Positions 1-38,858 of a DNA stretch of 38,858 nucleotides are shown piece by piece. This DNA comes from Balneolaceae bacterium (lineage in GTDB: Bacteria; Bacteroidota; Rhodothermia; Balneolales; Balneolaceae), in contig REDT01000166.1 in assembly GCA_007693295.1 (NCBI GenBank), positions 1 through 38,858 on the forward strand, given 5' to 3'. Under the pieces are notes generated by a model. The model searched no databases. It was given only the letters and a program-made list of their open reading frames with translations, and was not told the origin of the DNA. Numbering within the stretch: the first letter of the stretch is position 1; each line of letters begins with the position of its first letter. The position numbers were made by a program, and so were the translations under genes.

Positions 1-208
1 AAGAAGTGAAAAAAGTAACCTGATATTCATATTCAGTGAATTATGTTGAAATTTTCAAATTCAAAGAAGATAGTAAAATTCAGGACGGTTACATGTATTG
101 CAAATAGTAAAAATACCTTTCATTTTAATTTTCTGATTCCTGTATTAAGTTTCTCGTTTATGGCACCCATCCACCAACAGTATCTTGCGGTACTTACTTT
201 TCTTCTTC

Positions 209-471
209 AGTGGGCATATCTCTTTGGCGACTCGGACGGAGGAGACGACACTTTCCACTTCACCGGCGAATGGTAAGTCGAAATCGACGGGATGGGCATC
301 ATTGAGATCAAGGACAAAATTCTGCAGCCGTTTTTTTACGACGAAGAAAGGGGAACAGGGCTTGGGTTGAGTATTACCAATGATATTGTGAAAGCGCATG
401 GTGGAGATCTCTCCATCGATTCCAAATTGGGATTGGGAACGACATTCAAAATCATACTTCAGCAACAGTAA
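209..471 (+). pseudogene. Remnant of a sensor histidine kinase (C-terminal HATPase domain)
   Basis: Translated piecewise in three frames, this stretch gives the C-terminal ATP-binding part of a two-component histidine kinase. It has a degenerate N-box-to-G1 strand (VEIDGMGI, where DNGxGI is expected), then [18 protein letters not shown] and [15 protein letters not shown], ending [11 protein letters not shown] with a stop at 469-471. The reading frame breaks near 274-277, at the T-run 331-337 (one T too many for PFFTTKK) and near 367 (one T too few for GLGLS); one Asn codon of the DNG motif also seems lost. No dimerisation/His box or sensor domain is visible upstream, and 1-208 holds nothing I recognise. 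It is a dead fragment and should not be called as a protein. The order of G1/G2 boxes and the AHGG motif make the family assignment good. Confidence 0.75.
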
Positions 472-535
472 CAGAGTCAAAGGTTTTTTGCCTCTCCAAT
501 AATAAGGGAACCCAATACTTCTCGAAGCTTGCCCG

Positions 536-688
536 GCCTTGAATTCCCGGTTCGCAAGGTGTAGCAGTGCATTACGAATCCTAAGTCACGCAGGGTACGC
601 TTCCGCCTATGGCCCGGAAACCAACAAGGCGTGACCTTGGATTCGTTCTGCGGAGCTGAAGCGAACGGTCTCGGGAATTCACAGCCTT
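536..688. repeat. Nested inverted-repeat element upstream of mscS
   Basis: The inner arms 574-591 and 629-646 are reverse complements at 16 of 18 positions (ACGAATCC..GTCACGC). Outer arms share GAATTCCCG (541-549) with CGGGAATTC near 672-680, and TTCGC (551-555) with GCGAA (661-665). The element is about 150 bp with no convincing coding frame; an 84-codon frame on the minus strand is probably fortuitous. The rest of the 472-952 interval is AT-rich spacer that should carry the promoter of the channel gene at 953, but I cannot place it. Probably a dispersed genomic repeat. Confidence 0.6.
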
Positions 689-697
689 GATTTTTTG

Positions 698-723
698 GTA
701 CTTTTGTATCAAGACAAAAGTAC
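698..723. repeat. Perfect 9-bp hairpin
   Basis: GTACTTTTG (698-706) and CAAAAGTAC (715-723) form a perfect stem with an 8-nt loop. It lacks a T-tract on either strand, so it is not a standard terminator. Similar TTTTTGGTACTTTTG-type sequences recur in Bacteroidota genomes (from memory), so it may belong to the repeat just upstream. Confidence 0.55.
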
Positions 724-952
724 ATAGTCAATTAAATTCATCAATCTATCCTACGATTTAAAAATCAAAGTGGAAAGTAACTGCACTAATAGATTTTTTA
801 TGATTCCGATCAAGATTCTTTTCACATCAAAAAAGTAAGAAATCGTGTTCCAGCGCGGAAGTCAGGATAGCCGCTTATCAAAGATTAGGATTTTAATTCC
901 CGGTTGCAGATTTTCAGGATACTAATTCTGTTAATCTATCTATGAAGACACA

Positions 953-1825
953 ATGCTCGAAAATCTTACAGATGCATTTCTAATCGAATTTGAAACATTT
1001 ATCGATTTCCTGCCCCGGTTACTTTTTGCACTCCTTGTTGCACTAATCATCTATTTGATGGGCAAGGGGTTTTCGAAAGGCATCGTTTCAATACTTCGAA
1101 GAAGTTCTGTTCCGGAAACCTACCACCTGTTTTTTAAAAAACTGATTACCGGAATTGCCATTTTCATTGGGTTTGTCATTTTCCTGAACCTGATCGGCTA
1201 TACGGCACTTGCAGCAAGTCTTGTGGCCGGAGGTGGTTTAACGGCAGTGATGCTGGGATTTGCCTTTAAGGATATTGGAGAAAACTTCCTGGCAGGATTT
1301 TTTCTTGCCTTCAGCCGGCCATTTAATACCAACGACGTGATTGAGTCGGGCGGTATTATGGGCCGGGTTAAGAGTATAGAGCTAAGGCACACGCATATTC
1401 GTACAGGTGACGGTTGTGATGTATTTGTACCGAGCGCACAACTTTTCACCAGACCGCTGCACAACTATACACTCGATGGATTACGCCGGGGTGGATTCAC
1501 CGTTGGTATCGACTACGCTGATGATTCACAAAAAGCCCTGGAAATACTCGCTGAAACAGCAAAAGTGTCAAGAGGCGTGCTCAAGAGCCCGGGTGTGTCT
1601 ACTTCCATAAAAGGATTTACCCCAGACTATGTTGAACTGCAGATTTTCTTTTGGATCAATGCAAAAGACCAGGAGCTTGGATTGGCCCGTGTGCGTTCAA
1701 AAGCCATGAATAATTGCAGGGTGCGGCTTATTGAGGAGGGGTTTACCATCAGTTCGGATGTGAAGACAGCGATTGAACTAAGTCCCGTTGACGTATTACT
1801 CAATCAAAAAGAGAAATCCGGCTGA
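953..1825 (+). CDS. Small-conductance mechanosensitive channel, MscS family
   Basis: A 290-residue inner-membrane channel that opens under membrane tension to release solutes during hypo-osmotic shock. TM1 is about residues 18-38, TM2 about 61-82 and the pore helix TM3 about 84-120. The family signature is clear: a Gly/Ala-rich pore stretch (AAGGGLTAVMLGFAFKDIG) followed by NFLAGFFLAFSRPF and the start of the beta domain. The cytoplasmic C-terminal domain follows to about residue 275. Its length matches short MscS proteins (E. coli MscS is 286). The start ATG 953 gives a sensible N-terminus; an ATG at 942 is in another frame and stops quickly. No Shine-Dalgarno is present. It converges on the next gene with a 10-nt gap. 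There are many MscS paralogues, so I do not assign a specific symbol. Confidence 0.93.
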   Translation: MLENLTDAFLIEFETFIDFLPRLLFALLVALIIYLMGKGFSKGIVSILRRSSVPETYHLFFKKLITGIAIFIGFVIFLNLIGYTALAASLVAGGGLTAVMLGFAFKDIGENFLAGFFLAFSRPFNTNDVIESGGIMGRVKSIELRHTHIRTGDGCDVFVPSAQLFTRPLHNYTLDGLRRGGFTVGIDYADDSQKALEILAETAKVSRGVLKSPGVSTSIKGFTPDYVELQIFFWINAKDQELGLARVRSKAMNNCRVRLIEEGFTISSDVKTAIELSPVDVLLNQKEKSG

Positions 1826-1835
1826 TATGGGACGA

Positions 1836-2291
1836 CTACCTTCTTTTTGAAGGTTTCCAGAATAGAAAGCCTGCCATGGAGAGGAAAATTCCGTTTCTGA
1901 TGACCATTTTCCAGCCAAATTCACTGCCCAAAAGCGTGACAAGTATTGATCCGCTTTCCGGGTCTCCGAAGCAACCGCAATCTCCTTCAATTCCGGTTCC
2001 CATGCCGTAGATTGCAAACAGAAAGAAACTCATGTAAATCAGAGCGGCCGCCGGTATGACAAGCTTACCCATTACGTTCACAACCAGCAAGCCACCCACG
2101 AGAATCTCAACCCAGGGCAGCAGATCAATAACCAACGACTTCAACCCGATGGGAATCCAGGCAATATAGGCCACAGATTCAAACAGTGCGGTATTATCCT
2201 GTACCTTCAGGTAACCCGCAATAATGAGCAGTGCCCCAAGAATAACCCTTGTTGCCAGCTGAACCCACGATATAATCTTCTCCTTTTTCAT
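1836..2291 (-). CDS. MauE/DoxX-like integral membrane protein
   Basis: A 151-residue four-helix membrane protein. Hydrophobic segments lie at about residues 10-27, 45-68, 78-100 and 120-143. The first helix ends in a typical DoxX/MauE pattern (LIIAGYLKV), and there is a CGCFG motif (DCGCFGDPESG) in a periplasmic loop near residue 106, as in the methylamine-utilisation MauE-like family. That family is linked to disulfide or redox maintenance of periplasmic proteins, and in Bacteroidota occurs as a general DoxX-type component. The substrate cannot be told from sequence. ATG at 2291. It is convergent with the MscS gene and divergent from purF, with about 175 bp to the purF start. Confidence 0.8.
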   Translation of the reverse strand: MKKEKIISWVQLATRVILGALLIIAGYLKVQDNTALFESVAYIAWIPIGLKSLVIDLLPWVEILVGGLLVVNVMGKLVIPAAALIYMSFFLFAIYGMGTGIEGDCGCFGDPESGSILVTLLGSEFGWKMVIRNGIFLSMAGFLFWKPSKRR

Positions 2292-2424
2292 AGTCGTAAA
2301 CTACGAAATTGAATGGATTTTATTTTAGCAAAAATTTAACCGAACTCTTGCCGTTCCAACAAACAGATGAGGCGAAACCGGTTAGGCCAAAAATTTCGTC
2401 TCTGTTATTTACTAAGCTTTTCCA

Positions 2425-2432
2425 TATCTTTA
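2425..2432 (+). promoter_or_regulatory. Candidate -7 promoter box for purF
   Basis: TATCTTTA matches the Bacteroidota -7 consensus TAnnTTTG except for the last base, and lies 36 nt before the purF start at 2468. No clear TTG was found at -33. The same octamer occurs before hisA (37976-37983). Weak evidence. Confidence 0.3.
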
Positions 2433-2467
2433 TCTCTTTAGCAATCATATTACTTCCAGCTTCAAAC

Positions 2468-3970
2468 ATGATCGATAAACCCCGCGATTATTGTGGTATT
2501 TTTGGTGTATTTGACCACTCTGATGCCTCTCTCCTTACCTATTACGGACTTCACGCCCTGCAACACCGAGGCCAGGAATCGGCAGGCATAGTTACCACCT
2601 ACTATGACGAAAAGAAAAGGCGCTCAATTATGCCTATGCATAAAGACTTTGGTCTGGTATTATCGGTCTTTGACGACTCCAAGATTATTGAAAATGAATT
2701 GATTGGCCGCTCGGCAATAGGCCATAACCGCTATTCGACCTCAGGGTCATCCAAAAACCCGGCCAACATACAGCCTTTCCGTGTTCACTACAGAAATGGA
2801 AATCTGGCAATTGGCCATAACGGCAACCTCTCTAATGCCCGAACACTGAGAGAGCGTTTTCGTGAGGAAGGAGTTCTATTTCAAAGTACTTCCGATACGG
2901 AACTGATTCTTCATCTGATTTCACACAGCCGTAAAACGAACCAGATGGATCAGATTATGGATGCTCTTGGCCAGATTGAAGGCGCATACTGCCTGGTAAT
3001 TCTTACCGACGACAAACTGATTGCCGTTCGCGACCCGAATGGATTCCGCCCGCTTGCACTGGGTATCATCGACGGTGCGTATACCGTTGCAAGCGAAACC
3101 TGTGCTTTCGACATTATTGGAGCTGAGTATATACGCGATGTGGAGCCTGGAGAAGTGATTGTGATTGACCGGGAAGCTACAACTCTTCAGGAGCCAAAGT
3201 CTTACTCTCTTGAACCCAAAACCGGCACCGGAAGCAGTCAATGCATTTTTGAGTACGTCTACTTCTCACGGCCCGACAGCAAGATTTTCGGTGAAATGGT
3301 AGACAAGATTCGCCGCAACCTGGGCAAGCAGTTAGCCAAAGAGCATCCGCTGGATGAAATCATCAGGTTTCCCAATAAGGATAGGCGGCCAATTGTTATC
3401 TCCGTGCCTGATTCAAGCAATACGGCAGCTATCGGTTACGCGCACGAAAGCCAGAAGGCGGGCCATGACTGCAAATATGACATCGGCCTGATTCGAAATC
3501 ACTACGTAGGGCGCACCTTTATTTCGCCCGGACAAAAATCACGTGAACAGAAAGTACGCACCAAATTCAACACGGTACGCGGTGTTATCGAGGGCCGGTC
3601 TGTGATAATTGTGGATGACTCCATTGTTCGCGGCACAACCTCCCGCTACCTGGTAGACATGATCCGTGAGGCCAATCCGCTGGAGATCCACTTTTTGGTC
3701 AGCTCTCCGCCCATAACGCATCCCTGTTTTTATGGCATGGATTTTCCAAGCCCCGAAGAGCTCATTGCCAATAAATATGATCGCAACACTGAAGCGATAG
3801 CCAAAGAGATCGGTGTTGACAGTTTGCGATATCTTTCTGCCGAAGGGTTGGTTGCAGCCGTTAAAGAGTCTAACGAATCAAAGCACGGCTACTGCACAGC
3901 CTGTTTTACGGGCAATTACCCGGTTCCTGTCGATTTTGGCGTTGAAAAAGAAGAAAATGAGATTGTTTGA
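2468..3970 (+). CDS. purF: Amidophosphoribosyltransferase (PurF)
   Basis: Catalyses the first step of purine synthesis: PRPP plus glutamine gives 5-phosphoribosylamine. The 500-residue protein has an N-terminal class II (Ntn) glutaminase domain followed by a phosphoribosyltransferase domain. The nucleophile Cys9 follows an 8-residue propeptide (MIDKPRDYCGIFGVF). Other motifs are HNRYSTSG and AIGHNGNLSN in the glutaminase half, the PRPP loop VIIVDDSIVRGTTS, and a late Cys cluster (YCTACFTGNYP), as in the Fe-S/propeptide type of PurF. The frame is open back to 2309, but the 53 extra residues have no homology feel and would bury the propeptide, so I use ATG 2468. Its stop overlaps the engB start (TGATG), so the two genes are translationally coupled. 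Confidence 0.96.
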   Translation: MIDKPRDYCGIFGVFDHSDASLLTYYGLHALQHRGQESAGIVTTYYDEKKRRSIMPMHKDFGLVLSVFDDSKIIENELIGRSAIGHNRYSTSGSSKNPANIQPFRVHYRNGNLAIGHNGNLSNARTLRERFREEGVLFQSTSDTELILHLISHSRKTNQMDQIMDALGQIEGAYCLVILTDDKLIAVRDPNGFRPLALGIIDGAYTVASETCAFDIIGAEYIRDVEPGEVIVIDREATTLQEPKSYSLEPKTGTGSSQCIFEYVYFSRPDSKIFGEMVDKIRRNLGKQLAKEHPLDEIIRFPNKDRRPIVISVPDSSNTAAIGYAHESQKAGHDCKYDIGLIRNHYVGRTFISPGQKSREQKVRTKFNTVRGVIEGRSVIIVDDSIVRGTTSRYLVDMIREANPLEIHFLVSSPPITHPCFYGMDFPSPEELIANKYDRNTEAIAKEIGVDSLRYLSAEGLVAAVKESNESKHGYCTACFTGNYPVPVDFGVEKEENEIV

Positions 3971-4581
3971 TGGCTTTCCAAAAAGCACGCTTCATTACCA
4001 GTGCCCCCGCTTTATCAGATTGTCCTGAAGAGTCACATCCTGAGTTTTGTTTTGCCGGTCGATCGAATGTGGGGAAATCTTCACTCATAAATAAGATCAC
4101 CAACAAAAAGCGTCTGGCCCGTACCAGTAACACTCCCGGCAAAACGCAGCAGATGAATTACTATGAAATAAACGACTCTTTTTTTCTTGTTGATCTGCCC
4201 GGATTCGGCTTTGCAAAAGCTCCCAAAAAAGAGCGCGAGCGATGGGGACGTGATATTCAACAATACCTGTTACAGAGGTCCACGCTTGAACTGATTCTGC
4301 ATTTGGTTGATTCGCGCCATGATCCAACCCCACTTGATGAAGATTTCTTCTACTGGATGGCTTCAAACCATAAACCTTTTGCTGTATTGATGACCAAGGC
4401 CGATAAGCTATCGAAAAACAAGCTGGCCCAATCCAAAAAAGTAGTCGACAATGTGTTGAAAGAGATGAACATCGAAGTGCCGGTAATTACCTGCTCAGCG
4501 CAAACGGGAGAAGGAATTGATGAGATACACTCCCTGATTTTAGATTTTATAGATTCCAAACCTGAACAAATTCAGACCTGA
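3970..4581 (+). CDS. engB: Ribosome-biogenesis GTPase EngB/YsxC
   Basis: A 203-residue TrmE-Era-EngA-EngB-type GTPase needed for maturation of the large ribosomal subunit. G1 is GRSNVGKSS (residues 30-38), G2 lies around the Thr in NTPGKTQQ, G3 is DLPGFG, G4 is TKADK and G5 is SAQTGEG. Length matches the family (about 200). An in-frame TTG lies just upstream at 3967, but ATG 3970 shares one base with the purF stop and gives the conventional start. It is second in the purF-engB-serA run, with only 5 nt before serA. Confidence 0.95.
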   Translation: MAFQKARFITSAPALSDCPEESHPEFCFAGRSNVGKSSLINKITNKKRLARTSNTPGKTQQMNYYEINDSFFLVDLPGFGFAKAPKKERERWGRDIQQYLLQRSTLELILHLVDSRHDPTPLDEDFFYWMASNHKPFAVLMTKADKLSKNKLAQSKKVVDNVLKEMNIEVPVITCSAQTGEGIDEIHSLILDFIDSKPEQIQT

Positions 4582-4586
4582 TAAAT

Positions 4587-6182
4587 ATGTCATTCCAAGT
4601 ACTGCTGCTTGATAGTGTAGACCCTGTTTGTGCTGAAATTTTTAAATCAAGAGGAATTCAATCTCATCAACCCGGCAAACTCACGCCGGACGAGCTCAAG
4701 GATATCATCGGCAACTATGAAGCCGTTGTCGTGCGAAGTGCAACTACGATTGATAAGGAACTTTTGACTTACGCTGATAAGCTGCAGGTAATTGGACGTG
4801 CCGGGGTAGGCGTAGACAATATTGACATCTCTGCAGCTACATCAAAGGGAGTACTTGTGATGAACACCCCGGACGGAAATACGATCTCCACAGCTGAGCA
4901 CACCTGTGGTATGATTCTCTCCCTGGCAAGGAACATTCCGGAATCCGTAAACCGGGTAAAAAACGGTGGCTGGGACAGGAAGTCATTTATGGGAACTGAA
5001 GTTCATGACAAAACTCTTGGAATTGTGGGCCTTGGCAAAATCGGATCTGAAGTAGCCCGGCGGATGAAACATTTTGGAATGGATGTTTATGCATTCGACC
5101 CATTCTCAACTCACGATCACGCAAAAGACCTGGGAGTAGAGCTTGTTGATCTTGACAGACTTCTTGAAGTATCCAACTTTCTTACGGTACATACACCGTT
5201 AACAGATAGAACCCATAATCTCATCTCTCTTAAAAATGGGGCTAAAATCAAAAGGGGAATGAAACTGGTAAACTGTGCAAGGGGTGGAATCTTTAAAGAG
5301 GAAGACCTGGTTCCGTTGCTTGAACAGGGCATTATTGCCGGCGTGGCCCTGGATGTCTACTCCACAGAACCCCCTACCCCGGAACTCTATGAGATTTTAA
5401 AACATCCTGCGATTATATGCACACCTCATCTCGGCGCCTCTACAGAAGAGGCCCAGGAAAAGGTAGCCCTTCAGATTGCCGAGCAGATTTCAGATGCACT
5501 TGAAAAAAAAGGCTACAAAGGAAGCCTGAACGGCAAATCCATAGCTCTTCTCACCAACAAAGAGGCTCAGCCATACGTAGAGCTTGCTGAAAAGATGGGC
5601 CTTGTATATGCTCAGATTATGCCGAATAATGCCAGCCACTTCTCGTTTGAGTATACCGGTGAGTGTGCCAAATATGCCGATGTTTTAACAGATGGAATCC
5701 TCAAGGGCATGCTCTCCCAGTTTGCGAGTGAAGAGATCAATCTTATCAACGCACGCCACTATGCCGAAGAAAAAGGCTTGAAGATTAGTGAGACCACCAG
5801 CAACAACAATAAAATGTATAAAGACCTGATTTCCGTTCAGCTTGGCGAAGATGCCGATTACAAAAAAATATCTGCATCTGTTTTTGGCCCCGGAGATTAC
5901 CGTATTGTGGAGATTGATGGATATGGTATCGAATTACGGCTCGAAGGTGATATCCTGATGTACCAAAACCAGGATAAACCGGGAATGCTTGCCTCTGTGG
6001 CCGGCAAACTCGCATCCCAAAATATCAACATTGGTGCACTCAGCCTGGGACGTGAAGCAAAAGGGACCAATGCCATAACCGCAGTAATTGTGGATAAAAA
6101 GCTCAACAATGACGAGCTGAAAAGCATCCATGAGCTGGATGGCGTTAAAAATGTGAAGTATATTTCACTTTCACAGACATAA
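4587..6182 (+). CDS. serA: D-3-phosphoglycerate dehydrogenase (SerA, long form)
   Basis: First enzyme of serine synthesis: 3-phosphoglycerate plus NAD+ gives 3-phosphohydroxypyruvate. The 531-residue protein is the long type. The order is a catalytic N-terminal segment, a Rossmann NAD domain (GLGKIGSEVARRMK near residue 152), a return to the catalytic domain with VNCARGG and the His of PHLGAST, then an intervening allosteric-substrate-binding domain (about 315-450) and a C-terminal ACT domain (about 455-531, QDKPGMLASVAGKLA). ACT-bearing SerA enzymes are commonly feedback-inhibited by serine. No defect was seen. Last gene of the purF-engB-serA cluster. Confidence 0.96.
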   Translation: MSFQVLLLDSVDPVCAEIFKSRGIQSHQPGKLTPDELKDIIGNYEAVVVRSATTIDKELLTYADKLQVIGRAGVGVDNIDISAATSKGVLVMNTPDGNTISTAEHTCGMILSLARNIPESVNRVKNGGWDRKSFMGTEVHDKTLGIVGLGKIGSEVARRMKHFGMDVYAFDPFSTHDHAKDLGVELVDLDRLLEVSNFLTVHTPLTDRTHNLISLKNGAKIKRGMKLVNCARGGIFKEEDLVPLLEQGIIAGVALDVYSTEPPTPELYEILKHPAIICTPHLGASTEEAQEKVALQIAEQISDALEKKGYKGSLNGKSIALLTNKEAQPYVELAEKMGLVYAQIMPNNASHFSFEYTGECAKYADVLTDGILKGMLSQFASEEINLINARHYAEEKGLKISETTSNNNKMYKDLISVQLGEDADYKKISASVFGPGDYRIVEIDGYGIELRLEGDILMYQNQDKPGMLASVAGKLASQNINIGALSLGREAKGTNAITAVIVDKKLNNDELKSIHELDGVKNVKYISLSQT

Positions 6183-6468
6183 GTAAAGAGTATCGAGTAT
6201 TTTAGACATTCTGTTGTCTAGTGTTAAGTCAAGCATGAATAGTCGGAAGCAACCTGTCAGCCGCAGGTGCAGCTTTAGCGGTACACCTACCGGATCCCGA
6301 TGGGGGCAGGTCTTTATCCGACAATAGAGTATTGACATAACACTGGTTTCAACCAACCATCTAACTGCCTGCTATCTGTAAGCCTTTAAAAATTGATCCT
6401 TAAATATCACAGCACCTTCCTCTGCTCTTTTGTATTTTGGGCGCTGATCCTGAAAACCAATTAAATCT
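6183..6468. other. Spacer between serA and lgt
   Basis: No gene was found. It starts with two copies of a heptamer (GAGTATC 6188-6194, GAGTATT 6195-6201) that belongs to a repeat theme seen elsewhere in the window. The middle, about 6235-6330, has GC-rich short complementary stretches (GGTGCAGCTTTAGCGGTAC region), probably another repeat. The lgt promoter should be in the last 100 bp but is not clear. Confidence 0.45.
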
Positions 6469-7515
6469 ATGGACACTAACAGCTATATTACCTGGAGTGC
6501 CGATCCGGTAATCTTCACGATCCCGGAGATTACGCTTCCATTTACCATCTCCATATGGGGCCTTCTCATTGCCGCCGTATTAATCTATTTCGGATGGGGC
6601 AAGATCAAGCCGGAACAAAAGAAGGGAAAAAAGCAGGTGGAGCCTGAAACGTGGAAAGTGCTCGCTCTTGGCATCGGGGCTTTCATTATTGGACAGATCC
6701 CCTTCCTTTTGGTGGAATCAACAGGAATTGAAACCATTGGCCCTATCGAACCGCGCTGGTACGGGTTGATGTTCGCCTTTGCTTTTATTTCGGGTTACCT
6801 GGTACTCACCAAAGCATTTAATGATGCCGGACGCTCACAACAGGATCTCGACAGGCTATTTATCTACATACTTGTGGCCACCATTGTCGGGGCGAGGCTT
6901 GGGCATGTATTCTTTTATGAAGCGGAGTTCTACCTTCGCAACATCCACCTCATCCCTCAGGTTTGGATAGGGGGCCTTGCCAGCCACGGGGCTGCAATAG
7001 GCATTCTCATTGCCCTCTATTTCTATGCAAAAAAGACTGCCAATACAACATTTATGTGGGTAGCAGATCGGGTAGTAATAGGAGTTGCGATTGGTGCGAT
7101 GTTCATTCGTGTGGGTAACTTCTTCAACTCAGAAATTTTAGGGGTTCCCACTGATCTCCCCTGGGCCATTGTATTTGAAGTAGCTCCAAGCCTGACGGCT
7201 GCAGAGCAGATGATGCCCCGTCATCCCTCTATGCTGTATGAAGCGCTGATCTACGTAATCCTTTTTGCCATACTGGTGAGTTTTTATTACAAATACGATA
7301 AAAAACCGCCACAGGGATCACTTTTTGGCATCTTCCTGGTCATACTTTTTTCAGGCCGATTCATGGTAGAGTTCACTAAGGAGACCCTCGCCAGTTTCAT
7401 GGAGGGCTTCATGTTCGATATGGGCCAGCTCCTAAGCGTACCCTTTGTGCTGATTGGTATCTGGATACTTTGGAAGAAAGTTGATTGGAAGAGCAGTCGT
7501 GAGTCGGAGTCTTGA
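6469..7515 (+). CDS. lgt: Prolipoprotein diacylglyceryl transferase (Lgt) with extra N-terminal membrane segment
   Basis: An inner-membrane enzyme that moves diacylglyceryl from phosphatidylglycerol to the Cys of prolipoproteins, the first step of lipoprotein maturation. Family motifs in order: RWYGLMFAFAF, GARLGHVFFYE, GGLASHGAAIG, the Lgt signature around RVGNFFNSEILG, RHPSMLYEAL and GRFMVEFTKE. At 348 residues it is longer than the usual 260-300. Residues about 20-95 form an additional block with two hydrophobic segments and a Lys-rich loop (KKGKKQ) before the canonical RWYG helix. The first part (ITWSADPVIFTIPEI) resembles the normal Lgt N-terminus, so the extra block looks inserted, or TM1 duplicated. 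The last residues (SSRESES) are encoded by a repeat that starts at 7499. Confidence 0.93.
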   Translation: MDTNSYITWSADPVIFTIPEITLPFTISIWGLLIAAVLIYFGWGKIKPEQKKGKKQVEPETWKVLALGIGAFIIGQIPFLLVESTGIETIGPIEPRWYGLMFAFAFISGYLVLTKAFNDAGRSQQDLDRLFIYILVATIVGARLGHVFFYEAEFYLRNIHLIPQVWIGGLASHGAAIGILIALYFYAKKTANTTFMWVADRVVIGVAIGAMFIRVGNFFNSEILGVPTDLPWAIVFEVAPSLTAAEQMMPRHPSMLYEALIYVILFAILVSFYYKYDKKPPQGSLFGIFLVILFSGRFMVEFTKETLASFMEGFMFDMGQLLSVPFVLIGIWILWKKVDWKSSRESES

Positions 7516-7582
7516 GTCGAAGAGAAAACTATCACAAGCGATACGCTTGCGATAGTTTTGATGGTCTTGAGTCGAGACTCAC
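7499..7582. repeat. Repeat element overlapping the lgt stop codon
   Basis: Short inverted ends GTGAGTC (7499-7505) and GACTCAC (7576-7582) and an 11-nt direct repeat TCTTGAGTCGA (7510-7520, 7565-7575) flank a strong hairpin. The TGA of lgt lies inside the left end. The flanks follow an approximate 7-nt period (GTCxTGA units). Confidence 0.6.
7525..7559. terminator. Bidirectional hairpin between convergent lgt and porin genes
   Basis: AAAACTATC (7525-7533) pairs with GATAGTTTT (7551-7559). After one A/C mismatch, CAAGCG (7535-7540) pairs with CGCTTG (7544-7549) around a 3-nt loop. An A-run on one side and a T-run on the other let it serve both strands. It may act as terminator for both converging genes. 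Confidence 0.6.
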
Positions 7583-7586
7583 CTTC

Positions 7587-8597
7587 TCAGAACTGAAACT
7601 GGAAATTGCCGGTCAGGCCGAACTGATCGTCTTGATTTTCACCAAACTGTCCAATCAGGTTAAGCTGAAAACTGATAAGAGTGGTAGCCTGATGATTCCA
7701 GCCTAAAATTATCCGATTGCTTGAATTATCCTGTAGATCAAACGATAGATAATCCCATCTTGCCAGCAATTGATCTTTTTCATTGAGGTTGTTCCCAATA
7801 GTAGTATAAAAGCCGGTAATCGTTTCCTCTGCGTTAAATCCAAGCCTGTCAAATTTGGATTGAAGAAATTCGATCGTGCCAAACCAAATATCCCCTTCGT
7901 ACTTCATAAATGCACCATAGAGGGTGCGGTCACCCATTGAGGTGATATTGGTATTTCCCACTTGTTCATTAACCGAGCTATTCAAAGCAGCATACACTCC
8001 AAAATCGAAAGCACCCTCATCCGTTTCAGCCGTGTAACCCAAACGCGCTGTGTACATAAACCGATTATCATTTGCTCTTTGCAGGCCATACCCGTTATAC
8101 ATACCAAACCAGTAGTTAAACCGGCCTGAATGCCCAATGGCTGTGAGACCTATTTCCCGTGTTTTCATCATCGAACCTACCAGTCGAGCACGGTTGATGA
8201 AATCCGTATCGCCGGGACTTAAATCAAGATCAGCACTTAAAAAGGGTTTAAAAGCACCGGCAACCAGTCGAAATTGTTCGGAAAAACGGTATCCCACCTG
8301 TGCGTCTATAATAGACGGACTATTTCTAAGTTCGAGTTGCAACCGGTAAACAAAATTGCTCTCCAGTTGTCCGCGCACATCCAGGCGCGTGGCTCCCAAC
8401 TCAAACCTGCGCCCGCCAATAAAGTTATCATCCTGAAATGAGAATACGCCAATCGATTGCAGCAGCATGCCAACCTGCAGCTGTTCCGTTTTCAGTCTTT
8501 GAGTCCAGTTTTCACCATCCGTTGCCGGTGCGTTCTGTGCAAGTCCTGTTGTAGCTGAAAGGAGAGCAATCAAGAAAATTAGTAAGAGCTTTTTCAT
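7587..8597 (-). CDS. Outer-membrane porin (OprP/OprO-like)
   Basis: A 336-residue exported beta-barrel protein. It has a signal peptide at residues 1-20 (MKKLLLIFLIALLSATTGLA), then alternating strands through the length (FELGATRLDVRGQLESNFVYRLQLEL, FRLVAGAFKPFLS), and ends in aromatic residues (GNFQFQF), as outer-membrane barrels do. The GAFKPFLSADL stretch followed by an NRARLV segment is typical of phosphate-selective porin O/P-type proteins of Bacteroidota. The true substrate is unknown. ATG at 8597, no Shine-Dalgarno. It is divergent from the metal ATPase gene, which might share regulation (see the mirrored 11-mer in the spacer). Confidence 0.82.
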   Translation of the reverse strand: MKKLLLIFLIALLSATTGLAQNAPATDGENWTQRLKTEQLQVGMLLQSIGVFSFQDDNFIGGRRFELGATRLDVRGQLESNFVYRLQLELRNSPSIIDAQVGYRFSEQFRLVAGAFKPFLSADLDLSPGDTDFINRARLVGSMMKTREIGLTAIGHSGRFNYWFGMYNGYGLQRANDNRFMYTARLGYTAETDEGAFDFGVYAALNSSVNEQVGNTNITSMGDRTLYGAFMKYEGDIWFGTIEFLQSKFDRLGFNAEETITGFYTTIGNNLNEKDQLLARWDYLSFDLQDNSSNRIILGWNHQATTLISFQLNLIGQFGENQDDQFGLTGNFQFQF

Positions 8598-8953
8598 AAT
8601 ATTTTTTGCAAATGGTTAGTTAAGTAATAAATCCCTATTTCACTTAAAAATAACTTAGAGCGATTAGATAGCGGCGTATTTATATACCCTAAAATATAGA
8701 TTTATGTGCATGAATGTCCAATCCAACATAAATTATAGCTATCCTATTCTGTTAAGAATTGAAACGTTATCAATAAAATCTCAATATTTATTTACATACT
8801 ATAAACCCTTTAATAGAGTAGATGGATATTGTATTTTTCAGATTAATCCGTTCTATGTTGACCACAAAAAAAGTCTCCCGATGAATGTAAACTTTCAATG
8901 CCGGATATTTAAATTTTTACAGTCGAAACAATTACTTAACTGTTTGTAAAAAT
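8598..8953. other. AT-rich divergent spacer with mirrored 11-mer
   Basis: No convincing gene; an 81-codon frame (8704-8949) is AT-rich and without family features. AGTTAAGTAAT (8618-8628) and its exact reverse complement ATTACTTAACT (8931-8941) lie near the two ends, about 21 nt from the porin start and 13 nt before the ATPase start. This position would suit operators of a shared regulator. Confidence 0.4.
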
Positions 8954-10885
8954 ATGTCGCATAACCACGCTCAGGGTCCAAACCAAATAGTGCTTACTTC
9001 CATTTGCGCTGCCAGCATGCTTTTGGGGGCCGTTGGTGAGTATACGGGTATATTCCCTGCAGAATGGGCCCTTCCTTTCTACATTATTTCATATCTGAGC
9101 GGAGGTTATTATGGGTTTACTGACACTATAAAACATCTGCGAAGTTTTGAACTCAATATCGATTTCCTGATGATTTCTGCGGCTATAGGTGCTGCAATTC
9201 TGGGACAGTGGATAGAGGGTGCAATCCTGCTCTTCCTGTTTTCACTGAGCGGTGCTCTTGAAAGCTATGCGCTTGGTAAAAGCCGAAATGCCATCCACTC
9301 ACTTCTCAAACTTCGCCCAAGCCAGGCTCTGTTGCGAAAACCTGACGGCAGTGAGGAGAAAGTTCCTGTAGAACAGCTTAAAGTCGGTGAGATCGTAATC
9401 ATACGTCCGGGGGAACATATCCCCATTGATGGTGAAATTGTTAAAGGTCAAACAACCATCGATCAGTCTGCAATTACCGGAGAGAGTATTCCTGTAGCGA
9501 AAGAAACCGGCGATGAGGTTTTTGCTGCAACACTGAATGAGAACGGTGTAATCGAGATTCGTGTAACCAAACCCGCAGAAGATACCACGCTTGCAAAAAT
9601 TATCGCACTGGTCGAGAGTGCTCAAAAAAATAAAGCTAAAACCCAGCGTTTTCTCGAAACCTTTGAGCCGCGATACGCAATCAGCGTAGTTGTCGCCGTG
9701 ATTCTGCTTATTTTCATACCCTGGCTGGTATTTGATCACGATTTCGACTCCACTTTTTATCGCGCAATGACCGTTTTGGTTGTAGCTTCTCCATGCGCAT
9801 TAATCATAAGTACGCCGGCGTCTATTATTTCTGCCATCGCCAATGGAGCCAAAAACGGCATCCTTTTTAAAGGAGGGGTTCATGTAGAACAGACTGTAGG
9901 CATTAACACCATCGCTTTTGATAAAACGGGCACACTTACAATCGGAAAACCGCAGGTAACCGGTGCATACGCATTAGACCGTAAAAATGGCCGTTTTTCC
10001 GATGAACCAACCGATTTAAATCATCTTATAGCAGTTGCAGCAGGGTGTGAACAACACTCAGAACATCACCTGGCTGAGGCCATTCTGCAACATGCGGCCT
10101 CTATGAATATTACCCCCTACAAGGTAGATGAAATGCATTCAACGCCGGGACAGGGAGTTAAAGCAAGATATAATGGGAAAGTAGTCTCTGTAGGTAATAA
10201 AAAGCTCTTTTCAGACCGGCTGCCTGATTGGGATCCTGCTGTTTCACAGAGAGCAGACGAGTTAAGAAAATCGGGCAAAACTGTCGTTTATGTTGTGGAA
10301 AACAACCAACCCCTCGGTTTGATTGCCCTGGCTGATGAGGTGCGGCCAAAAGCCAAGGAAACCATTGGCAGGTTGCGAAAACTGGGCATCAAAAAGATAG
10401 TAATGCTTACCGGTGATAATCGTGGCGTTGCAGAAAGTATTGCCAATCAACTGAATATTGATGAAATTCATGCTGAACTTCTACCCCAACAGAAAGTTGA
10501 AATCATTGAAAAACTAAAAAAAGACGGAACGGTAGCAATGGTCGGGGATGGTGTAAACGACGCCCCGGCACTGGCTGTTAGCGACCTTGGCATTGCCATG
10601 GGAGCCGCCGGAACCGATGTTGCTTTGGAAACAGCCGACATCGTTTTGATGGGTGATGATCTCACTAAACTCCCTTACCTGATCTGGCTCTCAAGAAAGT
10701 CGAAGCAGATCGTTTGGCAAAACATTATTTTCAGCCTGGCCGTGATCGTCATGCTTCTTTTTGGTGTCTTCCTTATTGATCTTCCGCTCACTCTGGGTGT
10801 AATTGGCCACGAGGGAAGTACACTGCTGGTGGTATTAAACGGCCTGAGACTATTGAAAAAAGGTGACCTGACAGATATTATATAA
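8954..10885 (+). CDS. P1B-type heavy-metal-transporting ATPase (P1B-4-like)
   Basis: An inner-membrane ATP-driven exporter of divalent transition metals. The 643-residue protein has no N-terminal HMA domain and starts almost directly with membrane helices. Actuator motif TGES near residue 175; transmembrane metal site SPC (Cys281 in ASPCALIISTP); phosphorylated Asp323 in DKTGTLT; TGDN and GDGVNDAPAL in the P domain. In TM8 it has His619 in HEGSTLLVVLNGLRLL. SPC together with a HEG(G/S)T helix is the hallmark of subgroup P1B-4 (Co, Zn, Cd or Fe exporters). Where most family members have SEHP in the nucleotide domain, this one reads SEHH (His371-His372). The specific metal cannot be decided. 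ATG 8954, no Shine-Dalgarno. Confidence 0.92.
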   Translation: MSHNHAQGPNQIVLTSICAASMLLGAVGEYTGIFPAEWALPFYIISYLSGGYYGFTDTIKHLRSFELNIDFLMISAAIGAAILGQWIEGAILLFLFSLSGALESYALGKSRNAIHSLLKLRPSQALLRKPDGSEEKVPVEQLKVGEIVIIRPGEHIPIDGEIVKGQTTIDQSAITGESIPVAKETGDEVFAATLNENGVIEIRVTKPAEDTTLAKIIALVESAQKNKAKTQRFLETFEPRYAISVVVAVILLIFIPWLVFDHDFDSTFYRAMTVLVVASPCALIISTPASIISAIANGAKNGILFKGGVHVEQTVGINTIAFDKTGTLTIGKPQVTGAYALDRKNGRFSDEPTDLNHLIAVAAGCEQHSEHHLAEAILQHAASMNITPYKVDEMHSTPGQGVKARYNGKVVSVGNKKLFSDRLPDWDPAVSQRADELRKSGKTVVYVVENNQPLGLIALADEVRPKAKETIGRLRKLGIKKIVMLTGDNRGVAESIANQLNIDEIHAELLPQQKVEIIEKLKKDGTVAMVGDGVNDAPALAVSDLGIAMGAAGTDVALETADIVLMGDDLTKLPYLIWLSRKSKQIVWQNIIFSLAVIVMLLFGVFLIDLPLTLGVIGHEGSTLLVVLNGLRLLKKGDLTDII

Positions 10886-10940
10886 ATGAGTTTCAACTCA
10901 ATTTTAAATACGGAGTATTCACACTTAACAAATTCTATAT

Positions 10941-12518
10941 ATGCCATTAATTATTAGATATGTTCTGCTCATTATACTTTTCTTCACCACCGGAATTAGC
11001 CAAACCGACCATGACATCCTGATCATCAACGGGAAAGTTCTCGACGGCACGGGAAATCCCTGGTACAAAACGGATATTGCGATTCAGGGCAACCAAATTG
11101 TTGCAATGGGTGAACTTCAAAACCACACAGCAAAGCGAATCATTGATGCCTCCGGCCTCTATATTGCGCCGGGCTTTATCGACACCCACTCTCATGCAGC
11201 CGGCGGACTCTCAACGCAAGAGCTGAGTGCAGCCCGACCCCAGCTGGCGCAGGGCATCACTACAGTAGTTGTAAATCCGGATGGTGGCGGAGCTGTGGAC
11301 TTGATTCGCCAACAGGAAGAACTGACAGAACATGGGCTGGGGATAAATGTAGCCCAAATGGTTCCTCATGGCTCCATCCGCAGAGAAGTGATAGGGATGG
11401 ACGATCGGACACCCACTCACTCAGAACTTGATGAGATGAAGAGACTTATTGAAGAGGGGATGAAAGCCGGGGCTGTAGGGATGTCGACCGGGCTTTTTTA
11501 TGCACCTGCAAGTTATTCAGAAACAGAAGAGATTATCGAACTGGCCAAAATTGTACATCAGTACAACGGCGTTCATCAAAGTCATATCCGTGATGAGTCT
11601 GACTACACAATCGGTGTTGTAAATGCGGTGCAGGAGATCATTGATATATCTGAAGCGACGGGTATTGTTGGAATCGTTTCTCACATCAAAGCTCTAGGTC
11701 CAAATGTATGGGGAAAGTCGGAACAGATCGTGAAACTGATTAACGATGCCCGTGATGTGAATGAACTGCAAATCTTTGCTGATCAATATCCCTATGAAGC
11801 TTCGGCTACAGGTCTGATGGCTGCACTGGTACCCCGATGGGCAACAGCCGGCGGCAGATCAGCTTTTTTGGAGCGGCTGGATGAGGAAGAGACCCGCCTC
11901 TCCATTATGATGGAGATGGAAGAGAACCTGGTTCGAAGAGGTGGTGCTGATCGCATTGTGATGCGGCATGTATCTTTCAATAGCGATTATGAAGGGGTAT
12001 CACTCGAAGAAATTGCTTCGAAAAAAAATCTTACGGCCGTTGAGGCAGCACTTGAACTATTAAAGCTTGGATCTCCCGGCATCGTCTCTTTTAATATGCA
12101 TCCCGATGACGTAGAGCACTTCATGAAGCAGCCATGGACCATGACAGCTTCTGACGGCAGCTACGTTGCAAAAGGCGATGGTGTACCTCACCCCAGGAAT
12201 TATGGCTCATTTCCGCGGAAAATTCACGAGTATGTATTTGAAAGAGGCGTAAACGATCTTGCCTCGGCTATTCGCGGCATGACTTCCCTGCCGGCAACCG
12301 TTTACCGGTTAAACGATCGCGGACTGCTGCGGCCCGGTTTTAAGAGTGACATTGTCATCTTCGATTCGCAGAAGATTAGAGATACCGCCACTTTTACCGA
12401 TCCTCATCAACTTTCGGAAGGATTGATATATGTAATTGTGAACGGTGTGCCGGTGATCGATAATGAGGAACAAACCGGCTTGCTGCCAGGTGAAATCCTG
12501 AAAAGAGTTGACCGATAA
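10941..12518 (+). CDS. Secreted amidohydrolase, N-acyl-D-amino-acid deacylase family
   Basis: A 525-residue metal-dependent amidohydrolase. An N-terminal hydrophobic signal sequence (residues 1-20) is followed by the small beta domain (ILIINGKVLDGTG) and the first metal-binding His pair (GFIDTHSHAAG). A TIM-barrel follows with GMSTGLFYAP, the His in VHQSHIRDE, SHIKALG and TASDGS (probable Asp metal ligand), then the closing beta domain (RPGFKSDIVIFD). This order is that of D-aminoacylases and N-acyl-D-Glu/Asp deacylases, which release the D-amino acid from N-acyl derivatives. The exact acyl substrate is not predictable. It lies 55 nt downstream of the ATPase gene and 124 nt before the next peptidase gene. 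With an exported peptidase next door, a role in periplasmic peptide salvage is plausible. Confidence 0.87.
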   Translation: MPLIIRYVLLIILFFTTGISQTDHDILIINGKVLDGTGNPWYKTDIAIQGNQIVAMGELQNHTAKRIIDASGLYIAPGFIDTHSHAAGGLSTQELSAARPQLAQGITTVVVNPDGGGAVDLIRQQEELTEHGLGINVAQMVPHGSIRREVIGMDDRTPTHSELDEMKRLIEEGMKAGAVGMSTGLFYAPASYSETEEIIELAKIVHQYNGVHQSHIRDESDYTIGVVNAVQEIIDISEATGIVGIVSHIKALGPNVWGKSEQIVKLINDARDVNELQIFADQYPYEASATGLMAALVPRWATAGGRSAFLERLDEEETRLSIMMEMEENLVRRGGADRIVMRHVSFNSDYEGVSLEEIASKKNLTAVEAALELLKLGSPGIVSFNMHPDDVEHFMKQPWTMTASDGSYVAKGDGVPHPRNYGSFPRKIHEYVFERGVNDLASAIRGMTSLPATVYRLNDRGLLRPGFKSDIVIFDSQKIRDTATFTDPHQLSEGLIYVIVNGVPVIDNEEQTGLLPGEILKRVDR

Positions 12519-12642
12519 TCGACTTATCTGAGATGAGTGGTAAACTCAAAATCTGAAAATGACTTTGAATTGCATTAAAGAGTCAATACTATATTAAAAT
12601 CGTTGCCCAAAAGCATCATACCAAAGCTCTACCCCCTTAGCC

Positions 12643-14874
12643 ATGCGCATACATCTGTTTACGTACCTTATCATAGGCTTTTTATTTCTTTCTGCAAATT
12701 CCGCCATTGCACAGAGTGAGCAACAGGTTTACCAAAGCCTGCAGCATGCCCTCTTTTCATCCGGCCAGTTAAGTGGTGAGCGCGGCCCGCAAAATGTTAC
12801 CTGGATTGAAGGAGGCGAGCGATACTCATACATGGAACAAAACCCCCGAACAGGAAGCACCAAAATCAGAGTTTACAATCCACAAACCGAACAGGATGAA
12901 CTGATTTTTAACACCGCCGAGCACCTGTTTCCCGGAACGAATTATGATTTCCAATTCCGTTCGTTCCAATGGTCGGCAGATTTTGACTACCTGGTATTTC
13001 AGACAAACTTTACCCCGATTTATCGTTATTCAGGTACTTCCGACTATTACTACTACTCTCTGGCAGATGGAACATTAGAGCTCATCGCTGAAGATGCATT
13101 TACTGCAGAACTCTCCCCCAACGGCCAAAAAGTGGCCTATCACAGAGATGGCGAAATGCTTGTATTTGATTTGAACAGCGCTGAAGAGACACAACTTACA
13201 TTTGATGCAGATGATCACTTCTATAACGGACGTTTTGGATGGGTTTATGAGGAAGAGTTTGGCCTGGTACAGGCTTGGAGCTGGTCGCACGACAGTAAGT
13301 ACATTGCATTTTGGCAAAGTGATGAACGCCACGTAAAACGATTTATATCCACTGATTATGAAGGCAGCCATCCTGAATACACCGACATCCCCTATCCAAA
13401 AGTAGGTGATGAAAACCCGACGGTAAAAATTGGAGTAATTGAGGTAGCAACCGGGAACAGAGAGTGGATGGATCTGGATTTGGATGAGGGTTTAATCCCC
13501 AGGCTCTACTGGACTAGCAATAGTGAAGAACTGGCGGTTGTTTGGATGAACCGCCAACAGAACCATCTCAAACTCCATTTCTTTGATGTTACAGATGGTA
13601 GCGGCCACATGGTAATGGAAGAGAGATCAGACCATGGCTGGATTGATCTGTTTGATTTTTTTGCAGGGATAGACCACTACTTCTTTTTTCCCGACGATCG
13701 CGATGAGTTTCTGTGGATATCCGACAGGGACGGGTTTAAGCATCTTTATCGCTACAACTATGATGGCAAGCTGATCAACCAGGTAACCGCAGGAGAGTGG
13801 CAGGTAACCAATGTATTTGCGGTCAACTCAGAGCGGGGCCGTATTTACTACGAGTCCACAGAGGAGAGTCCTCTTGAAAGACATCTTTACTCCATACGGT
13901 TTGACGGATCGGAAAAAGTTCAATATACGGAACAACCGGGAAGGCACTCCTTCAGCATGGGCCCCGATGGACGTTTCTTTATCGATACCTGGTCGAATGT
14001 TGAAACCCCAACCCAGGTTGAACTCCGCACGACAGATGATGGAGGTAAAAAGCTTAAAAAGCTGGTTGATAACAAATCTGTATCCGAATACATCCGGCAG
14101 TATGAATACTCTCACCGTGAACTCTTCACCTTTACCACCTCCTATGGATTGGATCTGGATGGATATTTGGTTAAACCCGTAAATTTTGACCCTGAGAAAC
14201 CTCACCCCCTTATTTTAATGGTTTATGGCGGACCCAGTTCACAGGGCGTGTATAATCAGTTTGAAACCAACGCCTGGGTTCAATATCTAACCCAGCAAGG
14301 GTATATTATTGCAAATGTGAACAATCGCGGTTCAGGCGGATATGGCCGGGACTTTGAAAAATCGGTTTACAAACAGCTGGGTATTTTGGAGGCCGAAGAC
14401 TTTGCCGAGACGGCGAACTATCTTGCATCATACGATTGGGTTGACAAAAGCAGAATGGGCATTCGGGGACACAGCTACGGCGGGTACATGGCGGCGCTGA
14501 CCATGGTGCTTCACCCGAGGGTGTTTCGCGTGGGGCTGGTGGGTGCACCGGTAACCGATTGGCGTCTATACGACACAATCTACACAGAGCGCTATATGGG
14601 ATTGCTGGAAGAGAATGAAGAGAACTACATCAACAGCTCAGTAATGGCACATGCACAGTTCCTCCAGGGAAGTATGCTGGTGGCCCACTCCTCGATGGAT
14701 GAGAACGTCCATATCCAAAACACCATGCAGATGATTACCGCATTCACCAACACCGGCAAAGATGTGGATCTCAGAATCTACCCTCCCGGAGCTCATGGCG
14801 TAGCCTATAACCAGCAGAGTTATCTCTTACTTCACCAGGTGTATACCAACTATTTGAACAGGCATCTTAAGTAG
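12643..14874 (+). CDS. Exported prolyl dipeptidyl peptidase, S9B (DPP-IV) family
   Basis: A 743-residue serine peptidase expected to remove Xaa-Pro dipeptides from peptide N-termini in the periplasm. Signal peptide residues 1-23. Residues about 40-480 form the beta-propeller, including YEEEFG (near residue 204), equivalent to the double-Glu motif that anchors the substrate N-terminus in DPP-IV. The C-terminal alpha/beta hydrolase carries YGGPSSQ, the nucleophile Ser611 in GHSYGGY, Asp686 in MDENVH and His718 in GAHGV, so the triad is intact. Length fits the family. Start ATG 12643 gives the signal peptide; no Shine-Dalgarno. Confidence 0.93.
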   Translation: MRIHLFTYLIIGFLFLSANSAIAQSEQQVYQSLQHALFSSGQLSGERGPQNVTWIEGGERYSYMEQNPRTGSTKIRVYNPQTEQDELIFNTAEHLFPGTNYDFQFRSFQWSADFDYLVFQTNFTPIYRYSGTSDYYYYSLADGTLELIAEDAFTAELSPNGQKVAYHRDGEMLVFDLNSAEETQLTFDADDHFYNGRFGWVYEEEFGLVQAWSWSHDSKYIAFWQSDERHVKRFISTDYEGSHPEYTDIPYPKVGDENPTVKIGVIEVATGNREWMDLDLDEGLIPRLYWTSNSEELAVVWMNRQQNHLKLHFFDVTDGSGHMVMEERSDHGWIDLFDFFAGIDHYFFFPDDRDEFLWISDRDGFKHLYRYNYDGKLINQVTAGEWQVTNVFAVNSERGRIYYESTEESPLERHLYSIRFDGSEKVQYTEQPGRHSFSMGPDGRFFIDTWSNVETPTQVELRTTDDGGKKLKKLVDNKSVSEYIRQYEYSHRELFTFTTSYGLDLDGYLVKPVNFDPEKPHPLILMVYGGPSSQGVYNQFETNAWVQYLTQQGYIIANVNNRGSGGYGRDFEKSVYKQLGILEAEDFAETANYLASYDWVDKSRMGIRGHSYGGYMAALTMVLHPRVFRVGLVGAPVTDWRLYDTIYTERYMGLLEENEENYINSSVMAHAQFLQGSMLVAHSSMDENVHIQNTMQMITAFTNTGKDVDLRIYPPGAHGVAYNQQSYLLLHQVYTNYLNRHLK

Positions 14875-14902
14875 GCGTCAGTTCCAGTTAAGAGCTGATT
14901 CA

Positions 14903-14920
14903 TCCCGAAAACCTTCGGGA
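14903..14920. repeat. Short hairpin downstream of the S9 peptidase gene
   Basis: TCCCGAA (14903-14909) pairs with TTCGGGA (14914-14920) around a 4-nt loop, 28 nt after the stop codon. No T-tract follows, so termination is uncertain. It is the first of several palindromes that fill the 14875-15326 spacer, in which I see no gene. Confidence 0.5.
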
Positions 14921-15035
14921 CCCTTCGAAGCTACTGTGTGTAAACATTTTTTAAAAATTTGCAAAAAATGAACTTTAACAAAATCTTACACATATGAGTG
15001 GAGATTCTTTGGCATAGCCATCCCTACGGGGCGAA

Positions 15036-15062
15036 CCCCAGCCAGAAAAACACTGACTGGGG
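15036..15062. repeat. Imperfect hairpin
   Basis: CCCCAG (15036-15041) pairs with CTGGGG (15057-15062), and after one mismatch CAG (15043-15045) pairs with CTG (15053-15055). It follows a GCCATCCCTACGGGG stretch. Part of the repeat cluster. Confidence 0.5.
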
Positions 15063-15081
15063 CCTCAGAAAGACAATCACC

Positions 15082-15154
15082 ATTTCAAGGAAAAAGGGCA
15101 GGCGAGACAAAGCCGTCGGCATTGTCTCGCCTGCCCTTTCCTCTTATTTGAAAT
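15082..15154. repeat. Long perfect 18-bp hairpin with outer arms
   Basis: The arms 15093-15110 and 15122-15139 (AAAGGGCAGGCGAGACAA and its exact complement) form an 18-bp stem with an 11-nt loop. The 7-nt outer arms 15082-15088 and 15148-15154 (ATTTCAA/TTGAAAT) extend it. It could work as a terminator on either strand, with short A/T runs at the edges, but its size suggests a palindromic dispersed repeat. Confidence 0.65.
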
Positions 15155-15170
15155 CATGTCATGCTGACGA

Positions 15171-15196
15171 ATCCCGACAATGCTTTTTGTCGGGAT
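15171..15196. repeat. Perfect 10-bp hairpin
   Basis: ATCCCGACAA (15171-15180) pairs with TTGTCGGGAT (15187-15196) with a 6-nt loop. It is set in a TGTCATGCTGACGAA...GAGGAAGTATCTCC context, which is a widespread repeat context in bacteria (from memory). Confidence 0.6.
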
Positions 15197-15326
15197 GAGG
15201 AAGTATCTCCTTTTTCTATATCCAAATGTGTCCACACGGTAGCTTTCGAAGGGGGCAATGGGGGATGAAAAGAAATGCTTTTGATACTAAAAAAAGACTA
15301 TTCGAATCAAATATAACTGCTTTAAA

Positions 15327-15773
15327 ATGAAACCCATGCAAAAACCCAATCCGGATATTATGCGAGCCGCAATTGAAGTTGCAGAGGCAAATCAAACACC
15401 TTTTGGAGCAGCACTCTCCATGGGTAATGAGATTTTTGTGACGGCGGCCAATCAAACCAAAGAGCTGTTTGACCCAACGGCCCATGCCGAGATCATGGCC
15501 ATTCGTAAACTGGCAGATCACCTGAAGAGAACCAACCTCTCCGGTTTCACTCTTTATACCACATGCGAACCCTGCCCGATGTGTATGAGTGCGGCAATTT
15601 GGGCTAAAGTGGATACCCTCTTTTATGGCTGCTCAATTCCGGACATTCGTGTTTTTACAAATCAGATTGATATGAGAGCTGAAAAACTTAATACTAAAAG
15701 TTTTCACCGGGTAGCCATTCAGGGCAATGTATTGAAGAGTGAGTGCATAAATCTTTTGAAAAAATTTTACTGA
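15327..15773 (+). CDS. Nucleoside/guanine deaminase of the cytidine-deaminase fold
   Basis: A 148-residue cytoplasmic zinc deaminase. The zinc site is complete: His53 and catalytic Glu55 in HAEIMAI, Cys83 and Cys86 in CEPCPMCMSA. The sequence resembles guanine deaminases of the GuaD type (guanine to xanthine) more than tRNA adenosine deaminases, because of the TTCEPCPMCMSAAIWA context, the short length and the C-terminal segment. TadA-like activity cannot be excluded. A second ATG three codons later is possible. It is convergent with the potassium-channel gene, 9 nt apart. Confidence 0.85.
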   Translation: MKPMQKPNPDIMRAAIEVAEANQTPFGAALSMGNEIFVTAANQTKELFDPTAHAEIMAIRKLADHLKRTNLSGFTLYTTCEPCPMCMSAAIWAKVDTLFYGCSIPDIRVFTNQIDMRAEKLNTKSFHRVAIQGNVLKSECINLLKKFY

Positions 15774-15782
15774 ATCTTCCGA

Positions 15783-17486
15783 TTAATTTGGGTTCTCTTC
15801 ATAAAGCTTGTTGAATTCATTCTCTGCATCAGAGGTGCCAATCAGAATAATTTCTTCGTCCATAAGTAGTGTTCTCTCGGGGTGAGGGCTGACATCCATT
15901 TCGTCTTTACCTCTAATGGCCATCACTGTACAGCCTGTCCGGTTTCGGATGTTTGATTCTATGAGTGATTTATCAGCCAGGTGTCTATTCACTTTATGGT
16001 TAAAAATTGTAAGGCCCTCAGCAAGTATCATTACGTCCTGTCCCTCCAAAATATTAAAGATTGAATTGGCTCCCATTGAGGCATAAGACATAATAAAATC
16101 AGCGCCTGCACGATGCAGTGTATTCACATTTTTCTCATAATTTGACCGGCTGATAATTTGTATATCAGGGCACAACTGCCTGCAATAGATGGTCAGATAG
16201 ATATTTACATCATCACTATGGGTGGTAATTAATGCAGTGTGAGCTTCTTCCAATCCTGCTTTATTTAAAACCTCATGATCAGCTGCATCACCCAAAATAT
16301 ACTTCTCCTTATCCCGAATTCTGGCAGGGTCTTTATCGATAATCCTGTAGTCAATATGTCTTTCACTCAGCGATTTTGCTGCTGCCCTTCCCACTCTGCC
16401 GGCCCCAATGATAACGACCGGTTTATCTGATACATGATAAATACTCACAAGTTCATCATAAGCCCGCAGCTGATCCACAGATCCTGCAAGCACGAACACA
16501 GTTTTATCGGTTATCACCGTATCGGGCAAAGGCTGTTTGAATTTGCCCCTTTCCCAAATTCCCACCACGTTAACACCTGTAGTTTCTCTAAGTTTACTGT
16601 TTTGCAGAGTTTTACCGATCAGAGGAGTTTCCTGGGCGGTGGCCTCACCGATAACTAATTCATCAATATGCCCAATTACGTGTACCCTTGCATTTCCGCC
16701 TAGAGTACGTCTTGCAAGTGAACGGCCCAGAACTTCTCCCATCTGAAGTACCTGATCGGCGCCGGCAAGCTGAAGAATGTCTACCGAGTCGGCTGAAGCT
16801 GCCGTTGTCACAATCTTTACACTTTTACTGAATTCTCTCACGGTAAATGCAACATTGGTGTTTACCGTATCACTGCCGGTTGCCACCACCAGGCTTGCAT
16901 TTTCAATACAGAGGCTCTCATATGTCTGGTAATCTGTAGGATCTCTGTTCACCACTTTAAATCCCAAATCCGACATATCTATAGCCTTCTGGAGGTCAGG
17001 TTCCAGAATGAAATATTCTATTTTATTGGCATCCAGTTTCTTAACCAGCGATTCGGTGATTGGGTCCAGATTGGTAATAATCACGTGGTTTTTTGTGTTA
17101 GGGGGAAGTTTTTTTGGAGCACGGGCCTGACTTTGAGCTTTTAGCCACGGTGCATAAAAGAATTCAATAAATGTAAATGGCAGCATAACCAGCAAACCGA
17201 CCATCCCGGTAAACAGGACAAACATCGAGTAGAGCCTGCCCAGGTCTGTTGTAAAAACGATATCACCATATCCGAGAGTAGACATGGTTACAAGAGTCCA
17301 GTAAAAACCCGTAACCCAAGTTAAATCCTTCTCAATTCCCTCATACGCTGCTACCACATAAAACAGGCCTGAATAGATTGAGAAGACTAATAACAGGAAA
17401 AAAATAAACTTCAGAAGCTTTCCTAAGTTGGTTTTGGTACGCCTGTTACCGGTAAAGTACTTATATTGTGAACCCAGAAAATTCAA
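15783..17486 (-). CDS. Potassium channel with two TrkA/RCK domains
   Basis: A 567-residue inner-membrane K+ channel subunit. TM1 is about residues 24-46. The pore loop has a perfect selectivity filter, TLGYGD, at 70-75; TM2 is about 86-111. The cytoplasmic part holds two RCK units. The first Rossmann fold starts at about 132 (VIITNLDPITES) and lacks the usual GxGxxG; the second, from about 353 (VVIIGAGRVGRAA), has it. Each is followed by regulator segments, with a TrkA-C-like end (TGCTVMAIRG, IILIGTSD). Two RCK units in one chain suggest a tetramer whose gating ring uses both, with nucleotide binding mainly at the second. The start codon is TTG; no ATG exists before the pore, so TTG is accepted. 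Confidence 0.92.
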   Translation of the reverse strand: MNFLGSQYKYFTGNRRTKTNLGKLLKFIFFLLLVFSIYSGLFYVVAAYEGIEKDLTWVTGFYWTLVTMSTLGYGDIVFTTDLGRLYSMFVLFTGMVGLLVMLPFTFIEFFYAPWLKAQSQARAPKKLPPNTKNHVIITNLDPITESLVKKLDANKIEYFILEPDLQKAIDMSDLGFKVVNRDPTDYQTYESLCIENASLVVATGSDTVNTNVAFTVREFSKSVKIVTTAASADSVDILQLAGADQVLQMGEVLGRSLARRTLGGNARVHVIGHIDELVIGEATAQETPLIGKTLQNSKLRETTGVNVVGIWERGKFKQPLPDTVITDKTVFVLAGSVDQLRAYDELVSIYHVSDKPVVIIGAGRVGRAAAKSLSERHIDYRIIDKDPARIRDKEKYILGDAADHEVLNKAGLEEAHTALITTHSDDVNIYLTIYCRQLCPDIQIISRSNYEKNVNTLHRAGADFIMSYASMGANSIFNILEGQDVMILAEGLTIFNHKVNRHLADKSLIESNIRNRTGCTVMAIRGKDEMDVSPHPERTLLMDEEIILIGTSDAENEFNKLYEENPN

Positions 17487-17666
17487 TAACGTCTTTGTTT
17501 AATTCGATTTAAAATTTGAAGGCAACCAATAATATCCTAAAAAATCGTCTAATAAAAAGGTTGTCTTACGAATCGTAATCTATCCCTTTATTATTGGCAA
17601 TTCACATCATGAAATGATTACTTTCCATACCTGTAAAAAAAACATCAGACAGCATATATAAACCTC

Positions 17667-18923
17667 GTGTTTCGTTCTCTTTTTGCTACCATTATTATTC
17701 TGCTCCTATCAATGGAGGTGATTACAGCTCAAAGCTCTGGCCGGCTTGCGCCCATACCCAGCGTTTATCTCGACTGTAGCTCTTGTGATGTTAATTACAT
17801 CCGTTCAAATATCACTTTTGTGAACTACGTTCGAGATCAGGACGACGCATCCATCTACCTGTTGATTAATGACCAGCGAACGGGCGGCGGTGGGCGTGAG
17901 TACACGCTCATATTCTCGGAATTGGGAGTGGAAGATGGCCGAACAGACACGCTTCGCTACTCCTCGCCAAGCACAGATTCGTCTGATGAGCGCCGCATAG
18001 GCCTGAACAGATATATTAAAATCGGCCTCGTACCATTCGTTACTCATACGGTGGCTATTCGATCACTTGATGTTTTTTACGACACCCCCGAAGTAACAGA
18101 TATTGACGCGGTGGAGGAGATTGACGATCCCTGGAACAACTGGGTATTTGATGTAAATATTCGCTCTAATATGAGCGGGCAGCAGAGTGATTTTAATTTT
18201 GGCCTGTTTGCCGGTTTTGAAGCCGAACGCACTACACATATCTGGAAAATACGTGGGCGCGCCCGGGGCGAAATAAGAAGAAGAAATCTTGAGCTTGGTG
18301 ACCGAACACTGAATATTAATAGAGACTGGGGAAATTATTGGGGAATGGTCGGTTACAGTATTAACGACCACACTACCCTGGCACTTTTTACGAGCGCCAG
18401 CTTTAACCGTCCCGGAAATATTGCTTTAAACTCCTATGTAGCACCCGCTATTGAGTTCAACTTTTTCCCTTACACTGAGTTTCAGGAGCGTCGTTTTATC
18501 ATACAGTACCAGATCACACCATCGCATCGCCGGTACTTCGATACCACTATTTTCCTAAAAAATTCTGAAACAATTACCTCGCAGGAGCTCAGCGTCCAGC
18601 TGCGCTACGACCAGCGCTGGGGCCGTATTGACATCCGGGCTTCCGGCCTGCACTATTTCCATGATTCCTCGATCAATAACTTCGAATTCAATCCCTCTTT
18701 TAACATCCGTATCATCAGGGGATTGTCGGTAAGCTTATCGGGCAGGTACAGGATTATTAACGACCAGCTGGCTCTCAGACTTCCTGCAGACTTTGACCCG
18801 AACGATCCTAATAATGAACTCAGAGGATTCCAAAGACCTACATCGTATGACTATTCGGTATCTTTCGGCCTCTCCTACACGTTTGGATCCATTTACAACA
18901 ATATTGTAAATCCGAGGTTTTAA
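17667..18923 (+). CDS. Uncharacterised exported protein, probable outer-membrane beta-barrel
   Basis: 418 residues. I recognise it only as a conserved type of Bacteroidota exported protein without assigned function. Signal peptide residues 1-21 (ends ITAQ). The N-terminal part (about 28-130) begins with VYLDCSSCDVNYI, a CxxC, and has alternating strands and a repeat-like FVNYVRDQDDASI; it looks like a small alpha/beta domain. Residues about 155-418 read as amphipathic strands with many aromatic ends (FEFNPSFNIRI, YDYSVSFGLSYTF) and finish in NPRF, consistent with an 8-12 strand barrel. The start is GTG. The hydrophilic N-terminal domain could lie in the periplasm. No neighbour gives a clue to function. 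Confidence 0.75.
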   Translation: MFRSLFATIIILLLSMEVITAQSSGRLAPIPSVYLDCSSCDVNYIRSNITFVNYVRDQDDASIYLLINDQRTGGGGREYTLIFSELGVEDGRTDTLRYSSPSTDSSDERRIGLNRYIKIGLVPFVTHTVAIRSLDVFYDTPEVTDIDAVEEIDDPWNNWVFDVNIRSNMSGQQSDFNFGLFAGFEAERTTHIWKIRGRARGEIRRRNLELGDRTLNINRDWGNYWGMVGYSINDHTTLALFTSASFNRPGNIALNSYVAPAIEFNFFPYTEFQERRFIIQYQITPSHRRYFDTTIFLKNSETITSQELSVQLRYDQRWGRIDIRASGLHYFHDSSINNFEFNPSFNIRIIRGLSVSLSGRYRIINDQLALRLPADFDPNDPNNELRGFQRPTSYDYSVSFGLSYTFGSIYNNIVNPRF

Positions 18924-19432
18924 ATTTTTTACAATCCCTTTATCCTTTTGTGATTCTCTCTTGTGCCGGACTGAATAGATTCCGGTTCATTGTTGAATTG
19001 TGCCATAGGGATGGCGTTGGCATGGATAAGGCTATTCCGATGAGCTTAGATTCAGGTACTCTCTGCTTAGGCCACCAAACGTTCCTACGGAACGTAAGTA
19101 GTAGGGGTTGACGTCCCCACAGTTACCGATCAAACGTCCCGATGGGACGCCTCTTTAGAAAATGAGTCTTAGGCAATAAGCAGATGTACAAAACATCGGA
19201 ATTTACATCAGTAACACAGCTGTAGTTAATTGGTATCCCTGTAAGTGCCAATCATGGTTCTGGTGCAGATCCGCGTTCCAATAGGAACGCTTGATCGGTA
19301 ACATAGCCGCAGACACACAGAGAGTGCGTTCTGTAGGAACGCCTGGTGAATCGTTGGTATCTAAATCTGCCAAAAAATTGATGATGTGATTACCCATACA
19401 TATCAACATAAACCTAGATTTTACAAATTTCT
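18924..19432. repeat. Spacer filled with REP-like short palindromes
   Basis: No gene. Four small hairpins of one family: ACGTTCC-TAC-GGAACGT (19079-19095); CGTCCC-GAT-GGGACG (19135-19149); GCGTTCC-AATA-GGAACGC (19273-19290); GCGTTC/GAACGC (19326-19342, with one wobble pair). GGGG/CCCC at 19104-19118 is similar. The second and third share a longer flank in opposite orientation: GTTACCGATCAA near 19122 and its complement TTGATCGGTAAC near 19291. The promoter of the next gene would lie after about 19350 but is not clear. Confidence 0.65.
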
Positions 19433-20077
19433 ATGACATATCTCCTTACCAAACCATATCTCTTTCTCTCCGCTGTTATTCTCTCCTTACTGGCTGTCAA
19501 CTGTACAAACAACGAGCAATTGGTCCCAGACAGTGCAAGTGAAGTCTCTCCATTGCTGATTGGTTCAACGATTCCGGATATTTCACTTTTAAATCCACAG
19601 GAGGAAGCCGTTAACCTGAATGAAATCAGCTCTCAGCAAACTCTCTATGTTTTTTACCGTGGCGGCTGGTGCCCGTTCTGCTCAGGTGAGCTGTCCGACC
19701 TCTCCGAGATTGAAAATGAGCTTCAGAGCAAAGGAATCGAAATCGTGGCCATCAGCCCCGATACACCCGAATATCTTAAGCATTCGCTTGAAGATACCGA
19801 ACCGGGCTACACCCTTCTGTCCGACAGCGGCATGGAGGCTGCAAAAGCGTTCGGTGTGGCCTTCCGGGTAGACCAAGAGACCGTTCAAAGCCTGAAAGAG
19901 GGTGGAATGGATATTGAAGAGCGTTCAGGGCAGGGCCATCACATGCTGCCGGTTCCATCTGTCTTTTTGACGAATTCAGAAGGTAAAATCGTATTTCAAT
20001 ATGTAAACCCCGATTACAGGCAGCGAGTAGATAAGTCCGTGATTATGGCAGCGGTCAACTCAATACTTGAAGAATAA
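19433..20077 (+). CDS. Peroxiredoxin-like (AhpC/TSA) thioredoxin-fold protein, exported
   Basis: 214 residues. The N-terminus is a hydrophobic signal ending in LAVNC (Cys24), a weak lipobox, so it may be a periplasmic lipoprotein. The thioredoxin fold follows: FYRGGWCPFCSGELSDL with Cys80 and Cys83, then IEIVAISPDTPEY, LLSDSGMEAAKAFGVAF and the cis-Pro stretch PVPSVFLTNSEGKIVF. This matches the AhpC/TSA-like family with a CPFC active site, which reduces peroxides or acts as a thiol oxidoreductase. The reductant and substrate are unknown. ATG 19433, no Shine-Dalgarno. rlmN starts 54 nt downstream. Confidence 0.83.
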   Translation: MTYLLTKPYLFLSAVILSLLAVNCTNNEQLVPDSASEVSPLLIGSTIPDISLLNPQEEAVNLNEISSQQTLYVFYRGGWCPFCSGELSDLSEIENELQSKGIEIVAISPDTPEYLKHSLEDTEPGYTLLSDSGMEAAKAFGVAFRVDQETVQSLKEGGMDIEERSGQGHHMLPVPSVFLTNSEGKIVFQYVNPDYRQRVDKSVIMAAVNSILEE

Positions 20078-20131
20078 ACAGAGCGTGCTGATCGGCTGTA
20101 GATTCCGAAGATTCCTTCGTATCTTTCAGAA

Positions 20132-21244
20132 ATGGAAAAAGAATTAGATGTTGTGAAAAAAACTGACCTCAAATCCCTCAGCACGGCTGAGCTAAAGGAG
20201 TTCACCGATGAGCTCGGCCTGATGGGTTACCGGGCCGACCAGCTTTACCAGTGGCTCTATCAAAAAGGAGCCTCCTCTTTTGATGAGATGACCAATCTAT
20301 CGAAAGACCTGCGGGCAAAGCTGAATGATATCGCTGAGGTGCGCAAGATTTCGATACACAGCAAGCAGGAGTCAAAGGATGGGACCATCAAGTTTCTGTT
20401 TACGCTCGACGGTCCTGAAGAGTATAAAGTGGAAGCCGTAATGATCCCCGACTTCTATCCTGATGGTGCCGCAAACCGACTCACGGTCTGTGTATCATCG
20501 CAGGTTGGATGTATGTTTGGGTGCTCTTTTTGCGCAACCGGCAAGATGGGATTTTTCCGCAACCTGACCCATGGTGAAATTGTGGATCAGGTTCAAATCA
20601 TCAATGAGCTTACTGAAGAGAAGTTTGGAAAAAAGATTAACAATGTTGTTTACATGGGGATGGGCGAACCTCTGCATAACTACAAAGCGGTAATTGAGTC
20701 CGCAAAGATTTTATCCGATCCCCTGGGCATCGACCTTTCTCCAAGAAGAATTACTGTTTCGACGGTGGGCCTCACCAAGCAGATAAAACAACTTTCCGAT
20801 GAAGATACAGGGGTTAACCTGGCTATCTCACTCCATGCGGCCGATGATGAGAAGCGAAATAAAATTATGCCGATAAATGAATCGCTGAACCTTGAGCAGC
20901 TCGAAGAGGCGGTAAAATACTACTTCAGCAAAACCCAGAAACCGCTTACCTATGAGTACCTTCTGTTCGACGATTTTAACGATTCCCGGCAGGATGCCCT
21001 GAATCTTGTCAAGATTGCCCGATGGGTACCCTCCAAGATCAATATAATCATGTATAATGATGTGGCAGGAGTGAAGCTGAAGCGTGTAGGTGAAACACGT
21101 TTAAATCAATTCATGAAAATCCTGACCGATAAGGATGTTACCGCTACCGTTCGAAGAAGCCGCGGTGATGATATCGACGCCGGCTGCGGCCAGCTTGCCA
21201 TTCGTGAAGGGCAGAAGAAGGGAAAGAGTTTGGTTAAAGAGTAG
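20132..21244 (+). CDS. rlmN: Dual-specificity 23S rRNA/tRNA adenine-C2 methyltransferase RlmN
   Basis: A radical-SAM enzyme that methylates C2 of A2503 in 23S rRNA and of A37 in some tRNAs. The 370-residue protein has the N-terminal helical domain, the [4Fe-4S] motif Cys127, Cys131 and Cys134 (CMFGCSFCATG), GMGEPLHN, and the C-terminal methyl-accepting Cys352 in DAGCGQL. All key residues are present. A TATCTTTC box (20120-20127) lies right before the ATG and resembles a -7 promoter element; if used, the mRNA would have almost no leader. Confidence 0.95.
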   Translation: MEKELDVVKKTDLKSLSTAELKEFTDELGLMGYRADQLYQWLYQKGASSFDEMTNLSKDLRAKLNDIAEVRKISIHSKQESKDGTIKFLFTLDGPEEYKVEAVMIPDFYPDGAANRLTVCVSSQVGCMFGCSFCATGKMGFFRNLTHGEIVDQVQIINELTEEKFGKKINNVVYMGMGEPLHNYKAVIESAKILSDPLGIDLSPRRITVSTVGLTKQIKQLSDEDTGVNLAISLHAADDEKRNKIMPINESLNLEQLEEAVKYYFSKTQKPLTYEYLLFDDFNDSRQDALNLVKIARWVPSKINIIMYNDVAGVKLKRVGETRLNQFMKILTDKDVTATVRRSRGDDIDAGCGQLAIREGQKKGKSLVKE

Positions 21245-21249
21245 CTTGG

Positions 21250-21418
21250 GAAGTTGGCAGTGGGCAGTTTGTAAATCAGAAATCAGATTTCGGTCACCTA
21301 TCTGATTAAAAGCACCAAATAACAAGCATCAAATTCCAAACGGACGCTATCCCTGATTACGTGCCTTTAATTTATACTCAGGCCACGTTTGGAATTTGTT
21401 AATTGTAATTTGGTGCTT
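21250..21418. repeat. 7-nt-periodic repeat with long inverted arms
   Basis: The arms 21310-21342 and 21386-21418 match as reverse complements at 29 of 33 positions (AAGCACCAAAT...AAATTCCAAACG). Read in sevens, each arm has the same phase (CACCAAA, TAACAAG, CATCAAA, TTCCAAA). Just after the rlmN stop, 21250-21291 is also 7-nt periodic (GAAGTTG GCAGTGG GCAGTTT, then GTAAATC AGAAATC). Two more units, TCGCTAC TTGATAC, lie at 21469-21482, next to the lepB stop. Confidence 0.65.
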
Positions 21419-21484
21419 GAGAGTTTCCCCAAAGGGATCGCTATGCGGGAATTTTACCGATAAATATCTCGCTACTTGATACTC

Positions 21485-22576
21485 CTAATGTATCAAATTA
21501 AACATCCTGCCTACTCTGGGCATCCATTTTTCGCCATCCCATGAGAAATAGATCATACCCGCTTTTCCAATCACGTGGTCGTCCGGAACAAATCCCCAGT
21601 AGCGGCTGTCTTCGCTATCATCACGATTATCCCCCATCATGAAGTAGTAATCCTTTTGAATCGTGTATTGATTGGTCTCTTCACCGTTAATGGTAAACTG
21701 GTCTCCATTTCGCTGCACACTGTTTCGTTCGTATCTCTCCAGGATATCCTGATAGATGTGCCAGTTTTCGGATGTCAACTCAACTTGCTGGCCGCTGTAT
21801 GGAACGGTAAAAGGCCCCATGTGGTCGTGATTCTGGAATCCACGTGAAAAGTTGAAACCCCGCCGGCCAAACGAATCAAAATCTTCGGGCAGAACGTAGT
21901 GTTGTATGGAGTCAATTTCCGGCCAGGTCTCCATATCACTGGCAAGCTCCGGCGTCATATTGATGATGTACTCTCCATTGCCGCTGCTCAGCGTGTTGCC
22001 GCCGGCTTCACGCACTTTTGCCGGACTCAGCCGGATCCTGTCGAGCGATTTGACCCGGTAGTTATACATCAGTGTTTCAAACTCTTCGGAGGGCTCTCCA
22101 TTCACAAATAGAAGCTTATTGTCAATATTCAGTTCATCACCCGGCATACCTACAGCTCGTTTGATATAGTTCGTTTTAACTGAAATCGGGGCAATATCAA
22201 TCGGATAGTTGAATACAACAATATCATCTCGCTGAATTTCTGAATATCCGGGAATTCTAAACCAGGGCAGGTTAACACCCGGCATGTAGATATCGGTAAA
22301 GGGAACAGAAAGCGTCATGGGCGTTCTTGGCCCGTATGCGAGCTTGGTCACAATCAGAAAATCACCCGTTAAGAGTGTCTTTTCCATACTCGGGGTTGGA
22401 ATACGATAAGCCCCGAAGAAAAATGTTCTGAGAATAATTGCTGCGATTGCTGCCCATATAAGCGCATCAAGCCACTCGCGTGCCCAGTGCTTGGCTTTTA
22501 CGTCAAACGCCTTCTCTTTTTCTGTTTTACTTTCCCAAAAGCGTGGTTTTTTGGTCAGGTCCTTTTTTCTGCTCAA
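21485..22576 (-). CDS. lepB: Signal peptidase I (LepB)
   Basis: A membrane-bound serine peptidase that removes signal peptides from exported proteins. 363 residues. One TM helix (about 35-52) is followed by the catalytic Ser63 in IPTPSMEKTLLTGD, Lys139 in YIKRAVGMPGDE, and the late box MMGDNRDDSEDSRYWGFV. A long segment between the boxes (about 150-290) is typical of Bacteroidota-type enzymes. The first codon is TTG (22576); the next Met is the one in the active-site box, so TTG must be the start or nearly so. Last gene of lepA - unknown - lepB, 15 nt after the unknown gene. Confidence 0.93.
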   Translation of the reverse strand: MSRKKDLTKKPRFWESKTEKEKAFDVKAKHWAREWLDALIWAAIAAIILRTFFFGAYRIPTPSMEKTLLTGDFLIVTKLAYGPRTPMTLSVPFTDIYMPGVNLPWFRIPGYSEIQRDDIVVFNYPIDIAPISVKTNYIKRAVGMPGDELNIDNKLLFVNGEPSEEFETLMYNYRVKSLDRIRLSPAKVREAGGNTLSSGNGEYIINMTPELASDMETWPEIDSIQHYVLPEDFDSFGRRGFNFSRGFQNHDHMGPFTVPYSGQQVELTSENWHIYQDILERYERNSVQRNGDQFTINGEETNQYTIQKDYYFMMGDNRDDSEDSRYWGFVPDDHVIGKAGMIYFSWDGEKWMPRVGRMFNLIH

Positions 22577-22591
22577 CGTTTTTCTTTGTGA

Positions 22592-23161
22592 TTAATTAAA
22601 ATTTGCCGGGCGGTTAATCATTTCATGACTGAATTCGCCATTCTTATACTCTACCCTGTACCATTGTTCACGTTCCGGTGAGAAGAAGAAGTCGGAAAAG
22701 TCAGCCAGTTCGCCGTACTCATTCATTAGCTTTCGGGTCAGGGTACGCTTCACCTGTGGCATCATGTCAATGTACCGGCTGGCTCCAACATAAACCAATC
22801 CGTTTTCAAACGGGCCATCCAGATCCAAAATCATCAGTGGTATTTCACCGTCAATAATAAACCAATACTCGAACTGAACAGCCTTTCCCGGCCTGAAGTT
22901 GTTGTTGATCAAATCTTTAATTGTCTGGGTAGGATCGCCATAGACAGCCTGTAATCTGGATCGAAGCTCTACAGTAGGCAGACGGTCGATCGTAGTAGGG
23001 TTATATAAACCCTGTCCGGTCCAATTGATGTCAGCAAATCTCTGTTCAAACTGAGCCCTTTCCGAATAATCGACTTTGCGGATATCCGGATCATCAAACT
23101 GGCCATAGGCCGTTGTACTGATTGCAATTAAGCAAATTAAGAGAGCGAATTTTCTAATCAT
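22592..23161 (-). CDS. Conserved exported protein of unknown function between lepA and lepB
   Basis: 189 residues from the chosen start. Signal peptide MIRKFALLICLIAISTTAYG with cleavage before Q. The mature part is soluble, with a helical start (YSERAQFEQRFADINW), a Pro/Thr patch, and a beta-rich C-terminal half (VQFEYWFIIDGEIPLMILDLDG, WYRVEYKNGEF). The GxxDP/IKDL pattern around YGDPTQTIKDLI recalls GWxTD-type Bacteroidota exported proteins, but I cannot confirm this. The frame is open to ATG 23188, which would overlap lepA by 17 nt; ATG 23161 gives the standard signal peptide without overlap. Tight coupling with lepA and lepB hints at a role in envelope biogenesis. Confidence 0.7.
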   Translation of the reverse strand: MIRKFALLICLIAISTTAYGQFDDPDIRKVDYSERAQFEQRFADINWTGQGLYNPTTIDRLPTVELRSRLQAVYGDPTQTIKDLINNNFRPGKAVQFEYWFIIDGEIPLMILDLDGPFENGLVYVGASRYIDMMPQVKRTLTRKLMNEYGELADFSDFFFSPEREQWYRVEYKNGEFSHEMINRPANFN

Positions 23162-23171
23162 GGTAGTGGTT

Positions 23172-24983
23172 TTATCTTTCATCGTCATCCATTGATAATA
23201 CGGCCAGAAACGCTTCCTGAGGGATCTCTACGGTTCCAACCTGTTTCATACGTTTTTTTCCTTCCTTCTGTTTTTCAATCAGTTTTCGCTTTCGGGTAAT
23301 ATCCCCGCCGTAACATTTTGCGGTAACATCTTTTCGAAGCGCCCGAATGGTATCACGGGCAATTACCCTGGAGCCGATTGCTGCCTGAACTGCTACTTCA
23401 TACTGCTGCCGTGGAATTAGTTCCTTCAGCTTGGCACAAACTTTCCTGCCCTGTTCATAGGCTTTATCCCGGTGAGTTATACTCGACAGAGCATCCACCG
23501 GTTCACCGTTCAACAGGATATCTAAACGTACCAAATCTCCCTTTCGGTATTCAAGTAATTCATAGTCGAGAGATGCATAGCCTCTGGTCCCGCTTTTCAG
23601 CTTGTCATAAAAATCAAAAACGACTTCAGCCATCGGCAATTCATAGGTAATCTCTACACGATTCCCCTGCATAAACACCTGATTTATATAGATCCCTCTT
23701 TTATCCTGGCACAATTTCATGATTGGCCCAATATAGGTGGCCGGCGTGATAATACTCGCCTTTATATAGGGCTCCCAAACAGCCTCAATCTTGCCTGCAT
23801 CGGGCATTTCACTCGGATTATCGACGGTTCGTTTACCGCGCTCTCCCTTGTAATCAACCTCAACTTCATACTGTACGTTGGGCACTGTGGTTATAATATC
23901 GATATTAAACTCACGGTCGAGGCGCTCCTGCACAATCTCCATGTGGAGCATTCCCAAAAATCCGGCCCTGAAACCAAAACCCAGAGCCTTCGATGTTTCA
24001 GGCTGATAGGAGAGTGCCGCATCGTTCAATTGAAGCTTTTCCAATGCAGCACGCAGGTCCTCAAACTCTTCCGAATTTGTGGGGAAAATACCGCTGAATA
24101 CCATAGGCTTGGATTCCTGGTATCCGGGAATCGGTGTATCGGCTTTGTTTTTTTGATGGGTAATGGTATCCCCCACCCTTGCATCCTGCAGCGATTTCAC
24201 ACTGCCGATTACATATCCCACATCGCCGGCCTTGAGCTCTTGACAGGGCTCTTTTTTGAGTTTCAAATATCCAATCTCCTCGGCATCATACTCTTTTTCG
24301 GTAGCCATGAAAAAGATCGGATCTCCTTTCTTCAGTGTTCCCTGCATCACTCTCACATAGGCAATGGAACCGCGATAGGTGTTAAAAATTGAATCAAAAA
24401 TGAGGGCTTTTAACGGCTTCTCCGTTTCCCGTTCAGGGGCAGGAATTTTCTCTACAATGGCCTCCAGAAGTTCCTCTACTCCCGCGCCGGTCTTACCGGA
24501 TACATGCAGGATATCTTCATGCTTACAACCGATCAAATCCACCACCTGCTGGCTGATCTCTTCCGGTTCGGCTCCCGGCAGGTCAATTTTGTTTAGTACC
24601 GGAATAATTTCAAGACCCTGGTCAATGGCCTGATAGAGGTTAGAAATAGTCTGCGCCTCCACACCCTGGGCTGCATCCACAATAAGAAGCGCTCCCTCAC
24701 ACGCTTTTAATGCGCGCGACACCTCATAGGCAAAATCCACGTGGCCGGGCGTGTCGATCAAATTAAAAATAAACTTCTCCTTATTTGGCCGGGTATATTC
24801 CATTCGGATCGCATGACTTTTAATCGTAATGCCCCGCTCCCTTTCGAGATCCATATCATCCAGAACCTGATTCTGCATATCTCTTTCACTGATGGTGCCT
24901 GTGCGTTCAAGGAGCCGATCAGCCAGTGTCGATTTACCGTGGTCAATATGGGCTATAATGCAGAAATTGCGAATATTATTCAT
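23172..24983 (-). CDS. lepA: Elongation factor 4 (LepA), ribosomal back-translocase GTPase
   Basis: A translational GTPase that acts on stalled or misplaced ribosomes and helps ribosome assembly. 603 residues, the usual length. G1 is [10 protein letters not shown]2 [10 protein letters not shown]3 DTPGHVDF, G4 NKIDLP and G5 SGKTGAG. The EF-G-like domains follow, and the LepA-specific C-terminal domain has QEAFLAVL near the end. ATG at 24983. First gene of a minus-strand operon with the unknown exported protein and lepB, a common lepA-lepB linkage. Confidence 0.97.
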
Positions 24984-25110
24984 GCGAATGGGAAAAAATG
25001 CTAATCAATTTGTTTAGTGGGCTAAATTTTTTAAAAAACTTCCTTTGAAGAGGTTCTTGTTAGTATGATTTTATCACTCCACCAAACTGTTACTCATTAT
25101 TACGAAGGCT

Positions 25111-25118
25111 TCAAATAT
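25111..25118 (-). promoter_or_regulatory. Candidate -7 box for the lepA operon
   Basis: On the minus strand this reads TATATTTG, an exact match to the Bacteroidota -7 consensus TAnnTTTG, about 128 nt before the lepA start. The -33 TTG is not convincing. Confidence 0.35.
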
Positions 25119-25135
25119 ACAAAGTTGAAACGGTC

Positions 25136-25164
25136 ATTGCATTTAAATGTTATTTGTATGTTTT
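25136..25164 (+). promoter_or_regulatory. Candidate promoter of the M14 peptidase gene
   Basis: TTG (25136-25138), an 18-nt spacer and TATGTTTT (25157-25164) resemble the Bacteroidota TTG/TAnnTTTG promoter. Transcription would start near 25169 and give a leader of about 70 nt before ATG 25241, which supports the later start codon for that gene. Confidence 0.35.
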
Positions 25165-25240
25165 TATAATGAATATTGTTCAAAGCTGTGAAAGCGGAGT
25201 ATTCTCCTCCAACCCAAATCAATACAAAGCATATCAATCC

Positions 25241-27832
25241 ATGAAAAGAAATGTTACTTATTTATCGATTTTTATAATAGGCCTGCTCTTACCTCTTCAG
25301 CTCTCAGCTCAGGTAAAGTCCTTTGAAGAAGTGGTTGGCCACAAAATTGGTGACCGAATTACACAAAGCCATCAAATTCTTGATTACCTGAACTATCTTA
25401 ATGGAGCATCCGAACGCGTGACGCTTCTTGAGATCGGCACCACATTCGACCACCGCCTTCAGGTTGCTGCTATCCTCACCGCACCGGACAATCATGCCCG
25501 TTTAGATGAAATTCGTGAGAATGCACAAAAATTGAATGATCCGCGCCGAACAAGCCGTGCCGAGGCAGAGCAGATCATCACCGCACAGCCGGCCGTTCTC
25601 TATCTGGGTGGATCCATTCACGGGTTCGAGCTCTCCGGTACCGAAGGCGTTTTGATGATGCTCGAACACTACACGACCAACAATGATCCGGAAACGCTCG
25701 AGCATCTTCGAAATACATTGATTATAGCCGATCCCGTTATCAACTCAGACGGGCGTGATGCCTTTGCACAGTTCAATCACCAGCACAAGGGCCGCCATGC
25801 TAATGCCGACTTAGCCGACTGGTCGAACGATTTTACGGGATGGGATGGCAGAAAATATCGAACCAGCCACTACTATTTTGATCTGAACCGCGACTGGTTT
25901 GCCCACACCCACCCCGAAACGCGCAACCGTGCAGCCATTCTCCAGGAGTGGAGGCCGCAAGCCGGTGTGGATGCTCACGAAATGGGTTCGGAACGTGAAT
26001 TTTATGTTGACCCTCCAACCGGCCCATTCTCTCCGTTCTTCCCCGAATACACCACAAAATGGTTTGAGGAGTATGGCCGAGCCCACGCTGAAGCTTTCGA
26101 CCGGGAGCATGTGGAGTACACCAAGCGAGAGATCTTTAACTTCTTCTACCCTGCCTACTTCACCTCCTACATGACCTACCAGGGCGCTGTTGGCATGCTC
26201 TATGAGCAGGGATCCTCCAGGGGCCTTGCCCTCGAGTTAAGCGACGGTACCGTACGAACGCTGGGGCAAGCCGCCTTCCAGCAATACACGGCCTTTCGCG
26301 CAATGATCGGCCTCTCATCCGATAAGCGAGAGGAGTTATTAACCGACTACTACCGGTCGAATGTAAACGCCATCGATCAGGGCAGCAGGGGTACCGTTCG
26401 CTACCTCATAAAACAGGAAGGAGACCCCCATCTTGTAGCCTATGTGGTAAATTTGCTTCAGCGAAGCGGAATTGAAGTGAGTGAACTCACATCTGATGCA
26501 TCTCTCAGAAATGTTAAAAACCGCGAAGGCAATGAGGTAGGTTCACATACTTTCAGTGCCGGCAGCTATGTGATAGAAGCATCTCAGCCCCGTATGGCAT
26601 TTATCCGAAAACTGCTTGAACCGCATATTCAGATCCCCGAAGAGTTCCTTGCCGAGGCGCGCGAACGTGTGGATCGAGGCGAAAATCCACGATTCTACGA
26701 CATCACCGCATGGTCGCTGCCCTTGCTCTACAATTTGCAGGGCTTCAGTACATCCGATAGCCGCTCCATTTCTGCAGTGCGGTTAACCGAGCCTATTGGC
26801 AATCCCGGCGGCATGACCGATGAGATGGCCGAATACGCCTATCTCATCAATGGTAATCAGGCAGCGCTCCTGTCCACTATTATACCACTCAGGGAAAAAG
26901 AGATTCGTCTGCACATCATCTATAAGCCTACACAAATTAACGGCAAGCGATACAGTTCCGGAACCCTTGTGGTTCGTACTGACGGCAAGAGTGATACCGT
27001 GCACGAAGCTGTGCGCGAACTGGCAGAAAAGTTCGATCTCGAAGTGGATGCGGTTAACAGCGGGCGGGTTGATCCCGGATTTCCGCCGCTTGGCACCATT
27101 GAGGGGAATCGCGTGAAAAACCCTGAAATCGCGCTGCTGGCAAACTACCCACTGGATGCCTACTCATTTGGCTGGGCATGGCACACACTCGACCGGGTTT
27201 ATGAAATTCCACACACCATCATCAATACCACCAATATCGCTTCCACCCCTATGGAGCGGTTTGATGTGCTGATTGTTCCGGAAGTTCAAAACAGCAGTGA
27301 AATGGAAAAACTGCTTGGCGAATCGGGAATAGAACGGATTCAGCGCTGGGTACGTGATGGCGGCACTTTGGTTACCATCGGATCGGCAAGCGAATTTGCA
27401 AGAACAAACATGGGTCTTGGCACTCTTGATTCGTGGTACGACGACGAAGAGAATGAAAACGCTCAACGTCTTAGCGTGCCGGGGGCCTTTGTCAGAACTG
27501 AACTTGACAGTAACGAATGGATTGTGTCGGGGTACGACTATGATTTGCCGGTACTCATCAACTCAACCCGGCTCTATCGAGCTCCTGAAGGGCCTCCCTC
27601 ACCTGCCCGGCGTACTGCTGTTAAAGTTGCATCCGACGGTGATGTACGCATTGCGGGGCATATGTGGGAAGAAAATATTGAACGGCTTCCCGGATCCATA
27701 TTCCTCTATGAGCAGAGAATCGGATCGGGCCGGCTTATCGCCTTTGCGGAAGATGTAAACTTCCGCGGTTACTGGCGGGGAGCCGACAGATTGTTCCTGA
27801 ACGCCGTAATTTTAGGGCCTAGTGCGCCTTGA
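25241..27832 (+). CDS. Exported M14 family zinc carboxypeptidase-like protein
   Basis: 863 residues from ATG 25241, which begins a clear signal peptide (MKRNVTYLSIFIIGLLLPLQ, ending LSAQ). Upstream in-frame codons to 25154 are less likely. The M14 catalytic domain has the zinc ligands His127 and Glu130 in GGSIHGFELSG, the DLNRDWF motif, and the third ligand probably His246 in GVDAHEMGS. A later MLYEQGSSRG/ALEL area may supply the general-base Glu. The C-terminal part (about 600-863) has a Rossmann-like, glutamine-amidotransferase-type layer (VLIVPEVQNS, WVRDGGTLVTIGS) seen in large Bacteroidota M14 proteins. Likely degrades peptides in the periplasm or outside the cell; specificity unknown. 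Confidence 0.88.
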   Translation: MKRNVTYLSIFIIGLLLPLQLSAQVKSFEEVVGHKIGDRITQSHQILDYLNYLNGASERVTLLEIGTTFDHRLQVAAILTAPDNHARLDEIRENAQKLNDPRRTSRAEAEQIITAQPAVLYLGGSIHGFELSGTEGVLMMLEHYTTNNDPETLEHLRNTLIIADPVINSDGRDAFAQFNHQHKGRHANADLADWSNDFTGWDGRKYRTSHYYFDLNRDWFAHTHPETRNRAAILQEWRPQAGVDAHEMGSEREFYVDPPTGPFSPFFPEYTTKWFEEYGRAHAEAFDREHVEYTKREIFNFFYPAYFTSYMTYQGAVGMLYEQGSSRGLALELSDGTVRTLGQAAFQQYTAFRAMIGLSSDKREELLTDYYRSNVNAIDQGSRGTVRYLIKQEGDPHLVAYVVNLLQRSGIEVSELTSDASLRNVKNREGNEVGSHTFSAGSYVIEASQPRMAFIRKLLEPHIQIPEEFLAEARERVDRGENPRFYDITAWSLPLLYNLQGFSTSDSRSISAVRLTEPIGNPGGMTDEMAEYAYLINGNQAALLSTIIPLREKEIRLHIIYKPTQINGKRYSSGTLVVRTDGKSDTVHEAVRELAEKFDLEVDAVNSGRVDPGFPPLGTIEGNRVKNPEIALLANYPLDAYSFGWAWHTLDRVYEIPHTIINTTNIASTPMERFDVLIVPEVQNSSEMEKLLGESGIERIQRWVRDGGTLVTIGSASEFARTNMGLGTLDSWYDDEENENAQRLSVPGAFVRTELDSNEWIVSGYDYDLPVLINSTRLYRAPEGPPSPARRTAVKVASDGDVRIAGHMWEENIERLPGSIFLYEQRIGSGRLIAFAEDVNFRGYWRGADRLFLNAVILGPSAP

Positions 27833-27888
27833 TAATGATGAGAGGAGACTAGTGTAGTGTTAACCCATACTTGTCAGTTGTGTGAAGA

Positions 27889-28012
27889 CCTGACAGCATT
27901 CCCGGTGCTTTTCCGGGTTTCTGTCAGCGTCGCCTCATAGAATCGAATCCCATCTTATACAGCATTACTTGCATGCAAACCCAACGCTGTCAGATCCAGT
28001 TGGTGCTGACAG
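27889..28012. repeat. CTGACAG/CTGTCAG palindromes
   Basis: CTGACAG (27890-27896) pairs with CTGTCAG (27921-27927) and encloses CCCGG/CCGGG (27901-27905, 27913-27917). A second pair of the same 7-mers lies at 27987-27993 and 28006-28012. These fill the spacer between the M14 and S41 genes, which converge, and may help terminate both. Confidence 0.55.
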
Positions 28013-28028
28013 GTTTCGACCGACATTC

Positions 28029-28063
28029 TCAATACTTGCTACTCGATACTCTCTACTCTCTAC
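28029..28063. repeat. Five tandem heptamers (YYNNTAC)
   Basis: TCAATAC TTGCTAC TCGATAC TCTCTAC TCTCTAC in direct tandem, 24 nt from the end of the S41 gene. Same family as the heptamers at 6188, 21469 and 31931-31990. Confidence 0.65.
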
Positions 28064-28086
28064 TACTTCTTACCTCTCAGAGGCTG

Positions 28087-29541
28087 TCACTCCAATCTCT
28101 TTATATCACCCGGAAGCAGATAAACATCATCACTGAATGGTACAAGGTCTTGAGAATCTATGATCATTTCACGGTCGTCCCACATTTCAGTCGTCATACG
28201 GGCTACCTGGCCATTACCGGTAATTAACTCGAGCGCCCTTGCCAAAAGGGGTTCACTCTCATCTCCAAGTTCCGGCATACTGCCTAAAAATGTCGAACTG
28301 AACTCAATAAGCCTGTTATTCGGAGTAGGAGAAAACCCATCGGGATAATCCTGATCCTGCGCATTAAAAATCTTGAACACAATAGGCTGCATCGCACGCA
28401 TGTGGTTCTGATTGGCTCCATTATTACTGCTATAATTTGGCGGATTGTCGTATACCGTAATAGAGCCTTCATCTTTACCACGGGTATCGTCGCCTATCAA
28501 AATCACTTCATCCAGGTATGGCCGCAGCCCATTCACGATGGTCTCGCTTGCCGATGCCGTGCGAAAACCGGTAAGAATATATAATCTATTCAGATTTAGT
28601 TGGTTCATCGCTATTACATCCGTCACCTCTCCATTGCCGTTATACACCGGAACTTCATCATATATCGGAAAGGAAACATTCCTGTCAGACCTTTTCTCAT
28701 TATAGATAAGCTTTGAAAAAACATTGGTGTCATCCAATCCGGAAATCATTCCTGCCAAAATCGCACTGGTAATCAGAGCTCCGCCGGAATTGTAGCGCAG
28801 ATCAAGCACCAGCTCATCAATATTTTCGTTCAATAATACTCCAAATGCATCATTCAACTCCTCGTGAAAATTAAATCTAAAGGCATTCAAAACAAGATAT
28901 CCTATCCTGGCATTATCCGCTTCAATGACTTTGACAGCGTGAATGGGATTTTCCTGCAGTACAACAGAATTTATGGGGTCTGTTGCTTCAATCTCCTGAA
29001 AATTATTATCCGGATCAGCCAGTGTTAGGACATAGCTCTCGCTTTGTAGAAGTGATGAGAAATTGTTCGTGGTAATTGTTGTGCCGTTAATCCGGGTGAA
29101 AACATCTCCCCGTTTTAGCCCGGCATCATCGGCGGGTGAATCGGGAACCACATACTGTACATAGCCGAAAACAGCATCTGAGTCCTGACTGATGCGAACC
29201 AATCCATATCGAAATCCAAATGACTTGGTAATGCCCTGACGCGACTCTTCGTGCTCTACGTAATTTTCAATAAACCAGGAGAAATCATCCTCTTGAAAGA
29301 GCAGACTGTTGAATAAAATCTCTTCATTCTGAAAATCATTCAGATACGAATAAAAGGACTCTTCGTCGGTAAACCTGTTGTCTGCCAAATCGGGAACATT
29401 TCCTTGCCAAAAATACCAGTGGTTTAATCCGTTCCATACAAACTGTTTCTCTTCAGATGCTTCAGTAATCTCATTAGAGCTTGTATCACAAGCATTTAAA
29501 GAAAACAGAATAAGGAGTGCGTACAAATAATATCTTTTCAT
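28087..29541 (-). CDS. S41 family (C-terminal processing) peptidase lipoprotein with PDZ domain
   Basis: 484 residues. A lipoprotein signal ends in LNAC (Cys18) followed by Asp, so it is probably membrane-anchored. A helical N-terminal domain (WNGLNHWYFWQ) is followed by a PDZ domain (about 115-185; SPADDAGLKRGDVFTRING) and the S41 fold: VKVIEADNARIGYLVLNAF, LVLDLRYNSGGALITSA, the probable nucleophile Ser in TASASETIVNGL, and Lys in GDDTRGKDEGS. Typical tail-specific-protease order. Substrate unknown. ATG at 29541. Confidence 0.88.
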   Translation of the reverse strand: MKRYYLYALLILFSLNACDTSSNEITEASEEKQFVWNGLNHWYFWQGNVPDLADNRFTDEESFYSYLNDFQNEEILFNSLLFQEDDFSWFIENYVEHEESRQGITKSFGFRYGLVRISQDSDAVFGYVQYVVPDSPADDAGLKRGDVFTRINGTTITTNNFSSLLQSESYVLTLADPDNNFQEIEATDPINSVVLQENPIHAVKVIEADNARIGYLVLNAFRFNFHEELNDAFGVLLNENIDELVLDLRYNSGGALITSAILAGMISGLDDTNVFSKLIYNEKRSDRNVSFPIYDEVPVYNGNGEVTDVIAMNQLNLNRLYILTGFRTASASETIVNGLRPYLDEVILIGDDTRGKDEGSITVYDNPPNYSSNNGANQNHMRAMQPIVFKIFNAQDQDYPDGFSPTPNNRLIEFSSTFLGSMPELGDESEPLLARALELITGNGQVARMTTEMWDDREMIIDSQDLVPFSDDVYLLPGDIKRLE

Positions 29542-29709
29542 AAATTTTACCCTGTATTTAAGGTAGCCTGATCTTATAACTAAACCGGCGGTAAACTACG
29601 CTCTATTTATTATATGATTAACAGTAATAAATGCGTTGATTCAATAATAGTTCAAAATAAACGAACTGAAAAGCATTCCATTTTATAACTGTTTTATAAC
29701 AAGTAACCG

Positions 29710-30144
29710 ATGAAAACACTCTTTATTTTTTCACTTACCCTATTTCTATTCGCTAATGCTTGCTCATCCTCCGAAAAAGCAGCCTCTAATAACTCAATAC
29801 AACTGACGGAAGCGTCGTATTACAACTGGACTGCCAGCATTCCCGGAGATGAAGACAATATTGAGCGAGGCACGGATTTGGTATTAACCTTTTCAAGCTG
29901 GCCTGAAAAATTCAATCCGGAGGCTGTTATTTTTTATAATAAGAGATCATTCCCTGCAGAAATTGAACAAATTGAGGGGAACCGGGTGGTTATCAAAGCC
30001 AGAATTATGCATGAATCCACAGTTCTTGCCGAGGTTTCAGAAAGAGTAAATCTCTCCGACCGCCTTATCTATACAAATGAAGACGGCGATACCCTCTATT
30101 TGGAAATAGATGAGTGGGAAAGGATGTCCGACCGGTATCAATAA
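29710..30144 (+). CDS. Small lipoprotein of unknown function
   Basis: 144 residues. The signal peptide ends in FANAC, so the mature protein begins at Cys18 and is probably lipidated, followed by a Ser-rich linker. The rest is beta-rich (DLVLTFSSWPEKFNPEAVIFYNKRSFPAEIEQIEGNRVV in parts) and acidic at the end. I do not recognise a family; a small beta-sandwich is likely. Two direct repeats TTTTATAAC (29681-29689, 29692-29700) precede the ATG and may be promoter or regulator sites. It is divergent from the S41 gene. Confidence 0.65.
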   Translation: MKTLFIFSLTLFLFANACSSSEKAASNNSIQLTEASYYNWTASIPGDEDNIERGTDLVLTFSSWPEKFNPEAVIFYNKRSFPAEIEQIEGNRVVIKARIMHESTVLAEVSERVNLSDRLIYTNEDGDTLYLEIDEWERMSDRYQ

Positions 30145-30246
30145 CCATTTACTCGCAGGAAGACATGAGTTTGTACTCCTGCTCCTTCCCCTTCTCATGT
30201 TACCGGGAGCACCTGCCTTTTAGTTTTTAAAGCCTCTCAAGCGAGT

Positions 30247-30492
30247 TTACTCCTTGGTGGGACTCAACAACTCCACGTGAAATCTGAATTTCTCGCCCTC
30301 GATAGTCATCGTATCATAAATCTCACGAATCAGTTCAAATACGACATCTGTATCGCCTCTGATACTTGTTGAAAGGTAGTTTACATCCATCTCAACGTCA
30401 TGCTGAGCTACAAATTCAATAAGATCCTGCACCTGTTCTTTTGGATGTTCATTGTAGAGTGGAATGTATGTAAGCTGAGCAATTGTCTTCAT
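30247..30492 (-). CDS. Thiamine-binding/DUF77 (YqgV-like) small protein
   Basis: 81 residues from ATG 30492; the frame continues to a TTG at 30507, less likely as start. A ferredoxin-like beta-alpha-beta pattern: a first strand (TIAQLTYIPLY), a helix (KEQVQDLIEFVAQH), a strand (VNYLSTSIRGDTDVVFELI), a helix, and a last strand (KFRFHVELLSP). The STSIRGD...VFELI stretch fits the MTH1187/YkoF/YqgV family, some members of which bind thiamine. The usual N-terminal strand motif is poor, so the assignment is moderate. No transport genes nearby. Confidence 0.6.
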   Translation of the reverse strand: MKTIAQLTYIPLYNEHPKEQVQDLIEFVAQHDVEMDVNYLSTSIRGDTDVVFELIREIYDTMTIEGEKFRFHVELLSPTKE

Positions 30493-30735
30493 GTTATTGG
30501 ACTTCAATTTTTTTCGGTTCCGAAAAGCCGGAATCCACAGTTAGTTTGAAACATTATTTTATAAGTTGGCTACAAAATAATCAGTTCGCAGACCAAGATA
30601 CAAGAAATTACGAGATCAAAACATGAATCTGCTCAATTCCATTACACATTATCATTGATCTTTGCACTCTTGCTGAAATCATCAATCTGGAAGAAGCTGA
30701 GCAGTAACCCTCAAGATATTTTTTGACCCCCAAGC

Positions 30736-30774
30736 AAAGTCCGGCTGCCATTTGGAGCCGGGCTTTCTTTTTTT
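30736..30774 (+). terminator. Rho-independent terminator
   Basis: AAAGTCCGGCT (30736-30746) and AGCCGGGCTTT (30756-30766) form an 11-bp stem with one wobble and a 9-nt loop, followed by C and seven T (30768-30774). It works on the plus strand only. The upstream interval 30493-30735 has no clear gene (only an 11-codon frame, MNLLNSITHYH, from about 30622), so the transcript it ends is unknown; a small RNA is possible. Confidence 0.75.
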
Positions 30775-30779
30775 GCGAT

Positions 30780-30822
30780 AAAAGATCCGCAATGTCTTCG
30801 AAAGACATTGCGGATCTTTTTT
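30780..30822. terminator. Strong 19-bp terminator hairpin before the his leader
   Basis: The arms 30780-30798 and 30802-30820 are perfectly complementary (AAAAGATCCGCAATGTCTT) with a CGA loop, ending in six T (30817-30822). A flanking A-run makes it possibly bidirectional. It isolates the his operon from upstream transcription. Confidence 0.8.
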
Positions 30823-30898
30823 AAGGAATGAATTCAGGCATATCTGTTGTTTATGATTTTGATTGGTTTTAAAAAACTGAAATTCATACCTTAATTAC

Positions 30899-30973
30899 GT
30901 GGCAAAAAACATCACACATATTTCACTTCATCATCACTGCCATCACGGCAGCCACGGGCATATTGTACGATAA
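30899..30973 (+). CDS. Histidine-rich his operon leader peptide
   Basis: A 24-codon frame starting at GTG 30899 and ending TAA 30973. It contains His at codons 7, 11, 12, 13, 15, 16, 19 and 21, including the run HHHCHHGSHGH near its end. It stands 66 nt before hisG, the first his gene. Such peptides let the ribosome stall when charged histidyl-tRNA is scarce and thereby control operon transcription (classical his attenuation). The upstream frame is closed by TGA 30878-30880, so GTG is the only usual start codon. A candidate TTG (30863-30865) - 21 nt - TACCTTAA (30887-30894) promoter would start transcription almost at the GTG. The eight His of 24 residues at exactly this place make chance unlikely. 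Confidence 0.75.
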   Translation: MAKNITHISLHHHCHHGSHGHIVR

Positions 30974-30991
30974 ATCTCCCCTTACCTGCCC
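30937..30991 (+). promoter_or_regulatory. Possible his attenuator with alternative pairing
   Basis: GGCAG (30947-30951), inside the His codons, can pair with CTGCC upstream (30937-30941, loop ATCAC) or with a second CTGCC downstream (30986-30990). GGGCA (30956-30960) can also pair with TGCCC (30987-30991). The mutually exclusive stems fit an attenuator, but there is no T-tract after 30991, so a standard terminator is not visible. Confidence 0.4.
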
Positions 30992-31039
30992 ATTGTTATC
31001 TGACTTCCAACTACCATTCACCATATTATTGATTTTTCT

Positions 31040-31918
31040 ATGAGAACTCTCGATTCTACAACCTCTTTACGTATTGCCGTTCAAAAAGGCGGCCGTTTAA
31101 CCGACAAAACCCTCAGTCTCCTTGAAGGCATTGGTCTGCAATTTGATGATTACAAACGAAGCCTGCTTGTGAAATGCCGCAACTTTGATGTGGAGCTTCT
31201 GCTGATCCGTGACGACGATATCCCCGAATATGTGCAAGATGGCGTTTGCGACCTCGGTTTTGTTGGGGCAAATACAGTTGCCGAAGATGAAGCCGATGTA
31301 ACCATTCTTCGCGGACTCGACTATGGCGTATGCCGGCTTGCTATTGCCGTTCCAAAAAATGGCTCTATCAAAAAAGTTGAAGACTTTGCCGGCAAAAGAA
31401 TTGCCACCAGCTACCCGGTTTTAACCCGCAAGTTTTTTAACTCGAAGGGAATTGATATAGATATTGTGACCCTGTCGGGTTCGGTTGAGATTGCCCCACG
31501 ATTGGAGATTGCCGATGCCATTACCGATCTGGTCTCTACCGGTGGCACGCTAAAGGCAAACGGCCTGATTGAAATCGATAACATTTTTGATTCGGAAACT
31601 CAGCTGATTCAGACCAATAAACCGCTATCGGAAGGCAAAAAACATCTTATCGGCAAGATTCTTCAGCGTATAGAAGGGTATAAAAAAGCCGCAGAAAGCC
31701 GGTACATCATGATGAATGCTCCGCAAAGTGCTGTTGTGGAAATAAAGAAAATTATACCTTCACTAAAAAGCCCAACCGTAATGCCGCTTGCCGACAACGG
31801 CATGGTGGCAATACATACCGTAATTCCGCTCTCTACATTCTGGGATGTTATGGAAAACCTTAAAGAAGCCGGCGCCACAGGTATTGTGATGCTGCCAATT
31901 GAATCGATGATTGTTTAA
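31040..31918 (+). CDS. hisG: ATP phosphoribosyltransferase HisG (long form)
   Basis: First step of histidine synthesis: ATP plus PRPP gives phosphoribosyl-ATP. 292 residues, with the two-lobed catalytic domain (LRIAVQKGGRL; the PRPP-loop region DAITDLVSTGGTLKANGL near 160-180) and a C-terminal ACT-like regulatory domain (about 215-292), so it is the long, histidine-feedback-inhibited form that needs no HisZ. ATG 31040 has no Shine-Dalgarno. First structural gene of the operon. Confidence 0.96.
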   Translation: MRTLDSTTSLRIAVQKGGRLTDKTLSLLEGIGLQFDDYKRSLLVKCRNFDVELLLIRDDDIPEYVQDGVCDLGFVGANTVAEDEADVTILRGLDYGVCRLAIAVPKNGSIKKVEDFAGKRIATSYPVLTRKFFNSKGIDIDIVTLSGSVEIAPRLEIADAITDLVSTGGTLKANGLIEIDNIFDSETQLIQTNKPLSEGKKHLIGKILQRIEGYKKAAESRYIMMNAPQSAVVEIKKIIPSLKSPTVMPLADNGMVAIHTVIPLSTFWDVMENLKEAGATGIVMLPIESMIV

Positions 31919-31930
31919 CTAATAGTACGG

Positions 31931-31990
31931 GAGTATTGAGTATTGAGTAGCAAGACAGTCTCGATACTCAATACTCGATACTTGATACTC
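31931..31990. repeat. Convergent heptamer repeats between hisG and hisD
   Basis: GAGTATT GAGTATT GAGTAGC (31931-31951), then on the opposite orientation GATACTC AATACTC GATACTT GATACTC (31963-31990). The two halves can form a hairpin (GAGTATTGAGTA with TACTCAATACTC at 31965-31976). It ends 4 nt before the hisD ATG, so it may affect hisD translation. Confidence 0.7.
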
Positions 31991-31994
31991 AACT

Positions 31995-33290
31995 ATGAAA
32001 ACCTACAACTACAAAACCCTTTCCTCCGAAGAGATCGAAGCCCTCTGCCGGCGCCCAAAGATGGACTTCGCCTCGGTTTTTGAGACCGTACAGCCTATAC
32101 TGGATGATGTGCAAAAACTCGGTGATGAAGCGATCAGGGCCTATACCATAAAATTTGACGGGGTTGACCCAAAACCTGTAATTATCAATCCTGCATCCGT
32201 TTCTGTTACGTTAGAGCCAAAGGTTCAGGAGGCGATCGACCGCGCCATGAGCAATATCTTCCGGTTTCACCGGGAACAGGGCACATCCAAAATTGACGTT
32301 GAAACCATGAATGGTGTACTCTGCAGCAGGGTGGCCAGGCCTATTGAGCGGGTAGGGCTCTATATTCCCGGCGGTACGGCACCGCTACCCTCCACTGCGA
32401 TGATGCTTGGAGTGCCTGCTATGATTGCAGGGTGCAAAACCATTGTGATCGCCACTCCGCCCGACAAAAACGGAAACGTTCCTGATTCGATTCTCTATAT
32501 CGCCCAAAAGATCGGTGCAGCTGCCGTTGTAAAAGCAGGCGGTGCCCAGGCAATAGCCGGGATGGCATTTGGCACAAATACCATCCCAAAAGTGGATAAG
32601 ATTTTCGGTCCCGGAAACCAGTTTGTTACCGCTGCCAAGATGATCCTGCAAAACAGTGAGGCTATGGTAGCTATAGATATGCCCGCAGGCCCGTCTGAAG
32701 TTTTGGTTATTGCTGATGAAAACGCAGATCCTGATTTTGTGGCTGCTGATCTTTTATCACAGGCCGAACACGGGTCAGACAGCCAGGTGGTTTTGGTTGT
32801 GACTGAGAATACCGATCTCGATGCAATCAATGCAGCAACGGAAAAACAGCTGAACAAGCTGCCGAGAAAAGAGTTTGCTATAGGTGCTCTCGAGAATAGT
32901 TTTACGGTTGTGGTTAGTTCCACAAAAGAGGCGATGGAGTTCTCAAACAAATACGCTCCCGAACACCTTATTATCAATACAGACGATGCTGATGAGCTTG
33001 CAGAGAGCGTAATCAATGCGGGATCTGTGTTTATAGGCCAGTGGACGGCAGAGAGTATGGGCGATTATGCCTCCGGTACCAACCATACGCTACCTACATA
33101 TGGATATGCAAGAATGTACAGCGGCGTCTCGCTCTACAGTTTTCAAAAATTTATTACCATGCAGAAAATTTCGGAACAGGGGCTGAGAAATTTAGGCCCC
33201 ACTGTTGAAACTTTGGCTGAAATTGAGGGCCTTTATGCACACAAGAATGCGGTGAGCGTGAGGTTGAAGAAGTTGGGTAAGGAAAGTTGA
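31995..33290 (+). CDS. hisD: Histidinol dehydrogenase HisD
   Basis: Last two steps of histidine synthesis: L-histidinol to L-histidine through histidinal, with NAD+ and zinc. 431 residues, normal length. Motifs: [20 protein letters not shown], the [14 protein letters not shown] stretch, QAEHGSDSQ carrying zinc/catalytic Gln-His, the late catalytic His in APEHLI and NHTLPT. No defect seen. A palindromic repeat starts about 14 nt after its stop. Confidence 0.97.
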
Positions 33291-33303
33291 TAAATGCAAT
33301 AAA

Positions 33304-33459
33304 AAAGTCCCCTCTTGCCCCGTAGGGATGCCTATGGCAAGAGGGGATTTAGGGGTGTGTTGATTAAGCATTGAAGCCCTACATGGGACACACCCCTCGA
33401 TCGTGCTAACCGGCTTCGCCTTTAGCACTCACTTTTCCCCTCTCCAGAGGGGACCTTTT
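33304..33459. repeat. Composite palindromic repeat, copy A (hisD-hisC spacer)
   Basis: The outer ends AAAGTCCCCTCT and AGAGGGGACCTTT (to 33458) are inverted. Inside: CCCCTCTTGCC/GGCAAGAGGGG (33309-33319, 33336-33346), AGGGGTGTGT/ACACACCCCT (33351-33360, 33388-33397) and CCCCTCT/AGAGGGG (33437-33443, 33446-33452). It shares CCCCTCT palindromes and AGGGGTGTGTT with copy B at the end of hisC. Confidence 0.7.
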
Positions 33460-33485
33460 AATCCTTAAATCATTACAACCCAAAC

Positions 33486-34583
33486 ATGCCCAAATCCATC
33501 AACATAGAATCCCTGGTTCGTGAAAACATTCGCAACCTCACCCCCTATCGCAGTGCACGGGATGATTTTGACAAGGGAACCCTGCTGGATGCCAACGAGA
33601 ACAGCTACGGCTCCATTGTAAGCAACTCTCTTGACCTGCATCGGTATCCGTCACCCACACACGATCAGTTGCGAAAAAAAATTGCGGAGTACAGGGATGT
33701 GGAAATTGAAAATATCTTTCTGGGAGTGGGAAGCGATGAACCGATTGATCTTTTGATGCGGATATTTTGCGATCCGGAGAAAGAATCGATTCTTATTACT
33801 CCGCCAACCTATGGGATGTATAAAGTGGCGGCAAATATCAATAACGTGGCCATTAAAGAGGTTCTGCTCACAAAGAAGTTCCAGCTCAAGCCGGATGAAA
33901 TTCTGGAAGCAGCCGATGAGTCAACCAAAATCCTGTTCCTCTGTTCACCGAACAATCCCACGGCAAATGACCTGAATCGAACCGATCTGCTCAAAATACT
34001 GATCCGATTCAACGGAATTGTGGTTGTGGATGAAGCCTATATCGATTTCAGCCGGCAGGAGTCTATGGCCGAAATGGTGCGTCAGTATCCAAAGCTTGTG
34101 GTGCTGCAAACCTTTTCAAAGGCATTTGGACTGGCGGGTATCCGGCTTGGAATTGCAATCGCTGATCCCCGGGTCATCAGCTATATGCTTCGGGTAAAAT
34201 CGCCATACAATATCAACAAACTTACTGCAGATACGGCCTTAAAAGCCTTCGACAACCCCGACCTTTTCAATTTAAACATTGATAAAATCCGTGAGGAGCG
34301 CAGTTATGTGGCCGAACAACTCAGTCATAGTGAAGAAGTTGAGATGGTCTATCCATCAAATGCCAACTTTCTTCTCTTCAAAATCCGGAATGCAAAAGAG
34401 GTATATCAAAAACTGGCAGAAAAAGGTATCATTGTGCGTTATCGCGGCAATGAACCCCTATGTGAAGATTGTCTCCGGGTAACAATTGGCAAGCCTGATG
34501 AGAATGTGCGTTTTCTGAAGGCGCTGAAAGAGGTTTTGGAAGAGAATCCCCTCTCGAGAGGGGACAGATCGCAGAGCGTATAG
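33486..34583 (+). CDS. hisC: Histidinol-phosphate aminotransferase HisC
   Basis: A PLP-dependent transfer of an amino group from glutamate to imidazole-acetol phosphate. 365 residues. Fold type I signs: LDANENSYGS at the N-terminus, GVGSDEPIDLL, CSPNNPTAN, DEAYIDF, and the PLP lysine in FSKAFGLAGIRLG. The C-terminal catalytic part ends with RVTIGKPDEN. The last residues (PLSRGDRSQSV) are encoded by repeat copy B, which begins at about 34547 and supplies the stop codon 34581-34583; the original C-terminus was probably replaced by a short new tail, far from the active site, so the enzyme should work. Confidence 0.95.
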   Translation: MPKSINIESLVRENIRNLTPYRSARDDFDKGTLLDANENSYGSIVSNSLDLHRYPSPTHDQLRKKIAEYRDVEIENIFLGVGSDEPIDLLMRIFCDPEKESILITPPTYGMYKVAANINNVAIKEVLLTKKFQLKPDEILEAADESTKILFLCSPNNPTANDLNRTDLLKILIRFNGIVVVDEAYIDFSRQESMAEMVRQYPKLVVLQTFSKAFGLAGIRLGIAIADPRVISYMLRVKSPYNINKLTADTALKAFDNPDLFNLNIDKIREERSYVAEQLSHSEEVEMVYPSNANFLLFKIRNAKEVYQKLAEKGIIVRYRGNEPLCEDCLRVTIGKPDENVRFLKALKEVLEENPLSRGDRSQSV

Positions 34584-34641
34584 CGATGCGATCAGGGGTG
34601 TGTTCTTCGAAGCATGAGCCCACTTAAGAGGGGACTTTTTT
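34547..34641. repeat. Composite palindromic repeat, copy B (overlaps hisC 3' end)
   Basis: CCCCTCT-CG-AGAGGGG (34548-34563), then GATCGCA/TGCGATC (34567-34573, 34587-34593), AGGGGTGTGTT (34594-34604) and AGAGGGGACTTTTTT at the right end (34628-34641). Same family and same orientation as copy A. The hisC TAG lies in the middle. The final AGAGGGGAC and T6 could give a weak terminator. Confidence 0.7.
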
Positions 34642-34660
34642 ACTCACTAACCAATTATCC

Positions 34661-35548
34661 ATGAAAATCTACATCCACCCAACAGCACTTACCTCTGAAA
34701 CGGAATCCCTGCTTCCCCCGGGAGCTCTTAGCGCAATGGCTTACCTGGCACAGAATGGAGCTGAGCTGGGTTTTGAACCGGAGAAGCTTTCTCAATCCCG
34801 GCTGCGCCTCATTGAAAATGAGGGAATCGGGAATGCAGGATTTGACGCCTCCTCTGCTGACGGCATCATCCGCCGGGAGGAATCGCTGCAATTTGTAACC
34901 GGTGGCGCAATAGTCGAAACAGCAGATCAATGGACAACCCTTGCCCGCGCCATTCTCTTTCCAAGTCGCAAAGCCGCTATCAAGCGAACCACTAAAGAGA
35001 CCGATATTTCGGTATCAATCAACCTGGACGGCACGGGAAAGAGCCGCATCAGCACGGGACTGAACTTTTTCGATCACATGCTCGATCAGATTGCACGCCA
35101 CGGACTCATTGACCTTGAGCTTACCTGCAAAGGCGACCTGGAGGTAGACGAGCATCACACCATAGAGGATACAGCCATCGCCCTTGGTCAGGCAATTCGC
35201 GAGGCTATATCCGGGAATAAAGCCGGCATTCAGCGATATGGATTTGTGCTGCCAATGGATGAGGCGCAGGCCACTGTAGCCATTGATCTTTCCGATCGCC
35301 CCTATTTGCGTTGGGAAGTGGAGCTAAAACGGGAGTACATTGGCGATTTTCCCACCGAAATGTTAGAACACTTTTATTATACCCTGGCCATGAACGCAAA
35401 GGCTACTCTGCATGTTGAGGCATCAGGTAAAAATGAACACCATAAAGTAGAAGCGGTGTTTAAAGGCTTCGCAAAAGCACTTCGCTTTGCGATCAGCCGT
35501 ACTGAAAGAACTAAGGGCATACTCCCAACAACCAAAGGAACGATTTAA
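34661..35548 (+). CDS. hisB: Imidazoleglycerol-phosphate dehydratase HisB with degenerate N-terminal domain
   Basis: 295 residues. Residues about 105-295 are a complete IGP dehydratase (imidazoleglycerol phosphate to imidazole-acetol phosphate) with its metal-binding His boxes: STGLNFFDHMLDQIARHG, DEHHTIEDTAIALGQ, LEHFYYTLAMNAKATLHV and NEHHKVEAVFKGF. It begins with RKAAIKRTTKETDIS, as in bifunctional HisB. The N-terminal ~104 residues occupy the place of the histidinol-phosphate phosphatase (HAD) domain, but the DxDGT catalytic loop is absent (KIYIHPTALTSE instead), the Cys/His zinc loop is missing, and the domain is about 60 residues shorter than normal. Part (LLPPGALSAMAYLAQNGAELGF) still recalls the HAD helix. 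Phosphatase activity should be lost and come from another protein. Confidence 0.95.
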   Translation: MKIYIHPTALTSETESLLPPGALSAMAYLAQNGAELGFEPEKLSQSRLRLIENEGIGNAGFDASSADGIIRREESLQFVTGGAIVETADQWTTLARAILFPSRKAAIKRTTKETDISVSINLDGTGKSRISTGLNFFDHMLDQIARHGLIDLELTCKGDLEVDEHHTIEDTAIALGQAIREAISGNKAGIQRYGFVLPMDEAQATVAIDLSDRPYLRWEVELKREYIGDFPTEMLEHFYYTLAMNAKATLHVEASGKNEHHKVEAVFKGFAKALRFAISRTERTKGILPTTKGTI

Positions 35549-35565
35549 GTGGTTAGGCAAAGTAC

Positions 35566-35584
35566 CGCGGACAGCTTGTCCGCG
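35566..35584. repeat. GC-rich hairpin between hisB and hisH
   Basis: CGCGGACA (35566-35573) pairs with TGTCCGCG (35577-35584), loop GCT. Followed by ATTTC only, so a poor terminator. It may stabilise mRNA ends or reduce read-through inside the operon. Confidence 0.55.
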
Positions 35585-35616
35585 ATTTCAATTGTGCTTT
35601 CACTTTTTTAAAAACA

Positions 35617-36234
35617 ATGATAGGAATCATCAAATACCAGGCAGGCAATCTTGCATCCGTATCGAACGCACTCGACAGGTTGGGAGCTGATTATTTTATC
35701 TCAGACGATCCCAATGAGCTCGAAAAAGCAGACGGAATAATCTTCCCCGGTGTGGGCCATGCAGCATCGGCAATGGACGACCTGCGCTCGCGCGATCTCG
35801 ACGTGTGGCTGAAAAACACCAACAAACCGGTGCTTGGCATTTGCCTCGGAATGCAGCTGCTTTATGAATCATCTGAAGAGGGGAATTGCACAACTCTTGG
35901 ATTGATTCCCGGTCACCTGAAAAAATTTGACGCCTCACAAGCCAAAGTACCCCATATGGGCTGGAACCAGTTTAATACGGTTAAAGATCATCACCTGATC
36001 AAGGGAATCAATAACTTACAGTTTCTCTACTATGTGCATGGCTATTATGCCCCAAACAACGACCACACCCTGGCTAGCTGCAAGTACATCAATGATTTTG
36101 CAGCCGTGGTTGCCAAAGATAATTTTATGGGTGTACAGTTCCACCCCGAAAAATCGGGGCAGGTCGGTTCACATCTTCTGCAAAACTTCCTGGATTTGGT
36201 GAATGGCAATACCAACGGTTCGCCCCAAAGTTGA
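35617..36234 (+). CDS. hisH: Imidazole glycerol phosphate synthase, glutaminase subunit HisH
   Basis: A 205-residue class I glutamine amidotransferase that delivers ammonia to HisF. Nucleophile Cys76 in LGICLGMQLL; His176 and Glu178 in FHPEKSG. Also FPGVGHAASAM, GLIPG and PHMGWNQ as in HisH. The residue before the Cys context is normal. hisF is not in the window, and the next his gene (hisA) is separated by the hip locus, which lies on the other strand only 28 nt after the HisH stop. Confidence 0.96.
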   Translation: MIGIIKYQAGNLASVSNALDRLGADYFISDDPNELEKADGIIFPGVGHAASAMDDLRSRDLDVWLKNTNKPVLGICLGMQLLYESSEEGNCTTLGLIPGHLKKFDASQAKVPHMGWNQFNTVKDHHLIKGINNLQFLYYVHGYYAPNNDHTLASCKYINDFAAVVAKDNFMGVQFHPEKSGQVGSHLLQNFLDLVNGNTNGSPQS

Positions 36235-36262
36235 TAATGAGATCCGAAGACGGAGGCTGCAA

Positions 36263-37192
36263 TTACCAGCCCATGGCTTTTCGGCGTTCATGAATCAGAT
36301 CCGCGTACATTTCTTTCAGGTCGTTTGATAAAAAGCTTGAATCAATAACATCAATCCAGATTTTATAAACTGATTGAAACTCTTCCTCAATATTGGATAG
36401 TACCTTACGGTTCAATCCCAGCCTCTCATTACCAAAGTAACTGAAAAGTATATTTTTAGTGAAATTGGATTTTTTTCCCTTTAAAGGGAGAGCAAGCTCT
36501 TCTTGTGGGTTTGCCAGAACAATGGTGGTGTTCAGTAAATCGTAAGCGGGGCTGAGCGCAATCATTCCATCCTTATGAATCAATGAAAAATTTTTGAGAT
36601 GCATATCCTCATTCCCGGTCAGGTAACTGAATAGGGTTAAACGAAATAGCTTCATTTTTTCAACAGCCGGAAACGTACAGTACTCTTCGATAAGCCGCGC
36701 CACTTTTTCCATAGAGTAATTGTACTTGGTGTCGCGGGTCATTCCGGCCACCTGGGCAAAATCCTCCACATGAACTTTTCCTGACTTCCCCACCCTGTCG
36801 AACCGCCTTATAAAGTATACAAGCTTCATCTCTTTGTTGTAAACCATACCGTGCAGAGGGGTTTCAATCCCGCACAGGGAGGCCAGTCGCATCGACAGAT
36901 CTTCATTTTCCGGCACCTGTTCAAAATGAGGAGGGTTTGGTTTCAGAATAAAAATTCCATGCCTGTCAACAATTTCAAATCGACTCTGTTTTACGCTCAA
37001 CCGGGCACTTAATTTGGGCTGAACACCCTGAATTGACATCTTTGACATTCTCTTTTGTGACTCAAGCGCAAGCTCCCGGTCGGTAAACGGAAGCGGATCA
37101 AGCTTCTTGAGAGCGGTGTTTAACTTGTTGAGGCCGGTGCTGCTGTAGAGTCCATCCTCTATCGGTTCATATGTGATCGGGCATCGTCTCAT
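36263..37192 (-). CDS. hipT: HipT-type kinase toxin (HipA core without N-terminal subdomain)
   Basis: 309 residues. HipA-family Ser/Thr kinase: family start MRRCPITYEP; Gly-rich loop SIQGVQPKLSA (Ser53, Gln55, Gly56); Lys84 in FILKP; YFIRRFDR; catalytic loop GNEDMHLKNFSL (catalytic Asp196, Asn201); metal-binding AYDLL (Asp218). All kinase residues are present. The N-terminal subdomain of full-length HipA is missing here and encoded by the preceding gene, as in HipBST systems, where HipT phosphorylates an aminoacyl-tRNA synthetase (TrpS in E. coli) and HipS or HipB restrain it. The loop reads SIQ, versus SIS in the E. coli O127 HipT (from memory). A Shine-Dalgarno (GGAGG) lies 6 nt before the ATG. 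Overlaps hipS by 26 nt. Confidence 0.9.
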   Translation of the reverse strand: MRRCPITYEPIEDGLYSSTGLNKLNTALKKLDPLPFTDRELALESQKRMSKMSIQGVQPKLSARLSVKQSRFEIVDRHGIFILKPNPPHFEQVPENEDLSMRLASLCGIETPLHGMVYNKEMKLVYFIRRFDRVGKSGKVHVEDFAQVAGMTRDTKYNYSMEKVARLIEEYCTFPAVEKMKLFRLTLFSYLTGNEDMHLKNFSLIHKDGMIALSPAYDLLNTTIVLANPQEELALPLKGKKSNFTKNILFSYFGNERLGLNRKVLSNIEEEFQSVYKIWIDVIDSSFLSNDLKEMYADLIHERRKAMGW

Positions 37193-37502
37193 GCTGTGCC
37201 TCCACTACAGTTACTGCACCCACGGTGTCGCCACCCACTTCCAACAGGATTCCAAAAAGGTCATCCCTGTCAAGCTTTTGTGATCGAAGCAGCATATCCA
37301 GATTAGCACCTTCCGGAAGAAGTCCTTCAAAAAAAGGCGGAAACTGCTCAAAACGGAATTCACCTATGTTGACCGGCATCGTTACCGAAACCGGCGGACC
37401 GTTGTAGGCGGAATCGTATTTGAACAGATATTCACTGTTCTTTTCCACTTCAGACAGAATGCCGGCCAAAATCCCATGCATATAAACCTCAGCTATTCTC
37501 AT
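37167..37502 (-). CDS. hipS: HipS-like antitoxin (HipA N-terminal subdomain as a separate protein)
   Basis: 111 residues. Matches the N-terminal subdomain 1 of HipA: VYMHGILAGILSEVEKN, FKYDSAYNG, VSVTMPV, PPFFEGLLPEGANLDMLL, LFGILLEVGGDTVGAVTV. No kinase domain. In the HipBST type this small protein binds the kinase and acts as antitoxin. Preceded by the strong Shine-Dalgarno AAGGAGGTGG located in the hipB 3' end. It overlaps hipB by 14 nt at its start and hipT by 26 nt at its end, so the three genes are translationally coupled. Confidence 0.9.
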   Translation of the reverse strand: MRIAEVYMHGILAGILSEVEKNSEYLFKYDSAYNGPPVSVTMPVNIGEFRFEQFPPFFEGLLPEGANLDMLLRSQKLDRDDLFGILLEVGGDTVGAVTVVEAQHETMPDHI

Positions 37503-37725
37503 GATCCACCTCCTTCAGGCACTGTTCCATAATTGGACTGTTCAGGGTTATTGTGATATTCAAAACATCACAGATTTTCCGGAGTGAATCGAACTGTACT
37601 GTCGATTTCCCGTGCTCAACATCAAAAACCACCGATTTACCAACTCCCGCCAAATCTGCAATTTCTTTCTGGGTCAATCCGCTTTTTTTACGGTGACATC
37701 GAATCAATTTGCCTTCTTTATTCAT
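37489..37725 (-). CDS. hipB: HipB-like Xre-type DNA-binding antitoxin/repressor
   Basis: 78 residues from ATG 37725, chosen because an AGGAG Shine-Dalgarno (37731-37735) stands 5 nt before it; the frame stays open to 37785, but that would lie upstream of the predicted transcription start. Helix-turn-helix of the Xre/HTH_3 type (about 5-60): LIRCHRKKSGLTQKEIADLA, VGKSVVFDVEHGKSTVQFDSLRKICDVL. HipB proteins dimerise, repress their own operon and take part in inhibiting the toxin. First gene of hipB-hipS-hipT on the minus strand. Confidence 0.88.
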   Translation of the reverse strand: MNKEGKLIRCHRKKSGLTQKEIADLAGVGKSVVFDVEHGKSTVQFDSLRKICDVLNITITLNSPIMEQCLKEVDHENS

Positions 37726-37756
37726 AATATCTCCTGTTTTAGCAGTAATATTTGAT

Positions 37757-37785
37757 ATTATAGAGAATTTTCTATCCGAATACAA
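37757..37785 (-). promoter_or_regulatory. Sigma70-like promoter of hipBST
   Basis: On the minus strand: TTGTAT (37785-37780), 17-nt spacer, TATAAT (37762-37757). The start would be near 37750, leaving about 25 nt to the hipB ATG with a good AGGAG. The perfect -10 and spacing are of the general bacterial type, not the Bacteroidota TAnnTTTG type. Confidence 0.65.
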
Positions 37786-37798
37786 TATGTATTCGGAT
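37774..37798. promoter_or_regulatory. Palindromic operator candidate for HipB
   Basis: ATCCGAATAC (37774-37783) and GTATTCGGAT (37789-37798) form a perfect 10-bp inverted repeat with a 5-nt centre. It covers the predicted -35 box, so binding there should repress hipBST. T-run 37798-37803 could also make it a weak plus-strand terminator. Additional CAGTAATATT copies at 37743-37752 and 37814-37823, CAGTAATTTA at 37885, and the small palindrome TTACTG-CTATAA-CAGTAA (37802-37819) lie around it. Confidence 0.55.
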
Positions 37799-37975
37799 TT
37801 TTTACTGCTATAACAGTAATATTATCTATTATACTATTGGGTATCCCGGAATATTTCATATAAAACCTATTTTTGCTGCCTGGGCAGTAATTTATGACCC
37901 CTTACAAACACTAACAGATCAATTCATGGCCAAACACAAGGCAATATTCCCCATCATTCACTCACCACAAATCCA

Positions 37976-37983
37976 TATCTTTA
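37976..37983 (+). promoter_or_regulatory. Candidate -7 box upstream of hisA
   Basis: TATCTTTA, the same octamer as before purF and close to TAnnTTTG, located 37 nt before hisA. It could restore hisA transcription after the hip insertion. No good -33 element. Confidence 0.3.
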
Positions 37984-38019
37984 CACCTCATCAATCAGAA
38001 AGCTGTAAAAACGGTTCAA

Positions 38020-38739
38020 ATGAAAATCATCCCCGCAATTGACCTGCTCGACGGACAGGTTGTACGCCTTCAGAAAGGCGATTACGATAAAAGAACGATC
38101 TACAACCATCTGCCGCTAGATGAAGCCGCCAAATTCAAACAGGCCGGATTCAGCCACATCCATGTGGTGGATCTGAACGGTGCCAAAAGCGGTGAGTTTC
38201 ACAATCTGCCGATTATCAGGGAGATCATAAACGATCTCGGCCTGTCGGTGCAGACAGGCGGTGGGGTGCGCTCGCGCAAAGATATCGATACGCTGCTTGA
38301 TGCCGGTATCAGCGGAGTGATCTGTTCATCCATGGCGGTTAAAAAGCCGGAAGAGTGGCTTGGGGCGATTAAAGACCATCCGAATAAAATGATCCTGGGG
38401 CTGGACCTGAAAGACGGCAAAATGGCGTACGGCGGCTGGCTGGAGACCTCGGACGAACCGATCGAGGAGTTTTTGAACCCAATGATTGAAGCCGGCCTCA
38501 AAACCGTTCTCAGTACCGACATCGCCCGCGACGGTATGCTGAGCGGGCCAAATGTGGAGATGTACCAGGATCTTCAAAACCGATTCCCCGATCTGAACTG
38601 GATAGCATCCGGCGGCGTCTCAAATCTCAAAGACCTGATAACTCTACAGAGTCACAACCTCTACGGAGTAGTGGTAGGCAAGGCCTACTACGAAGGCCAC
38701 ATCCGTTTAGACGAAATGGAAGCACTCAACCCAACCTAA
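38020..38739 (+). CDS. hisA: ProFAR isomerase HisA
   Basis: Isomerises ProFAR to PRFAR (step 4 of histidine synthesis). A complete 239-residue TIM barrel with duplicated halves: catalytic Asp8 in IPAIDLLDGQVVRL and the C-terminal-half Asp in STDIARDGMLSGPN; phosphate-binding QTGGGVR and ASGGVSN. The his operon probably continues past the window with hisF and hisIE. It is separated from hisH by 1.8 kb that holds hipBST on the other strand. Confidence 0.96.
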   Translation: MKIIPAIDLLDGQVVRLQKGDYDKRTIYNHLPLDEAAKFKQAGFSHIHVVDLNGAKSGEFHNLPIIREIINDLGLSVQTGGGVRSRKDIDTLLDAGISGVICSSMAVKKPEEWLGAIKDHPNKMILGLDLKDGKMAYGGWLETSDEPIEEFLNPMIEAGLKTVLSTDIARDGMLSGPNVEMYQDLQNRFPDLNWIASGGVSNLKDLITLQSHNLYGVVVGKAYYEGHIRLDEMEALNPT

Positions 38740-38773
38740 CCTAACCGCAACAATTACAAAAATAAATCCGCGC

Positions 38774-38817
38774 AATCCCTCAACCCCCTACATCCGCGAT
38801 CATAACGAGGGATTTTT
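38774..38817 (+). terminator. Weak candidate terminator after hisA
   Basis: AATCCCTC (38774-38781) can pair with GAGGGATT (38807-38814), followed by T (to 38817), but the loop is 25 nt long. Could also be chance or a repeat; the rest of 38740-38858 shows no gene. Confidence 0.35.
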
Positions 38818-38858
38818 CATCTTACCCATAAACAGATTCGTACCGCTCTCCCTTTCAT

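Follow-up and report, generated by a model that had tools for sequence, protein, structure and literature searches.

A conserved, predicted leaderless His-rich leader before hisG in Balneolaceae that probably acts without a standard intrinsic terminator

Among the closest described systems is the enterobacterial his attenuator (HisL), in which a short frame rich in His codons lies directly before hisG, hairpins form co-transcriptionally and charged tRNA-His is sensed. The locus described here shares the frame and its place and would share the hairpins and the sensing, whereas the Balneolaceae leader is a predicted leaderless GTG frame with no intrinsic terminator and no Rfam match. In mycobacteria, leaderless poly-Cys short ORFs stand before cys genes (Canestrari 2020, as cited in PMC9094748); such leaders had been predicted earlier, without terminators and with polyY motifs, and Rho was suspected (PMC1262725). 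They resemble the present case in the leaderless ORF, the amino-acid run near the stop, the lack of an obvious intrinsic terminator, the pyrimidine-rich spacer and the suspicion of Rho (PMC1262725). They differ in specifying cysteine and in belonging to another phylum, and the comparison is one of these features. Streptomyces lividans has the leaderless leader peptides LeuL1 and TrpL1, and some of its leaders, again as here, lack a typical Rho-independent terminator; these are from Actinobacteria, however, and LeuL1 sits in a leuA-linked LEU element with a different predicted fold (PMC8079986).

Closer in descent, signs of leader peptides ahead of amino-acid operons have been reported, as well as a 5' element before hisG in Flavobacteriaceae that is structured and conserved (PMC9723704). 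The 5' elements of Flavobacterium psychrophilum (hisG, pheA; PMC9723704) come from broadly the same phylum and likewise include one before hisG, but most of the non-Balneolaceae Bacteroidota his leaders that we found have a strong intrinsic terminator. A preliminary description of this DNA called His attenuation little described in the phylum, which is fair but not absolute in view of these clues and of the hisG 5' element (PMC9723704); in the part of its text drawn on here, a 2021 study of his genes in the superphylum mentions attenuation for enterobacteria only (PMC8305728). What is already known is his attenuation, as well as leaderless poly-Cys leaders in mycobacteria, and what is new is the lineage-wide Balneolaceae form. 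Work by Lopatovskaya from 2010 reportedly may predict attenuators outside the proteobacteria.

We analysed a 38,858-nucleotide stretch of a Balneolaceae genome (the window). Its hisG is 98% identical to that of the Balneolaceae MAG CSSed162cmA_484 and 84-85% identical to those of Rhodohalobacter isolates, and it opens a cluster in the order hisG-hisD-hisC-hisB-hisH, with hisA further on; the hisH and hisA labels come from sequence and place, without a family search. The features to which the text refers are these:

30863 to 30866, + strand: -33 element TTGG of a predicted Bacteroidota sigma-A promoter; TTGG is conserved in most loci of the Rhodohalobacter group, some 24 nt ahead of the -7 box
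30887 to 30894, + strand: -7 box TACCTTAA, consensus TAnnTTTG, known position -12 to -5, enriched over shuffled upstreams
30899 to 30973, + strand: his leader peptide ORF, MAKNITHISLHHHCHHGSHGHIVR then stop; GTG start at the predicted +1, 8 His in 24 codons, kept by relatives
30937 to 30951, + strand: predicted hairpin P2 within the His codons, CTGCC (30937-30941) with GGCAG (30947-30951), from folding; similar hairpins in many relatives, by inspection
30956 to 30991, + strand: predicted hairpin P3, GGGCA (30956-30960) with TGCCC (30987-30991), from folding and co-evolution in relatives; leader stop codon in the loop
30974 to 31039, + strand: 66-nt G-poor, C-rich spacer from the leader stop to hisG, 6% G and 32% C, no + strand terminator
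31040 to 31918, + strand: hisG (ATP phosphoribosyltransferase), ATG at 31040, 98% identical to a Balneolaceae hisG, first of the his genes
31995 to 33290, + strand: hisD (Pfam Histidinol_dh)
33486 to 34583, + strand: hisC (aminotransferase; Pfam Aminotran_1_2 and place in the his cluster)
34661 to 35548, + strand: hisB (IGPD; Pfam IGPD)

The interval first singled out, 30899-31039, thus consists of the leader ORF and the spacer, whose 66 nt separate the leader stop from the hisG ATG. The 24-codon GTG frame with eight His that had been reported before hisG is real: none of 3,000 dinucleotide shuffles of the upstream region reaches its density of 8 His in 15 codons (the shuffle maximum is 7), and nowhere else in the 38.9 kb window, both strands considered, are there 6 or more His in 15 codons. 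GTG at 30899 is the earliest start possible in the open leader frame. A search of Rfam, His_leader included, with the window and 15 related loci returned no match at gathering score; permissive matches near 30730-30830 were set aside as terminator hairpins that appear to match by chance.

We fetched hisG loci from relatives and inspected the 220 nt upstream, the check suggested with the preliminary description. His codons proved to be conserved. Nearly all Balneolaceae have a His-rich frame there, with about 50 hisG loci carrying it at the same position, and at least 5 His in 15 codons upstream of hisG occur in 79% of 71 Balneolales loci as against 2.7% of shuffles. The Balneolaceae leaders have a median of 8 His, while their length and most other residues vary; the codon directly preceding the stop is His in 27 of 55, and the last His usually lies 1-5 codons from the stop. 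A comparison of 11 closely related pairs shows His retained at 87 of 100 His positions, 10 of these through a CAT/CAC change, and non-His leader positions are unchanged in 117 of 152 (77% versus 87% for His). This contrast is modest per position, and recurrence across Balneolaceae is the stronger argument. A His leader peptide before hisG, conserved across the family while the remaining peptide changes, is thus strongly supported. Sampling across the phylum shows a His-rich frame before hisG also in 23 of 34 Bacteroidota that lie outside the class, and it is absent from one group of families whose hisG is more distant. Control of amino-acid operons by leader peptides is indicated as widespread in the Bacteroidota superphylum.

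The start of the transcript can be predicted from the promoter. A strong TAnnTTTG-like box lies 11-13 nt before the start codon in 70% of the 47 leaders with enough upstream sequence. When the choice of start is allowed for by giving shuffled upstreams the same candidate starts, a box score of at least 7 at this distance is found in 65% of 49 loci versus 4% of shuffles; at other gene starts in the loci, a box at that spacing is seen in only 2% of 345. The box of the window, TACCTTAA, is an imperfect match to the consensus. Since this element spans -12 to -5 in F. psychrophilum (PMC9723704), a distance of 11-13 nt would place +1 at the start codon or at most one base away, and a leaderless frame is predicted. 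With promoter geometry carried over from this other lineage, the predicted +1 in the window is 30899, the G of GTG. We hold it to be quite probable that the his leader ORF is leaderless, judging from promoter spacing. On leaderless mRNAs, GTG starts are usually less efficient than ATG starts, which counts against a leaderless GTG. The concern that transcription might start downstream of the frame does not hold up on this spacing, by which the predicted transcript begins at the frame. Leaderless mRNAs make up about 4-5% in mapped Bacteroidota species (PMC7366714, PMC9723704), and the Balneolaceae give the superphylum a clear example of leader ORFs that are predicted to be leaderless. A search for leaderless leaders upstream of ilvB and leuA turned up no convincing case.

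We now consider what follows the leader. A scan for + strand terminators at 30500-31300 found none. This silence alone is weak, because the scan criteria also miss tandem hairpins upstream of the promoter, and the main evidence comes from a terminator score of our own with positive controls. The score is positive for 6% of 52 Balneolales his leaders and for all 13 trp leaders from the same genome set, and for 81% of 31 hisG upstreams in other Bacteroidota. The Balneolales trp leaders are short WWW peptides before trpE, followed by textbook intrinsic terminators (L145, L158, L160, L167 and other trpE loci), and by the same promoter spacing they are predicted to be leaderless or to carry a 5'UTR of up to about 4 nt. 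The suggestion of His attenuation thus stands as regards the leader peptide but not as attenuation of the enterobacterial type, there being no intrinsic terminator after the leader. With his lacking and trp keeping an intrinsic terminator in the same genomes, the two form a natural comparison for transcription control by a stalled ribosome without a terminator hairpin. A score of zero is also obtained for a few his leaders elsewhere in the Bacteroidota (families f14 and some f30), from which it follows that the terminator may have been lost more than once among Bacteroidota his leaders.

Two side observations concern hairpins with U tracts. Just upstream of the his promoter, at 30738-30823, lie two strong tandem hairpins with U tracts. 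No + strand gene is obvious ahead of these hairpins, which may serve to insulate the his operon or to end an unannotated RNA. In one subgroup of relatives (L034, L036, L037) the leader ORF itself contains a hairpin with TTTTTTG or TATTTTG directly after it, which could be an internal terminator.

In P3, the last leader codons would pair with the spacer across a loop of more than 20 nt. Because MAFFT alignments misaligned the spacer, RNAalifold yielded little, and we chose instead a test in which leaders and spacers are swapped between loci. A leader pairs better with its own spacer in the Rhodohalobacter group (A; permutation p 0.0001-0.011) and in the Balneola/Gracilimonas group (B; p 0.005-0.027), both after removal of close duplicates; the p values are optimistic, since the tree was ignored. 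The Fodinibius group gives no P3 co-evolution signal in this test. Folded alone, the window leader is no better than its shuffles (z -0.58). With a ribosome imposed as a constraint, P3 is kept when the ribosome sits on the first or a middle His codon and is gone when it sits on the last His or the stop. Taken together, we consider that P3 is probably real. GGCAG at 30947-30951 can pair with CTGCC at 30937 or at 30986, and among such alternative pairings no conserved antiterminator was shown. A separate pairing appears in several Balneola/Gracilimonas-group loci, where it is significant: in L063-L065 and L072-L074 the leader mRNA begins with 8-11 nt, taking in the start codon, whose complement lies beyond the leader stop, and the sequences differ between species (GTGAATTC/GAATTCAC, GTGAACTTAGA/TCTAAGTACAC). 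In the group of the window, pairing of the GTGAATTC/GAATTCAC type is not significant, and we therefore do not claim it there.

The spacer itself has an unusual composition. Spacers after his leaders have 7.7% G as against 14% before other genes, and C/(C+G) is 0.78 versus 0.61 (Mann-Whitney p 1e-11, with relatedness ignored). A G-poor, C-rich spacer is what one would expect if Rho loaded there, and a gene for Rho is present. Rho-dependent termination is our best guess for the output step, one that we hold only tentatively because the window has six further 100-nt stretches that equal or exceed the spacer in C-over-G richness and YC dimers in the spacer are not enriched beyond composition. Alongside Rho, the same genome encodes a second Rho-like protein (L262, G000:C141:8045-9127), more divergent and below the family cut-off.

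How might these parts work together? A conserved His frame without the usual terminator hairpin suggests that His shortage is probably sensed and that the his genes are switched by another step. In the scheme that we propose, a sigma-A-type promoter would put +1 on GTG, and the ribosome would load at the 5' end of the mRNA and enter the run of His codons. With charged tRNA-His plentiful, the ribosome would reach the stop codon, unfold P3 and leave the spacer open, and transcription would then stop, ahead of hisG or within it, with no intrinsic terminator involved and most likely through Rho. Under a shortage of charged tRNA-His, stalling would occur at early His codons, P3 would form downstream of the ribosome and transcription would continue. 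The parts of this scheme differ in strength. Very probably, a translated His-sensing leader controls the his genes in cis; a leaderless His-sensing leader working without a standard intrinsic terminator is a likely reading, and the most likely account of the leader is that it senses charged tRNA-His with an output step other than a standard hairpin terminator. The complete version, in which the Balneolaceae his attenuator lost its intrinsic terminator and the ribosome on a leaderless GTG leader either opens or spares a hairpin around the leader's own stop codon and so controls Rho access to the G-poor spacer, is conceivable but doubtful on sequence evidence. If true, it would be a terminator-less, stop-codon-hairpin form of amino-acid attenuation, while most other Bacteroidota his leaders keep the terminator.

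Other readings have to be weighed against this scheme. Classical his attenuation could persist through a degenerate or unrecognised intrinsic terminator, built from P3 or an internal leader hairpin with a weak U tract, and some relatives do carry a U run after P3 or an internal hairpin (GCCC-TTTTTTTG in L047, by eye; GCCATCAC..GTCATGGC-TTTTTTG in L034). Yet a detector that picks up 100% of the trp leaders in the same genomes is positive for only 6% of the Balneolaceae his leaders, the + strand at 30500-31300 has none and the P3 loop exceeds 20 nt, so that we regard this reading as unlikely. Control might instead be translational, with leader RNA masking the hisG start until a ribosome stalled on His codons opens it, as is known for other leaders; the hisG start pairs with leader sequence in some Fodinibius folds. 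In constrained folding of the window's group, however, the region of that start is predicted to be equally accessible at every ribosome position (0.63-0.65), which disfavours masking and makes such control rather improbable. Reinitiation after the leader was rejected, since stalling would then lower hisG, the wrong sign.

A further possibility is that a ribosome stalled near the 5' end stabilises the his mRNA. Its sign of regulation fits, and an early-stalled ribosome would cover the predicted leaderless 5' end, but the co-evolving P3 would be left unexplained, and we think control through decay improbable. That the frame is a chance one, or encodes a metal-binding micropeptide acting in trans and unrelated to hisG control, seems to us very improbable: His-rich peptides can bind metals, but here the place before hisG is kept while non-His residues, length and order drift, and equivalent WWW leaders stand before trpE.

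Two further elements were seen within the his cluster. The gap between hisD and hisC contains a palindromic REP/MITE-like element at 33300-33460 (CCCCTCTTGCC...GGCAAGAGGGG). Between hisH and hisA, on the opposite (-) strand at 36263-37725, lies a HipA-like module that resembles tripartite HipBST toxin-antitoxin systems, with HipA_C at 36263-37192, the HipA N-terminal domain as a separate ORF at 37167-37502 and a probable helix-turn-helix antitoxin frame at about 37510-37725.
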